A stretch of DNA of 64,000 bases from Chloroflexota bacterium. Its GTDB lineage: Bacteria > Chloroflexota > Anaerolineae > Anaerolineales > UBA11579. The stretch covers positions 1 to 64,000 of the forward strand of contig QWJF01000004.1 in NCBI GenBank assembly GCA_009391835.1. Direction: 5' to 3'. The position numbers and the translations under genes were made by a program. Positions 1 to 64,000 of the stretch are shown here, one piece after another; position 1 is the first letter of the stretch, and each line of letters starts with the position of its first letter. The notes below the pieces were generated by a model, which saw only the letters and a list, made by a program, of their open reading frames with translations, did no database searches and was not told the DNA's origin.

Positions 1-554
1 CAGTCAACGCGGTTGTTGAGGGCAGCAATGAGTCGGGTGCTTTGCGGGTGATCGGGCAGCGCGGGCCGACGCAGCCCGATAGTTTCCTTGTGCTTGCCAA
101 AGCAGAATTGCAGGAAACCATTCAGGCGGCGTTGGAGACAAACAGCGGCGAAGCGCTCAGCGCCACCAGCGCCAAGTTGCTACGCGTGGAGGCCGGGCTG
201 CCGGGTGCGGGCGAACTGCTGGGCGACTTCACGCCATTTGAGGTGGAGTTAGCGGAACGCGTGTCGGGCAGCAAGGGCTGCTACACCGGTCAAGAGGTGC
301 TGGCGCGGCAGGTGACCTATGATAAGGTGACGCGGCAATTAGCGCAACTGGCCGTGGATGGCGCGGTTGAAGTGGGCGCGGATGTGTTGGCCGGAGATAA
401 GCTGGTGGGCAAAGTGAGTTCGGTAGCCACTTCCCCACGCTTTGGCGAACTGGCGTTGGCCGTCCTGCGCAAACCGGCGCATGAGCCGGGCACGCGGCTG
501 GTAATCCGCATCGTGGCCGGTGAGGTGGCCGCGAAAGTCCAGCTCCCTGAATAA
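1..554 (+). CDS. YgfZ/GcvT-like folate-binding protein, 3' part (CDS runs in from upstream of the window)
   Basis: Frame is open to the window start. KGCYTGQEVLARQ motif is typical of the YgfZ/GcvT family. Confidence 0.8.
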   Translation, partial: VNAVVEGSNESGALRVIGQRGPTQPDSFLVLAKAELQETIQAALETNSGEALSATSAKLLRVEAGLPGAGELLGDFTPFEVELAERVSGSKGCYTGQEVLARQVTYDKVTRQLAQLAVDGAVEVGADVLAGDKLVGKVSSVATSPRFGELALAVLRKPAHEPGTRLVIRIVAGEVAAKVQLPE

Positions 555-590
555 ACAGCTTACCAGGACAATTAAGCCCCATCAATTACA

Positions 591-619
591 AAACGGCGCC
601 AAAAGGCGCTGTTTTTGAT
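591..619 (+). terminator. Intrinsic terminator downstream of ygfZ-like gene
   Basis: AAACGGCGCC-AAAA-GGCGCTGTTTTT hairpin followed by a T-run. Confidence 0.65.
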
Positions 620-657
620 TAATTCAAGGTCAATTTCAATATATTTAATTTTAGTAC

Positions 658-685
658 TTGACAATCTCAATTTTATTTGTATAAT
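658..685 (+). promoter_or_regulatory. Sigma70-type promoter
   Basis: TTGACA (658-663), 16-nt spacer, TATAAT (680-685). Confidence 0.7.
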
Positions 686-749
686 TATGGTTGCAAACAC
701 AAACAAAGTTCATTTTTATCAAGGTTATGTTTGTGTTTTAGGAGGCAGC

Positions 750-962
750 ATGTACCAGAATCTGCATACTTACGCAGAAATCCAGCAGCAAAAGTTGCGT
801 GAAGCCAGCGCATTCGAAGCGTTGATCCACGTTCCGGGGCCGAGAACGCCGCGGCTGGGCGAACAGTTGCGCACGCGCACCGGGGACGCGCTGATCCAAT
901 TGGGCCTGCGGCTCAAGCCGCAGGCTTTGGGTCAACCCTACCCAGCGTTGCGGAATCGCTAA
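750..962 (+). CDS. Small hypothetical protein (70 aa)
   Basis: ATG preceded by a strong AGGAGG; protein MYQNLHTYAEIQQQK...; directly abuts the DUF2089 gene. Confidence 0.6.
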   Translation: MYQNLHTYAEIQQQKLREASAFEALIHVPGPRTPRLGEQLRTRTGDALIQLGLRLKPQALGQPYPALRNR

Positions 963-1349
963 ATGCACGCCCTACCCAACGAATGCCCGGTGTGCGGCGG
1001 TGAGTTGGTGCTCACCCATGTGCGCTGCTGGGCCTGCGATACGGAGTTGAGCGGCCGCTTCCATGCGGGTCCCTTTACTCACTTAAACGAAGAGCAACTG
1101 GTGTTCGTGGAGCTATTCGTGCGCAACGAAGGCAAAATCACGCGCATGGAACAAGAGTTGGGACTTTCCTACCCCACCATCCGCAACCGGCTGCACGAGG
1201 TGATCAGGGCATTGGGCTACGAGCCGGGCGCAGATGATTTCGCCGGATTGAGCGAAGAAGAGCGCCGCCAAATTCTGGACGATCTGGATGGCGGCAAAAT
1301 CGATTATCAAGAGGCCCTGCGCCTCATTGAAGAAAAGGAAGCCAAATAA
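963..1349 (+). CDS. DUF2089-family protein (zinc ribbon, HTH-like region, SHOCT-like C-terminal helical module)
   Basis: CPVCGGELVLTHVRCWACDTELSGRF N-terminus; LSEEERRQILDDLDGGKIDYQEALRLIEE C-terminus. Confidence 0.8.
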   Translation: MHALPNECPVCGGELVLTHVRCWACDTELSGRFHAGPFTHLNEEQLVFVELFVRNEGKITRMEQELGLSYPTIRNRLHEVIRALGYEPGADDFAGLSEEERRQILDDLDGGKIDYQEALRLIEEKEAK

Positions 1350-1350
1350 A

Positions 1351-2550
1351 ATGAACGAGCGAATTGAGATGGATGCCGGCGCAGACCTGAAGATCACCGT
1401 GGAGCGCGTGGGTGGCTCGCTGCAAGTCAAGGGCTGGGAACGCGATATCTGGCGGGTGGAACGCCCCCACGACAAGGACAGTTTTATCCAAAACAAGAAC
1501 CAATTGAGCATTCGAGCACATGGCGATTGCATTCTGCGGGTGCCTTCCGAGAGCCAGCTCACAGTAAACAGAGTGGGCGGAAACGCCAACGTGTTCGACC
1601 TTGAAGGCGAGGTGGCCATCGAAAGCGTGGGCGGCTCCGTGAATTTACGGCGCGTGGGGCCAAGCCGCATCGAGCACATCGGCGGCCATTTGGATGCCAG
1701 AGATGTGGACGGCGATTTAACCGTTGTAACGGTCTCCGGCAACGCAACGCTGCGCGAGATCGAAGGCAACATCAACGCGCCCAATATCGGCGCCAGCTTG
1801 AACCTGCGCGAAGCTGGGGCTGTCGTGACTGCCGGCGCGGGCGGCAATGCAAACCTGCGTAATGACCTGATGCCCGGGGCGCGGCATTCAATTCGCTGCG
1901 GCGGGAACGCCTATTGCCAACTAGAGAGCCCGGCGAATGCTGAAGTGTCATTGGAAAGCGGGAGCGGCAATATCCTGGTAATCACGAACGAGGGCAGCCA
2001 AGACCTGCAGAGCCACAAACATACGCTCCAATTTGGCAACGGCGACGCCAGACTGGCGATTGTGGCCGGCGGGCATATTGATTTTCGCAGCCGTGAAGGT
2101 GGCGATGACTTTGACTTCGACCTGGACCTTGACCTGGGCGAGAATTTTGAAAACCTGGTGGAAGGGATTACTGACCAGGTTTCCAGCCAGATGGAAGCCC
2201 AACTCGAATCACTTAATGAACAGCTCGAATCTCTGGGCGAGCAGTTCAAGGCAACTGGCAACCGTGCGATGCACCAAGCCCAACGACGGGTGGAAGCGGC
2301 ACAAGGCCGCATTGAACATCGCTTGCAGGGCAAGCGGCACAAACATTCGGGGCGGTCCTTTGCGGCGGCTTTTGGGCTGGGGAACGCGCCGGAACCGGTG
2401 AGTGACGAGGAACGCATGAAAGTGCTTGAAATGGTGCAGGAAAAAAAGATTAGTGTAGAGGAAGCCGAAAGCCTTTTGGCGACCCTGGAAGGGCGCGAGC
2501 CGCCGAAGCGGGCGGAGAAGGATAGCAGCGCAAAGGAATCCGAATCATGA
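1351..2550 (+). CDS. DUF4097/YvlB-like protein with C-terminal SHOCT-like module
   Basis: Repetitive short beta-type repeats (GGNANVFDLEGEVAIESVGGSVNLRRVG...), then SDEERMKVLEMVQEKKISVEEAESLLATLEG. Confidence 0.65.
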   Translation: MNERIEMDAGADLKITVERVGGSLQVKGWERDIWRVERPHDKDSFIQNKNQLSIRAHGDCILRVPSESQLTVNRVGGNANVFDLEGEVAIESVGGSVNLRRVGPSRIEHIGGHLDARDVDGDLTVVTVSGNATLREIEGNINAPNIGASLNLREAGAVVTAGAGGNANLRNDLMPGARHSIRCGGNAYCQLESPANAEVSLESGSGNILVITNEGSQDLQSHKHTLQFGNGDARLAIVAGGHIDFRSREGGDDFDFDLDLDLGENFENLVEGITDQVSSQMEAQLESLNEQLESLGEQFKATGNRAMHQAQRRVEAAQGRIEHRLQGKRHKHSGRSFAAAFGLGNAPEPVSDEERMKVLEMVQEKKISVEEAESLLATLEGREPPKRAEKDSSAKESES

Positions 2551-3254
2551 GCAAAGCTGAACGGATGCGCATTCTCGAACAACTGGAACGCGGAGAGATT
2601 AGCCCGGAAGAAGCCGCCGAGCAGCTTGCCAGCGGAAAGGCGCGTCCGCAGGCTAGCGAGGCGAGCACCCCAATGGAGGTACTGGAGGCGCTGGACAAGG
2701 GCGAGCTTTCCACCGAAGAAGCACTGGAACGCATTGAGCGCACAAAAAGCAAGGCAGGCGCACATATCGTTGAGCCGCGACAGTGGGCCGACGATCTTCC
2801 CGAAATGGAGGAAGCGGTGCAGCGCAAGCGTGGGCCGTGGATGGCGGCACTTTGGTTGGGCGTACTTTTGAGCGTTGCAGGGGCTGCGTGGATGAATGCC
2901 CGCTTGCAGGCAAGCGGTATGGATCTCTGGTTTTACTGCGCCTGGCTGCCGCTGGTACTGGGGGTCGGTTTGATCGTGCTGGCCTGGAGCGGACGCAATT
3001 CGCCCTGGTTGAACCTGCGCGTGCGCAGCTCAGACGGGGGCAAAGATTTTCGCTTGCGGATGGGCTTTCCGCTACCATTGGGCCTGGCGCGCATGGGGCT
3101 GGGAGCGGCCCGGGCTTACATCTCGGATGACAACCGCGTAATCGCGGATATTGCGCTCGACAAACTGGAAGCGGGCTTGCGGCCGGGCGAGCCGATCGTG
3201 ATCCGCGTGGATGACGAAGACGATGGCGACCAGGTCGAGCTGATTATCGCTTAG
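2547..3254 (+). CDS. Membrane protein with two N-terminal SHOCT-like modules
   Basis: 4-bp overlap with the preceding gene; MSKAERMRILEQLERGEISPEEAAEQL, TPMEVLEALDKGELSTEEALERIE, and two hydrophobic TM-like segments. Confidence 0.65.
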   Translation: MSKAERMRILEQLERGEISPEEAAEQLASGKARPQASEASTPMEVLEALDKGELSTEEALERIERTKSKAGAHIVEPRQWADDLPEMEEAVQRKRGPWMAALWLGVLLSVAGAAWMNARLQASGMDLWFYCAWLPLVLGVGLIVLAWSGRNSPWLNLRVRSSDGGKDFRLRMGFPLPLGLARMGLGAARAYISDDNRVIADIALDKLEAGLRPGEPIVIRVDDEDDGDQVELIIA

Positions 3255-3272
3255 AATTCAGGAGACGGACTC

Positions 3273-3650
3273 ATGGCAACCAGCGAAGAACGACTCAAAA
3301 TATTACAGATGATCCAGGAAGGCAAGATCAGCGCCGAGGATGGCACACGCCTGCTGGATGCGCTCAACAAGGGCGCCAACCGTGGCCCCACCCCACCGCG
3401 CGGGCCGGGCCGCCCGGGTGAGGCGCGCTACTTGCGCGTGCGGGTGACCAATTTGGACACCGGGACGGCCAAGGTCAACGTGAGCCTGCCACTATCCCTG
3501 GTGGATGCGGGGATGAACATTGCGGCCAGCTTTGTGCCCGGCGTGGCGACCACGGATATCAGCGAGGCGATCAGCAGTGGAATGGTCGGCAAAGTGATCG
3601 ACGTTACCGACGAAGAAGACCGCGAGCACGTGGAGATCTACATCGAATAG
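3273..3650 (+). CDS. SHOCT-like module protein
   Basis: SEERLKILQMIQEGKISAEDGTRLLDALNKG; SD-like aggagac upstream. Confidence 0.65.
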   Translation: MATSEERLKILQMIQEGKISAEDGTRLLDALNKGANRGPTPPRGPGRPGEARYLRVRVTNLDTGTAKVNVSLPLSLVDAGMNIAASFVPGVATTDISEAISSGMVGKVIDVTDEEDREHVEIYIE

Positions 3651-3681
3651 CGCTTTCGGGTGGCCTGATATACTGGACGGG

Positions 3682-4122
3682 ATGGCCGTTCGTGACCCCA
3701 ACGAAATCTTTGTAAAAGCGGAAGAGCTGCAGACAGCCTGCGAAGGCGAGCTGCATCCAATGGCAATCAAGGGCATTGAGCTGTTCGATGCGCGCCACTT
3801 TTGGCACGCCCACGAAGCGCTGGAAGCAGCCTGGATCGCAGAGCCCGGCCCGGCGCGGCATCTTTACAAGGGCATCCTGCAGGCGGGGGTTACTTATTTA
3901 CAGATTGAGCGCGGAAACTTTATCGGCATGGCAAAAATGTTCGAGCGTTGCAAGAAATGGCTGGCACCCTGGCCGGAGCACTGCCGGGGAGTGGATGTGG
4001 CGGCGCTGCGCCAGGATGTGGCTACGGCGGTCCTGCGGGCCAGCGAACTGGGGCCGGAGCGCATGACCGAATTCGACGAGGCGCTTTACCAGTCGATCAA
4101 ACGAGTTGGGCCGCGCCGCTGA
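3682..4122 (+). CDS. DUF309 domain-containing protein
   Basis: FDARHFWHAHEALEAAWIAEPGPARHLYKGILQAGVTYLQIERGN motif. Confidence 0.75.
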   Translation: MAVRDPNEIFVKAEELQTACEGELHPMAIKGIELFDARHFWHAHEALEAAWIAEPGPARHLYKGILQAGVTYLQIERGNFIGMAKMFERCKKWLAPWPEHCRGVDVAALRQDVATAVLRASELGPERMTEFDEALYQSIKRVGPRR

Positions 4123-4171
4123 GCCAGGGACCCAATCCAATCTAGATTACTGAATTAATTAAGGAAGCGGA

Positions 4172-4807
4172 TCAGACGCCCATCAAGATCGCGCGGGCGG
4201 GAGCGCCATCCGAGTTGGCAAGTTTCAGGGGCAGACAGAAAAAATTGTAGCGGCCCTGCGAGACTTCGCCCAGGTTGAGCCCCTCGACGACCACCACACC
4301 AGCCTCGAGCAAAATCTTATGGGTGGGCACCGAATTTCCAAAGGGGGCCACCGATAGATAGTCTACGCCGACCAGTTTGACGCCACGCTGGGCGAGCAAT
4401 TCGGCGGCGTCTTCATTTATGGACACAAAATCTTCAATGAAGGACCCGTAGCCTTTGGCCCATTGCTTCGAATTGCGCGTGCGAAAAAGCACCCGGCGGG
4501 TGCGGGGAGGGATATCGGCGTTCGCCATTGTGTCGGCAGTGATCAAGTCTACGCTATCGGGTAGGTGCACCACATAGGCGCGGCCAACGAGAATCTTGAG
4601 GGGCAGATTTTCGACAGTCTCGCCATTCTTTAAGAAATGATAAGGAGCGTCCACGTGGGTGCCGGTATGCACGCCCATTTGGATGTGTGAGACATTGGCA
4701 TGTTGGCCATCTTCAATTTTTGCTACGCGATGAATATCAACGGAGGGATCCCCCGGCCAAACGGGCATCTCGGGGGAAATCGTGAGAGTTACATCATATG
4801 TGTGCAT
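4172..4807 (-). CDS. Cyclase / kynurenine formamidase-like family protein
   Basis: HMGVHTGTHVDAPYHF-type motif (QMGVHTGTHVDAPYHFL). Start chosen at MHTYDVTLTISPEMPVWPGDP. Confidence 0.85.
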   Translation of the reverse strand: MHTYDVTLTISPEMPVWPGDPSVDIHRVAKIEDGQHANVSHIQMGVHTGTHVDAPYHFLKNGETVENLPLKILVGRAYVVHLPDSVDLITADTMANADIPPRTRRVLFRTRNSKQWAKGYGSFIEDFVSINEDAAELLAQRGVKLVGVDYLSVAPFGNSVPTHKILLEAGVVVVEGLNLGEVSQGRYNFFCLPLKLANSDGAPARAILMGV

Positions 4808-4894
4808 TAGGTTCCAACCAGCGTCCGACTCGCTGACTTGGGCAGTATATATAAAGTAGATGGGGGCCGCCACTTGTGCAACGGTGGAGTTTGC

Positions 4895-5833
4895 TTAAAC
4901 CGGGCGCGCCGCTAGGTCGGACAGGATGCGGGCGCGCCAATCGACATCCTTGAGATGGTCGAGGCGGCGGGAAAAGCGCTCGGGCATCAAGCCGAACACG
5001 CGCGGCAAAGTGTTGAGTTTGGTAACCCGGGAATTGGCCAGATAATCCAGCCAGGTAGGCGAGATGGGCAAGCGGGGCAGTAAATACGCGGCGGAGTTGA
5101 CCAGCACGCGCAAATAGGAAGGCCGCACGTTGATCAAGGTTCGGCGCAACCCGGCGGCTTCCATCACCTGCTCCGCCACGCTGCGGATGGTGAGATGCTC
5201 GGGGCCGCCCACTTCGAAGAGTGCGTTGAGGCTGTCTTCCTCATCCAGTGCCCAGACGAGCGCCGAGGCTAAATCTTCCACCCATAGGGGATGAATAAGC
5301 GCCAACCCATCGCCGGGAAGCGGGAACAAGCCGGGGGCGAGTGCCAGCAGCTTGGCGAGAGGTTCGGTGAAATTATCATGCGGGCCAAAGACCAGGCCGG
5401 CGCGCAGAATCGTATACGGGATGGGGCCGTGGCGGATGCGCTCTTCGGCGATGCCCTTCATTTTGATGAACGGATACGCGGCCGCCCGATCAGCACCCAG
5501 GTGGCTGAGGTAAACGATGCGTTTCACACCCGCATCGTGGGCGGTTTCGAGCAGATTGCGGGTGCCTTCCACTTCAGTGACATGCCAATCGGGATTGCGC
5601 TCGGCCCAGTTTACGCCGGCCAAGTGGTAGACCGTATCCACGCCAACCAGCGCGGCGCGCAGGCCGCGTTCGTCGTCAATGCTGCTGATGGCGGCTTCCA
5701 CGGGCACGCCGTAGGGCAGCTTGGGCGAGATTGGTGATGGGCGCATGAGCGTGCGCACCGCGTGGCCCTCCTCCACGAGACGCCGGATGAGGCTTTGGCC
5801 AATGAAGCCCGTGCCGCCGGTGACCAGAATCAT
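4895..5833 (-). CDS. NAD(P)-dependent epimerase/dehydratase (NDUFA9/NmrA-like SDR)
   Basis: MILVTGGTGFIGQSLIRRL Rossmann motif, YxxxK-like region, extended SDR length. Confidence 0.85.
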   Translation of the reverse strand: MILVTGGTGFIGQSLIRRLVEEGHAVRTLMRPSPISPKLPYGVPVEAAISSIDDERGLRAALVGVDTVYHLAGVNWAERNPDWHVTEVEGTRNLLETAHDAGVKRIVYLSHLGADRAAAYPFIKMKGIAEERIRHGPIPYTILRAGLVFGPHDNFTEPLAKLLALAPGLFPLPGDGLALIHPLWVEDLASALVWALDEEDSLNALFEVGGPEHLTIRSVAEQVMEAAGLRRTLINVRPSYLRVLVNSAAYLLPRLPISPTWLDYLANSRVTKLNTLPRVFGLMPERFSRRLDHLKDVDWRARILSDLAARPV

Positions 5834-5918
5834 GCCTGGGTTTTACCATAGCGCCCCACTTCGCACCGCGCTTTTGAAAAAGTTATCAGGTTGGCACGCG
5901 TCTTGCACATTAAGAGGC

Positions 5919-6959
5919 ATGATGCGCGTAATCCCATTCAACCCCGAACGATTGGGCATCCACTATTTCACGGACGCCGAGTATTACACCACCGAAGCAC
6001 TCAGCCGATGGCTACCCCGGATCAAGAGTCTGGGTTTCCGTTGGCTGACACTGCGCGCCCCGGAGACGCGCTCCATCCCTGAGGATTTTCTGGAGATGCT
6101 GCACGCGGCCAATTTACGGCCCATTGTTCATTTGCCGCTCTCGCTTAAAAACCCGCCTTCGGCAGACGAAGTGCAATCCATGCTCAACGCCTACGCCAAT
6201 TGGGGTGTGCGCTATGTGGCCTTCTTTGACCGCCCCAACCTGCGCAGCCGCTGGCCCGATACCGGCTGGACGCAGCGCGGCCTCGTGGAGCGCTTCTTGA
6301 ACGTTTTCAGCCCATTGGCAGAAGCCGCGATTGACGCTGGGCTGAGCCCTGTGTTTCCGCCGCTTGAGCCGGGCGGTGATTATTGGGATACCGCCTTTTT
6401 GCGAGCGGCACTGGAGCAAATGGCAGAGCGCAGCGAAGACATGATCCGGGACCATTTGACAATCGGTGCTTATGCCTGGGCCGATCACAAGGAATTGGAT
6501 TGGGGCATCGGCGGCCCAGAAAACTGGCCTGCCACCTTACCCTATCAAACACCAGAAGGCAGCCAGGACCAGCGCGGCTTCCGCATCTTCGATTGGTATA
6601 ACGCGATTTCCAGCGCCACGGTGGGCCGACATCTACCCATGATAATTTTGGGTGCTGGAGAGGCTGCCGATGCAGCGCAGACTGCCAACATCCCCAGTGG
6701 GCGCAACGTAGCGATGGCCAAGCAGGCCGCGCTGTTCCCGACTGAACAATCCCGCGCCGGGATGCCAGACAACGTGCTGGCCTGCAATTTTTGGCTGCTG
6801 GCAGCCAACGAAGGGCGCGCCGAGACGGCGCGCGGCTGGTTTGACGCTGATGGACGACCGCGCCCGGTGGTAGCCCAATGGCTGGCCTGGAAACAGGGCC
6901 AGGGCACACCCGCAGCGCGTATCAATGGCACGCAAGTTGCTCCAGGATTAACTAGCTAA
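5919..6959 (+). CDS. Hypothetical protein, possible glycoside-hydrolase-like TIM barrel
   Basis: Long ORF starting MMRVIPFNPERLGIHYFTDAEYYTTEALSRWLPRIKSLGFRWLTLRAP; family not securely recognised. Confidence 0.55.
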   Translation: MMRVIPFNPERLGIHYFTDAEYYTTEALSRWLPRIKSLGFRWLTLRAPETRSIPEDFLEMLHAANLRPIVHLPLSLKNPPSADEVQSMLNAYANWGVRYVAFFDRPNLRSRWPDTGWTQRGLVERFLNVFSPLAEAAIDAGLSPVFPPLEPGGDYWDTAFLRAALEQMAERSEDMIRDHLTIGAYAWADHKELDWGIGGPENWPATLPYQTPEGSQDQRGFRIFDWYNAISSATVGRHLPMIILGAGEAADAAQTANIPSGRNVAMAKQAALFPTEQSRAGMPDNVLACNFWLLAANEGRAETARGWFDADGRPRPVVAQWLAWKQGQGTPAARINGTQVAPGLTS

Positions 6960-7005
6960 CCAATGCCCAGTCGCTGCAAAGGCGAAATGGCAAAAGAGGT
7001 GCAGC

Positions 7006-8340
7006 ATGGAAATTTTTGAACCCGTCCCCGAAAATCAATTTACAGAAAACAAAGGCGAAGCGACCCCTGATATGCAGGTGCCGGAAGCACCGCACATGGA
7101 TATTGACAACCCGATCCATGGGGAGCCGATCATTGAGGCACCAATTGCCGAGGTCGCTCCGCTAGCTGCACCCCCGGTGGGACCTGTGCTCAAGGTACTG
7201 GGCCTGGGCGGCGGTGGAAGCAACGCCGTTGACCGCATGATCGAGTTGGGTGTGGAGGGCGTGGAATTTATTGCCGCCAACACCGACCATCAATCCCTGG
7301 CAAAAAGCCTGGCTCCCGTCAAAGTGCAGCTGGGGCCCCAACTGACCCGCGGGCTGGGCGCCGGTGGCGATCCCGAGGTGGGCTACGCGGCTGCAAAAGA
7401 GAGCCGCGCCGAATTGGAAGCCGCCCTACGCGGCGCAGACATGGTGTTCCTGACTGCGGGCATGGGCGGCGGCACCGGCACCGGTGCCATCGCGGTAGCC
7501 AGCGAGGTGGCGCGCGCCGTGGGCGCAGTGACCATCGCGGTAGTGACCACGCCATTCGGCTTTGAAATGGGCAAACGGCAGCAGAACGCTCAAAAGGGAC
7601 TCGCCCGCTTACAGCCGCACACCGATACATTAATTGCGATTCCCAACGACCGGCTGCTCTACGTGGCGCCACACGATCTTCCGATTGATGTGGCCTTCCG
7701 CATGGCGGACGACGTGCTGCGCCAATCGGTGCAGGGGATCGCCGAACTGGTCACCCAACCCGGATTGATCAACGTAGATTTTGCCCACGTACGCAACATG
7801 ATGAAACGCGGAGGCGGGGCACTGATGGCTATCGGCCACGGCCAGGGCGAAGAGAAAACCTTCCATGCCATCCAGCAAGCGCTCAACCATCCGCTGCTTG
7901 AAAGCATCTCGCTGAAAGACGCAGCCGGCGTTATCTGTAACTTCAGTGGCGGCCAAGACCTGAGCCTATACGAAGTGGGCGAGGCAATCAGCCACATCCG
8001 TGAGTTGACCGGCGACGACGTTGAAGTGGTGATGGGGCTTACTAGCGACGATCGCATGGAAGACCGCGCCCAGGTGATTCTGATCATCACCGGGCTGGGC
8101 GCCAACGCGCTCAAGGACCTGGTACCCGATGACGAGCTGGATCCTTATGGCAAGCAAGCGGTCATGGAAGCAGATGATGAATTGAACGTGACTGACACCC
8201 TGGAAGATACGGAACCAGCCATCACGCGGGTAGATCTGCAATCAGAGCGCATGCCGGCAGCAGCGCTCAACAATCTGGATATCCCGGCTTTCCTGCGCAA
8301 ACGGGCCCGTGCGGGCCTAGCGCGTGAAGGCCAGAATTAA
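7006..8340 (+). CDS. ftsZ: Cell division protein FtsZ (variant T7 loop)
   Basis: GGGTGTG tubulin signature, LGLGGGGSNAVDRM, C-terminal peptide LDIPAFLRKRA. Confidence 0.93.
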   Translation: MEIFEPVPENQFTENKGEATPDMQVPEAPHMDIDNPIHGEPIIEAPIAEVAPLAAPPVGPVLKVLGLGGGGSNAVDRMIELGVEGVEFIAANTDHQSLAKSLAPVKVQLGPQLTRGLGAGGDPEVGYAAAKESRAELEAALRGADMVFLTAGMGGGTGTGAIAVASEVARAVGAVTIAVVTTPFGFEMGKRQQNAQKGLARLQPHTDTLIAIPNDRLLYVAPHDLPIDVAFRMADDVLRQSVQGIAELVTQPGLINVDFAHVRNMMKRGGGALMAIGHGQGEEKTFHAIQQALNHPLLESISLKDAAGVICNFSGGQDLSLYEVGEAISHIRELTGDDVEVVMGLTSDDRMEDRAQVILIITGLGANALKDLVPDDELDPYGKQAVMEADDELNVTDTLEDTEPAITRVDLQSERMPAAALNNLDIPAFLRKRARAGLAREGQN

Positions 8341-8347
8341 CGGAGGC

Positions 8348-8578
8348 ATGATGAACTCCAAGAGTATGCGCAGTATCGAAGAGCAAATTGGGCGGCGATT
8401 CCCCGAGGTGGCAGGAGCGCGCCCAAAGGTGACCCAGCAGAAATCGGCAGGCGCTTCCAATTACTTGCTTACTTTTCACGGCCGCGCCGAAGGTCCTGGC
8501 GGGCGGTCCCTGAACCGCACCGTGCGGGTAGTAGCCAACGAAAACGGCAAGATCCTGAAAGTCAGCACGTCGCGCTAG
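8348..8578 (+). CDS. Small hypothetical protein downstream of ftsZ
   Basis: GGAGG immediately upstream, 7-nt gap after ftsZ; ends VVANENGKILKVSTSR. Confidence 0.65.
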   Translation: MMNSKSMRSIEEQIGRRFPEVAGARPKVTQQKSAGASNYLLTFHGRAEGPGGRSLNRTVRVVANENGKILKVSTSR

Positions 8579-8585
8579 GCGCAGC

Positions 8586-8825
8586 ATGATCAGCGGACGC
8601 GTGGCGGGTTGGTTCGAGCTGATTTTCTGGCGGCTTGCGGTGCGCGTGTTGAGCGTGGCGCGCCCAGTGCAGCGCAGCTTGCTGGCGGCACGCCTGGCGC
8701 ATCTTGAGCGCCAACAATCCATTCGCCACATTTCTCATCCTTTCGAAAACAATTTGATCACCGCAATTGCAGGCTGGGGGCTGGGCTTGCTGCTGGGCTA
8801 TGCGCTCATGCACTGGTGGTTCTAG
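8586..8825 (+). CDS. Small membrane protein (79 aa)
   Basis: ORF within a tightly packed operon; C-terminal hydrophobic segment GWGLGLLLGYALMHWWF. Confidence 0.55.
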   Translation: MISGRVAGWFELIFWRLAVRVLSVARPVQRSLLAARLAHLERQQSIRHISHPFENNLITAIAGWGLGLLLGYALMHWWF

Positions 8826-8829
8826 GCTG

Positions 8830-9627
8830 ATGCCCCGCATTCTGACTTTTCTGGAACGGATCAACTGGCGACTGTTCAGCGGCTTTTTGCTGCTGGGCGT
8901 GCTGTCGGGCGCATTTTGGGGCGGGTTGAGCGTTTCCGCGGCCCCAGCCTCCTCGACGCCGAATGGACAGCACAATTTCCTGGTTGCGCTGGTGGATGAT
9001 GCCCAGGTAGACAGTACGGCTTTACAAGGTTTGTGGTTGGCTATCGCCCAACCCGAAAGCGGAGCGATCAGTTGGATGCCGCTTTATCCCGAACCGCTCG
9101 ACAAGGCGGGCGCAAATTTCAATGAAACACATGGTCCCATCCTGATCAATCCGGGGGACGAGAAGGCCTGGATTGGGCTGGGGCCGCTGCGCCAGCAGGG
9201 CGTGCGGTGGGATGATGTCGTGGTGGTTGACTCAGTTGGGCTGCGCACCATCGGCGATCTTCTTGGGGGTGTTCCGGGGGTTACAGCACAAGCGGCGGTG
9301 GAGCCGCAGATGGCGCTGCACGAACAGGTCCGCTTCCTGCGCCAAGCGTGCACGAATGGCGCGGCGCTTGCCATTGAGGGCAGCCTGGACGAGGTGCTTC
9401 AATTGAACAACGGGGCCATTCACTTGCGAACCACACTGAGCCAATTCGAGTTCATTACTCTGTGGGACCAGTTTTCGAGCCTCAATTTCGAGCTGGCCTG
9501 CAGGCATCCCTGGGCCAACTGGCCCGCAGCCACTCACAAGACCCTAAGAAAAAATCATGTGGCCTGGGCTGCCCCTTTGGTAGAATCGCCACAGCATGGT
9601 TACCCAACCAGTTTCTCGCAAACCTAG
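8830..9627 (+). CDS. Secreted/membrane-anchored hypothetical protein, possibly LytR-CpsA-Psr-like
   Basis: N-terminal TM segment; 'HNFLVALVDDAQVDSTALQGLWLAIAQPESGAISWMPLYPE' is weakly LCP-like. Overlaps the start of the next CDS. Confidence 0.45.
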   Translation: MPRILTFLERINWRLFSGFLLLGVLSGAFWGGLSVSAAPASSTPNGQHNFLVALVDDAQVDSTALQGLWLAIAQPESGAISWMPLYPEPLDKAGANFNETHGPILINPGDEKAWIGLGPLRQQGVRWDDVVVVDSVGLRTIGDLLGGVPGVTAQAAVEPQMALHEQVRFLRQACTNGAALAIEGSLDEVLQLNNGAIHLRTTLSQFEFITLWDQFSSLNFELACRHPWANWPAATHKTLRKNHVAWAAPLVESPQHGYPTSFSQT

Positions 9628-11482
9628 CCCACTCGCTGAGCCCACATTTCTGGCGAAGACTGCAGCCGCTATTTTGGGCGGCCTGGGTTTCTTCGCGGCC
9701 GGGTTGCTTCTTTTCTCGGTGGGCTTCAGCCTTATCTATCTAGGGCGTATCTACCCGGGCGTCTCAGTGGGCGGCGTGGATCTCTCGGGCGTGCGGCGCA
9801 CGGAAGCCGTGCAATTACTGACCAGCCAGATCAGCTATCCACAAACAGGGCAGGCCACGCTCACCTCCGGCGAGCAACAATGGACGCTGACGCCCGCCGA
9901 GCTGGGCCTGAGCCTGGATGCAGCGGCCAGCGCGGAAGCGGCCTATTCCTTTGGACGCAGCCTGTGGCCCTGGGCGCGGCTCGGCCAGCAATTCCAGACG
10001 CTGCAAGGGCGCAGTGAATTGGCTGCGCGGCTTGTATTCAATGGAGAGGTGGCCCACACCAAATTGAATGAGCTGGCAGCACAGATAAACCAGCCAACAG
10101 TTGAGGCGGCGCTTTCCATTAATGGCCTGGAGGTGCAGGTGCAGCCCGGCCAAGTGGGACTCACGCTGGATAGCGAGAGCAGCGCATTGTTAATCGCCAG
10201 CCAGTTGCTACGTTTACAAAACGCCGAGATTGGCCTGGTGGTGGTGGAGCAGCCGCCGCGCATTTTAGATGTGAGCGCCCAGGCGGCGATTGCCAACGAA
10301 ATCCTGAGCAAGCCGCTGCGCATTGTGCCGGGCGGCAATTATGAGGGCGCGCCTGAGGGCTGGACTTTCACGCCCGAAGAATTGGCCAGCATGCTCAAAA
10401 TCGAGCGCGTGGATGACGAGGAGGCCGCCGGCTACCAGGTGGGGTTGGATGTTGCCAAGCTGGGGGCCTTTGTGGCCGCGCTGGCGCCGGACGTGCTGGC
10501 TGAGGCCGAAAATGCGCGCTTTATTTTTAATGACGACACGCGCCAACTTGAGGTGGTGAACTCCGAAATAGTGGGTCGCACGCTGGAGGTGGAACAAAGC
10601 ATCCAGCACATCAACCAGCAACTGGCTGAAGGCGCCCACCAGATCGAACTGCAATATGACAACCACTTACCCGAAATACGTAACGAGGCAACGGCCGCGG
10701 ATCTGGGCATCATTGAACTCGTCCAGCAGGTAACCAGCTACTTCTACGGTTCCAGCGCTGAACGGATCCAGAATATTCAAACCGCGGCAGCCCGTTTCCA
10801 CGGATTGCTGGTGCCGCCCGGCGCGGTGTTCTCGATGGTGGAAAATATCGGCGATATTAGCCTGGATTCGGGCTTTGCCGAGGCGCTGATTATCTTTGGT
10901 GATCGCACCATCAAGGGCGTGGGCGGCGGCGTGTGCCAGGTGAGCACCACCCTGTTTCGAGCCGCATTCTTTGCCGGATTCCCAATCGTGGAACGCAACC
11001 CGCACGCCTACCGGGTGTATTATTATGAGCTGAACGCCGCGGGTGGCATCAATGCCGACCTGGTGGGCCTGGATGCCACCGTGTATGCGCCGGTGGTTGA
11101 TTTCAAATTTCAGAACGACTCGGAATATTGGTTGTTAATGGAAACTTACGTTGATCCCTCGGCACGCACGATCACCTGGAAATTCTATTCCACCTCCGAT
11201 GGGCGCGAGGTAGCCTGGGATACCTCCGGAACGCGCAACGTGGTTGAGTCGCCGGAAACGGTCTACGAGGAGAACGAGGAATTTGCTAAGGGCGAGGTCA
11301 AGCAGGTGGATTGGGCAGCGGATGGCGCCGACGTGACCGTGACTCGTATCGTGACACGCGGCGGGGTCGTAATCCTTGACGACGTATTTACGACACATTA
11401 CCGTCCCTGGGCCGCGGTCTACCAATATGGACCGGGCACGCCGGGCTATCCCCCCAAAACGCAGAGCCCGGTGAATAATTAA
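9596..11482 (+). CDS. VanW family protein (peptidoglycan-binding/YoaR-like)
   Basis: PPGAVFSMVENIGDISLDSGFAEALI...GVGGGVCQVSTTLFRAAFFAGFPIVERNPHAYRV VanW motif. Confidence 0.88.
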   Translation: MVTQPVSRKPSPLAEPTFLAKTAAAILGGLGFFAAGLLLFSVGFSLIYLGRIYPGVSVGGVDLSGVRRTEAVQLLTSQISYPQTGQATLTSGEQQWTLTPAELGLSLDAAASAEAAYSFGRSLWPWARLGQQFQTLQGRSELAARLVFNGEVAHTKLNELAAQINQPTVEAALSINGLEVQVQPGQVGLTLDSESSALLIASQLLRLQNAEIGLVVVEQPPRILDVSAQAAIANEILSKPLRIVPGGNYEGAPEGWTFTPEELASMLKIERVDDEEAAGYQVGLDVAKLGAFVAALAPDVLAEAENARFIFNDDTRQLEVVNSEIVGRTLEVEQSIQHINQQLAEGAHQIELQYDNHLPEIRNEATAADLGIIELVQQVTSYFYGSSAERIQNIQTAAARFHGLLVPPGAVFSMVENIGDISLDSGFAEALIIFGDRTIKGVGGGVCQVSTTLFRAAFFAGFPIVERNPHAYRVYYYELNAAGGINADLVGLDATVYAPVVDFKFQNDSEYWLLMETYVDPSARTITWKFYSTSDGREVAWDTSGTRNVVESPETVYEENEEFAKGEVKQVDWAADGADVTVTRIVTRGGVVILDDVFTTHYRPWAAVYQYGPGTPGYPPKTQSPVNN

Positions 11483-12784
11483 GTGAGTACCTGGAAGGTT
11501 GAAGGCGGCCAACCGCTGCGCGGTGAAGTAAATGTAAGCGGGGCCAAGAACTCGATTACCAAGCTCCTGGTGGCCTCGTTGCTCAGCGGCGAGCCAAGCC
11601 TGTTCAAGAATGTGCCCGATATCGGCGACCGCCAGATTACGCAGGAGATGTGTGAATCGGTGGGAGCTACCTTTGATTTGAAGAGCGCCCACAGCCTGGA
11701 AGTGCATGCGCCCGACCTTACGCGCGACGAAGTGAGCAAGGAACTGGCCAGCCGCAACCGCCTAGCGATCATGCTGATGGGGCCGCTGCTGCACCGCACC
11801 GGTCGGGCAGTGATCCCGGCGGCGGCGGGCGGCGACCGCATTGGGCCACGCCCGGTTAATTTCCATCTGGAAGGCGTCAAGCAGATGGGGGCCAAGGTTG
11901 AGGTGCGCGACGGGGTGTATGTGATAGAGGGCAAGGATTTGCACGGCGCGGAAATTGAGCTGCCCTACCCCAGCGTAACCACCACCGAAAACCTGTTGAT
12001 GACCGCCACGATGGTAAAGGGGCGCACCACGCTGCGCAACGCGGCTATCGAACCGGAAGTGATGGACCTGGTCAATTACCTGCAGAAAATGGGCGCGATC
12101 ATTGATTACAAGGTGGATCGCACCTTTGTGGTGGAGGGCGTGGACGAGTTGCACGGCGCCGAGCACCGCCTGATCGCGGACCGTATCGTAGCGGCCTCGC
12201 TGGGCGCCGCGGCGGTGGCCAGCGACGGGGACGTGTTCGTGCGCAACGCCAAACAACGCGACATGCTTACTTTCTTAAACACCCTGCGGCGGGTGGGCGG
12301 CGCGTTCGAGGTGACGGAAGACGGCATCCGCTTTTTCCGTGATGGGCCGCTTCGGGCCATCCACGTGGAAACCAGCGTGCATCCGGGCTTCATGACCGAT
12401 TGGCAGCCGCCCTTCCTGCTGCTACTCACCCAGGCAGAGGGCATGTCGGTGGTGCACGAAACGGTCTTCGAGGATCGCTTCGGCTACGTGCGCGCACTGC
12501 AAGCGATGGGCGCCGAGATAGCGCTCTACGATAGCTGCCTGGGCAACCGCTGCCGTTTCCACAGCAGCCTTTATCAGCACAGCGCGGTGGTCAAAGGGGC
12601 TACCAAGCTCAAGGGCGTGGAGATCGAGGTGCCCGACTTGCGGGCAGGCTTTACCTATTTGATCGCCGCAATCATGGCCGAGGGCAAATCCACAATCCAC
12701 GGCATCGAACACATCACGCGCGGCTATGAGCATCTCGAAGAGAGCCTGGCCGGGCTAGGTGTCAAAATTCAGAACGTTGAGTAG
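11483..12784 (+). CDS. murA: UDP-N-acetylglucosamine 1-carboxyvinyltransferase
   Basis: GAKNSITKLLVASLLSGEP, GGDRIGPRPVNFHLEG, TSVHPGFMTDWQ, DLRAGFTYLIAA. GTG start adjacent to the VanW stop. Confidence 0.92.
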   Translation: MSTWKVEGGQPLRGEVNVSGAKNSITKLLVASLLSGEPSLFKNVPDIGDRQITQEMCESVGATFDLKSAHSLEVHAPDLTRDEVSKELASRNRLAIMLMGPLLHRTGRAVIPAAAGGDRIGPRPVNFHLEGVKQMGAKVEVRDGVYVIEGKDLHGAEIELPYPSVTTTENLLMTATMVKGRTTLRNAAIEPEVMDLVNYLQKMGAIIDYKVDRTFVVEGVDELHGAEHRLIADRIVAASLGAAAVASDGDVFVRNAKQRDMLTFLNTLRRVGGAFEVTEDGIRFFRDGPLRAIHVETSVHPGFMTDWQPPFLLLLTQAEGMSVVHETVFEDRFGYVRALQAMGAEIALYDSCLGNRCRFHSSLYQHSAVVKGATKLKGVEIEVPDLRAGFTYLIAAIMAEGKSTIHGIEHITRGYEHLEESLAGLGVKIQNVE

Positions 12785-12799
12785 CGAAGAGGAGTTCCA

Positions 12800-13027
12800 A
12801 TGGTAAGTACTGATTTGATTGAGATTTTGCGCTGCCCGAATTGTGTGCAGGAGGGCGAAGGCAATCTCGAGTTCTATAAAGAAACCTGGTTTATCTGCGA
12901 CGAATGCGGACGCAAATACCCGGTGGTGGACGATATCCCAGTTATGTTGATTGACGTGGGCGATCGCTTCATCAAGACCGCCAAAAAAGATTTGCCCATC
13001 CCCCCACCCCGAGACGTTACCGAGTAA
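12800..13027 (+). CDS. Trm112 family protein
   Basis: LIEILRCPNCVQEGEGNLEFY...CDECGRKYPVVDDIPVML. Confidence 0.8.
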   Translation: MVSTDLIEILRCPNCVQEGEGNLEFYKETWFICDECGRKYPVVDDIPVMLIDVGDRFIKTAKKDLPIPPPRDVTE

Positions 13028-13028
13028 G

Positions 13029-13607
13029 ATGCCCGCGGTAGCTGCCTGGCTCGCCGAACTCAGCAGCGGGGACGCGGCGCGAGCCGAGGCGGCAGCACTG
13101 CAACCACCCGAAGCGCAGCAGGACGCGCTGGACGGGTTGGCCCGCTTATTGGGCGAAGAGGATGCCGAGGCCCGTTGGTGGGCAACGCGGGCACTGGCTG
13201 AATTCAAGCAGGCGGAGGCTGGCAAGTTGCTGGTCGCCGCCCTGCAAGACGAGGACGAAAGCGTGCGGCACACCGCCATGCTAAGCCTGCGCCAAAACCC
13301 ACAGCCCATCGCCATTGATCGCTTAATCGAATTACTGGGCAGCCCGGAAGCGCTCGAGGCCCGCCTGGCCGGGGACGCGTTGATCGCCCAGGGCAAAGCG
13401 GCCACACCGGGGCTGCTGGCGGTACTGGAACCGGGTTCGGAGACGGGCCGGGTGGAGGCAGCGCGGGCGCTGGCCCACATTAAGGACCTGCGCTCGGTTT
13501 CGGCGCTGTTTCAACTATTGGAAAGCGATTCGGTGATGCTGGAGCATTGGGCCAACGAGGGCCTGGAAGCAATGGGCATCGGGATGCGCTTTTTTGCTAC
13601 AGAATGA
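13029..13607 (+). CDS. HEAT-repeat domain protein
   Basis: Repeated ARWWATRALAEF / LLVAALQDEDESVRHTAMLSL / AAR AL pattern. Confidence 0.7.
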   Translation: MPAVAAWLAELSSGDAARAEAAALQPPEAQQDALDGLARLLGEEDAEARWWATRALAEFKQAEAGKLLVAALQDEDESVRHTAMLSLRQNPQPIAIDRLIELLGSPEALEARLAGDALIAQGKAATPGLLAVLEPGSETGRVEAARALAHIKDLRSVSALFQLLESDSVMLEHWANEGLEAMGIGMRFFATE

Positions 13608-14521
13608 ACCCTTCAAGCACTTCTCTACACCGGTTAAATGGAGACAATGGACTGGATAAATATCGCAGACCCTTATGGTATGCGATAAACCGAATAAACA
13701 ATTCCTGGCTTCCCAATCAAAAAAACGAGAATCTCGAACTGCGAAATTTCAAGCCCGATATGGGCGAGAAAAACTGGGCGCGCCTAGATCCGAAAAGCTC
13801 TCCATCGCGCGCCTTTTCTGATCTATTCTGGATGCAGTTGCCGTGGGAAAAAATTCAGAGCAGCCTCGGCGAGATCCATATTATGGATGCAGGTTGTGGA
13901 TCTGGCCGCTATGGGCTTAAGTTGAAAAGCTACTCATGCGGCAGGATTCGCAGCTACTTTGGGTTCGATGAATATCCGCACAAGGATTGGAAGAGCCTGC
14001 AACAGAAAGAGAGTTTCATCCGGCTAATTCAAGCAGACAGCCGCTCATTTATCGACAACATTCCACCCAAAACTAATTTCTTTATTTCACAATCGGCCAT
14101 CGAACATTTCCAAGAAGATTTAACTTTCTTCAAGCAAATTCAAGATTTCATCAGTGACCATCAGGTGAACACTTTGCAGGTGCATATCTTTCCCAGCGCA
14201 GCCTGCCTTAAGCTTTATCGTTTGCACGGTGTCCGGCAGTATACGCCGCGCACAATATCCAAGATCAGTACGCTATTTCAAAAGAATTCTTATTCAATTC
14301 TGTTTGGCCTTGGCGGCGCAGCCAGCAATGCTCTACACTGGGAATACATAACCAAGCCGCTCTACCTGGATCAAATCGGAGATTGGCGCGAGAGCAAATC
14401 GGAAACTTACGCCGCTAAGTTACGCCAAGTGCTAAACGAAGACGCTTCCCAGGCTGAATTGATTGAACCCAGCTTCTACGCTCTAGTGGTTCACAGTAAC
14501 TACAAGGAAAGGCTTTTCTGA
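13604..14521 (+). CDS. Class I SAM-dependent methyltransferase
   Basis: IHIMDAGCGSGRYGLKLK motif I; visibly less GC-rich than flanking genes. Confidence 0.75.
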   Translation: MNPSSTSLHRLNGDNGLDKYRRPLWYAINRINNSWLPNQKNENLELRNFKPDMGEKNWARLDPKSSPSRAFSDLFWMQLPWEKIQSSLGEIHIMDAGCGSGRYGLKLKSYSCGRIRSYFGFDEYPHKDWKSLQQKESFIRLIQADSRSFIDNIPPKTNFFISQSAIEHFQEDLTFFKQIQDFISDHQVNTLQVHIFPSAACLKLYRLHGVRQYTPRTISKISTLFQKNSYSILFGLGGAASNALHWEYITKPLYLDQIGDWRESKSETYAAKLRQVLNEDASQAELIEPSFYALVVHSNYKERLF

Positions 14522-14523
14522 CA

Positions 14524-15309
14524 ATGTCGAGGCAGCCCCATTCACCCAACCTGACCCTGAGCAATGGGCTTGTTGTTCCACAACTGGGCCTGGGCACCTG
14601 GAACCTGGGCCGCGCTACCGTGGACGCTGTGGGCCACGCGCTGGAACGCGGCTACCGCCATATTGACACCGCCGATATTTACGAGACGCATGGGAGCATC
14701 GGCCAAGCGATGGCCCAGAGCGGTGTGCAGCGCGCAGAGATTTTCATTGTGAGCAAGCTATGGAGCCATAGCGTGGCGGCAGAACTGGTGGCCCCGGCAG
14801 TGGATCGTTTCCTAAAGGAGCTGGGAACTGACCACTTGGATCTGCTGCTGATCCATTGGCCCGCGCGCAGCGTTCCGGCCAGCGATACGCTGACGGCAAT
14901 GGACAAGGTGCGCCAGGCGGGAAAGATCAAAAGCATCGGCGTCTCCAATTTCGGTATCGAGCAGATGAAGGAGGCGCTGGCCAGCGGTGTGCCGGTGGTC
15001 AACAATCAGATCGAGTACAACCTCAACCACCACCCGGAGGATGTGTTGGATTACTGCTTGGCCAATGACATCACAGTAACGGCTTACAGCCCGCTGGAGC
15101 GCGGCAACCGACAGCAGGAAGCGCTGGTGGCCGAGCAGGCCACGAAATATGAGGCCACGCGCGAACAGGTGCTGATTAACTGGCTGCTGGCAAAGGGGAT
15201 GATCGTAATTCCGCGCTCGGCCAAGCCGGCCCATATTGATTCCAACTGGGCCAGCCTGGGCTGGACGATGGAAGCCGAGGATGTAAAGCGGTTGGACGCG
15301 GCCCACTAA
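14524..15309 (+). CDS. Aldo/keto reductase
   Basis: [36 protein letters not shown]. Confidence 0.9.
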
Positions 15310-15310
15310 G

Positions 15311-17344
<2,034 letters not shown>

Positions 17345-17358
17345 CTAAGGGATCTGCT

Positions 17359-18705
17359 TTAGTTGGATTTGCGCGAATAGCGCACAATGGCCGAGGTTGG
17401 GCGGCTGGAGCCGACGCGATCCACGCCGATCTCGGAAAAGGGGGTAACCAAGTCAAGGTCGAAATCCCTGAACAAGAGAGCCACAATAATTGCCATTTCG
17501 GCGCTGGCAAAGTTCATGCCGGTGCATTTGTGCATGCCGCCGCCAAATGAAAGATAGCTGCTGCCCTTGCCCTCGCCGCGCTCGGCAAAACGCTCCGGTG
17601 CATAGGTGAACGGATCTTTATACACTTCGGGCACAAAATGGGCGGCGGCCGTGGAGGTCATGACGAACCAGCCTTTGGGGATGCGATACCCGTTGATCTG
17701 CACCTCTTCTTTCACGGCGCGCAGCAAGGTCTCGGCGGAGGGATGCAGTCGCCCGCTCTCCTGGACCGCGGCGTTAATGTAGCTGAGATTGCGGAGGGCG
17801 ACGTGGTCCACCACGCGGGTATCGGCCAGCACCTCGTCAATTTCGGCACGTACGCGCGCCTGAGCATCCTTTTCTTCGATCAGTTGCAGCACGGACCAGG
17901 CGGTCTGCCCGGCGGTTGTCTCGTGACCGGCAAACATCAGGGCCGAGAAGAAGCTGGCGATAATATCGTCGGGCAGCGGGTTGCCGGCCGCGTCGGTTTG
18001 ATCGAGCAGGTGCTGGAAGCCATCCGCTTTGGGGCTACGGCGGCGCTCGGTGATCAGGGGCTGAAGAATTTCGCGGATGCGGCGCTTTGAGCGGTCGCGG
18101 CGGATGAAGCGCGGCAGGGGCAACTTGTAGAAAATTGGGTCGAGTGAAGCGCTCAGGGTGTCGTAATGCTTCCAGAAGCCCTCGGCAAGCAGGCGCTCGT
18201 GGACCTCTTCACCAAGGACGCAGCGCCCGGCGACCTCTTTGACCACCTCGGTGAGTTCGAAGGTGATATCCATTTCGCCCTCATCACCTAAATTGTCCAT
18301 CCAATAGGCAACCACACGGCTCATCACTTCAAAGTAGTCCACCATTTGTTGGCGCCCGAAGAGGCTATGCAATACCGGGCGGTGCAGCATATAGGTTTCG
18401 TGCGTGCCGAGAAAAGCGATCTTGCCAAATATGGCGGCCAGGAAACCGTAAGGCTCTTCCATATCCAGCTCTTTATCGGTGTGCTTGAAAAAGAAATTGT
18501 GCTCGTCGGGACCGACCAGCACGGCTGCGGGCTGGCCCAGGAGTTGGATGCGGAACACAGAGCCGTGTTCGGCGTAGCCGCGGCGGAAGAGCGCCTCCTG
18601 GCCGCGGCCAAATTCAATCACGTGCCCGAGCCCGGGCAAGCCGCCGGAAACAGCGGGCGGCGTGGGCAAGGACTGGTTAGCGGTAAGTTCTTGCGCTTCA
18701 AGCAT
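17359..18705 (-). CDS. Cytochrome P450
   Basis: AGHETTAG, ESGRLHP (ExxR), FGGGMHKCTGMNFA heme loop. Start placed at MLEAQELT. Confidence 0.9.
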   Translation of the reverse strand: MLEAQELTANQSLPTPPAVSGGLPGLGHVIEFGRGQEALFRRGYAEHGSVFRIQLLGQPAAVLVGPDEHNFFFKHTDKELDMEEPYGFLAAIFGKIAFLGTHETYMLHRPVLHSLFGRQQMVDYFEVMSRVVAYWMDNLGDEGEMDITFELTEVVKEVAGRCVLGEEVHERLLAEGFWKHYDTLSASLDPIFYKLPLPRFIRRDRSKRRIREILQPLITERRRSPKADGFQHLLDQTDAAGNPLPDDIIASFFSALMFAGHETTAGQTAWSVLQLIEEKDAQARVRAEIDEVLADTRVVDHVALRNLSYINAAVQESGRLHPSAETLLRAVKEEVQINGYRIPKGWFVMTSTAAAHFVPEVYKDPFTYAPERFAERGEGKGSSYLSFGGGMHKCTGMNFASAEMAIIVALLFRDFDLDLVTPFSEIGVDRVGSSRPTSAIVRYSRKSN

Positions 18706-18780
18706 AATGAGCTTTATTGTACCCTTTTGCACAAGTCGTTGTGGGAGCGTGCTTTGCCCTTTTCTACTACGGAATTGGTA

Positions 18781-18871
18781 TTCACGGTGTGAACAAATTG
18801 TTCATGCGGTGAACGTACCGTTCATGCAGTGAACGTGGCGTTCATCGGGTGAACGAACTGTTCATGTGGTG
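18781..18871. repeat. 20-bp-period array of alternating GTTCA / TGAAC half-sites (4.5 units)
   Basis: TTCACGGTGTGAACAAATTG / TTCATGCGGTGAACGTACCG / TTCATGCAGTGAACGTGGCG / TTCATCGGGTGAACGAACTG / TTCATGTGGTG read directly. Confidence 0.9.
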
Positions 18872-18943
18872 GTATTAAAGAATTAACCTATTAAGAAGAA
18901 CCCCATAAGAAGTGGCGCACCACTACGTGGCGCGCTCGCTGGC

Positions 18944-19717
18944 TCAGGCCAGCACCAACTCCAACGGGCAATGATCAGAGCCCTGCACCTGATCGTGGAT
19001 GGTGATGGATTTGACGCGCGGCATAAGCGCCTCCGAGACCAGGAAGTAATCAATGCGCCAACCGATGTTATTCTCGCGGGCGCTTTTGGAGCGGGCCGTC
19101 CACCAGGTGTATTGCACCTTGTCGGGGTGCAAGCTGCGGAAGGCATCTACGAAGCCGTTATCGAAATAACGGCCCAGCATCTCGCGTTCTTCGGGCAGGA
19201 AGCCGGAATTCTTTTCATTGTCTTTGGGCCGCGCCAAGTCCATCTCGGTGAAGGCGGTGTTGTAATCGCCGGTGACCACGATCTTCTCGCCCTTGCTATG
19301 CAGTTTGTTCAGGTATTTGAGCAACGCTTCGTAAAACTCGAGCTTGTAATCCACGCGATGGCGGCCGCTGGTACCCGAAGGGAAATAGACGTTGAAGAGG
19401 ATGAAATCATCGAAGCGGGTTTGGATCACGCGGCCCTCTTCGTCGAACTTGGAGTTGCCGAAGCCAATGATGGTTTCTTTGGAGGCCGGGCGGGTGAAGG
19501 TAGCCACGCCGCTGTAGCCAGGGCGCTCGGCGGGATTCCAAGCCACATCGTGATCGCCAAATAAATCGTGCTGGGCCTGGGTGAGCTGATCGGGGCGGGA
19601 CTTGATTTCCTGGTAACAGATGGCGTCCGCCTTTTGCTTGGCCGACCACTCCCAGGCTTCTTTTTTCAAATGGGCGCGCAGCCCGTTGACGTTCCAGGTA
19701 ATGATTCGCATGAGCAC
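18944..19717 (-). CDS. xth: Exodeoxyribonuclease III
   Basis: MRIITWNVNGLRAHLKK, QEIKSRPDQL, GDYNTA, GWRIDYFLVS, GSDHCPLELVL. Confidence 0.9.
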   Translation of the reverse strand: MLMRIITWNVNGLRAHLKKEAWEWSAKQKADAICYQEIKSRPDQLTQAQHDLFGDHDVAWNPAERPGYSGVATFTRPASKETIIGFGNSKFDEEGRVIQTRFDDFILFNVYFPSGTSGRHRVDYKLEFYEALLKYLNKLHSKGEKIVVTGDYNTAFTEMDLARPKDNEKNSGFLPEEREMLGRYFDNGFVDAFRSLHPDKVQYTWWTARSKSARENNIGWRIDYFLVSEALMPRVKSITIHDQVQGSDHCPLELVLA

Positions 19718-19781
19718 CTCCGTATTCTGAGGTTGATTGTACTCGACCGGCTGGCGGGGCCTATGCTAGAATCTGCGGGCT

Positions 19782-21065
19782 ATGGCAGAAATCGTTCGCC
19801 CGGTAAAGGGTACCCAGGATTATTACCCCGAAGAGATGGCGGTGCGCAGTTGGCTTTATGGCCGCATGCGGGCAGTCTCTGAAGCCTTTGGCTACCAGGA
19901 ATATGACGGCCCCTTTCTGGAGCGGCTGGAGCTTTACGCGGCCAAATCGGGCGAGGAATTGGTCGAGAAGCAGTCCTACGTATTTGAAGACCGCGGCGGC
20001 GAGCGGGTTACACTGCGGCCCGAGCTGACCCCGACGCTGGCGCGCATGGTGGCCGCCCGCCAGAAGCAGATGGCCTTCCCGCTACGCTGGTGGTCCTTCG
20101 GGCCCTTCTGGCGCTATGAGCGCCCGCAAAAGGGTCGCTCGCGCGAATTCTTCCAATGGAATATCGATTTGATCGGCGACGATTCGCCAGAGGGCGACGC
20201 CGAGTTGGCCGCAATTGCAGCCAGCTTCTTAAGAAGCGTGGGCCTGCGCCCGGACGAATCGCAAATCCTGGTTAACAACCGACCCCTGATGCAGCGCGAG
20301 TTGGAGGCGCTGGGGATTGCCGCCAAGCAACTTGGTGGTGTGTATAGATTGATTGACCGGCGCGATAAACTGGATGTCGCCAAGTGGGAGGCGATGGGCA
20401 AGGTGATTGGGCTGGATAAAGGTCAACTTGCGGGCCTGAGCCAACTGCTGAGCGATATCGAGCTGTGGAAGAAATCCGATTCGTTGAAACGCTTCTTTGA
20501 CGCCATTGACGCCTACGGCGTGAACGACATGGTGCGTTACGCACCGACTATCATTCGCGGCCTGGACTATTACACGGGGACGGTATTCGAAGCCTGGGAC
20601 ACGGCCGGCGATTTCCGCTCCATTTTCGGCGGTGGGCGCTACGATGATCTGGTCAATGCGGTGGGTGGCGATCCGGTGCCGGCGGTGGGTTTTGCGGTCG
20701 GCAATGTGGTGCTGACCCTGCTTCTGGAAAAACTCGGCCATGTCCCCGCCCTGGGCAGTACACCCGCCCCGGTGTATGTGACACTGTTTGACGCTGACAG
20801 CTTGACGGCCTCGCTGACGCTGGCCAGCGAGTTGCGCGTGGCGGGCCTCAACGTGACCAGCCACCTCAGCCCGGACAAGCTGCAAAAGCAATTCAAACAG
20901 GCCGACCGGCTGGGGGCCAAAATCGTGGTGATTCTGGGGCCGGAGGAAGCCGCTCAAGGCCAGGTAAGTTTCAAGGAACTGGCGGGCGGAGAGCAGCAAA
21001 GCGTGGCGCGTGGGCAGGCGGCTGCGGCCATTGGGCGGCTGCTTGAATCGGCGCAGGGCACATGA
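19782..21065 (+). CDS. hisS: Histidine--tRNA ligase
   Basis: PVKGTQDYYPEEM, TLRPELTPTLARM, FGPFWRYERPQKGRSREFFQWNIDLIG, RGLDYYTGTVFE. Confidence 0.92.
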   Translation: MAEIVRPVKGTQDYYPEEMAVRSWLYGRMRAVSEAFGYQEYDGPFLERLELYAAKSGEELVEKQSYVFEDRGGERVTLRPELTPTLARMVAARQKQMAFPLRWWSFGPFWRYERPQKGRSREFFQWNIDLIGDDSPEGDAELAAIAASFLRSVGLRPDESQILVNNRPLMQRELEALGIAAKQLGGVYRLIDRRDKLDVAKWEAMGKVIGLDKGQLAGLSQLLSDIELWKKSDSLKRFFDAIDAYGVNDMVRYAPTIIRGLDYYTGTVFEAWDTAGDFRSIFGGGRYDDLVNAVGGDPVPAVGFAVGNVVLTLLLEKLGHVPALGSTPAPVYVTLFDADSLTASLTLASELRVAGLNVTSHLSPDKLQKQFKQADRLGAKIVVILGPEEAAQGQVSFKELAGGEQQSVARGQAAAAIGRLLESAQGT

Positions 21066-21081
21066 TAAAATACGAAATCCT

Positions 21082-21158
21082 GGTGGGTGTAGCTCAATCG
21101 GTAGAGCACCGCACTGTGACTGCGGGGGCTGCGGGTTCAAGTCCCGTCATCCACCCCA
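21082..21158 (+). tRNA. tRNA-His (GTG anticodon), encoded CCA, G-1
   Basis: Cloverleaf readable: GTGGGTG acceptor, GCTC...GAGC D-arm, CCGCA-CTGTGAC-TGCGG anticodon arm, GTTCAAGTC T-loop, CATCCAC + C73 + CCA. Confidence 0.93.
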
Positions 21159-21186
21159 AAAATCGGCCCGCGTAGGCCGATTTTTA
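21158..21186 (+). terminator. Intrinsic terminator after hisS/tRNA-His
   Basis: AAAAATCGGCC-CGCGTA-GGCCGATTTTT, perfect 11-bp stem. Confidence 0.85.
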
Positions 21187-21203
21187 ACTTAAGCCAGGTA
21201 GCA

Positions 21204-21746
21204 ATGGATATCCGTATCGAGCCCTTCAACCCGGGCAACCGGGAAGATTTCTTCGACTTTCACAGCCGGGTGGGGGGCGAATGCTTCTGCACCGCGTGGT
21301 GGACGCCCACCTGGGAGGAATACGCCCAAGCCAGTGCCGAGGACAATCTGGCGCGGCGCGAAAAGCTGCTCGGCGAGGGCGAATACGACGGCTATCTGAT
21401 TTACGCAGACGACAAGGTGGCGGGCTGGTGCCAGGTGGGACAGCGAGACCGGCTCGGCAAGGTGCTGGAGCAATTCACGTTGACCTTTGAGCCGCGTACC
21501 TGGGCGATTACCTGCTTCCAGATCGATCCCACCTATCAGCGCCAGGGGCTGGCTGCCGCATTGCTGGAAGCAGTGATTCGAGATCTGGGCCAGCGCGGCG
21601 TCAAACGGCTGGAGGCCTTTCCTAAAATAGATATCAACCTGCCCGGCCACCAGCAGTGGACCGGTCCGATAACTTTGTATGAAAAAGCGGGCTTCAAAAA
21701 GCTGCGCGACAACCGCTCACGCGCAGTGTTCGTGTACGAATTTTAG
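21204..21746 (+). CDS. GNAT family N-acetyltransferase
   Basis: QIDPTYQRQGLAAALLEAVIRDLGQRG...LYEKAGFKKLR. Confidence 0.8.
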   Translation: MDIRIEPFNPGNREDFFDFHSRVGGECFCTAWWTPTWEEYAQASAEDNLARREKLLGEGEYDGYLIYADDKVAGWCQVGQRDRLGKVLEQFTLTFEPRTWAITCFQIDPTYQRQGLAAALLEAVIRDLGQRGVKRLEAFPKIDINLPGHQQWTGPITLYEKAGFKKLRDNRSRAVFVYEF

Positions 21747-22126
21747 GGCTGGGCGCGCTCCAGGCGCGCCACCAGCATTTCGTTGAGCGCTTCGCGGGCC
21801 GCAGGCAGGGTTTGCAGCGCGCTCCAATTGCCCACAAATTCTTGGGCCGAAAGCGGCTCAATCAACGCCAGGAAGGGATCCTGGGTCAGGGGGCGGCCCT
21901 TGATGCTGGTCGCTTGCCAGCGCGGGCTCAGTTCGTCCGCAAATTGTGGGTAGCGGGCGGCCAACTGCTCGCGCAGGTACACGTATTCGGCAATCTGATC
22001 CGCTTCCGCCCCACCCGCCTTGTAGACCTCAATCAGCAGCGCCTCAAGCGCATCCCAATCCGCCACGAAGGTATGCAGCGGCGCATCGTCGATTTGCTTG
22101 AGCAGCGCCTGGGTGACAGGATTCAT
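21743..22126 (-). CDS. Hypothetical protein
   Basis: ORF with a 4-bp overlap with the upstream YihY gene; MNPVTQALLKQIDDAPLHTF. Confidence 0.55.
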   Translation of the reverse strand: MNPVTQALLKQIDDAPLHTFVADWDALEALLIEVYKAGGAEADQIAEYVYLREQLAARYPQFADELSPRWQATSIKGRPLTQDPFLALIEPLSAQEFVGNWSALQTLPAAREALNEMLVARLERAQP

Positions 22127-22962
22127 GCGGAGTCCTTACGGCGCTTGAAGAGCGGGCTGCGCTCGAGGGCCGCGCCGAATTCGCCACCCAGCAGGAAAAG
22201 CGTGCCGACCACGAAGGTCCATAAGGCCAGATAGAGGATCCAGCTGAGCGAGCCGTAGACCGCGCCGTAGTTGGTGAAGGCCGAGTGCAGGTAGATGTCG
22301 ATGATGCTGCGAGCCAGCACGAGCAGCAGGCTGGCGAAGAGGGCGCCGCCCAGGGCGGGCAGGGCCGGCACACTCCGATTAGGGAAGACGCGATAGAGCA
22401 AATAGGCGGTCAGCACGATAATGGCGAAACCAGCCAGGCCGCTGAGGCGCTCAACGCCGGGCAGCGGCGCCGCCTCTAAGAGGAGCGAGATGACCGGCCC
22501 CAAAGCGAGTGTCGCCAAGAAGGCCACGCTCAAGATCAGGATGGGAGCCGAAGCCAGTAAGCGGCGGCCCCAGAAGGGCCGCGAGTCGCTGCCCCAAATG
22601 CGGTTAAGTGCCGATTCGAGCACGGTGAAGACTGCCGTGGCGCTCCACAGCAAGCCTACTGCGCCAATCAACCCGATGGAGCCGCGCGATTCAAGCGCCT
22701 GATCCATGATGGACCTAAGGTTGGCGACTTCGATAGGCAGCGATTCGGCCAGCAAACGGTTGAGGAAGGCGTTGTAGCCGCCGGTGGCCAGCAGCTGGCT
22801 GCCAAGGAAAATGAGGAAGAGCAACAGGGGGAAAATCGAGAAGAGGCCATAGTAGGCCAGGGCGGCGGCCCACAGCCCACAGCGGTGCTCGTTGTAGGAA
22901 TCAAAGGTGTCTTTGAGGATCGTCCAGGCAAGCTCGGGTTGGTTGCGTAACTTTAGTAGCAT
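22123..22962 (-). CDS. YihY/BrkB family membrane protein
   Basis: Multiple TM segments; AWTILKDTFDSYNEHRCGLWAAALAYYGLFSIFPLLLFLIFLGS. Confidence 0.85.
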   Translation of the reverse strand: MLLKLRNQPELAWTILKDTFDSYNEHRCGLWAAALAYYGLFSIFPLLLFLIFLGSQLLATGGYNAFLNRLLAESLPIEVANLRSIMDQALESRGSIGLIGAVGLLWSATAVFTVLESALNRIWGSDSRPFWGRRLLASAPILILSVAFLATLALGPVISLLLEAAPLPGVERLSGLAGFAIIVLTAYLLYRVFPNRSVPALPALGGALFASLLLVLARSIIDIYLHSAFTNYGAVYGSLSWILYLALWTFVVGTLFLLGGEFGAALERSPLFKRRKDSA

Positions 22963-23028
22963 GCTAGCATTGTACAACTTGATGGTAACACCACGATAAG
23001 CCTGGTGGCCGATATATAATCTACTGTG

Positions 23029-23814
23029 ATGAAGAAGACTTCGTATTTTCGCCGACGAATCCTGAGTATTTGGGAAACAATAACGAACAGGCTCGTTGGG
23101 ATATTGCGTTTTCGCCGTCTTCTGTTTTGGTTAAGTACACCCCCTGCTCTGATTATTCTTGCCCTAATTACGGTTTGGCAAATTCTAACGGGCATACCAA
23201 TACAAACGATAATAGATACTTGGAACCTAGTGCATATTTACTGGAGTGATTCAGTTCTCCCATTGTTGGGCCAGTACCCCTATCTTTATCCCCTTTGGGC
23301 GGTTGCGTTGGCGGTAATCTTTTTTCTGTTTTTAGCGTACTGGGAAACGCGCCAACCTAACGGTATCTCGATCGTCCCTGTTTCACTTAACAACTGGACC
23401 GGAATTACAGTTGAAAATAATACACATAATCGCCTAGTTGATTGCTGGGTACAGATGAGATACATTCGAAGGAAGGAGCAGGGAAGATGGGGAAGCGAAA
23501 TTTGGAGAAAGGTAAATTTAGCCTGGAGCTATGACCCTCCTCATGGAAGTGAAAGAATAACGATGGACGACGGGGAAGCTAAAAGCGCTTACTATTTTGT
23601 AGGCTACGACCCTGATGATTTTGATGAATATCATAGTCAAAACATTTTTATGGGTAGGGAAGCGGCAGGCGCGGAAGTCGTTGAAAATGGAGAATATGAG
23701 GTTTCCCTTCGTTTCGGGGGAATTAGCCTTGACAACGCGACAATCAAACGCTCAGCTTGGATGGTTCTGAGCGCCAATGGCGATGACTCGTCCATTAACG
23801 AGTTTGTTACTTAG
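23029..23814 (+). CDS. Hypothetical membrane protein in an AT-richer segment
   Basis: Two TM-like segments (LLFWLSTPPALIILALITVWQIL; LYPLWAVALAVIFFLFLAYWE); TATAAT just upstream. Confidence 0.55.
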   Translation: MKKTSYFRRRILSIWETITNRLVGILRFRRLLFWLSTPPALIILALITVWQILTGIPIQTIIDTWNLVHIYWSDSVLPLLGQYPYLYPLWAVALAVIFFLFLAYWETRQPNGISIVPVSLNNWTGITVENNTHNRLVDCWVQMRYIRRKEQGRWGSEIWRKVNLAWSYDPPHGSERITMDDGEAKSAYYFVGYDPDDFDEYHSQNIFMGREAAGAEVVENGEYEVSLRFGGISLDNATIKRSAWMVLSANGDDSSINEFVT

Positions 23815-23897
23815 CAAGAAGTTAGAAATGCACCTATTTTTTTGATAATTACAAACTCGACAATTCGAAAAATTGTTTATCCAAAAGGTAAGAACCA

Positions 23898-24941
23898 GTG
23901 AGTAAAACCCGACAAGATACTGAAACCTTGCTGGCCGGCGATATCGGCGGCACCAAGACCAACCTGGCGCTTTTCAAAGCCGGGGATGACGCCCGCCAGG
24001 CCGTGCAGGTGCGCACTTTTCAAAATGACAACTATGCCGATTTCGGCCTGCTGCTCGAAAGCTTCCTGGCGGAGAGTTCCATCCAGCCGGATGCCGTAAG
24101 CATAGGCGTGGCCGGCCCCGTGTTTGACGGCGCGGTAGAGCTGACCAATTTGGATTGGCACATTGATGGCCGCCAGTTGGTTGGGCGCTTCGGATTTCGG
24201 GGCGCCTGGCTACTCAACGACCTGCAGGCCACCGCTCGCTCAGTGCCGTTGATGGAAGATGATGATCTGCACGAGCTACAGGCGGGCAAACCCACAGCAC
24301 GGGGTCCCGTGGCGGTGATTGCCCCGGGCACCGGGCTGGGCGAGGGCTACCTCACTTGGCGCGGCGACGAAGCGCTGGCGCATGCCGGCGAAGGCGGGCA
24401 TGCCGATTTTGCACCGCGCAGTCCGCTTCAGGATGAGCTGCTGGCTTACTTGCGCAAGCAATTTGACCACGTGAGCTACGAGCGGGTGTGCTCGGGCATT
24501 GGTCTGCCGCACATTTACAATTTCCTGCGCGTGAGCAAGCGCGGCGAAGAACCTTATTGGCTGCAAGCCGAGTTGGAAAACGCTGAAGATGCGACCCCGG
24601 TGATTGTTGAGGCCGCAATGCGCGCAAAAGGCGACGCCCAATTGGCACAGGACGCCGTAGAGCTCTTTATTGAGGTGCTGGCGGCCGAGGCCGGCAACCT
24701 GGCGCTGAAAGTGGGCGCCACGGGGGGTGTCTTCGTGGGGGGCGGTATCCCCCCCCGCATTGTGTCGCTGCTGGATGGCGGAAGCTTTGTGCGCCATTTC
24801 AACGACAAAGGGCGCTACCGAGACTATTTAGCACGGATTCCGGTCCAAGTGATGCTGAATCCCGAAGCTGCTCTGCTGGGGGCGGCGGCTTATGGGCTGG
24901 ATGCGCTGCGAAATAAAACACTTGACGAAGGAGAACGATGA
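23898..24941 (+). CDS. glk: Glucokinase
   Basis: LLAGDIGGTKTNLALF, WLLNDLQATA, VIAPGTGLGEG, GEGGHADFAPR. Confidence 0.88.
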   Translation: MSKTRQDTETLLAGDIGGTKTNLALFKAGDDARQAVQVRTFQNDNYADFGLLLESFLAESSIQPDAVSIGVAGPVFDGAVELTNLDWHIDGRQLVGRFGFRGAWLLNDLQATARSVPLMEDDDLHELQAGKPTARGPVAVIAPGTGLGEGYLTWRGDEALAHAGEGGHADFAPRSPLQDELLAYLRKQFDHVSYERVCSGIGLPHIYNFLRVSKRGEEPYWLQAELENAEDATPVIVEAAMRAKGDAQLAQDAVELFIEVLAAEAGNLALKVGATGGVFVGGGIPPRIVSLLDGGSFVRHFNDKGRYRDYLARIPVQVMLNPEAALLGAAAYGLDALRNKTLDEGER

Positions 24942-25225
24942 TGAAAGCAATTTGGAACGGCCAGGTGTTGGCTGAAAGCGATGAAACCGTGATGGTTGAA
25001 GGCAACCATTATTTTCCACCCGATTCACTTACGAAAGAATACTTTCACGAAAGCCAATCCAACACGGTCTGTCCGTGGAAGGGCGTGGCCAGCTACTACA
25101 CGCTGGACGTAGAGGACAAAACCAACCCCGATGCAGCCTGGTACTACCCCGACCCATCGCTGGCGGCGGCCAAGATCAAAGGCTATATCGCATTTTGGCG
25201 TGGGGTTGAGGTTGTCTCCGAGTAA
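24938..25225 (+). CDS. DUF427 domain-containing protein
   Basis: VCPWKGVASYYTLDVEDK...AAWYYPDP; 4-bp overlap with glk. Confidence 0.85.
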   Translation: MMKAIWNGQVLAESDETVMVEGNHYFPPDSLTKEYFHESQSNTVCPWKGVASYYTLDVEDKTNPDAAWYYPDPSLAAAKIKGYIAFWRGVEVVSE

Positions 25226-25251
25226 TTTCGCAGTGGAAAATGGCGAATAGC

Positions 25252-25280
25252 TTGACTAGCGGCTATGCGCATGTTATAAT
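25252..25280 (+). promoter_or_regulatory. Sigma70-type promoter of rpoD
   Basis: TTGACT (25252-25257), 17-nt spacer, TATAAT (25275-25280). Confidence 0.8.
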
Positions 25281-25479
25281 GGTCCAGCGTGTACAAATCT
25301 TAACTCTTTCCACCTAACGCTCATTTTTTTTATCGAAATATTACGACAAGGGGCCGGGTTCGTATGCCTGCCTGCCAGGAGCATGAATGAACTAGGCTTT
25401 GCACTTGGCTTTGCACCTGTCTTTATCATGTGGGCTTAAGCAAAAGCCCGTATGCTGCTTTTGGAGGTAGTTTTTTAGT

Positions 25480-26682
25480 ATGACAGTGAAAACAATTGAA
25501 GCATTTGAGAACGAGACAATCGAGGAAGATTCCCTACAGAAGTTGCTCGAATTCGGGCGTAAGCAGGGTTTTGTAACTATTGACGACGTGCTGCGCATGG
25601 TGCCGGGCGAACGGCGTCAGGCGGAACAGCTCGAAGAGATCTTCGAGACTTTGTTGAGCGAAGGTATTCCGCTTGCGGATGAAGATGCCGAACAAGCGGT
25701 TGACGACGACAGCGAAGACGAGGAAGACGAAAGCCCCAAAAGCAAGATCGACGACGATCCGCTGGCCGAGGCCGAGATCGGCGATTTGGTGCGCCTCTAT
25801 TTCAACGAGGCCGCCAGCGTTCCTTTGCTGACCGGCAGCGAAGAAGTGACGCTGGCTAAAGCGATGGAACGCGGCCGTGAGGCGCGCGAAGAGCTGGCCG
25901 AGCAAGGCTTGAACGCCGCCCGCCGTCAGGAACTGCTCACCGTTGTGCAGGAGGGCTGGGATGCCCGCCAGCACCTGGTAGTGGCTAACTCGCGGCTGGT
26001 GATCAGCATTGCCAAGAAGAATATGAACCGTGGCCTGCCGCTGATTGATTTGATCCAGGAAGGCAATATCGGCCTGATGCGCGCCGCCAAAAAGTTTGAT
26101 TACAAGCGCGGCTTCAAATTCAGCACCTATGCCACCTGGTGGATTCGCCAGGCAATTACGCGGGCGATCTCGAACAAGAGCCGCACGATCCGCATTCCAG
26201 CGCATATGGGCGATAAAATCGCCAAGTTGATGCGCACCAAGAACATCATGAAACAGCAGCTGCACCGCGAGCCCTCTCTGGATGAGCTTGCCCAGCGGCT
26301 GGAGATTCCACCCAGTGAGGTGGAGCTGATCAGCAAGGCGGCCTATCAGCCGCATTCGCTGGAGACGCCCATCGGCAACGATGAGGATTCGGTGCTCGGC
26401 GAACTGATCGAAGATGAGTCCGCCCCCTCCCCCGAGGACAGCACCACTCAGACGCTGATGGAAGAAGACCTGGCTCGCGCCATTGACGATACCCTGCCGC
26501 TGCGTGAAGCGCGCATTCTACGCCTGCGCTTCGGCCTGGACGATGGACGTGTGCACAGCCTCAGCGATGTGGGCCGCAAACTGGGCGTGACGCGCGAGCG
26601 TGTGCGCCAGATTGAAGCTCAGGCGCTGCGCAAATTGCGCGATCCGCGCGTGCGCTCCCGCCTCAGCGACTACATGAACTGA
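25480..26682 (+). CDS. rpoD: Primary RNA polymerase sigma factor (RpoD/SigA)
   Basis: NLRLV-type region ([64 protein letters not shown]), region 4 [20 protein letters not shown]. Confidence 0.93.
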
Positions 26683-26700
26683 GCCCAACGTCAAGAAAGG

Positions 26701-26729
26701 AACAGGCAGCCAATGGCTGCCTGTTTTAT
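26701..26729 (+). terminator. Intrinsic terminator of rpoD
   Basis: AACAGGCAGCCAATGGCTGCCTGTTTTATT. Confidence 0.8.
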
Positions 26730-26754
26730 TTAAGGCCGACAGTATAATTATTGG

Positions 26755-27690
26755 ATGGCTGCCACAACCGAACTGATTGACCACAAATCCACCGATTTCT
26801 TCTGCTCGATCCACTCCAGAAACGCCAACGAAAGCCTACTGGGCAGTGCCCCGCGCTCCGACGTCTGGTTCCTGCTTGAATATGCCGGCCGCTGGGGCAG
26901 CAAGGCCTTCAAAGAAAGTTCGGTCTCTGATGCGATCAAAACGCAGGTAAACCAACAGCTCAACACAATCCCGAACGCGCGGTTGCTGCTGATTAAGCAG
27001 GACGGGCGAGCACAGGACGGCTTCGCGTTTTACGTAGCGCGCGCCACAGCCACCCCACCCCAACTCTACCGCTTCAGCCTCGACGATTACGACGACCTGC
27101 TGGATATCAATCTGGTGGGGTTGGCGCGGGGCGATGCGCAATTTGACGCCCACATGAGCGAGGAGCCGCTCTTCGCCGTGTGCACCAACGGGCTGCGCGA
27201 CCAATGCTGCGCGCTGAACGGCGTGGCGGCCTACCAGGCGCTGAGCGCCGAATTTGGCGCACCCATTTGGCAAAGCACCCATCACGGCGGCCATCGTTTT
27301 TCGGCGAATATGCTGTGCATGCCTTATGGCTTGTCCTACGGACACATGGATATAGCGGAGCACCCCGCCGAGATTGTGGGCGCATTGCTGGCGGGCGAAC
27401 TCCCGCTGGAGAATCTGCGCGGGCGCAGCATTTATGATGAGGGGGTGCAGGCGGCGGAAGGTCTGTTGCGGGCGGCGAGCGGACTGCGCGGCGTGAACGA
27501 GCTAGGCTTTGTCGAGGCGCAGGCCGTGTCCGGTGGGGAGCAAGCGGTGCGCTTCGAGGACGCCGCGGGGCGCACGCACCGAGTCCGTATACGCGAGCAT
27601 GTCAGCGAAACCCTGGCTTACGTATCCTGCGTAGGCGACAAGCAAGCGCCGCTGATTAACTACGAACTTATCCAACACGAAATCGAATAA
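26755..27690 (+). CDS. Sucrase/ferredoxin-like family protein
   Basis: FAVCTNGLRDQCCALNG...HHGGHRFSANMLCMPYGLSYGHMD. Confidence 0.85.
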   Translation: MAATTELIDHKSTDFFCSIHSRNANESLLGSAPRSDVWFLLEYAGRWGSKAFKESSVSDAIKTQVNQQLNTIPNARLLLIKQDGRAQDGFAFYVARATATPPQLYRFSLDDYDDLLDINLVGLARGDAQFDAHMSEEPLFAVCTNGLRDQCCALNGVAAYQALSAEFGAPIWQSTHHGGHRFSANMLCMPYGLSYGHMDIAEHPAEIVGALLAGELPLENLRGRSIYDEGVQAAEGLLRAASGLRGVNELGFVEAQAVSGGEQAVRFEDAAGRTHRVRIREHVSETLAYVSCVGDKQAPLINYELIQHEIE

Positions 27691-27706
27691 GCTGCAAGGA
27701 GAGACT

Positions 27707-29233
27707 GTGAACGCGCTATTAAAGAAACTCAATATTCAGGAGATCAACCCCGGGGCCTGCACCGGCCCGGATGGCTGGATCGAAGACGCCAAAGGTGAGA
27801 CCCTGGTTTCCTACAACCCGAGCACCGGCGAGCCGATTGCCAGCGTGGTGCAGGCCACGCCGCAGAGCTATGAAGAAGTGGTGGCCGCCTCGCAGGCCGG
27901 GTTTGAAACCTGGCGCGAGGTCCCGGCCCCGATCCGCGGCCAGGTGGTACGCGATCTGGGCGAAGCCGTGCGCGAGCTCAAAGAGCCGCTGGGCGATTTG
28001 ATTTCGCTGGAGATGGGCAAGATCCGCGCAGAAGGGCACGGCGAAGTGCAGGAGATGATTGATATTTGCGATTTCGCCGTGGGCCTCTCACGCCAGCTAT
28101 ACGGCCTCACCATGCACTCCGAGCGGCCCAACCACCGCATGTATGAACAGTGGCATCCGCTGGGCCCCGTCGGCGTGATCACCGCATTTAATTTCCCGGT
28201 GGCGGTGTGGTCGTGGAACTCGATGATTGCGGCGGTCTGCGGCGATACGGTGATCTGGAAACCCTCCGAGCTGGCCCCGCTGACCGCGATCGCTATGCAG
28301 CACATCAGCAACCGGGTGATGGCCGACCACGGCCTGGATGGCATCTTCACGCTGGTAGCCGGCACCGGCAAGGATGTGGGCGAGTTGCTGATCAATGACA
28401 CGCGCGTGCCCTTGATCTCCTTTACCGGCTCCACCAAAGTGGGCCGCCACATCGGCGAAACGGTGGCGCGCCGCTTTGGGCGCACCGTTCTCGAATTGGG
28501 CGGCAACAACGCCATTATTGTGGCCCCGGACGCCAACCTGGATCTGGCGGTGCGCGGGATTCTCTTCGGCGCGGTGGGCACCGCCGGGCAGCGCTGCACC
28601 AGCACGCGGCGCATCATCGCCCACAAGTCCGTTGTCGGCGATTTGAGCGAGCGCCTGGTGGATGCCTACCAGCAGGTGCAGATTGGCGATCCGCTGGAGA
28701 AAGGCACCCTGATGGGGCCGCTGGTGACCGAAAGCGCGGTGGACAAGATGTTCGGCGCGCTGGAACGCGTGCGGCAGGAAGGCGGCGAAGTACTGGTGGG
28801 CGGCAAACGCGTGGAGGGCCGCAAGGGCAACTTCGTGGAGCCAACCATCGTGCGCATGCCCGCCCAAAGCGAGATTGTGCGCGAGGAAACCTTTGCGCCG
28901 ATTCTCTACATCCTCGAATACGAGGACATTGACGAGGCCATTCGTATCCACAACGATGTGCCGCAGGGGCTTTCCAGCGCGATCTTCACCGACAGCATGC
29001 AGACCGTGGAGCGCTTCCTCTCGGCGGGCGGCTCAGATTGCGGCATCGCCAACGTGAACATCGGCACCTCGGGCGCCGAAATCGGCGGGGCCTTTGGCGG
29101 CGAAAAGGAAACCGGCGGCGGGCGCGAGAGCGGCTCAGATGCCTGGAAGGCCTACATGCGTCGCCAGACCAACACGATCAACTGGAGCAGCGAGCTGCCG
29201 CTGGCGCAGGGGATTAGCTTTGGGGGCGGATAG
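27707..29233 (+). CDS. Aldehyde dehydrogenase, ALDH7-like
   Basis: FTGSTKVGRHIGETVARRFGRTVLELGGNNAIIV; catalytic AGQRCTSTRR; SGAEIGGAFGGEKETGGGRESGSDAWKAYMRRQTNTIN. Confidence 0.9.
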   Translation: MNALLKKLNIQEINPGACTGPDGWIEDAKGETLVSYNPSTGEPIASVVQATPQSYEEVVAASQAGFETWREVPAPIRGQVVRDLGEAVRELKEPLGDLISLEMGKIRAEGHGEVQEMIDICDFAVGLSRQLYGLTMHSERPNHRMYEQWHPLGPVGVITAFNFPVAVWSWNSMIAAVCGDTVIWKPSELAPLTAIAMQHISNRVMADHGLDGIFTLVAGTGKDVGELLINDTRVPLISFTGSTKVGRHIGETVARRFGRTVLELGGNNAIIVAPDANLDLAVRGILFGAVGTAGQRCTSTRRIIAHKSVVGDLSERLVDAYQQVQIGDPLEKGTLMGPLVTESAVDKMFGALERVRQEGGEVLVGGKRVEGRKGNFVEPTIVRMPAQSEIVREETFAPILYILEYEDIDEAIRIHNDVPQGLSSAIFTDSMQTVERFLSAGGSDCGIANVNIGTSGAEIGGAFGGEKETGGGRESGSDAWKAYMRRQTNTINWSSELPLAQGISFGGG

Positions 29234-29316
29234 TACAGTAGCCCTGAACTCGACTAGTTGATTTTGTCATTCCGTGCTTCACCCTAATGACAAGGGTGGG
29301 ACAATATAATTAACCC

Positions 29317-30345
29317 ATGCCCCACCCTATCGCTTACTTCTACCCCGAGGGCCACGCGGCCCACGCCCAGCCCGGCCACCCAGAGCGCCCTGAGCGCATC
29401 GAAGCCATCCGCGGCAGTTTAGAGGAAGCCGGCCTGTGGGCGCTAGGCACCAAGCTCAAGCCCATTGAACTCCCCCAAAGCGTCTACCAGGCCGTGCACA
29501 GCGCCGAGCACCTGGAGCGCCTGCAGGCGCTGAGCGCGGTCGGCCGGGATTACGACGGCGAAACCTATCTCACCCCCCAATCCTGGGGGCTCGCCCAAAA
29601 CGCTGCGGGAGGCGCGGCCGCCGTCGCAGGGGCCGTATGGCGCGGCGCGGCCGCCACGGGTTTTGCGCTCAGCCGGCCGCCGGGCCACCACGCCACTCGT
29701 AATCAGGCGATGGGCTTCTGCTTAATGAACAACATAGCGCTGGCCGCCGAACATCTGCTGCAGGAGCAAGGCGCAACCCGGCTGGCGATCCTTGATATGG
29801 ACGTGCACCACGGCAACGGCACGCAGGATATCTTCTGGCAGCGTGGCGAGGTGCTCTTCGGCGACACGCACCAATCCCCGCTCTATCCCGGCAGCGGCCA
29901 GCTCAACGAGCGCGGCGCGGGCGCCGGTCAAAACGCCACCTGCAACCTGCCCCTGCCGCCCTTTTCCGGCGACGCAGCCTTCGACGCAGCCTACCAAGAG
30001 ATCATCATCCCGCTGCTGGATCGTTTCCAGCCCGAAATGCTGCTGGTCAGTTTTGGCTTCGATGCGCACTGGAAGGATCCGCTGGCTGCGCTGCAGGTCA
30101 GCGCGGCGGGCTATGCCCGCCAGGTGGCGGCGCTCAAAGCCTGGGCGGAGGCCAATTGCGGAGGACGTATCATGCTCAATTTGGAGGGCGGGTATGATTT
30201 GGAAGCCGCTGCGGCCTGCGGGCGGGCAGTGACCCAGGCGTTGCTGGGTGAGCCCGTTGAGGATGCGTTAGGCCCCGCTCCGCAGCCCGAGATAGATCGT
30301 TGGGTGCCCATCCTGGAGCAGGCCAAGCAAATCTGGGATCTTTAA
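29317..30345 (+). CDS. Histone deacetylase family protein
   Basis: GHPERPERIEAI, RPPGHHATRNQAMGFCLMNNIALAA, LDMDVHHGNGTQDIFW. Confidence 0.92.
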   Translation: MPHPIAYFYPEGHAAHAQPGHPERPERIEAIRGSLEEAGLWALGTKLKPIELPQSVYQAVHSAEHLERLQALSAVGRDYDGETYLTPQSWGLAQNAAGGAAAVAGAVWRGAAATGFALSRPPGHHATRNQAMGFCLMNNIALAAEHLLQEQGATRLAILDMDVHHGNGTQDIFWQRGEVLFGDTHQSPLYPGSGQLNERGAGAGQNATCNLPLPPFSGDAAFDAAYQEIIIPLLDRFQPEMLLVSFGFDAHWKDPLAALQVSAAGYARQVAALKAWAEANCGGRIMLNLEGGYDLEAAAACGRAVTQALLGEPVEDALGPAPQPEIDRWVPILEQAKQIWDL

Positions 30346-30441
30346 CCGAATACATGCCGGGATCGAAATCGCAACTCGCTAAAGGCAACATGGGTCCGAC
30401 CCGGCCGGGCTTGCAAATCATTGTTCACAAAGGACTTTAGA

Positions 30442-30954
30442 ATGAATGTTTCCCAAGCAATCCGCAGCAAGCGCGCTGTACGCAGCTTCAGCAAGCAGCC
30501 GCTAAAAGATGTAGAAGTGCGCGCCATCCTGAACGCCGGGCGTCGCGCCCAATCCACCAAGAACCGGCAGGAACGGCACTTCATCGCCGTTCAGGATCGC
30601 GAGCGGCTCAAGGCGCTTTCCAAAGGCGGCGCTTTTGCTGGCCATCTCAAGTGCGCTGCGCTGGGCGTGGTGATCCTGACACCCCGCCCCGAAGATTTTT
30701 ATGGCGCGCTCTTCGACGCCGGGCAGTCGGCCGCTTATATGCAATTAGCCGCATTGGAGTTGGGCATCGTTTCCTGCCTGGCGACTCTCTACAAAGAAGA
30801 GAAAGTGCGCGAAATCCTCCAACCGCCCAAAGAATGGTGGCCGCTGATGGCGATTTCTTTTGGCTATCCGAGGGACAAGAAAGGCCTAACCATCCGATTG
30901 CTACGCGGGGGCCGCAAGGCATATGACGAGGTGGTGCACCAGGAAACCTGGTAG
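30442..30954 (+). CDS. Nitroreductase family protein
   Basis: NVSQAIRSKRAVRSFSKQPL...ILNAGRRAQSTKNRQ. Confidence 0.85.
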   Translation: MNVSQAIRSKRAVRSFSKQPLKDVEVRAILNAGRRAQSTKNRQERHFIAVQDRERLKALSKGGAFAGHLKCAALGVVILTPRPEDFYGALFDAGQSAAYMQLAALELGIVSCLATLYKEEKVREILQPPKEWWPLMAISFGYPRDKKGLTIRLLRGGRKAYDEVVHQETW

Positions 30955-30960
30955 CGGTAA

Positions 30961-32184
30961 TCAGGCGGGGGTGGCTGCGGAAGATGAAGGGGCAACGTCT
31001 TTGCCAAACACGGCAAAATAGAGCGTGCCCAAGACGCCAAATCCGAAGGCGATCAGAAAATTGAATTGGGGCGAAACGTTCCAGAGGAAGGCCCCGCCAA
31101 AGGCAGCGACTGAAACGATGACGTCGCGGATCATATAGTACGCACCAAAGGAGCTGGCCTTGAGCTTGTCCGGCGCCAAATCCATAATCAGGGCTTTACG
31201 GTTGGGCTCGCCAAACTCTTTGAGGCCGCGCACCACAAAGGCGAGCACCAGCCAGGCAAAGCTGCTGCCCAGCAGGAGCATCAGCGGAAACAAGGTGAAA
31301 AAGCTGTACGTAGCCACCACGAATGGCTTCTTCGTGGAGCGATCCGCCAGATAAGCCACCGGGATGTAAATTAGCACGGCGGTTAGCATCTCTATGCTGG
31401 TAAGTATGCCAAATTCCAAGGCGCTCAACCCCGCATTCTGAATCACCCACACCACAACAAAGGCATACGGAATCTGCTCGCAGAAGCGCACGAGCACGTC
31501 GGCAACCAGCAAGCGTTTCAAGTGGAAAGACATGGCGCGATAGACGCGGAACGGGTTCTTATCCGCGGGGGCGGCCGGCGCCTTTTTCTCCACGAGCATG
31601 AATTGCTGCATGGCGAGCGAAATGAGGGCCAGCACTATGGCCGCCGCAAAACCGATGCGCACGCCGTCCACCTGCCCAAATTTGGCGATTAACAGCCCGC
31701 CGATAATGGGGCCCAGCGCCATCGGGATGCGCCGCACTAGCGAATGCATCGAGATGCCCATCGTGTGCTGCGCGGCGGGCAACACGTCGGAGACCAGACT
31801 GACCGTAGCCGGCAGTGAAATCGCCGACCAGGACAAAAAGAAGATCGAGCCAAGGATCACTGCCTGCCAATAGGGAAAGGCGACGACGATGGCATACCCG
31901 GCGATCGCCACCAGGTTAAACACCAGCAAGGCGCGCTTATAGCCAAGTCGGTCGCTAAGGTAGCCACCCGGGAAGGAGTACAGCGCGCTCAGAAGGTTGT
32001 CCATCCCATTAAGCAGGCCGATGGAGAGCGTGCTGCCCCCCAGAGCGATCAGGTAAATCGGGAGAAAGCGTTCGGCTAGCTTCTCCCCCATCCCCACCAG
32101 AATCACCATCGAAAGCAGCGCCACCATCCCGCGGCGTAAGCCCAGGAAATCAACCAATTTCGCGACACGACGATTCGGGGTCAC
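30961..32184 (-). CDS. MFS transporter
   Basis: About 12 hydrophobic segments; GGYLSDRLGYKRALL motif. Confidence 0.85.
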   Translation of the reverse strand: MTPNRRVAKLVDFLGLRRGMVALLSMVILVGMGEKLAERFLPIYLIALGGSTLSIGLLNGMDNLLSALYSFPGGYLSDRLGYKRALLVFNLVAIAGYAIVVAFPYWQAVILGSIFFLSWSAISLPATVSLVSDVLPAAQHTMGISMHSLVRRIPMALGPIIGGLLIAKFGQVDGVRIGFAAAIVLALISLAMQQFMLVEKKAPAAPADKNPFRVYRAMSFHLKRLLVADVLVRFCEQIPYAFVVVWVIQNAGLSALEFGILTSIEMLTAVLIYIPVAYLADRSTKKPFVVATYSFFTLFPLMLLLGSSFAWLVLAFVVRGLKEFGEPNRKALIMDLAPDKLKASSFGAYYMIRDVIVSVAAFGGAFLWNVSPQFNFLIAFGFGVLGTLYFAVFGKDVAPSSSAATPA

Positions 32185-32235
32185 TGAGGATGCACCAGAA
32201 AATCCATCATACTCGTGTTTATGCAGCTTTAAAAC

Positions 32236-32262
32236 AAAAACCCTCCGAACTGGAGGGTTTTT
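32236..32262 (-). terminator. Intrinsic terminator (downstream of 32282-32875 gene)
   Basis: AAAAACCCTCC-gaact-GGAGGGTTTTT, perfect 11-bp stem. Confidence 0.8.
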
Positions 32263-32281
32263 GACGTTTTGATGCGCGAAA

Positions 32282-32875
32282 CTACATTACGCAATGCGTG
32301 TCGTAAATATCGGTCAAGGCATCCCATAGGGCCTGGCTCATCGCCTCACAGGCTTCCAGGGCAAGGGCACGCTGAGGCTCTGGAAGCGCCTCAATGCGGG
32401 CCAGCAGCTTTTCAGCTTCGTGCTCGTTGTGGCTGTGCACCTCAAAGTAGGGCTCCACACTGGCGGGCAATTGATAAAAGGCGCGCAGCCCCTCAAGTTT
32501 GCTCTTGGCCGTAGCGGGTTGTTGCGCCTCGAAGGCGAACAGCGCGCCCAGCGCGGAGGTCGGCTCAGCGAACAGCGCCGCGCTCTGCTCCACCAGTTTC
32601 TTCACTGCGGGAAGCCCGGCCTCCCCCACTTGGGTGCCGAGTCCGGCAGCGAATTGATCCCAGAGCAAAGCGTGGTCACGCTCTTCCTGGGCGGTTTCGC
32701 GGTCATTCAAGGTTTCCCAGCCGCGGGGCATGCTGGCGATAAAAGCGCCGTATTCGCGCGCGTAAGCTGCCAGCGCTTCCTGTGGCAATTCGCCAGCTTC
32801 CCAAGCCTGGTAGAAAGGGTGCTTCAATAAAGACCAAGGGGCAATGCGTTTCTCGAGTTTCTGTTTGATTGTCAT
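32282..32875 (-). CDS. TenA/PqqC-like heme-oxygenase-fold protein (iron-containing redox enzyme / CADD-like)
   Basis: LLKHPFYQAWEAGELPQEALAAYAREYGAFI...EERDHALLWDQF...PYFEVHSHNEHEAEKL. Confidence 0.75.
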   Translation of the reverse strand: MTIKQKLEKRIAPWSLLKHPFYQAWEAGELPQEALAAYAREYGAFIASMPRGWETLNDRETAQEERDHALLWDQFAAGLGTQVGEAGLPAVKKLVEQSAALFAEPTSALGALFAFEAQQPATAKSKLEGLRAFYQLPASVEPYFEVHSHNEHEAEKLLARIEALPEPQRALALEACEAMSQALWDALTDIYDTHCVM

Positions 32876-32926
32876 GGGTACTCCTCGTATCATCTGGGTA
32901 GCGTTTTAAATTTTATCCGAAGATGC

Positions 32927-33892
32927 TTAGTTCAGCCGGGCCACCACATACTCAGTTAGATCCACCAGTGCCTGGCGTTCCGGGGTGTCGGGTAGCGCGT
33001 CAAGGGCTTCCAGCGAAGCCTGACGGTGCGCTTCCGCTTTGGCCTGAGCACGTTTCATTGCATCGCTGGAGCGGACTTCTTCAATCAGCGCGTCTACGCG
33101 GGCGGCGTCGTGCAGCTTATCCTCTTGCATCAATCGCAGATCTTCCCGTTCGGGATGATCCTCCAAAAAGTAGAGCGCGGGCAGGGTGAGCAGCCCTTGG
33201 CGCAGATCGTTGGCGGCAGGTTTGCCGATCGTCGCCGTATCACTGGAGAAATCCAAAATATCGTCGACGATCTGGAAGGCCAGCCCGATTTCGCGGCCAA
33301 AGGTCTGCAAGGGCTCGCCAAATCCCTGCGCGTCGCTGGACAGGAAAGCTGGGGCGCGCGCCGCCAATTCGAACATCGAGGCCGTCTTGGCATAGATGCG
33401 CTCGTAATATTCCTCACGCGTGCTGGGACCGTTGAGGGAAAACACCTGGCCGATCTCGCCATTCACGATGGTCGAAAGAGTTTTGGCGAACATGCGCATC
33501 ACATCATTGGATTCCACATCCGCGGCTAGCCCGGCAGCCTGTGAAAACAGGAAATCGCCAGCCAACACCGTAGCAGCCGAATTCCATTGGGCATTCAGGG
33601 TGGGAGTGCCGCGCCGCAGCAGGGCGCCATCAATGAAATCATCATGCACCAGCGTAGCGGTGTGAAGCAATTCCACCGCCGCTGCCAGCGTAATCGCCCG
33701 CTCCTGCTCGACGCCAAACATGGCTGCCACCAGTAAGGCAACTGTTGGGCGTACGCGTTTCCCGCCCGAGACAAGCAATTGGTCCAGGGCCTGGCGCAAC
33801 TCAGGGCGGTAGCCGTTGGACTGGCTGCGCATGCGCTCTTCCACCGCAGGGATCAACGCCTGGATCGGGGTTGCAAAATCAAGGGTGGTCAC
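32927..33892 (-). CDS. Polyprenyl synthetase family protein
   Basis: LVHDDFIDGALLRRGTPT (first Asp-rich motif) and FQIVDDILDF (second). Confidence 0.9.
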   Translation of the reverse strand: MTTLDFATPIQALIPAVEERMRSQSNGYRPELRQALDQLLVSGGKRVRPTVALLVAAMFGVEQERAITLAAAVELLHTATLVHDDFIDGALLRRGTPTLNAQWNSAATVLAGDFLFSQAAGLAADVESNDVMRMFAKTLSTIVNGEIGQVFSLNGPSTREEYYERIYAKTASMFELAARAPAFLSSDAQGFGEPLQTFGREIGLAFQIVDDILDFSSDTATIGKPAANDLRQGLLTLPALYFLEDHPEREDLRLMQEDKLHDAARVDALIEEVRSSDAMKRAQAKAEAHRQASLEALDALPDTPERQALVDLTEYVVARLN

Positions 33893-34710
33893 TGGAGTGT
33901 GTCCAATTGGAGTATGTCCATCCGGAATAAGCGCCGAGCGTTGGCCGTAGTTGCTTCGGCGAATTCATCAAACGTTGTGCCCTGCAACTCGGCGAGTTTC
34001 TCGGCCACCAGCCGCACCCTTCCGGGCTCGTTGCGCTGGCCGCGCTGGGGATGCGGGGAGAGGTAAGGCGAATCAGTTTCGACCAGCAAATGGTCAACAG
34101 GCAATTCTGCCGCCAGTGCCTGCAATTCAGGCGCGTTCTTGAAGGTTACCGGGCCAGTGATCCCCAGCAGGAAGTGGTGCGCCAGCGCCTTTTCAGCCAT
34201 CGCCCGGTCGCCTTGAAACGAATGCAGCACGCCGGGTCGTTGCGCCAGCGGAGCATCTGCGCTCGCCAAGCCTTGCTGCCAATCAATCAACATCGTCATT
34301 AAATCGTCGTCCGCCTGCCGGTTGTGCACGATCACCGGCAAATCAAGTTTGGCAGCCAGTTCGAGTTGGCGCTCAAATAGCGTGCGTTGTTTTTGGGGAG
34401 GGGTCCAATCTCGGTAATAATCCAAACCAATTTCGCCTATCGCCACCATTTTCGGGCTTTGGGCCATTTCGCCGAGTCGGGCGATACTGCCATCATCCCA
34501 ATCCGCCGCATCATTTGGGTGCACCCCGGCTGCGGCGTAAACCATGTCGTTTTGTTCGGCCAGGTCGAGCGCCTTGCTGCTGCTGGCTTCGTTGGTGCCC
34601 GGCACGATCACAGCCACCACGCCTGAATCCTGCGCGCGCGCCAGCACCTCGGCCCGATCCTCGTCGTACACTTCGTAATCCAAATGGCAGTGCGTATCCA
34701 CGAGGGCCAT
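33889..34710 (-). CDS. TatD family hydrolase
   Basis: LVDTHCHLDYEVYDEDR, AIGEIGLDYYRDW, LVETDSPYLSPHPQRGQRNEP. Confidence 0.92.
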   Translation of the reverse strand: MALVDTHCHLDYEVYDEDRAEVLARAQDSGVVAVIVPGTNEASSSKALDLAEQNDMVYAAAGVHPNDAADWDDGSIARLGEMAQSPKMVAIGEIGLDYYRDWTPPQKQRTLFERQLELAAKLDLPVIVHNRQADDDLMTMLIDWQQGLASADAPLAQRPGVLHSFQGDRAMAEKALAHHFLLGITGPVTFKNAPELQALAAELPVDHLLVETDSPYLSPHPQRGQRNEPGRVRLVAEKLAELQGTTFDEFAEATTANARRLFRMDILQLDTLQ

Positions 34711-36132
34711 TTATTTTAACCCAGCGATACGCAGCCCGTCCTCCAGGATCGCCTGCACCTGATCGCCATGCGTTGTTTCGGTGTACACGCGAATCTTGGG
34801 TTCAGTGCCGGAAAAGCGCACCAGCAGCCAGCCGCCATCCTCCAGATGAAACTGAAAGCCATCCGTCATGTCTTTTCCGGTGACCTTGAGCCCGCCAATC
34901 GTTTCCGGTTGGGCATCCGCCAAGCGTTGCATACGCTTTGCGCGATCGCCCTCGAAAAGTGTGTCAATCCGGTCGTAATAGTGCGCCCCAACCTTGTCGA
35001 ACAGCCATTCAATAAGTTGCGTAGGTGTTTTGCCGAGCTTGACCATCATATCCAGCAAATAGAGTCCGCCGAGAATGCCATCCCGCTCAGGCACATTGCC
35101 GCGGAAGGCGTAGCCGCCCGATTCTTCGCCGCCGATCAGCGCATCGGTTTCAAGCATCTTGGGGGCCACAAATTTAAAACCTACGCCGGTTTCATACACG
35201 GGGACATCGTACATCGCGCCCAGTTTGTTCAGCATCGTGGTGGTCGAAAGCGTTTTGACAATCGGGCCGCGTTCACCGCGCACTTCTAGAAAATAGTAAG
35301 CCAGCAAGCCAAACACGCGCAATTGGTCCACAAAAGCGCCTTTTTCGTCGCCCAAACCCACCCTGTCGGCATCCCCATCGGTGATTAGCAGCACGTCTGC
35401 CTTTTGCTCCAGAGTGGTGCGCAGGCCGGCATCCACGTTAGGTGGGATCGGCTCGGGGCGTTTCATCTCGGGAAAAAGTGGGTTGCGCGTGTTGTGAATC
35501 TCGGTCACCGTGGTTTTGCCACCCGCCAACAGCCTCGGGAACCAGCCGGCGCCGTTGCCCCACATCGGATCCACCAACACCTTGAGCCCCGCATCTTTGA
35601 TCGGCTGCAAGTCGATGAGATCGTCCAAATGTGTAATGTAATCCGGTGCTGCATCAAATAACTCGACGAGGCCCTTGTTTTTGGCCTCCTCTAAATCCAT
35701 TCGCTTTACGTCGTCTTCGGATGCAGGAATGGCGGCCTCAATTTGCTGCAAACCTTCGGGGGCAATCGCCCCGCCCTGGGCATCGCGCACTTTGAAGCCA
35801 TTGTCTTCGGGGGGATTGTGCGAGGCGGTGATGTTCACTGCGCCGGCTGCCTTTCTAGCGACCGCAGCATAGGAAATCACCGGTGTGGGCGTGGGGCCAT
35901 CGGTCAAATAGGCGTGGATGCCGTTACCAGCCAGCACTTCAGCGACTGCCGCCGAAAAATTTTCGGAGTGGAAGCGCGTGTCGTAGCCGATTACCACCCC
36001 ATTTTCAGCAATGCCCTCGTTAATCAGATAGTGGGCAAAGCCCTGGGCCACGCGACGCACATTTTCAAAGGTATAGTCCTCTGCGATGCGCCCGCGCCAG
36101 CCATCCGTGCCGAAAATAATGTCTTTTGCCAT
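34711..36132 (-). CDS. Phosphoglucomutase/phosphomannomutase family protein
   Basis: [60 protein letters not shown]. Confidence 0.92.
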
Positions 36133-36242
36133 GTGCAAGCCTGCCAATAAGTGATAATTTGTACAAATTAAATTATATCAGCAAAACCCAGCGGCCCCCT
36201 TGCGCCTAAATCCGAGGCCAATGAACACGATATAATCCGCCC

Positions 36243-37415
36243 ATGTCCGATCCAAAAACTCCGATTTATCTCGATTATGGCGCCACCACACCGATGGACG
36301 AGCGTGTTTGGCAGGTTATGCAGCCCTTTTTTAGTCAGGATTTCGGCAACCCTTCCTCAGTGCATGCCTTCGGGCAGCGCGCTGAAGCCGGATTAGAAGC
36401 TGCCCGGCGAGATATGGCCGCCCAGCTCAATGCCGAGCCTGGGGAGTTGATTTTTACCTCTGGCGGCACCGAAAGCGACAACCTGGCCCTGCGCGGCGCG
36501 GCTTTTGCCGCTAGGGCAGCGCGTGGCGCCAACCATATACTGGTCAGCAACGTGGAACACGCTGCAGTGGCCCGCAACGCCGTCCAGCTTGCCGACTCCC
36601 ACGGCTTTGAACTCGAATTGATCCCGGCAGACCAACAGGGGCAAGTGCAGCCTGAAGAGGTCGCTGCCCGGCTGCGAGAGGACACTGCAGTGGTTTCGGT
36701 GGTTATGGCCAACAACGAGGTGGGCACCATCAACCCAATAACCGAGATCGCCGCTCTGTGCCGCGCCCGCTACATCCCGCTGCACACGGATGCTGTGCAA
36801 GCCGGGGCCTACCTGCCCATCAACGTCCAAAGCCTGGGAGTGGACCTGCTTTCGCTCGGCGCCCACAAATTCTACGGGCCAAAGGGGATTGGTGCGCTTT
36901 ATGTGAGTGAGGGCATTAAATTATTGCCCACCCAGGCCGGCGGCAGCCACGAAGAGGGCCTGCGCGCCGGCACGCCGAATGTTCCATATATTGTGGGCAT
37001 GGCGCAGGCTTTTAGCCTCGTGCAAGGCGAAACCGAAGCGCGCGCCACCACCTTACGTAGCTTGCGCGATCAGGTAATTAACGGTGTGCTGAAAAGCGTC
37101 CCGGATGCGCAATTAACCGGCCACCCCGAACAGCGCCTGCCCAACCACGCCAGCTTCTTATTCCAGGGTGTGGATGGCAACGCCCTGCTCATGCTGCTGG
37201 ACGGCGCAGGCTTTGCCTGCTCCTCGGGCTCTGCCTGCAAAACCGGCGATCCGGAGCCTTCTGAGATTCTGACTGCAATGGGCTTTACACGTGAGTGGGC
37301 ACTGGGTTCGCTGCGCGTCACCGTTGGCATCCATACGCAACCCGACGAAATCGAGGCCTTCCTGACCGCGCTGCCTGCGCTGGTCGAAAAGAGCCGTGCC
37401 CTGGAGACTGCCTGA
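36243..37415 (+). CDS. Cysteine desulfurase (NifS/IscS-type)
   Basis: IYLDYGATTPMD, GGTESDNLALRG, SLGAHKFYGPKGIGALYV, FACSSGSACKTGDPEPSEIL. Confidence 0.92.
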   Translation: MSDPKTPIYLDYGATTPMDERVWQVMQPFFSQDFGNPSSVHAFGQRAEAGLEAARRDMAAQLNAEPGELIFTSGGTESDNLALRGAAFAARAARGANHILVSNVEHAAVARNAVQLADSHGFELELIPADQQGQVQPEEVAARLREDTAVVSVVMANNEVGTINPITEIAALCRARYIPLHTDAVQAGAYLPINVQSLGVDLLSLGAHKFYGPKGIGALYVSEGIKLLPTQAGGSHEEGLRAGTPNVPYIVGMAQAFSLVQGETEARATTLRSLRDQVINGVLKSVPDAQLTGHPEQRLPNHASFLFQGVDGNALLMLLDGAGFACSSGSACKTGDPEPSEILTAMGFTREWALGSLRVTVGIHTQPDEIEAFLTALPALVEKSRALETA

Positions 37416-37416
37416 A

Positions 37417-38535
37417 ATGAGCACCAAAGTCGTCGTCGCGATGAGCGGCGGGGTGGATAGCTCGGTAGCGGCTGCGCTGCTCCAACGCCAGGGCTATGAA
37501 GTGATCGGGATGATGATGCGCCTGTGGAGCGAGCCGGGACGTGAATCACACAACCGCTGCTGTACGCCCGAATCGATGGGCATCGCCCGACAGGTAGCCG
37601 GCCAACTCGGCATCCCTTTTTACGCGGTCAACGCCCAGGAGAGTTTCCGCAGCACCGTGGTGGAGTACTTTCTGGAGGGCTACGCCTCGGGCGTCACGCC
37701 CAACCCCTGTCTGGCCTGCAACCGGCATATCCGCTGGGAATTCCTCCTCGAGCGGGCGCTGGCGCAGGGTGCAGAATTTATGGCCACCGGCCATTACGTG
37801 CGCTTGCAACGCGAGCCAGGCCAACCCGAGCGCCTATTCGAAGCCGTTGACCAAGCCAAGGATCAATCCTACGTATTGAGCGTGCTGCGCCCCGATCAAC
37901 TACGGCACGCCTTATTTCCGCTCGGCGACCTCACAAAGCCCGAGGTGCGTGCGATTGCCGCTGAATTAAATTTACCTGCGGCCACCTCCAAAGAGAGCCA
38001 GGATCTGTGTTTCCTCGGCGGCGAAGACTATCGCGCCTTCCTACAGCGTAACGCTCCCCAATTGGGCGCGCCTGGCCCGATCCAAAATCGCGCCGGCGAA
38101 GTGCTTGGTGAGCATAGCGGCCTCATCCATTACACCATCGGCCAACGCAAGGGCCTCGGCATTGCCGCGCCCGAACCATTCTACGTACTTGAGAAAGACC
38201 AGGCACAAAACGCACTAATCGTCGGAAACCAGGACGAGTTGGGCGACCGTGAACTCAGCGCCGGCCAAATGAATTGGACGCAGGGCGCAGCGCCCAGCGA
38301 ACCCTTTGCCGCAGATGTAAAAATCCGCTACAAAGCTACAAAAGCCCCGGCGCAAATCTCTCCGCTAGAGGGCGACCGGGTGCACATTCGCTTCGATGAT
38401 CCCCAACGGGGGTTCACCCCCGGCCAGGCCGCGGTGATCTACCGGGAAGGTGAGGTGTTGGGCGGCGGCCTCATCGAAGCTGCACCTCCCAAAGCGGCGC
38501 GCAGTCAAGTTCAACTGGCTGAGGCGCTGGCTTGA
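37417..38535 (+). CDS. mnmA: tRNA 2-thiouridine(34) synthase MnmA
   Basis: VVVAMSGGVDSSVAAALL, NPCLACNRHIRWEFLLE, ATGHYVRL, ESQDLCFLGGEDYRAFL. Confidence 0.93.
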   Translation: MSTKVVVAMSGGVDSSVAAALLQRQGYEVIGMMMRLWSEPGRESHNRCCTPESMGIARQVAGQLGIPFYAVNAQESFRSTVVEYFLEGYASGVTPNPCLACNRHIRWEFLLERALAQGAEFMATGHYVRLQREPGQPERLFEAVDQAKDQSYVLSVLRPDQLRHALFPLGDLTKPEVRAIAAELNLPAATSKESQDLCFLGGEDYRAFLQRNAPQLGAPGPIQNRAGEVLGEHSGLIHYTIGQRKGLGIAAPEPFYVLEKDQAQNALIVGNQDELGDRELSAGQMNWTQGAAPSEPFAADVKIRYKATKAPAQISPLEGDRVHIRFDDPQRGFTPGQAAVIYREGEVLGGGLIEAAPPKAARSQVQLAEALA

Positions 38536-38798
38536 CTCTCCCCTCCTTCATGTTGGGCGGCATGCTGGCTACGCTCTTCGGCGCAGCCTTCCACGTTTGG
38601 CGCGGCGGCAACGGTTTTCGCCTTTTGTTGTATCAGGGGCTGGCCTGGCTGGGCTTTTGGGGCGGCCATTGGGTGGCAGGTCTCCTCGGTTGGGAATTCG
38701 CCAGCTACGGCCCCCTGCACATTGGCTTGGCGATCCTCGGCAGCTGGACCGCGCTGGGTATTGGCTATTGGCTCAGCCTCATGCAGAATCCCCTTTAA
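38532..38798 (+). CDS. Small integral membrane protein
   Basis: TTG start overlapping the mnmA stop; hydrophobic; abuts trmI. Confidence 0.55.
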   Translation: MTLPSFMLGGMLATLFGAAFHVWRGGNGFRLLLYQGLAWLGFWGGHWVAGLLGWEFASYGPLHIGLAILGSWTALGIGYWLSLMQNPL

Positions 38799-39596
38799 AT
38801 GACGGATAGCCAGGCACAAGAAGGCGATCTGGCCCACCTGGTGGACGCGCGTGGTCGCGGTATGATCGTGCAGTTGAAATCCGGGCAGCGCCTCGAAAGC
38901 ACCCACGGAATCGTACAGCACGACGACCTTATCGGCCAGACCTGGGGCGTTGAAGTGCGCAGCCATCTCGATAAACCCTTTACCCTGCTGCAACCGGCTT
39001 TGGACGATTTACTGCGCACCATGCGCCGCAACACGCAAATTCTCTATCCCAAAGATATCGGCTATATCCTGGTGAGTATGGGCATCGGCCCAGGCCAACA
39101 CATCCTCGAAGCCGGCACCGGCTCCGGCGCGTTGACTGCCGCGCTGGCTTACGCCGTGGGCCCGACCGGGCATGTCACCTCCTATGAGCGGCGACCCGAG
39201 ACCTTAAAAATGGCGCAATCCAATCTGGGACGACTTGGCCTGGAAGATCGCGTAACGCTCAAAGGGCGCGACATTGCTGAGGGATTTGACGAGACGGGCA
39301 TGCGCGCGGTTTACTTCGATGTGCCCAACCCGGAGGCTTACCTCGAACAGGCGCATGCCGCCCTGCAGCCCGGCGGTTTCTATGGCTGCATTCTGCCGAC
39401 TACCAACCAGGTCAGCATCCTGCTCGCCGTGTTCAAAAAAGCCGGTTTTGGTTTTCTGGAAGTCTCGGAGATTTTGCACCGTTATTACAAACCGGTTGCG
39501 CGCCGCTTACGGCCCGACGATACAATGAACGCACACACCGGATATCTAGTTTTTGCCCGCCGCGTGAACCTGCCCGAAACACAAGAGGAAGATTAG
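38799..39596 (+). CDS. tRNA (adenine-N1)-methyltransferase (TrmI-like)
   Basis: YPKDIGYILVSMGIGPGQHILEAGTGSGALTAALAYAVGPTGHVTSYERRPE. Confidence 0.9.
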   Translation: MTDSQAQEGDLAHLVDARGRGMIVQLKSGQRLESTHGIVQHDDLIGQTWGVEVRSHLDKPFTLLQPALDDLLRTMRRNTQILYPKDIGYILVSMGIGPGQHILEAGTGSGALTAALAYAVGPTGHVTSYERRPETLKMAQSNLGRLGLEDRVTLKGRDIAEGFDETGMRAVYFDVPNPEAYLEQAHAALQPGGFYGCILPTTNQVSILLAVFKKAGFGFLEVSEILHRYYKPVARRLRPDDTMNAHTGYLVFARRVNLPETQEED

Positions 39597-39597
39597 C

Positions 39598-40206
39598 ATG
39601 CCCCCACGCCGTCGATTTGGCCGCAAGCCGCTCCGTAGACCAGGACCAGCATCAGGGCGCGGCCGCCCGACTCGCCCGCACGGCTTTGGGCGCCCAATCA
39701 ACCCGCGTATGCAGCGTGAATTGCGCCGCGCCATCCATCTGATGCACACCGGCGCGCACCTTAACGCGGCCCAGATCTTCACCTCCCTGGCCCAGCGCGC
39801 CCAGGATCGCGCCATTTTGGGCCCGGCCAGCATGCTTTTCATTCAATCCGGTCTGGCTTATTTGTACGGGGCCCAAGGTGAGTCCGGGGTCGAGCAAGCC
39901 TATAACGGGCTCAAATTGCTAGCCGCCGAGCAGCATTTGGAGGCTCTGCAGCGCGAAGGTGGGCGTTTTGTAACCGCCCTGGAAGAGCAAGGATTGACTG
40001 AAGAAGCAACCGAGTTACGCGCCTGGCTGAGCGGCCAATTGGGGGATCATACGCACGCGTCGAAGGCTGAGCACAAGTACCAGGTGCCTGAACAATGCCC
40101 GTATTGCGGCGCATCCATGAGCCTGGAGCAGCTTAGCGGGCTCAACGCCCGTGCCGCCGAGTGCCACTACTGCGGCAGCGTCGTGCGCTCCACCCAGATG
40201 GACTAA
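39598..40206 (+). CDS. Hypothetical protein with basic N-terminus and C-terminal zinc ribbon
   Basis: CPYCGASMSLEQ...CHYCGSVVRS. Confidence 0.65.
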   Translation: MPPRRRFGRKPLRRPGPASGRGRPTRPHGFGRPINPRMQRELRRAIHLMHTGAHLNAAQIFTSLAQRAQDRAILGPASMLFIQSGLAYLYGAQGESGVEQAYNGLKLLAAEQHLEALQREGGRFVTALEEQGLTEEATELRAWLSGQLGDHTHASKAEHKYQVPEQCPYCGASMSLEQLSGLNARAAECHYCGSVVRSTQMD

Positions 40207-40215
40207 AATGCGGGA

Positions 40216-40830
40216 GTGAGCGCGCCCGCAGATCTTCTAACTCCCGCCGACATTCAAGCACGCCTGGCCGCCCGCCGCGCCGCGCCCTACGTATTCCCCG
40301 CCAGGGATCGCTTTCACTCGGGGGAGCCCCTACCCGCGGCGGTGCTCATTCCATTACTTCGCAATCGGGCCCGCTGGGAACTTCTCTTCATCCGCCGCAC
40401 CACCGTGGATGGCGACAGCCACAGCGGCCAGGTGGCTTTCCCGGGCGGGCGCGCCGGTCCCGAGGATGCCTCCATCGAGCAAACTGCGCTGCGCGAGGCC
40501 AAGGAAGAGGTCGGCCTTTCCGCCGGCGAGGTGCAGGTGTTGGGCGCGATGGAACATACTGTTACCATTTCCAACTACCATCTCACGCCGGTGGTCGGGG
40601 TGATCACCTGGCCCTTCGAGATCGTCCCCCATCCGATGGAGGTGGAGCGCGTGTTCACCATCCCGCTGGCCTGGCTGGCAGACCCGGCCAATCATCAAAT
40701 CCGCCAGCGGCCTAGCCCCGGTGGGGGCAGCCACCCGGTAATTTATTTTGAAAACTACGATGGCGAACTGCTCTGGGGCGTCACCGCCCAAATCACTCTT
40801 AATTTCCTGAACGCCCTCGATCTGCTCTAA
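40216..40830 (+). CDS. NUDIX hydrolase, CoA pyrophosphatase-like
   Basis: SGQVAFPGGRAGPEDASIEQTALREAKEEVGL NUDIX box. GTG start. Confidence 0.88.
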   Translation: MSAPADLLTPADIQARLAARRAAPYVFPARDRFHSGEPLPAAVLIPLLRNRARWELLFIRRTTVDGDSHSGQVAFPGGRAGPEDASIEQTALREAKEEVGLSAGEVQVLGAMEHTVTISNYHLTPVVGVITWPFEIVPHPMEVERVFTIPLAWLADPANHQIRQRPSPGGGSHPVIYFENYDGELLWGVTAQITLNFLNALDLL

Positions 40831-40831
40831 C

Positions 40832-40863
40832 AAAAACAGCCCGCCGATGGCGGGCTGTTTTTT
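40832..40863. terminator. Bidirectional intrinsic terminator between convergent genes
   Basis: AAAACAGCCCGCC-GAT-GGCGGGCTGTTTT. Confidence 0.8.
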
Positions 40864-40875
40864 CTTTGCATTCTT

Positions 40876-41568
40876 TTACTCTTGGGCTTCCTGGTCCCCT
40901 TCGCCGCTTCCACCCTCAGCAGCTTCACCCTCCTCAGGCGCTTCCTCGCCCTCGGCCAATTCTTCACCTTCGGCCAATTCATCCTCAGGCACAACGTCTT
41001 CGATCACTTCAAGTGTCGGGGCAGTAGCCACAACCAGGAGTTCATCAAGGTCGGTTAACACGGTGACATCCGCAGGGATCGCCAGGTCGCGCACATAAAG
41101 CGCGTCGCCAAAGTTTTCCAGCACGGAAACATCCACCCGGAAGTGTTCCGGCAGATTCTGCGGGAGACTCTCGACTTCGATTTGCTCCACCCCGGTAACC
41201 AGCAGGCCGCCCTCCGATTCAATAATCGGGGATTCGCCTTCCACGATTACAGTCACGGAGGCCCGTACAGTTTCAGTAAGCGAGACCGCCAAAAAGTCTA
41301 CGTGTTGCAAATCGCCGCGTATAACGTCAATTTGGAAATCACGGATCAGCGCATTGTGCTCCGTGCCGTCCAGGTCGATCAAAAACAAGCTGGAAGCGGA
41401 GGCCTCACGCATCACTTTCGAGGTTACAGCCAGATCCATCGTGATCGGAATCGGTTCTTTGAGTGCTTTCCCGTAGATAACAGCAGGTAATTTTCCATCG
41501 CGGCGTAATAGGCGCACCTTCTTACCAATACGGTTCCGCACGCTGGCTTCCAATTTAATCTGTTCCAT
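40876..41568 (-). CDS. rplY: 50S ribosomal protein L25 / general stress protein Ctc
   Basis: KLEASVRNRIGKKVRLLRRDGKLPAVIYGKALKEPIPI; long acidic C-terminus typical of the CTC form. Confidence 0.9.
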   Translation of the reverse strand: MEQIKLEASVRNRIGKKVRLLRRDGKLPAVIYGKALKEPIPITMDLAVTSKVMREASASSLFLIDLDGTEHNALIRDFQIDVIRGDLQHVDFLAVSLTETVRASVTVIVEGESPIIESEGGLLVTGVEQIEVESLPQNLPEHFRVDVSVLENFGDALYVRDLAIPADVTVLTDLDELLVVATAPTLEVIEDVVPEDELAEGEELAEGEEAPEEGEAAEGGSGEGDQEAQE

Positions 41569-41581
41569 CATTCCATCCTTT

Positions 41582-41618
41582 GAAGCGCCTCTCACCCTCG
41601 CAGGGTTACCTTCGCTTC
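41582..41618 (-). promoter_or_regulatory. Hairpin in rplY 5' leader containing a 5S loop-E-like internal loop
   Basis: Minus-strand GAAGCG-AAGGTA-ACCCT-GCG-AGGGT-GAGAGG-CGCTTC, 13 nt upstream of the rplY ATG. Confidence 0.65.
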
Positions 41619-41703
41619 TCGTGAGTTGGGTCTCTCTCTTTTAACGCTTCTGGCTTCTGATTGGCCCACTTTTTGCATCAGCATGGCTATCGGCCCAGTC
41701 GGC

Positions 41704-41728
41704 AAAAAAAGTCTCCCACTCGGGGAGA
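41704..41728 (-). terminator. Terminator-like hairpin between rplY promoter and rplY
   Basis: Minus-strand TCTCCC-CGAGT-GGGAGA-C-TTTTTTT. No minus-strand gene lies just upstream for it to terminate. Confidence 0.6.
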
Positions 41729-41743
41729 GATTGAGACGCTCGC

Positions 41744-41772
41744 ATTTTAGCCCGAAGGTGGGCATTCGTCAA
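41744..41772 (-). promoter_or_regulatory. Sigma70-type promoter reading toward rplY
   Basis: Minus-strand TTGACG (41772-41767), 17-nt spacer, TAAAAT (41749-41744). Confidence 0.65.
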
Positions 41773-41865
41773 TTAGCGTTGAACTGGCTAAAACCCCAAA
41801 ATTTGCGCTTTCGGCACGCTTCTTGCACCCTGTAGACTAAATCTTGACCAACTAAGGAGACAGTA

Positions 41866-42198
41866 ATGTACGCAATCAATTTACCAGACACCCTGCTTGC
41901 AATGGCCGCCGCCCTGTTTTTACTAGGGGCAGTAAGCCTGGTTTTGGGCGTTTTTGTGCTGATCACACGCGTAATGAACCGCGAAATCAGCACTCTGACG
42001 GCCCAGACGGCCAAACTGGCCCGCAAGGGCATCACCGAGGATATGTCCGGCCTGGTCAGCAACGCCTCGACACTGCTGACGTCAATGACTCAGATGGTCC
42101 GCACCGCCGCCGGCATTGGTATCTTCCTGACCTCACTCGGTCTGGGAATGATGGCTGCCGGTTACTGGATGGTGCTGCAGATTAGCTGGCCCCTCTAA
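41866..42198 (+). CDS. Small membrane protein
   Basis: Two hydrophobic segments; AAGGAGAC SD upstream; 18-nt gap to the next CDS. Confidence 0.6.
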   Translation: MYAINLPDTLLAMAAALFLLGAVSLVLGVFVLITRVMNREISTLTAQTAKLARKGITEDMSGLVSNASTLLTSMTQMVRTAAGIGIFLTSLGLGMMAAGYWMVLQISWPL

Positions 42199-42216
42199 CC
42201 CGAGCCGCTAATCCTC

Positions 42217-45200
42217 ATGACCTCTTTCATCGCCCAGCTAAAAGCCCAACTCGAACAGGCCGATTGGCCTGTAGTGGTGGTTGCTCTGCGTAGTGAAAAC
42301 CGCCTATGGGCTAAGCTGGCAGATACCGACTTTGGCACCCGCGCCCTGGAAGCCGTCGGCAGCGAAACTATTCGCTGGTCGCCCGGATTTTTGGGTTTGC
42401 TCAGCCTTGAGCAGGATGCCCATTTCGGCGACTTGCGCGCCATGCCGTTCAAGCCGGTCAGTGAAAAACTGCGCTACGAGGCCGGCAGCGTCTATGAAGC
42501 GCTCGCCGCGCAGGCACAAACCGATGAAGAGACCTCACACCCACGAATCGAAAGTCCTGATCTGGAGCAAGCCACCTGGCTAGCCCTGGCCCTGCGCGAA
42601 CGCTTTCGCCTGACGGGTTCATGGGATACATTGTCCAAGGATCTGGCAATTGCGCCGCCCGCTTATTGGCGCTTACCGCTGGCCTGCCTGATTGGTCTGC
42701 TACCCGAGCCCCAGAATTTACTCAAGGCCCTCCTCGCAGAACAATCGTCCCGTGAATTGCACCAGGTCGTTTTGCAGGCCTTGCTCGCGAATCCCGCCAG
42801 CCCCGAGCAGCAATTTGCCTTGCTCGTGGATGCGGTCGGCGACGCCGGGCTTGCACAGTGGTCCGGCTTGCTGCGCGCCATCTCCGCGCAGCGCAGCGAT
42901 CTGGCTAAACTCCTCGCGGCCCATGCTTTGGCCAATCTGCCTGAACAGATCGGCGAAGTCGAGCGCCTCGACCAGCTCGAAGCGCTAATGCAGCAATCGG
43001 AAATTCTGCAATTGGGCGGCCAACACGAAGAAGCCCTACCCCTACTTAGTGCAGCCTGGGAAGCCGCTCAACGCTTCCAAGTCGGCCTGGCGGCCAAGCT
43101 GGCTGAATCCGCGGCCCACAACAAGGGCAGCATCACCGGGGCCACCGCTCTAGAACAGGTCACCCAGGTGGGGATCAACTTAACTCCCGGCAAATCATTG
43201 GATAGCGCTTCCAGTGGCAAACATCCCGCTTCCCTCGTCGCTGCCGGCCGCGTTGCCTACAGGAATGGCGATATTGATGAAGCCCAGATGATGGCCAACG
43301 CCGCGCTACGTGCCGCGCAGGCGGACAATCCTACCCAGGACACTGCGACCTCTACAGAAGTTTTGCACGACCTGATTCAATTATTTCTTGATATCCAATT
43401 GCCAGATGAAGCGCTCTCCGCGGCGGAATTCGCCACCCAGCGCCACTCAGAAGATGGGCGCGCCGCCTTTCTGCTGAGCCAGGCCCAATCTGCGGCCAAC
43501 CAACCCGACGCGGCATTGCAATCCGCACATCTGGCGGTGGCCCTTGCCCCGGATGAGCCCGATTTTTTGCGCCATTTGGCGCGTGACCTGCAGGCCTCTG
43601 GCCAAAACGCCGAAGCCTATCAGGAATGGCAGCACCTGATTGCCCAGTTCGAAGAACCCACACCTGAGGATCTCCTCTCCCTGGCTGAATGCGCCCTCCT
43701 CAATGGGGACGCAAAACGCAGCGCGGCCACATGCCGCACTCTGATCGTGGACGAACCCGAGAACGCCCTTGCACACCAGTGGCTGGGCAAAGCGCTGCTA
43801 GCCACTGGCGATAAGACCGGCATGGATCATTTGCGCGTGGCCATTGATTTCGATACCAACTTAATCGACGCGTGGCTAACGCTGGCCACCTATGAACATG
43901 AGCAGGGCAATCCGGATGCCGCGCTCGCAACACTGTTGGGCGCCGAGAAAGCCGTCCCAGACACCAGCGTAATCTACTCTAAGAAGGCTGCCGTTTACCG
44001 CAACTTAAATCATCCCGATGATGCATTGATCGCCCTGCGACGTGCGCACACGCTGGAGGCCGACAGCCAAGCCCGCACGGATCTGGCTCTCAAACTCAGC
44101 CTATTTGAGATCGAACTTGGTTTGCTGGAAGATGCCGAACACACACTGGAGCAGGCCCACCAGACCAGCAGCGCCAACGCGGAGATTGCCTTCCATTACG
44201 GTGAATTGTTGCTACACCGCGGCAAGGCCGAAAGCGCTATCTCGCCCCTCAGCGTGGCACAGGCCGCTCGACCGAATCACACGGAAGCTAGTATTCGCCT
44301 GGCCGAGGCTTATCTGGCCGCGGGCTTAAACCTCAATGAAGTCGAAGCCCTATTGGAAAGCGCGCTCGCGTTGGATGGCAAGCACGGCCCGGCTCAGGTA
44401 CTCCTGGCCGAAGCCCAGGTAGCCACCGGCCAGCACAATAAGGCCCGCAAAAGCCTGGATGCTCTGGCTCGCTCTCCCATCAATGAAGAACCCGAGTGGC
44501 ACAAGCGTCTCACATTGGCAAAGGCCATCATTGAAACCAATTCCGGCAATCCCGCCGAAGCTATACGGCAACTGGAATCCCTGGAAAAGGGACTGACGAA
44601 GGATCTGGATGTGCTGGACGCATTATGCACAGCCTATCGCCAAGCCGGACGCGGCGACGAAGCCTTCCAGATTGCACACCAGGTGTATTTGAGCGGCGGG
44701 CAGGATCAGCGTACATTGCTCTGGTACAGCCATCAGGCGGAAGCCGCCAATAAGCTGGACGAAGCCGTGATGGCGCTCAACAAGGTCGTGGACGATGGCC
44801 AGCCCTCCCCGGATCTCTTGCTGCGTCTCGCCGAATTGGAATGGACATCCGGGAAGCAAGCCGCGGCCCGCGATACGCTCTCCACATTATTTGCCCTCGA
44901 TCCAATCAAAGTAGCCGCCCTGGAACGTGCCGCAAATTTTCTGCGCGCCCAAGATGCGGATAAAGAAGCCATCCGCTACCTGGAAGTTGCGATTGAACTA
45001 AGCCAAGCCGAAAACCCCAGCCTCTTCCAGCAACTCAGCGACGCCTTGAACGCATGCAGCCAATCTGAAAAAGCGTTGGAGGCCATAGAAAAGAGTGTTG
45101 TTCTGGCGCCCAACAACCCCGGTTATCTGGTGAGCAAGGCGGCTCTACTCCAGCAAATCGGCCGCCCCCAAACTGCCATCCAAACACTGGATCAGGCCCT

Positions 45201-47436
45201 CGCATTGCTGCCTCAGGATGCCGAGCTGCTGTCTGGCAAAGCCCGCCTCCTGGCGGCCGAACAGGATTGGGCCAGTGCCCTGGATGCTGTGGAAGTTGCC
45301 ATTGCCCAGGATGTAGGCAATCCCGAATTGCTGGCTTTCGCAGCCAATTTGGCCGCCGACCATTTACAACCCGAACGCGCCCGCGCCCTGATTGCCGCAG
45401 GCAGCCAACTCGCAAAAACATTTGAAATCGCTTGCCTTGATGTTGAACTGTCATTGGATCTGGGCGCAGGCGTAGAAGCCGCAAAGGCGCTGGCTTCATT
45501 AATCGAAAGCCAGCCCGAGCATGCCCGCATCCTGGCGCTGCAAGCCACGCTGGCGATTGACAAGAGGGATGCCTCAGGCGCGGAACAGTTGTATAAGAAA
45601 GCACTCAAAGTGCTCGGCACGTTGAGTGCTTCCGAGAAAAACACGCAGGAATATGCGGCCACGCTCTATTCAATTGCCCAGGCGTCCCTGGCCACCCGTC
45701 ATTGGGAGAGCGCACTGGATCTATTCGGGCAAGTGGCAGCCGCTCAGCCGCACAATGCGCGCCCCCAGCTTGGATTGACCAAAACCTATGTTTTGCGGGC
45801 AGAGTTCTACCAACTGTGCCAGGCCACGCAGGTCATTGAACATCTCCCCGCAGACACGGCGGTCACCAAGAAATGCCACAAGGCCGCGATCTTTGCCCTG
45901 AAAGCCGCACACACGCTGACACCCTTTGTCGCCGCCCAAGCCGAACTGCTTGGTTGGAAATCGCGCGCCAACCTGCGCTTTGATCCGGCATCAGAGTTTG
46001 ACCCCGGGACGGATAAATTCCCCCGCAGCGGCCCGGAGGCTGCCGCTCTAGCTTATGCCGCTCGCTTGCAGGGCCATACAGATCAGGTCAAGGAATTGCT
46101 CAAGCAGTTTCCAAGATCGCATGAAATGCTGGTCCAGTTTGCGCTCGCCCGCCAGGCTGAGGATGCGGAAGAGGCACTCAGCGCCGTCAAATTGGCCGCC
46201 AAATTGGCCCCCCAGGAGATCCCTCAACACGCCCTGCTGGCTTCGATTGCGCATGCCGCCGGCGATCTGGAAGTTGCGCTGCATGCCATTGAACACGCAC
46301 TCATATTCTGGCCGGAAGAGGCCCGCTGGCATGCCCTGGCCGCCGATATTTTCACACAGCGCGAGGATTTCGCTTCCGCCGAGCACCACGCACAGCAGGC
46401 CGCCCAACTTGAGGAAAATTACGCCGAGCACCACGTGGTGCTCGGAGAATTACACATGGCTAAAGGCGCGTATGCCTCAGCCGCCGCCGCGCTGGATAAA
46501 GCGGGTGAACTCGCTCGCCATCGTGAGGATTATTGGCTGGAAGCCGCTCGCGCCCATTTGCTCAACAACAACTTTGACACTGCCGAACAGCGCGCCAAGC
46601 AAGCGGAAAAAATCAACCCGGGCAACCTCATGGCTTTTCTGGCTCAAGTAGAGATTGCTTTGAAGCGCGGCCTGGCCGAAAAGGCTGCCGAGTTGCTTGA
46701 GCCCGTATTAGAGCAGGCCCCTGACGAATTGGATGCCCTCCGTTTATGGGCAGAAACGCTCTTTGCCCTCGGCCACACCAAAGAAGCTCTCGCCATCCTG
46801 GAGCGTGGTCGCCAACAGGCCGATGAGCCGATCCCTTGGTTGATCCGTCGCGCCCAAATGCTCCCCCATGTGGAGGGGCTCGGCAGCGACCTCCACGCGC
46901 TGCAACAACTGGATCAGCAACATCCGGAAAACGCATCCATCTTGCTGGCGCTTTCCCAGGCCCAGGCAGAAGCCGGCGATCTAAAGACCGCCATTTATTC
47001 CGCCCAGCAAGCCCTGAAACATGCGCGCCAATTGCCCCTGATCCAGCAAGCCCGCCTGGCCATTCACCTGGGCAGACTGTTGAAACTCAACGGGCAGTTG
47101 GACCAATCCTTGCATCAGTTGGATGAAGCCGCCAAACTGGCCGACCATCTGGTGGATATCCATCTTGAGCGCGGTGAGGTTTTCCTCGCTCGCCGCCAAC
47201 ATACTGAGGCGCTGAAGGCTTTTGAACTCGCCGCGCAAGTAGCGCCCAGCGATCCGAAGCCGCATTTGCAAGCCGCTCAGGCTCTGAAAGAAGTCAAGGA
47301 TTACGCCGGCGCCGAAAAGGGCTTGCGCAAAGCCGCGGAACTCTCTCCCAAGGATCGCTCCGTTCAACGCCAATTGGCCGCCGTCATGGCGCTAAATTTG
47401 GTTCACCACTCGCAGGAAATAGGTACGCAATCATGA
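42217..47436 (+). CDS. Very large tetratricopeptide-repeat protein (1739 aa)
   Basis: Many degenerate TPR units (e.g. AHQWLGKALLATGDKTGMDHLRVAIDFDTNLIDAWLTLATYEHEQGNPDAALATLLGAEKAVPD) after an unrecognised N-terminal region of about 250 aa. Confidence 0.85.
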   Translation: MTSFIAQLKAQLEQADWPVVVVALRSENRLWAKLADTDFGTRALEAVGSETIRWSPGFLGLLSLEQDAHFGDLRAMPFKPVSEKLRYEAGSVYEALAAQAQTDEETSHPRIESPDLEQATWLALALRERFRLTGSWDTLSKDLAIAPPAYWRLPLACLIGLLPEPQNLLKALLAEQSSRELHQVVLQALLANPASPEQQFALLVDAVGDAGLAQWSGLLRAISAQRSDLAKLLAAHALANLPEQIGEVERLDQLEALMQQSEILQLGGQHEEALPLLSAAWEAAQRFQVGLAAKLAESAAHNKGSITGATALEQVTQVGINLTPGKSLDSASSGKHPASLVAAGRVAYRNGDIDEAQMMANAALRAAQADNPTQDTATSTEVLHDLIQLFLDIQLPDEALSAAEFATQRHSEDGRAAFLLSQAQSAANQPDAALQSAHLAVALAPDEPDFLRHLARDLQASGQNAEAYQEWQHLIAQFEEPTPEDLLSLAECALLNGDAKRSAATCRTLIVDEPENALAHQWLGKALLATGDKTGMDHLRVAIDFDTNLIDAWLTLATYEHEQGNPDAALATLLGAEKAVPDTSVIYSKKAAVYRNLNHPDDALIALRRAHTLEADSQARTDLALKLSLFEIELGLLEDAEHTLEQAHQTSSANAEIAFHYGELLLHRGKAESAISPLSVAQAARPNHTEASIRLAEAYLAAGLNLNEVEALLESALALDGKHGPAQVLLAEAQVATGQHNKARKSLDALARSPINEEPEWHKRLTLAKAIIETNSGNPAEAIRQLESLEKGLTKDLDVLDALCTAYRQAGRGDEAFQIAHQVYLSGGQDQRTLLWYSHQAEAANKLDEAVMALNKVVDDGQPSPDLLLRLAELEWTSGKQAAARDTLSTLFALDPIKVAALERAANFLRAQDADKEAIRYLEVAIELSQAENPSLFQQLSDALNACSQSEKALEAIEKSVVLAPNNPGYLVSKAALLQQIGRPQTAIQTLDQALALLPQDAELLSGKARLLAAEQDWASALDAVEVAIAQDVGNPELLAFAANLAADHLQPERARALIAAGSQLAKTFEIACLDVELSLDLGAGVEAAKALASLIESQPEHARILALQATLAIDKRDASGAEQLYKKALKVLGTLSASEKNTQEYAATLYSIAQASLATRHWESALDLFGQVAAAQPHNARPQLGLTKTYVLRAEFYQLCQATQVIEHLPADTAVTKKCHKAAIFALKAAHTLTPFVAAQAELLGWKSRANLRFDPASEFDPGTDKFPRSGPEAAALAYAARLQGHTDQVKELLKQFPRSHEMLVQFALARQAEDAEEALSAVKLAAKLAPQEIPQHALLASIAHAAGDLEVALHAIEHALIFWPEEARWHALAADIFTQREDFASAEHHAQQAAQLEENYAEHHVVLGELHMAKGAYASAAAALDKAGELARHREDYWLEAARAHLLNNNFDTAEQRAKQAEKINPGNLMAFLAQVEIALKRGLAEKAAELLEPVLEQAPDELDALRLWAETLFALGHTKEALAILERGRQQADEPIPWLIRRAQMLPHVEGLGSDLHALQQLDQQHPENASILLALSQAQAEAGDLKTAIYSAQQALKHARQLPLIQQARLAIHLGRLLKLNGQLDQSLHQLDEAAKLADHLVDIHLERGEVFLARRQHTEALKAFELAAQVAPSDPKPHLQAAQALKEVKDYAGAEKGLRKAAELSPKDRSVQRQLAAVMALNLVHHSQEIGTQS

Positions 47437-50036
47437 GCACACATCTAAAAGAAATCGCTGCTGGGAAATCCCTCGACCGCTCCGAAATTCTCACCTTGCT
47501 GCAAGTCGCATTGCAGGCGGGCGAGGAGCGCTTTGTGCGCGAGCTGGCCGAAGATTGGCTGGATGCCTACCCCTACGATCTCCCCGTCGAGCTGCTGCGC
47601 GCCCACGCCCTGATCCAACAAACCAAGTCCCAGAAAGCCTTGGGCCTGCTGCTGCGCATCACCAAACTGGACCCCGAGTTCTACGAAGCTCAGGACCTAC
47701 TGGCCCGCCTCGCCCGCCGCGTGCAGCCCCAAATTGCTGAAAGTGCCCGCGCGGCTGCAGTGGTAGTAAGCCGACCCCAGGCAGTACCCAACGATATTGA
47801 GGAATGGGGCCGCGCACTGATACAGGGACAGCTGGCCCTCAAAAAGGACGATCTCAATGAGGCTGAAACACACATCCAGACCGCACTGCTCGCAAAACCG
47901 CCCTCTCCCCTGCCCGGTCTCATGCATGTTCAGTTGGCTCGCCTGCAGGATATGAGCTGGCTGGCTGTTCGCAAACTGATTGAACTCTATCGCCAGCAAT
48001 GGCCGCATGCCCTGCAATTTCAATTGATGCTAGCCGAGCAACTTATCGAAAGCGGTCAGGAAGATGAAGCTGTAGACATTTTGCACCAATGTGTGGCCGA
48101 AGATGTTACCGGCCAGGTGGCGCGCCGCTTGTGGGGCGAGGAGCATCGCTTCAGCGCGCTGTGGCCCCGCAGCCTACACCGCGCCGTGCGCATTGCTATC
48201 CCGGCAAAGGTGGCCGCCGGCATGGGTTGGAACCATCTATCCGAGGGCCTGGTGATCGCCGCGGCCAGTATGAACAATGGTAAATCGGCGCCGGATGTTG
48301 ACAACGAGACGCAAGTTTCGCCCGACTCTCTTGAAGACGGGCAACCGGAAGCCAGCGCGCATGCCTACGAATCCAGCCCGCTGGGCAATGCGCCTGAAAC
48401 CCCATTGGATATTGACGAACTCACCACCCAAAACGAAGAGGATTTGCAATTGCGCGCTGATGGACGCAATCCCAGCTACGTGATCCTGAGCACTAGGGTC
48501 GGCCTCGAAAAACAGTATGGCTTTGAAGGCGCGCGTGCTATCGAAACCGCAATGATGGCTGTTGTCGCCACCACGGCGGCAAATCCCAGTTGGAGCGCCT
48601 GTATGGTCTACGCCGACGACAAGAACTCGCTCTCGCCGTACGGCCTGGAATCCGTCGCCGCCAATGATCCCTGGGCCATTAAATTGTTGCTCGCCGACTT
48701 GGACGAGGCCCTACGCGCTAAAGGTGAAATGATCGGCGCGGTGCTCATCGTGGGCGGACCCAAAGTGGTGCCCTTCCACCGCCTGCCCAACCCGGTCGAT
48801 GATGAAGACAAGGACGTCGCTTCAGACAATCCCTATGGCAGCATTGACGAAAATTATTTCGTACCCTCCTGGCCGCTGGGCCGGCTGCCCGGCACTACCA
48901 CCGATCACTCCTCGCTGGTCAAAGCCCTGAACCGTATCGCAGCCAGCCGCGCAAATGCGCCGCTCACCAGCCAGGCGATTGGTTTGCTGGCTCGACTGTT
49001 GAGCCTGTTCAACCTATGGAAACCAAAACGCAAGACATTTGGCTATTCCGCTGAAATTTGGCAGCGTGCCTCCCACTCCGTGTATCGTCCGATTGGTGAG
49101 CCGCGCAAGTTGAGCATCTCCCCACCCACCGAAACCGGCCGTCTGCCCAAAGCCGCCAGCACACCGCTGCAACTCGCCTATTTCAACCTGCACGGAATTG
49201 AGGATGGCCCGGATTGGTATGGTCAGCGCGACCCACTTGAGAGCCCCGCGGGACCGGACTATCCGGTGGCGCTCACACCCAAGGACGTCATCAACAGTGG
49301 TCGCGCCCCTCAAATCGTGTTCTCTGAGGCCTGCTTTGGCGCCAACATCGCCGGAAAAACCGCGGAAACCGCGCTGGCCCTCAAATTCCTCGAATCGGGC
49401 AGCAAGGCCGTCGTCGGTTCCACCTGCACCTCCTACGGTTCCGTCAAGACCCCGCTCATCGCTGCCGATTTGCTTGGCCAAACTTTTTGGAAGCTGCTCA
49501 ACGAAGGCCACCCGGTGGGCGAAGCCCTGCGCCGTGCCAAAATTGCGCTCGCTCGCTCCATGCACCGCCGCCAGGGCTACCTGGATGGCGAAGACCAGAA
49601 GACGCTCATCTCATTCCTGCTCTACGGCGATCCGCTTGCGGTTGCCAGCGCCACCGGTTCCGTGCCCAAGGGCATTATGCGCCCCGCGCTCGACTCAGAG
49701 GAAATGCTGGCCGTCTGCGACAAAGCCGAAAAATCGATGAGTGCCCCGCAGGATATTCCCGCCCAAACGCTGGCCACAGTGAAATCCATCGTGCAGGAAT
49801 ATCTGCCCGGCATGCTGGAGAGCAGCATGCAACTCAGCCACGAGCATCTCAACTGCCAGGGCCACAATTGCCCGTTGCCCCACGGCCGCGCCAAAGCGCT
49901 GCCCGGTCTAGCGCCCAATCGCCAACTCGTCACGCTCAGCAAAAACGTCAAATCTGGCAATCGCCAGCATCCCAGCTATGCGCGCATCACGATGGACGCC
50001 CACGGGAAAGTTGTCAAGCTGGCCGTTTCGCGCTAA
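47433..50036 (+). CDS. Clan-CD Cys-His protease-like protein (C25/CHAT-like) with N-terminal TPR-like region
   Basis: Predicted dyad His587 (YFNLHGIEDG, codon 49191-49193) and Cys634 (IVFSEACFGANI, codon 49332-49334). ATGA overlap with the TPR gene. Confidence 0.75.
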   Translation: MSTHLKEIAAGKSLDRSEILTLLQVALQAGEERFVRELAEDWLDAYPYDLPVELLRAHALIQQTKSQKALGLLLRITKLDPEFYEAQDLLARLARRVQPQIAESARAAAVVVSRPQAVPNDIEEWGRALIQGQLALKKDDLNEAETHIQTALLAKPPSPLPGLMHVQLARLQDMSWLAVRKLIELYRQQWPHALQFQLMLAEQLIESGQEDEAVDILHQCVAEDVTGQVARRLWGEEHRFSALWPRSLHRAVRIAIPAKVAAGMGWNHLSEGLVIAAASMNNGKSAPDVDNETQVSPDSLEDGQPEASAHAYESSPLGNAPETPLDIDELTTQNEEDLQLRADGRNPSYVILSTRVGLEKQYGFEGARAIETAMMAVVATTAANPSWSACMVYADDKNSLSPYGLESVAANDPWAIKLLLADLDEALRAKGEMIGAVLIVGGPKVVPFHRLPNPVDDEDKDVASDNPYGSIDENYFVPSWPLGRLPGTTTDHSSLVKALNRIAASRANAPLTSQAIGLLARLLSLFNLWKPKRKTFGYSAEIWQRASHSVYRPIGEPRKLSISPPTETGRLPKAASTPLQLAYFNLHGIEDGPDWYGQRDPLESPAGPDYPVALTPKDVINSGRAPQIVFSEACFGANIAGKTAETALALKFLESGSKAVVGSTCTSYGSVKTPLIAADLLGQTFWKLLNEGHPVGEALRRAKIALARSMHRRQGYLDGEDQKTLISFLLYGDPLAVASATGSVPKGIMRPALDSEEMLAVCDKAEKSMSAPQDIPAQTLATVKSIVQEYLPGMLESSMQLSHEHLNCQGHNCPLPHGRAKALPGLAPNRQLVTLSKNVKSGNRQHPSYARITMDAHGKVVKLAVSR

Positions 50037-50051
50037 CCCAAACCCATTTAC

Positions 50052-50087
50052 AAAAAACCCTGCGTTGATTCTTTCGCAGGGTTTTTT
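50052..50087 (+). terminator. Intrinsic terminator of the TPR/protease operon
   Basis: AAAAAACCCTGCG-ttgattcttt-CGCAGGGTTTTTT. Confidence 0.85.
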
Positions 50088-50131
50088 GTTTTAACGCCAA
50101 GGATTTTCAATCATGCTAGAATCGCTTTCTT

Positions 50132-50584
50132 ATGAGCGTCAAAATAATTGCCCGCAACCGCAAGGCGCGTTTCGATTATTCGCTACTCGAACAATTCGAA
50201 GCGGGTATTGTGCTGCGCGGCAGCGAGATCAAATCCATTCGCGCCGGCCAGATCAGCATCAAGGAGGCCTACGTGCGCACCAATGGCGAACAGGCCTGGC
50301 TGGTCAGCGCCCATATCGCCCCTTACGACCCGGCCAGCGGGGAAAATCACGAGCCGCTACGCGAGCGCAAATTACTGCTACACCGCAAAGAAATCGATCA
50401 ATTGTGGGATGCCGTCCAACGCAAGGGCCTTACCATTGTTCCCACGCAGGTGTATCTGAAGGACGGCCGCGCCAAAGTTGAAATTGCGCTGGCGCGCGGT
50501 AAACACAAATATGACAAACGCCGCGACATCGCCAAGCGCGATGCCCAGCGCGATATGGATCGCGCCCTCCGCCAGCGTAGCTGA
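50132..50584 (+). CDS. smpB: SsrA-binding protein
   Basis: IARNRKARFDYSLLEQFEAGIVLRGSEIKSIRAGQISIKEAYV. Confidence 0.95.
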   Translation: MSVKIIARNRKARFDYSLLEQFEAGIVLRGSEIKSIRAGQISIKEAYVRTNGEQAWLVSAHIAPYDPASGENHEPLRERKLLLHRKEIDQLWDAVQRKGLTIVPTQVYLKDGRAKVEIALARGKHKYDKRRDIAKRDAQRDMDRALRQRS

Positions 50585-50597
50585 CCCCAGGATCGCC

Positions 50598-52145
50598 ATG
50601 CCCAAAACCTTGCACATTAACGGACAGAGCCTCACCATCCCAGACGTGGTTGCTGTGGCCCAACATGACGCCCCGGTGACCCTAGCAAAAGAGGCGCATC
50701 AGCGCGTGGTCGAATCCCACGCCTGGGTGCAGAGCATTGTAAGAAAAGGAAAACCCGTGTATGGCATTAACACGGGTTTTGGTATTTTTTCGGAGACTCA
50801 GATCTCCGACGATCAAACGCTCAACCTCAACCGTAACCTGATCATCAGCCATGCCCTTGGCACCGGGCCAGACCTGCCGCCCGAGGTGGTGCGCGCCGCC
50901 ATGCTGATCCGTGCGAATACGCTTGCCGCCGGCTATTCCGGGGCGCGCCCTGCCATCCTCGAGAACCTGATCGCCATGCTCAACGCCGGCCTCACGCCAG
51001 TCATCCCCAGCCAGGGTTCATTGGGCTCCTCTGGCGATCTCGCCCCCCTCGCCCACCTCGCCTTGGTGCTTTCTACCGATGAGGCTGAAACAGAAGAAGA
51101 ATCCGGTTGGGCGCTCTACGAGGGCCGGCGCCTGCGCGGCAAAGCCGCCATGCAGGCGGCGGGGATCCCGCGCATCATTCTCGGCCCCAAAGAGGCGCTC
51201 GCCATTACCAACGGCGCCACCTTCTCCGCGGCCCTGGCAGGCCTCAGCATTAATTTGGCCGAGCGCCTACTGAATTCCGCCGAAGTTGCCGTCTCCATGT
51301 CCTTGGAAGCCATGCTGGGCGCGTCGGCCGCCTTTGACGAGCGCCTGCACGAAGCCCGCCGTCAAGAGGGCCAGCAAGTGGTCGCCCAGCGCATTCGCGC
51401 CCTCACCGCCGGCAGCACCTTGTTGGACGCCGAGGGACGCGTCCAGGATGTCTATTCGCTGCGCTGCGCCCCGCAAGTGCAGGGCCCCGCCCGAGAGACC
51501 CTTGAATTTGTCAAAGATATCATCACCAAAGAGATCAACGCCGCCACGGACAACCCCTTGCTTTTCGGGCCGCAAGATAGCATTTCCGGCGGCAACTTCC
51601 ACGGCCAGCCGGTGGGCATGGCGATGGATTTCCTCAAGATTGCGCTAAGTGAAGTGGCCGCAATCTCGGAACGGCGCAGCTACCTGCTCGCGGATGGCAA
51701 AATGAACGCGGGGCTGCCCCCCATGCTGGTTGGCGATCCAGCTAGCGCGGGCGTCCACTCCGGAATGATGTTGGCCCAATACACTGCTGCGTCGCTCGTG
51801 CTTGAAAACCAAGGCCTGGCCAATCCAGATTCAGTGCGATCCCTGCCCACTTCGGCAGGCAAAGAAGATCACAACGCCAACGCCATGACTGCTGCCCGGC
51901 ACGCCTGGGAGCTGGCCCACAATTGCGCCCATGTGCTGGCCATCGAATTACACAGCGCCGCCAGAGCCCTCGATTTGCGCCTTCAGCGGCGCCCCGATGC
52001 CAACATGGGCGCAGGCACCCGGCTCGCCCACCAGCGCATCCGCGCCACCGCACCCTTCAAGTCGGAGGATTCACTTTGGGGACCGGAAATTGAGGCCGTG
52101 CGCGAATTACTGCTGAACGGCGAATTGGATTTCCCCGCCTTCTGA
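50598..52145 (+). CDS. hutH: Histidine ammonia-lyase
   Basis: YGINTGFG, GSLGSSGDLAPLAHLAL, GGNFHGQPVGMAMD, QEDHN-like KEDHNANAMTAAR. Confidence 0.9.
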   Translation: MPKTLHINGQSLTIPDVVAVAQHDAPVTLAKEAHQRVVESHAWVQSIVRKGKPVYGINTGFGIFSETQISDDQTLNLNRNLIISHALGTGPDLPPEVVRAAMLIRANTLAAGYSGARPAILENLIAMLNAGLTPVIPSQGSLGSSGDLAPLAHLALVLSTDEAETEEESGWALYEGRRLRGKAAMQAAGIPRIILGPKEALAITNGATFSAALAGLSINLAERLLNSAEVAVSMSLEAMLGASAAFDERLHEARRQEGQQVVAQRIRALTAGSTLLDAEGRVQDVYSLRCAPQVQGPARETLEFVKDIITKEINAATDNPLLFGPQDSISGGNFHGQPVGMAMDFLKIALSEVAAISERRSYLLADGKMNAGLPPMLVGDPASAGVHSGMMLAQYTAASLVLENQGLANPDSVRSLPTSAGKEDHNANAMTAARHAWELAHNCAHVLAIELHSAARALDLRLQRRPDANMGAGTRLAHQRIRATAPFKSEDSLWGPEIEAVRELLLNGELDFPAF

Positions 52146-52146
52146 T

Positions 52147-52174
52147 TTGACAAGTCCGATTATTTTGATAAAAT
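52147..52174 (+). promoter_or_regulatory. Sigma70-type promoter
   Basis: TTGACA (52147-52152), 16-nt spacer, TAAAAT (52169-52174). Confidence 0.65.
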
Positions 52175-52213
52175 TGATAAATAATCTACAAGCCCGCTGT
52201 ATTGGAGCGACCT

Positions 52214-52636
52214 ATGGCAATTGCCGATCTTGACATCAAAACACCAAGTACCATCCAGACGGATGAAATAACCGTTACGTCCTCCGCAGCAGACGCAGTC
52301 CGCGGCCTCCTGCAGGAACGCTCACTAACCGATCATGCGCTACGCGTGTTCGTAGCTGGCGGGGGTTGCTCCGGTTACCAATACGGGATGGCCCTTGAAG
52401 GCGACCCTCGGGAATCCGATTTTGTCTTTGAGCAGCACGGCGTGCGCGTCGTTGTGGACGAAGTGTCCATGAACTATCTGCGCGGCGCCAATATCGACTT
52501 CGTCAATGAGGTGATGGGCAGCGGCTTCAAGATTGAAAATCCCAATGCCAGCTCTTCTTGCGGCTGCGGACACAGCTTCCGCACCGATGGGGAAGATGCC
52601 CCAGCGCACGAACATTCCGCTGGCTGCAACTGCTAA
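52214..52636 (+). CDS. Iron-sulfur cluster assembly/insertion protein (IscA/ErpA family)
   Basis: VFVAGGGCSGYQYGMALE...FKIENPNASSSCGCGHSF; His/Cys-rich C-terminal tail. Confidence 0.9.
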   Translation: MAIADLDIKTPSTIQTDEITVTSSAADAVRGLLQERSLTDHALRVFVAGGGCSGYQYGMALEGDPRESDFVFEQHGVRVVVDEVSMNYLRGANIDFVNEVMGSGFKIENPNASSSCGCGHSFRTDGEDAPAHEHSAGCNC

Positions 52637-52651
52637 GCATTCTCGTAAATC

Positions 52652-52681
52652 AAAAAGGACTGGCAATGGCAGTCCTTTTTT
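52652..52681 (+). terminator. Intrinsic terminator
   Basis: AAAAAGGACTG-gcaatgg-CAGTCCTTTTT. Confidence 0.8.
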
Positions 52682-52700
52682 GTTGTCTGCTCATTCTAAA

Positions 52701-53333
52701 TCAACGATCGCGCAAATAAGTAATCGCTGCCCCAAACAGCCCCAATAGGCCAATGGCCGTAATGTACATACCCACCGGGATACCGCCGATGCGCGCCGTC
52801 CCGCCATCTTCGAAGGTTTGGATCACCAGCGGCGCTGGCGCAGTAAAAGTGGGCATACGCGTGGCGGGCACTTCGAGCACGAACTGGGCCGCCAGCGTGG
52901 GGTCAATCGTTGGCGTTACCCGCGGCGTGGGCAAGGGCGGCGGCTCAACGATTTGCAAACTTGTCACCTGGAAAACCTGCACCAACGGAGCGTATACCCA
53001 AGCCAGCCCACCTTCCACGCCGCGATACACAATTTGGATCCATTGCCCGGCTTCTGAGCGGCCTTTGGCCGGCGCAAGTTCCCCGCTTACCAGCACACCC
53101 ACCGCCGGATAGTCGGTGCCCGGCCCGCTGCGCACATTGATTTGCTCTTGATCGGGGACCACAACAACATAAGGACCGATGGGTGTTCCGGTGACCGTAG
53201 CAATCGCAACGGTAGGCTGTTGCGCATTGGCCGCGCCAGAGGTGCTGCCCAGCGTCAGCAGTGCCACGCCCAGCAAAGCCATCATCACAAAAAAGAGGGG
53301 GCGCCCGAAAGCGCGCAAGTTTACGTCGTCCAT
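52701..53333 (-). CDS. SH3-like domain secreted/membrane protein
   Basis: N-terminal signal/TM; VVVPDQEQINVRSGPGTDYPAVGVLVSGELAPAKGRSEAGQWIQIVY; C-terminal TM segment. Confidence 0.7.
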   Translation of the reverse strand: MDDVNLRAFGRPLFFVMMALLGVALLTLGSTSGAANAQQPTVAIATVTGTPIGPYVVVVPDQEQINVRSGPGTDYPAVGVLVSGELAPAKGRSEAGQWIQIVYRGVEGGLAWVYAPLVQVFQVTSLQIVEPPPLPTPRVTPTIDPTLAAQFVLEVPATRMPTFTAPAPLVIQTFEDGGTARIGGIPVGMYITAIGLLGLFGAAITYLRDR

Positions 53334-53366
53334 AGAACCAAGAGATTATAATTTATCCGATTGCTA

Positions 53367-53954
53367 ATGAAAAAGAAGATCTATCATGGTCCCCTAAACT
53401 TGGACGAAGTTGCGCAAGCTTTGGCTGGCTTCTTCAACCGGGGCGCGCTCTCCGCACAATTAAGTCGGGCGAACAATCAGGCATTTGTGCAAATTGTTAC
53501 CCGCAACATCGGCCACTCTGGCGGGCGCACCTCGCTTGGCGTTGCCTTGCGCCAGGTGGAAGACCGCCTTGAAGTCGAGGTCGGTAAGCAGGCCGTCCTC
53601 GGCATCGCAGCCAGCCTGGGTGCCACAGCGCTGTTGGCGCTGCGCAATCCGCTCAACCTGCTTGGCCGGCTAGATGATGTGGCCCAGGATTTTGAAAATC
53701 TCGAACTCGACGATCAGGTTTGGGAGCTTGTCGATCGGTTAGCTGCCGATGCCGGCGCCAGCCACGAATTCACTGAGCGCCTCAAACGGCTCACTTGCGA
53801 TTATTGCCGGGTAGCCAATCCTGTTGGAGAGGGCCGCTGCCTGGCTTGCGGCGCGCCCCTGGGCGATGTACAGCCCTTCACTTGCTCCAACTGCGGTAAC
53901 GTTGTGCTGGGAAACGAAAAGCAATGTCCCAATTGTGGTTACAAACTCGATTAA
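53367..53954 (+). CDS. Zinc-ribbon protein
   Basis: CDYCRVANPVGEGRCLACG...CSNCGNVVLGNEKQCPNCGYKLD. Start uncertain (TTG 53361 possible). Confidence 0.65.
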   Translation: MKKKIYHGPLNLDEVAQALAGFFNRGALSAQLSRANNQAFVQIVTRNIGHSGGRTSLGVALRQVEDRLEVEVGKQAVLGIAASLGATALLALRNPLNLLGRLDDVAQDFENLELDDQVWELVDRLAADAGASHEFTERLKRLTCDYCRVANPVGEGRCLACGAPLGDVQPFTCSNCGNVVLGNEKQCPNCGYKLD

Positions 53955-53981
53955 ACGACTCACCAACAGGGAAAAGAATTG

Positions 53982-54608
53982 ATGACGTTTGCATCAACAA
54001 CCCGTCGCACTTCATGGCTATGCGCAGTTATCATAACGGCCTTGAGCGCCTGCGCACCTCAAGCCCAGCCAGCCCCAACCGACGCTCAGAAAGCTACCCA
54101 AGCCCCACAACCCACTGCCACCGATCCACAACCGACTAGCACGCCGCAACCTTTCAAACTGGAGAGCGCCGCGTTTGAAGATGGCCAAGTCATTCCAGCA
54201 CGCTTTGCCTGCACCGGCGAAAACTTGTCCCCCGCGCTACGCTGGGGGGATGTGCCCGCCGGCACTCAAAGTTTGACCCTGATCTTCGACGATGTAGATG
54301 CGCTGGGCGGCTCCTGGGTGCATTGGGTGTTGTTCAATCTCCCACCGGACACGCTATCCCTCCTCGAAGGATTGGAAACTGCCGCCAGCTACTCGGATGG
54401 TAGCCTCAGCGGGGCCAATAGTTGGGGGCGCATGGGCTATGGCGGCCCCTGTCCGCCCGAGGGCAGCACACACCGCTACGTCTTCACACTCTATGCCCTC
54501 GATACGATCCTCAGCCTTGATTCAGACGCCACCAACAGCCAGCTCCTGGCTGCAATGGACGGGCATATCCTGGCCGAAAGCGAATTATCTGGTTCCTTTA
54601 GCCGCTAG
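53982..54608 (+). CDS. YbhB/YbcL (PEBP/Raf-kinase-inhibitor-like) lipoprotein
   Basis: LSAC lipobox; FACTGENLSPALRWGDVPAGTQSLTLIFDDVDA...WVHWVLFNLPP. Confidence 0.88.
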   Translation: MTFASTTRRTSWLCAVIITALSACAPQAQPAPTDAQKATQAPQPTATDPQPTSTPQPFKLESAAFEDGQVIPARFACTGENLSPALRWGDVPAGTQSLTLIFDDVDALGGSWVHWVLFNLPPDTLSLLEGLETAASYSDGSLSGANSWGRMGYGGPCPPEGSTHRYVFTLYALDTILSLDSDATNSQLLAAMDGHILAESELSGSFSR

Positions 54609-54618
54609 CCCTTGAATC

Positions 54619-54646
54619 AAAAAGAGGCGAGCGTTGCTCGCCTCTC
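54619..54646 (-). terminator. Intrinsic terminator of zwf
   Basis: Minus-strand GAGGCGAGC-aac-GCTCGCCTC-TTTTT. Confidence 0.75.
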
Positions 54647-54649
54647 CCA

Positions 54650-56158
54650 CTAATCGTCAAATGTGCGCCAGGCACCCCCATAGCGCTCGATAAATTCGTC
54701 CATTTTTGCTGGACCCCACGTCCCCGCTGCGTATTCAAGGGGTTCGGCTGCTGGGTGGGATTCCCAAGACTCCAGGATATCCGTAACGTAGCCCCAGGCC
54801 GCCAGCACTTCGTCGCTGCGGTTGAACAGGGTTGCGTCCCCGTTCATGCAGTCCATCAACAAACGCTCATAGGCCTCAGGGCTACCGCCGCCAAAGGTCT
54901 CGGCATAGGAAAAATCCATCTTCACTTGCTCAATGCGGTTCTCCGGCCCTGGGGCTTTGGCCCCGAAGGTCAGCGTGATGCCCTCATCAGGCTGCAATGT
55001 AAGTATCAGCCGGTTGGGCGCTTCCCCTGCCATATTCTGCCATCCAAAAAGCGAGAGCGGCACCTGGCGATACTGCACCGCGATCTCCGTCACACGCTCC
55101 GGCATGCTCTTGCCTGAGCGGATATAAAAGGGCACCCCTGCCCAGCGCCAATTATCAATCTGCACCCGCGCCGCTAAAAGAGTCTCCGTGCGCGAATCTG
55201 CGTCAACCCCTTCCAGCTCCTTATAACCAGGCCGCTTCTCGCCAGCGACCTTGCCCGCCATATATTGTCCACGCAGCGTATCCGACATCGCCTGATCACC
55301 CGTGAGCGGCCTGAGCGCCTTGAGCACCTTGACCTTCTCATCGCGCACTGCATTCGCGTTGAAGGCCGCTGGCGCTTCCATTGCGGTCAAAGTCAGCAAT
55401 TGCAGCAGATGGTTTTGGAACATATCCCGGATTACGCCGGCGCTTTCGTAATAACCCGCCCGGCTGCCTACGCCAACGGTTTCAGCCACCGTGATTTGCA
55501 CTGAATCAATGTAGCGCCGGTTCCAGAGTGGCTCGAAAATTCCGTTGGCAAATCGAAACACAAGGATATTCTGCACCGTCTCCTTGCCCAAGTAGTGATC
55601 AATACGATAAACCTGCTCTTCATCGAACACGCCATGCACCTGTTCGTCCAGGGCTTTGGCCGACTCCAGGTCTCGCCCATAGGGCTTTTCAACCACGATG
55701 CGCGTCCAGCCCTGCGCGCAACTGGCCAGCCCCGCCTCGCCGATGTGCCCGACTATGGTTCCATACGCTTCGGGTGGTGTTGCCAGGTAAAACAAGCGGT
55801 TGTCCGCGCCCAATTCCTCAAGCAAAGCATCCAGTTTTTGATAGCCCGCTAGATCATCAAACACCGAAGAGATAAAGTGCATGCTACCCAGGATTCGCTG
55901 CACCACGGCATCGTTCAGCGGCTGGCTGCGGGCATGCTCTTCCAGCGCCGCGTGCATCTCCGCGCGCATGGTGTCTGCATCCCACTCGCGGCGAGCAAAG
56001 CCAATGATGTGCAGTTGGTCCGGGAGGTGGTCAGCAAGCGCCAGTTGGTAGAGGGCCGGCACCAATTTGCGCCGGGTCAGATCCCCCGTGGAGCCAAAGA
56101 TCACCAGCGCAATGGGGATCTCGAGTTTTTGGTTGGGAGGAAAAGGTAGGCTAGTCAC
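54650..56158 (-). CDS. zwf: Glucose-6-phosphate 1-dehydrogenase
   Basis: IFGSTGDLTRRKLVPALYQL, VEKPYGRDLESAK, RIDHYLGKETVQN. Confidence 0.94.
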   Translation of the reverse strand: MTSLPFPPNQKLEIPIALVIFGSTGDLTRRKLVPALYQLALADHLPDQLHIIGFARREWDADTMRAEMHAALEEHARSQPLNDAVVQRILGSMHFISSVFDDLAGYQKLDALLEELGADNRLFYLATPPEAYGTIVGHIGEAGLASCAQGWTRIVVEKPYGRDLESAKALDEQVHGVFDEEQVYRIDHYLGKETVQNILVFRFANGIFEPLWNRRYIDSVQITVAETVGVGSRAGYYESAGVIRDMFQNHLLQLLTLTAMEAPAAFNANAVRDEKVKVLKALRPLTGDQAMSDTLRGQYMAGKVAGEKRPGYKELEGVDADSRTETLLAARVQIDNWRWAGVPFYIRSGKSMPERVTEIAVQYRQVPLSLFGWQNMAGEAPNRLILTLQPDEGITLTFGAKAPGPENRIEQVKMDFSYAETFGGGSPEAYERLLMDCMNGDATLFNRSDEVLAAWGYVTDILESWESHPAAEPLEYAAGTWGPAKMDEFIERYGGAWRTFDD

Positions 56159-56167
56159 GGAAAGACC

Positions 56168-57082
56168 CTAATCGCTTGCCTTCTTGACCGCGTGGCCCCC
56201 AAATTGGTTGCGCATCGCGGCCAGCAATTTGGCCGCATAGCTATCGTCCTGCCGGCTGGCAAAACGCTGCATGAGCGCAAGCGTAATAATCGGAGCCGGA
56301 ACTTCCTGGTTGATTGCCTCAAATACAGTCCAGCGCCCTTCCCCCGAATCGGCCACCCAACCCTCAATGTCGCTCAGAGATTGATCATCTTCCAGGGCGC
56401 GCGCTGTTAAATCCAGCAGCCACGAGCGCACCACTGAACCGTAGCGCCAGACCTCCGCCACCTGATGCAGATTCAGCGCAAAATCTTCGCGCGCTCGCAT
56501 GATCTCAAAGCCCTCGGCATAGGCCTCCATCAAACCGTATTCAATGCCGTTATGCACCATCTTCACGTAGTGGCCTGCGCCGCTAGGCCCCATGTGTCCC
56601 CAGCCTTGATCCGGGCCCGGCGCCAGCGTCTCAAAAATCGGGCGCATGTGCTCAACAATTCCCTTTTCACCGCCCACCATCATCGAATAACCGCCTTCAA
56701 GCCCCCACACGCCGCCACTGACTCCCGCATCCAGCATATGGATACCCTTCGCCTTGAGCAGGTCGGCTCGTCGCATCGAATCGTTAAAGTTCGAATTGCC
56801 GCCATCTACCACGATATCTGCTGGGGACAATAGCTCGGCCAGCTCGCTCACCAACTGTTCCACCGGATCCCCCGCCGGAATCATCAACCATACAATGCGC
56901 GGTGCTTTTAGCGCGCCAACCATGCCTTTCAGCGATGTTTCCGGCTGCAGGCCAATCTCTTCCGCCAACGCGAGCGCCACCTTTTTGTCGCGATTGAAGC
57001 CCACCACCTGGTGGCCACCAGCCATCAAGCGCCGAGACATATTGCCCCCCATTTTGCCCAAGCCAATCATTGCTAACTGCAT
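56168..57082 (-). CDS. gnd: 6-phosphogluconate dehydrogenase, short (~304 aa) type
   Basis: MIGLGKMGGNMSRRLMAGGH, DGGNSNFNDSMRRADLLKAKGIHMLDAGVSGGVWGLEGGYSMMVGG. Confidence 0.9.
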   Translation of the reverse strand: MQLAMIGLGKMGGNMSRRLMAGGHQVVGFNRDKKVALALAEEIGLQPETSLKGMVGALKAPRIVWLMIPAGDPVEQLVSELAELLSPADIVVDGGNSNFNDSMRRADLLKAKGIHMLDAGVSGGVWGLEGGYSMMVGGEKGIVEHMRPIFETLAPGPDQGWGHMGPSGAGHYVKMVHNGIEYGLMEAYAEGFEIMRAREDFALNLHQVAEVWRYGSVVRSWLLDLTARALEDDQSLSDIEGWVADSGEGRWTVFEAINQEVPAPIITLALMQRFASRQDDSYAAKLLAAMRNQFGGHAVKKASD

Positions 57083-57092
57083 ATTGTCTCCA

Positions 57093-57905
57093 TCATTCTG
57101 ATCTCAGAGGTTGTCCGCATCTTACCGTACGAAGAGGTCTTTGCGCCCTTATTTTTTTTCGATTCAGGAAAGGATCCACGGCCGCGCGCCGAAATTCGCT
57201 ATCCCACAACGAGGCAAACAACTGGCGCTCAGCATGTTTTGAGACGAGTGGATAAGCCAGCGCGAAACGCAGCAGGCGCTTGGCCGCCCGCACCGCTTCC
57301 ACGGGGTGTTGCGCCATCTCTGCTGCCAACTCCTGGGCTCGGCTCAGGGCTTGCATGGAGGGAACCAGTTGGTCCACCAGTCCCATTTCTACAGCCTCCT
57401 CTGCGTTCAACACCCGACCCGTGGTGAGCAGTTCCAGCGCCTTCGGGTAGCCCACGATCTGCAATAAGTAGCGCGCCCCGCCCCAGGCCGTCGTGATGCC
57501 CAGCCGCGCATGTACGAAGCCAATATCCGCATCCTCGGCCATGATGCGCTGGTCGCAGGCCACCGCGATCTCGGCGCCCCCGCCGCGCGCCGGGCCGTTG
57601 ATCACCGCAATAGTCGGCATCGGCAGCGCCCGCAACTGCTCCAGCGCTTTGCCCATAATCGAGGAGAGGCGCAGGCCGTCGCGCCGCTTTGGATAATCGG
57701 CCAGCGCCTTTAGGTCACCGCCCGAGACAAAGGTTTCCCTGGCGCCGGTCACTAGCAAGGCGCGCAATTGCTTGTTGCTATTCGCTTGCTGCACGGCCAA
57801 CGCGAACTCGCGCATCGTCTCCCAATCCAGCGCGTTGCGCACTTCGGGCCGGTTCACAGTTAGGGTGGCGACTCCCCCATCCACATGGTATTCAATCCCA
57901 GGCAT
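57093..57905 (-). CDS. Enoyl-CoA hydratase/isomerase family protein
   Basis: TLTVNRPEVRNALD, AVINGPARGGGAEIAVACDQRI, ARLGITTAWGGARYL. Confidence 0.9.
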   Translation of the reverse strand: MPGIEYHVDGGVATLTVNRPEVRNALDWETMREFALAVQQANSNKQLRALLVTGARETFVSGGDLKALADYPKRRDGLRLSSIMGKALEQLRALPMPTIAVINGPARGGGAEIAVACDQRIMAEDADIGFVHARLGITTAWGGARYLLQIVGYPKALELLTTGRVLNAEEAVEMGLVDQLVPSMQALSRAQELAAEMAQHPVEAVRAAKRLLRFALAYPLVSKHAERQLFASLWDSEFRRAAVDPFLNRKKIRAQRPLRTVRCGQPLRSE

Positions 57906-58031
57906 GTTTAGACCTCAATAGATGTTTAAGGCCAAAACACGTAGGTTCGCTTTGGGTTGCGATTAACAAACTTGAAGCAATTAACCTACTTGGGAGAATT
58001 GGTAGCCCCCAGAAGCTTTCTCTTTTATTAG

Positions 58032-58059
58032 TTGACATCACCTTCGATTTGATTATCAT
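58032..58059 (+). promoter_or_regulatory. Sigma70-type promoter
   Basis: TTGACA (58032-58037), 16-nt spacer, TATCAT (58054-58059). Confidence 0.55.
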
Positions 58060-58100
58060 AAGTGAAGAATATTTCATGTGTTTTTGAGGGAGTGAAAATT

Positions 58101-58802
58101 ATGATGACTAATAAACTGGCAATTTTAATAGGTTTTGCTCTTGCAGTTTCTTTTTTCCTGATAATTTCGTATCCGGGCGGATCTGGTTTGGCTGAAAGCT
58201 CTAGCGAGTTGTCTTTGGCAATAAACACGACTGATAGCAATATCGTCTACTTCACTACTGCAAATGAAAATTCCGGGGATCTTTTATCCCCAGCAAATGT
58301 TCAACAGACTTTAAATGCAACTGTGGCGACGACCTGGTCGGAAGTGCTCGATCTTAACAAAAGGTATAGTTTGGACGCCCTGATTCTTGGTGAGGACATT
58401 ATTTCCGAAGTAAACCGCGAGGAATTAACGCAAATGTATCAAGATGCTGTTATTATCGCGGTTTTTAATACCTATGCCCCCACCCTTGCACAATTGGTTT
58501 CCGACGAATGTATTGGTAAGGATGGCTGGATGGATGGAAATGATCCCTACAAAGGCGACTTTTTCATAATCGTCTCTAAACTATTTCAAGGAAGCCTGCA
58601 AGCCCAACAGCAACTCAGAAATCAAAATTCCTGTGACGTCAATAGTAGCTTTGACAATATCGAGGGCTATTCCGGTGTATACGCGAGTAAATCGCAATAT
58701 GAACTAGCCAGTGCTGCCGATTTCGATGTGTTCGCCCAGGTATTTCTTTTGGAAATTCAGACTATTAACGACTATAAAACTAACTTAGCGAACACCCCAT
58801 AA
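58101..58802 (+). CDS. Hypothetical exported protein in an AT-rich insert
   Basis: Signal-peptide-like MTNKLAILIGFALAVSFFLIISYPGG; GAGGGAG upstream. Confidence 0.55.
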   Translation: MMTNKLAILIGFALAVSFFLIISYPGGSGLAESSSELSLAINTTDSNIVYFTTANENSGDLLSPANVQQTLNATVATTWSEVLDLNKRYSLDALILGEDIISEVNREELTQMYQDAVIIAVFNTYAPTLAQLVSDECIGKDGWMDGNDPYKGDFFIIVSKLFQGSLQAQQQLRNQNSCDVNSSFDNIEGYSGVYASKSQYELASAADFDVFAQVFLLEIQTINDYKTNLANTP

Positions 58803-58907
58803 TTAGCCGGCTTTTCTACTTGCTATGGGAAACCAACCAGCGCCGTCATTTGCCTTAGGCAACTTCATCAACAAATATTTCGGCGCTGCCGTACTGTAAT
58901 TCCAGCA

Positions 58908-60029
58908 TTAACCATCTAGTTTGGTGCGCCGTTCCTCCACAGTATCCAACAGCGAGTGGATGGATTTACTGAACGCTTCCACGCCTTCCTGCTCCAATTC
59001 TGCGGTGGCTTGATCCAGGGACAAACCCACATTTTCAAAATTCTCCAGCGCCTGGCGCGCTTCCTCCACATCCTCGTCAATCGTCTGTGCCACCGTGCCG
59101 TGATCTTTGAAAGCTTCAAGCGTCTTCGGTGGGATGGTGTTGACCGTGTCGGGGCCGATCAATTCATCCACATACAACACATCCGAGTATTCGGGATTCT
59201 TGGTGCTGGTCGAAGCCCAAAGTGGACGCTGGGTGCGCGCGCTATGTTTTTGCAGCGCCGCAAAGCGTGCGTCGCTAAAGCGCCGTTGGAAGAGCTGATA
59301 GGCCAGTTTTGCGTTGGCGATGGCAATCCGGCCGCGTAGTGAAACGGCTAGCTCCGCCTGCGGCCCGTCCGCGCGCACGGTCTCGTCCAGCCAGGCGTCC
59401 ACCTTTGAATCAATCCGGGAAACAAAGAACGAGGCTACGGAAGCAATCCCGTCTATCGGCTGTCCTGCAGCCGCACGCTGCTCAAGACCCGACAAATAAG
59501 CCTCAATCACCTCGGCATAGCGCGCCTGCGCGAAGATCAGCGTAATGTTGATGTTAATACCCGCCGCAATCGAACGTTCAATGGCCGGGATACCCGCCTC
59601 AGTAGCGGGAATCTTGACCATCACGTTGGGCCTGTCAACCAGCCCCCAGAGACGCTCAGCCTCCTTGCAAGTCGCTTCCGTATCGTTCGCAAAATCGGGG
59701 TGCACTTCGATACTCACGTAACCATCCCCGCCCTCTGTAGTCTCGAACACCGGTGCAAATAGATCGCAGGCACGCTGGATATCCTGAACTACCAGCGCAT
59801 CGAAAATTTCGCTTTTATTCTTGCCCGCGTGGGTCAAGTCCGATAATTGCTCATCATAATCATTGGAGTTGCCAATCGCTTTTTCGAAGATGCTCGGATT
59901 GGAGGTCACACCGTAGATATCGCCGCGCTCAATCATCGCCGCCAACTCGCCATTGTCCAGCAATCGGCGCTCAATATTGTCGTACCAGATGGATTGGCCC
60001 AATTCAAATAGTTTTTTAGGATTGCTCAT
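58908..60029 (-). CDS. tal: Transaldolase
   Basis: SIWYDNIERRLLDNGELAAMIERGDIYGVTSNPSIFEKAI, VMVKIPATEAGIPAIE, PLWASTSTKNPEYSDVLYVDELIGPDTVNT. Confidence 0.94.
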   Translation of the reverse strand: MSNPKKLFELGQSIWYDNIERRLLDNGELAAMIERGDIYGVTSNPSIFEKAIGNSNDYDEQLSDLTHAGKNKSEIFDALVVQDIQRACDLFAPVFETTEGGDGYVSIEVHPDFANDTEATCKEAERLWGLVDRPNVMVKIPATEAGIPAIERSIAAGININITLIFAQARYAEVIEAYLSGLEQRAAAGQPIDGIASVASFFVSRIDSKVDAWLDETVRADGPQAELAVSLRGRIAIANAKLAYQLFQRRFSDARFAALQKHSARTQRPLWASTSTKNPEYSDVLYVDELIGPDTVNTIPPKTLEAFKDHGTVAQTIDEDVEEARQALENFENVGLSLDQATAELEQEGVEAFSKSIHSLLDTVEERRTKLDG

Positions 60030-60898
60030 GTCTGCTCCTTCTTCATTGTTTCCGTATCCAGAAACTTCACGAGTTGCTCCGCGAAGCGTTCTTTCATAAC
60101 GGCGATTGCCTCGGGATTGTTATCCACCAATAGAAAGCGACGGCCCAGCTCCAATGCAACTGCCCCGGTGGTGCCGCTGCCCGCAAAGAAATCTAGCACC
60201 AGATCGCCCGGATTCGAGGACGCGCTGAGAATGCGCCGCAGGATGCCCAGTGGCTTTTGGGTCGGGTATCCGGTCTTCTCTTTGCCGGTAGGGCTCACAA
60301 TCGTATGCCACCAGGTATCGGTGGGCAGCTTACCGCGCTTGGCCTTCTCCTCGCCCACCAATCCCGGCGCCATGTAGGGTATCCGATCCACTTCATCCGC
60401 GTTGAACGTGTAGTTGTCCGGGTCCTTGACATATACGAGTATGTTATCGTGCTTGGCCGGCCAGCGCTTTGTGGACCGGCCGCCGTAATCGTAAGCCCAG
60501 ATAATTTCGTTAAGGAAGCTTTCGCGCCCAAAAAGGCCGTCCAGGAGTACTTTGCAATAATGCACTTCGCGGTAATCCACGTGAAAATACAAGCTGCCAT
60601 CATCGGCCAGCACCCGATGCGCTTCCACTAAGCGCGGCTCTAAAAAGGCCAGATAGTCATCGAACTGGTCGGCGAAGGCCTTGGTGCCCACCACTTCAGT
60701 GGCGTAGCGCGCCCCTTGAAAGCCCACCCGGTCGCCATCTTCAGCGCGTTTGGTGCGCAATTGAGTGCGCGACTGGCGTTTGCCGGTGTTGAATGGCGGA
60801 TCGATATAGATCAGGTTGGCAAAGCCATCCGGCAGGTTTTGCAGCGCCGCCAAGTTGTCTCCGAAAACCACCCGCCCAAGCACGGTCGAAAAATCCAA
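60026..60898 (-). CDS. Site-specific DNA-methyltransferase (beta-class order of motifs)
   Basis: Motif [13 protein letters not shown] precedes motif [32 protein letters not shown]. Proposed TTG start at 60898 (GTG 60883 possible). Confidence 0.85.
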
Positions 60899-60903
60899 CG
60901 CGA

Positions 60904-62919
60904 TTACTTCTCCTCGTCCAGCAACGCCTTCGCCCTCGCCAACACGTTTTCCACGCTGAAGCCCAACTTTTCCATCACCACGTCCCCGGGCGCCGAAGCG
61001 CCAAACCGGTCCAACCCAATCACATCGCCGCCATCCCCCACCCAACGCGCCCAGCCCTGCGCCACGCCCGCTTCCACCGCAAGTCGGCGGTGAACAGTGG
61101 GCGGCAGCACTTCGTCCCGGTAGCTCTGCGCTTGCCCCTCAAAGAGTTCCCAGCTCGGGAAGGACACCAGACGCACCGCCTGCCCTTGCGCCGCCAATAT
61201 TTCTCCGGCCTCTACAATTAATTGCACTTCGGAACCGCTGGCCATCAAAATAATTTCGGGGTCTTTGTCGCCTAAATCATCCAGCACGTAGGCGCCCTTG
61301 TGTAACCCTTCCGCGCCCGCATACCGGCTTCGATCCAGCGTGGGCAGCGATTGCCGCGTCAGGATCAGCGAAGTTGGTTGCTTGCGGCTTTGGATAGCCG
61401 CCTTCCAGGCTTCGCGCACTTCGTTGGCATCCGCCGGGCGGATCAGGCGCGCATGCGGGATCGCCCGGATGGCAGCCAATTGCTCGATCGGTTGGTGTGT
61501 CGGTCCATCCTCGCCCAGCCCAATGCTATCGTGAGTGAAGACCCAGATGCTGGGAATGTGGGAGAGCGCCGCCAGCCGCATCGGCGGGCGCATGTAATCT
61601 GAAAACACCAGGAAGGTTGCCCCAAAGGCGATTATGCCTTTTGACAAGTTCATTCCATTCACGATGGAGCCCATCGCGTGCTCGCGCACCCCGAAACGGA
61701 TGCTGCGCCCCTCCGGCGTATCCGGTTGGAAATCCGGCGCGGCGTCGATAAAGGTTTTTGTGGAAGGATGCAGGTCGGCCGAGCCACCGATCAGGGCCGG
61801 TAGTTTGGCCGCCAACGCGTTGATCACTTTCCCAGACGATACCCGCGTAGCCATCCCTTTGGCGTCCGCCTCGAATTCGGGCAGATCGGCGTCCCAGCCA
61901 ACCGGCAACTCGCCAGCCTGGGCCCGATCAAACTCGGCGGCTAATTCCGGCTCTGCGTGCTTATAGGCTTTCAATATATCTGCCCAGTCTGCCTCTGCCT
62001 TCGCACCCGCTTCCAGCGCGCCCCGATAGAACTCCAGCACGTCGTCGGGGATGTAGAAGTGCGGCTCCAACGGCCAGTCCAGCGCCTTCTTGGCCCCTTC
62101 CAATTCTTCCTCACCGGGCGGCTCTCCGTGCGCTTTCTCGGTGCCGGCTCGGGTGGGCAACCCAAATCCGATCTGGGTGCGCACTGAAATAAGCGAGGGC
62201 CGCTCATCAGCTTTGGCCGCCTGAATGGCCGCGTGTATCGCATCAACATCGTTGCCATCCTTCACATGCTGCACGTGCCAGTCATAGGCTGCGAAGCGCG
62301 CGTCTACATCTTCAGTGAAGGCCAGCTGGGTGCTGCCATCAATCGAAATATGGTTGTCGTCATAAAGATAAATCAGCTTGCCCAGCTTGAGATGCCCAGC
62401 TAGCGACGCCGCTTCTGAAGCGACCCCCTCCATCAAGTCCCCATCAGTCACAATGCCATAAATTCGGTAATCAATTAGCTCTTGCCCTGGACGATTAAAG
62501 CGCGCCGCCAGATGCGCCTGAGCGATGGCCATCCCTACCCCGTTTGCAAAGCCCTGCCCCAGCGGCCCGGTGGTCGTTTCCACGCCCGGCGTCAAGCCAT
62601 ATTCGGGATGGCCCGGCGTGATGCTGCCCCATTGGCGGAAATTTTTGATCGCCTCCAGCGGCAGATCGTAGCCCGTCAAATGCAGCAGCGAATACAGTAA
62701 CATCGAGCCGTGGCCTCCTGAAAGCACGAAGCGATCCCGGTTGGCCCAATTCACATCGGCGGGATTGTGGATCAGGTGGCGCGTCCAAATCGTATAAGCC
62801 ATCGCTGCCGCGCCCATTGGCAGCCCGGGGTGCCCGGAATTGGCTTTCTGCACCGCGTCCGCAGACAAAAAGCGTAGTGTGTTGATCGCTTGATCTTGCA
62901 ATGGTTGATTTTCGCTCAT
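60904..62919 (-). CDS. tkt: Transketolase
   Basis: [59 protein letters not shown]-like [23 protein letters not shown]. Confidence 0.95.
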
Positions 62920-63048
62920 TCTGCGAAGCTCTCCTGTCGATGATTTTCGTCCCCACAAACGATCCAAGCGCGGTGGCAACCGCTTTCGCCATTTTACCTT
63001 ACGGCTTGCTGGCCTCTCACCTTTGCGTTAACATAGCGCAATCAGACG

Positions 63049-63864
63049 ATGGCGAACCTAGTACTCTTCCCCCAGCTTGGCGATTGGCATGAAACCCGTG
63101 AGACCCTGCACGCGTACAGCAAGGTGCTCGGCGCTATTCGCGGCGCTTTTACCCCCGAACACCCCAAGTTCTGGAACCTCAGCTTGCTCCCTTATACCGC
63201 CGGCCTAACCACCACCCACATTCCTTTTCCTTTAGATGAAAAGAGCAATTTCTCGCTCAGTCTGGATTTGCGCAATCATTATGTGGTCTTCAGCACCAGC
63301 GAGGGCCAGGTTGATCAAATTCGCTTAATGGAAGGCCACACGGCCACGGCGCTGGGCGACCAAATACTTGACCGGCTGGCAGATATTGGCGTGAAGGGCG
63401 ATCTGCCGCGCGACAAGTTCGAAAACGACGATCCTCGCCCGTACGTTATGGACCAAGCCGAGCGCTATTTCAGTGTGCTCAGCCATGTGGCCCGCATTTT
63501 CGAGGATTTCAAAAGTGATCTCCAGGAGGAAACCAGCCCAGTGCAACTCTGGCCTCATCACTTCGACCTATCCTTTGAGGTTTTTGGCAATTTCAAAGTG
63601 GATGGCTCCGAGAGCCAGATTGGCATCGGATTTGCCCCCACGGATAGCAGCCAATCGGGGGCTTATTTTTACGCAAACCCCTATCCATTTGACGAGGCTG
63701 TGACCAAACAGCTGCTAAGCGCGTCAGCCACCTGGTTTACCGATTCCTGGAAGGGTGCCCTGCTTCCTTATGCTGAGATAGCCGAGCACCCGGATGGGGC
63801 ATCCAAGTTAGACACCTTCCTGCAAGCCGCCTACCTGGCTGAAAAACCCTATATCAGCAAATAG
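63049..63864 (+). CDS. DUF5996 family protein
   Basis: WHETRETLHAYSKVLGAIRGAFTPEHPKFWNLSLLPYTAGLTTTHIPFP; family assignment from recall. Confidence 0.65.
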   Translation: MANLVLFPQLGDWHETRETLHAYSKVLGAIRGAFTPEHPKFWNLSLLPYTAGLTTTHIPFPLDEKSNFSLSLDLRNHYVVFSTSEGQVDQIRLMEGHTATALGDQILDRLADIGVKGDLPRDKFENDDPRPYVMDQAERYFSVLSHVARIFEDFKSDLQEETSPVQLWPHHFDLSFEVFGNFKVDGSESQIGIGFAPTDSSQSGAYFYANPYPFDEAVTKQLLSASATWFTDSWKGALLPYAEIAEHPDGASKLDTFLQAAYLAEKPYISK

Positions 63865-63879
63865 TCACCCAGAATCAAA

Positions 63880-63902
63880 AAACGGGAGCTGCGCTCCCGT
63901 TT
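63880..63902. terminator. Bidirectional terminator between convergent genes
   Basis: AAACGGGAGC-TGC-GCTCCCGTTT. Confidence 0.75.
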
Positions 63903-63919
63903 CCACTTTCGCATTCGAT

Positions 63920-64000
63920 CAAGCGACCGGAACGCCCACCTCTATCTGACCGTTTTCCACCCGCACCGGATAGGCCGGGATATCGATCACCGCCGGCAGG
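63920..64000 (-). CDS. C-terminus of a CDS running out of the window, possibly a Rieske [2Fe-2S] ferredoxin-like protein
   Basis: Manual minus-strand translation ...LPAVIDIPAYPVRVENGQIEVGVPVA*, typical of a Rieske C-terminal strand. Confidence 0.45.

Follow-up and report, generated by a model that had tools for sequence, protein, structure and literature searches.

A small two-TM (2TM) membrane protein, a giant TPR protein and a C25-like clan-CD protease are encoded by three consecutive genes whose order is retained across several classes of Chloroflexota. In the order to which the analysed genome belongs, this trio is part of an apparent sigma-54 regulon together with a second FtsZ (FtsZ2), a putatively TIM-barrel-like protein (c3) and the division genes ftsL-ftsI. 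The reading that we favour, with a probability of roughly 0.55, is a membrane-anchored, TPR-gated protease acting within a sigma-54 division programme.

Layout and distribution of the trio

The window, the whole 64,000-nt stretch of DNA analysed here, lies on contig 34 of a 1.68 Mb genome that is 83% complete. On its forward strand, a gene for a 110-aa 2TM protein that matches no known family (41866..42198) is followed, after 18 nt, by the gene of a 1,739-aa TPR superhelix (42217..47436), which shares 4 nt (ATGA) with the gene of the 867-aa protease (47433..50036). The trio ends at an intrinsic terminator (50050..50088, + strand), a 15-bp hairpin with a folding energy of -22.7 kcal/mol (z -6.9) that none of 200 shuffles equalled. 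A simple terminator scan misses this hairpin because its loop is 10 nt. The ORF coordinates, the 18-nt spacing, the overlap and the strong terminator are all present in the window as an earlier reading of the DNA from its sequence only had described them. Genes in homologous loci were called simply as the longest ORF, and some start sites are wrong; of 52 TPR-protease gene pairs, 20 overlapped by exactly 4 nt and 39 had a gap of no more than 20 nt. As part of our best explanation, the three genes probably form one operon.

Conservation of the trio across Chloroflexota, the lack of which the sequence-only reading had named as counting against it, was borne out by 60 fetched loci that, with the window, made a neighbourhood set of 61. 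The order 2TM, giant TPR and protease was complete in 51 of these, spanning several families and including other classes of the phylum, in which the TPR protein has 2,100-2,550 aa. Some of the ten incomplete loci are cut at a contig edge. One locus (L120) has an extra small TPR gene between the TPR and protease genes. At two others (L107 and L108, in G040 and G180), the 2TM gene is directly followed by the protease gene, with no giant TPR gene, and rpoN, kinase and regulator genes lie upstream. In family f14, a gene of about 497 aa follows the protease gene (L071, L074, L075, L077, L093 and L109); the L074 copy carries Beta-lactamase2 and PG_binding_4 domains, another envelope link.

Matches to the protease were found in 148 of 201 genomes of the order and in 32 of 400 across the phylum, most of them MAGs, in which absences are uncertain. 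The gene is mostly single-copy. Labelling the protease tree by its 13 family groups took 12 changes, the fewest possible; the tree therefore follows taxonomy, indicating vertical inheritance.

A C25-like protease with a near-invariant dyad

The protease divides into a TPR region (residues ~1-240), an acidic linker (~280-340), a C25-like catalytic domain (~345-740) and a conserved C terminus. A clan-CD dyad had been claimed from the window sequence, and its conservation among homologues was confirmed. The predicted catalytic His587 (codon CAC, 49191..49193, + strand), in an NLHG motif, is present in 55 of 55 homologues, and the predicted catalytic Cys634 (codon TGC, 49332..49334, + strand), 47 residues away in an EAC[YF]G motif, in 54 of 55. 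This near-invariance argues for an active enzyme. The block GG..VPFH.LPNP.DD.D...SDNPY...DENYF.....GRLP is also strongly conserved over the 55 homologues. In one homologue (L116), EAGHA replaces EAC[YF]G and the Cys is lost, so this protein is likely inactive; no trio partners were found at its locus.

Searches of Pfam, NCBIfam, PADLOC and PDB with the window protease alone returned only TPRs and a sub-threshold CHAT match (18.1 bits versus a cut-off of 24, E 0.0019), and the protein lies below the Pfam cut-off for Peptidase_C25. Because these single-protein searches were uninformative, family assignment needed the homologue set. Peptidase_C25 (PF01364) matched 21 of the 55 homologues (best E 4e-17; L083 above the cut-off), whereas CHAT matched 3 of 55 at E<0.01. 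Of the C25/CHAT-like affinity proposed for this protein, the C25 half is thus supported and the CHAT half is not, and its family relationships identify it as a predicted C25-like clan-CD protein, nearer to gingipain than to CHAT. A profile of the catalytic domain had no match in PDB, and a full-length profile matched mainly through the TPR part. A structure model of the catalytic domain, built from two sequences only (the window and L002), reached a pLDDT of 33. A search of a viral collection yielded nothing beyond one stretch remotely similar to C25 (32% across about 120 aa), on an IMG/VR contig classed as viral (L230).

The N-terminal ~250 residues of the TPR protein matched no Pfam or NCBIfam family, in agreement with the sequence-only reading, which had recognised no family there. 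In an alignment of 44 homologues, this region retains only scattered conserved W/L positions. The most conserved stretch in the same alignment is the C-terminal ~130 residues, a candidate protease-binding surface. The 2TM protein has hydrophobic stretches at about residues 8-36 (TM1) and 81-108 (TM2), separated by a basic loop (37-80; 5 K/R and 3 D/E), a composition suggesting that the loop is cytoplasmic and could dock the TPR scaffold. The TPR protein may be the gate of the protease, and the 2TM protein may be its anchor or its target.

Sigma-54 genes and promoter sites accompany the trio

The recurrent neighbour families over the 61 loci were rpoN, a kinase, a regulator, c3 and an FtsZ. When neighbours were clustered, about 20 loci had the genes for RpoN, a PAS histidine kinase and an NtrC-type regulator immediately ahead of the trio, and c3, a protein of ~430 aa, and an FtsZ recurred downstream of it. 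In the window genome these genes are separated: positions 5919-8340 of the window contain c3 and FtsZ2, and rpoN (C7:26481-27902), the kinase and the regulator are adjacent on contig 7. The contig 7 regulator is the only strong Sigma54_activat match in the genome (E 1.6e-70), with two others near 1e-6 to 1e-8.

A predicted sigma-54 (-24/-12) promoter, CGGCACG-CTTC-TTGCA (41812..41827, + strand; one mismatch to TGGCACGNNNNTTGCW), stands 54 nt ahead of the ATG of the 2TM gene, with a predicted transcription start at about 41838. Exact consensus sites precede c3 (5892..5907, + strand) and FtsZ2 (6926..6941, + strand), and these are the only two perfect TGGCACGNNNNTTGCW sites in the window. In front of homologous 2TM genes, most sites fall about 50-54 nt upstream where the start is well placed. 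With up to two mismatches allowed, sites were found upstream of 25 of 41 2TM genes, 9 of 21 c3 genes, 10 of 17 rpoN genes and 4 of 17 FtsZ2 genes, compared with 0 of 42 for four neighbouring control genes and about 0.5-1% of shuffles.

Such sites are rare in the window genome as a whole, with nine matches to YGGCACGNNNNTTGC and one to the reversed pattern. Four of the nine are inside ORFs of unrelated genes, and the rest are located ahead of the trio, c3, FtsZ2, ftsL-ftsI and a lipoprotein gene. A wider pattern revealed a site before rpoN itself. It also revealed one before a long ORF of unknown nature on contig 23 (L205, G000:C23:31967). The lipoprotein gene (L133/L168, G000:C45:41511) encodes ~248 aa, has an exact site and is followed by a gene for a LysM lipoprotein, both possible further regulon members. 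The same five units (rpoN, the trio, c3, FtsZ2 and ftsL) have sites in front of them in G013, a genome that belongs to a different family.

The interval between mraW and ftsL carries a site in 17 of 24 genomes with rpoN and in 0 of 6 without it (Fisher p 0.003); the other 7 of the 24 have no ftsL site. Examples are 31568-31583 of contig 2 in the window genome (L229, G000:C2) and L159 and L174 in G156. Part of the division cluster may thus be sigma-54 driven in this order. Counts of the strict sigma-54 pattern alone did not separate genomes with rpoN from those without, but the position of sites relative to genes did. Judged by these sites, the operon, FtsZ2 and ftsL are predicted to be sigma-54 dependent in vivo. 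The idea of a stand-alone signalling or defence-type pair, implied in the sequence-only reading, is not supported: the module is vertically inherited, mostly single-copy, without a PADLOC match and, in this order, within an apparent sigma-54 regulon.

A second FtsZ is co-inherited with the protease

FtsZ2 (7006..8340, + strand; PF00091 at 7189-7665, E 3.5e-44) keeps the GTP-binding loop GGGTGTG and the C-terminal peptide NLDIPAFLRK, and its T7 loop, NVDFAH (7771-7788, + strand), has His261 in place of the second catalytic Asp. This Asp (E. coli D212) is lost in 30 of 31 FtsZ2 proteins, in which the loop reads N.DF.[H/N/A], and kept in 24 of 24 FtsZ1 or single FtsZ proteins. The C-terminal LD.PAF.R peptide of FtsZ2 is mostly kept. 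FtsZ2 is monophyletic across the order (support 100/100, 31 rows), and the window genome has an ordinary FtsZ1 in the dcw cluster on contig 2. In E. coli, the D212G substitution lowers FtsZ GTPase activity about tenfold or more and produces static rings (PMC7320174). By analogy, FtsZ2 may be a weakly hydrolysing co-polymer that stabilizes the Z ring.

The c3 gene (5919..6959, + strand) matches no Pfam family; in many other genomes, including some of other classes (L110, L111, L112 and L117), it immediately follows the gene for the protease. A weak single-sequence model (pLDDT 51) shows alternating beta-alpha units with TIM barrels as the best structural matches, so c3 is tentatively TIM-barrel-like.

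Over the 201 genomes of the order, the protease co-occurs with rpoN (135 with both, 13 with the protease only, 12 with rpoN only and 41 with neither; p 1e-20), with two FtsZ proteins (133, 15, 5 and 48, respectively; p 3e-27) and with c3 (140, 8, 9 and 44; p 4e-27), in Fisher tests that treat genomes as independent and make no correction for ancestry. Shared ancestry is partly behind the co-occurrence. Family f11 (25 genomes) lacks all four, and without it the p values are 4e-8 (rpoN), 2e-14 (two FtsZ) and 7e-13 (c3). Absences are found in f11, f6 and part of f12, a family with both states. In the subset of 118 genomes with a completeness of 90% or more, the protease, rpoN, two FtsZ and c3 are all present in 81, all absent in 31 and mixed in 6. 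Some genomes of other classes (G448, G217 and G353) encode the trio, sometimes with c3 adjacent, have a single FtsZ and lack a strong sigma-54 activator. The core function of the trio therefore needs neither FtsZ2 nor sigma-54, and its connection with division may have been gained within this order.

Proposed mechanism and alternative readings

In the membrane-anchored protease reading, the PAS kinase would sense a signal and switch the regulon on through the NtrC-type regulator encoded beside rpoN, and the operon would be transcribed by sigma-54 RNA polymerase in this Chloroflexota order. The 2TM protein would anchor a cytoplasmic protease complex at the membrane. In this complex, the giant TPR protein would act as scaffold and gate, and the C25-like (clan CD) cysteine endopeptidase would be the 867-aa protein, which has a TPR region of its own. 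The same circuit would drive the TIM-barrel-like protein, FtsZ2 and, within the division cluster, ftsL-ftsI. FtsZ2, predicted to bind GTP and barely hydrolyse it, would co-assemble with FtsZ1 and alter Z-ring dynamics, and the TPR-gated protease would cleave, at the membrane, a protein of the divisome or the envelope, an irreversible step with separase-like logic. In a more specific form, which we advance only tentatively, these Chloroflexota would have a cell-division programme dedicated to sigma-54, in which the two-component system and RpoN activate a hydrolysis-deficient FtsZ paralogue, ftsL-ftsI and a membrane-anchored, TPR-gated protease of gingipain type. Cleavage by this protease would set off a stage of cytokinesis or of cell separation, making it a bacterial analogue of separase in logic.

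Division genes could instead be one output of a sigma-54 stress, envelope or differentiation programme, with the protease as a developmental or stress switch acting on an envelope or regulatory protein and not on division itself. A published survey connects sigma-54 in general with the exterior of the cell and shows no enrichment of the cell division category (PMC3162934), and both the site before the lipoprotein and LysM gene pair of the window genome and the trios without FtsZ2 in other classes fit this account. We nevertheless consider it rather unlikely, as the conserved core of sites (rpoN, the trio, c3, FtsZ2 and ftsL) consists largely of division genes and FtsZ2 presence tracks the protease across the order.

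Vertical inheritance, near-universal presence in the order and the existence of the trio in members of other classes that lack a strong sigma-54 activator would also suit a general housekeeping protease, for example one for membrane-protein maturation, that shares sigma-54 control only through co-regulation of growth-linked genes. This is improbable given the all-or-none presence with rpoN, FtsZ2 and c3, and given that f11 genomes live without the entire set.

Finally, a TPR protein and clan-CD protease beside a small membrane protein resemble TPR-CHAT/Csx29 (PMC10028731, PMC9729208) and the conflict systems of multicellular bacteria (PMC7159879), but we rejected defence or programmed death like Craspase or caspase-gasdermin, with the 2TM protein as a pore-forming effector freed by cleavage, as very improbable on distribution and neighbours: PADLOC had no match for the TPR protein or protease and, for the 2TM protein, only 2TM_IV (E 0.049), no cas genes were seen among the recurrent neighbours of the 61 loci, and the protease tree is at the minimum of changes for family labels, with matches in most genomes of the order.

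Comparison with known systems

We found no paper on this system in the open-access PMC literature, the scope of our search, which leaves subscription papers outside. The system appears new, although C25-like proteases, TPR proteins, RpoN and FtsZ are each of known kinds. If the favoured reading is true, sigma-54 and a two-component system govern core division genes in a widespread group of environmental bacteria, and the genes co-regulated with these encode a clan-CD protease and a second FtsZ whose dynamics are predicted to be much reduced. It would provide a bacterial example of a caspase/gingipain-family protease in the cell cycle and would make a pathway open to experiment out of genes that are near-universal in the order yet unannotated.

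The protease shares with C25 enzymes of the gingipain type (PF01364) the His-Gly and Cys dyad and the conserved SDNPY...DENYF...GRLP block. It differs in that no secretion signal was seen, in its N-terminal TPR fusion and conserved C-terminal segment, and in being encoded in an apparent operon with TPR and 2TM proteins. Gingipains cleave with Arg or Lys at P1. With TPR-CHAT (Csx29) of the type III-E Craspase, the system has in common TPR repeats, a clan-CD protease and expected gating by a partner, but its catalytic domain is nearer to C25 than to CHAT, its inheritance is vertical, its genes have sigma-54 promoter sites, and Cas7-11 and Csx30 were not seen among the recurrent neighbours of the 61 loci. 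Separase is a clan-CD protease related to gingipain (PMC4626109), and the resemblance to the trio is one of working principle only: a protease joined to a long helical-repeat region that would act at a division step. Separase is eukaryotic, a single chain and directed at cohesin, and its homology to the trio protease is evident only at the level of the clan.

Some bacteria have a second or divergent FtsZ encoded away from the dcw cluster (PMC9871819), and plastids have FtsZ1/FtsZ2 pairs (PMC8142252). The pair described here is similar in having two paralogues, one of them outside the division cluster, and differs in that FtsZ2 lacks the T7-loop Asp, has sigma-54 sites upstream and is co-inherited with a protease module. 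RpoN, an NtrC-type activator and -24/-12 promoters are likewise familiar from published sigma-54 regulons, but the predicted core targets here include ftsL-ftsI and an ftsZ paralogue, in contrast to a survey without division enrichment (PMC3162934). Collectively, the apparent co-control of the trio with an altered FtsZ and core division genes suggests an undescribed, protease-containing programme of cell division.
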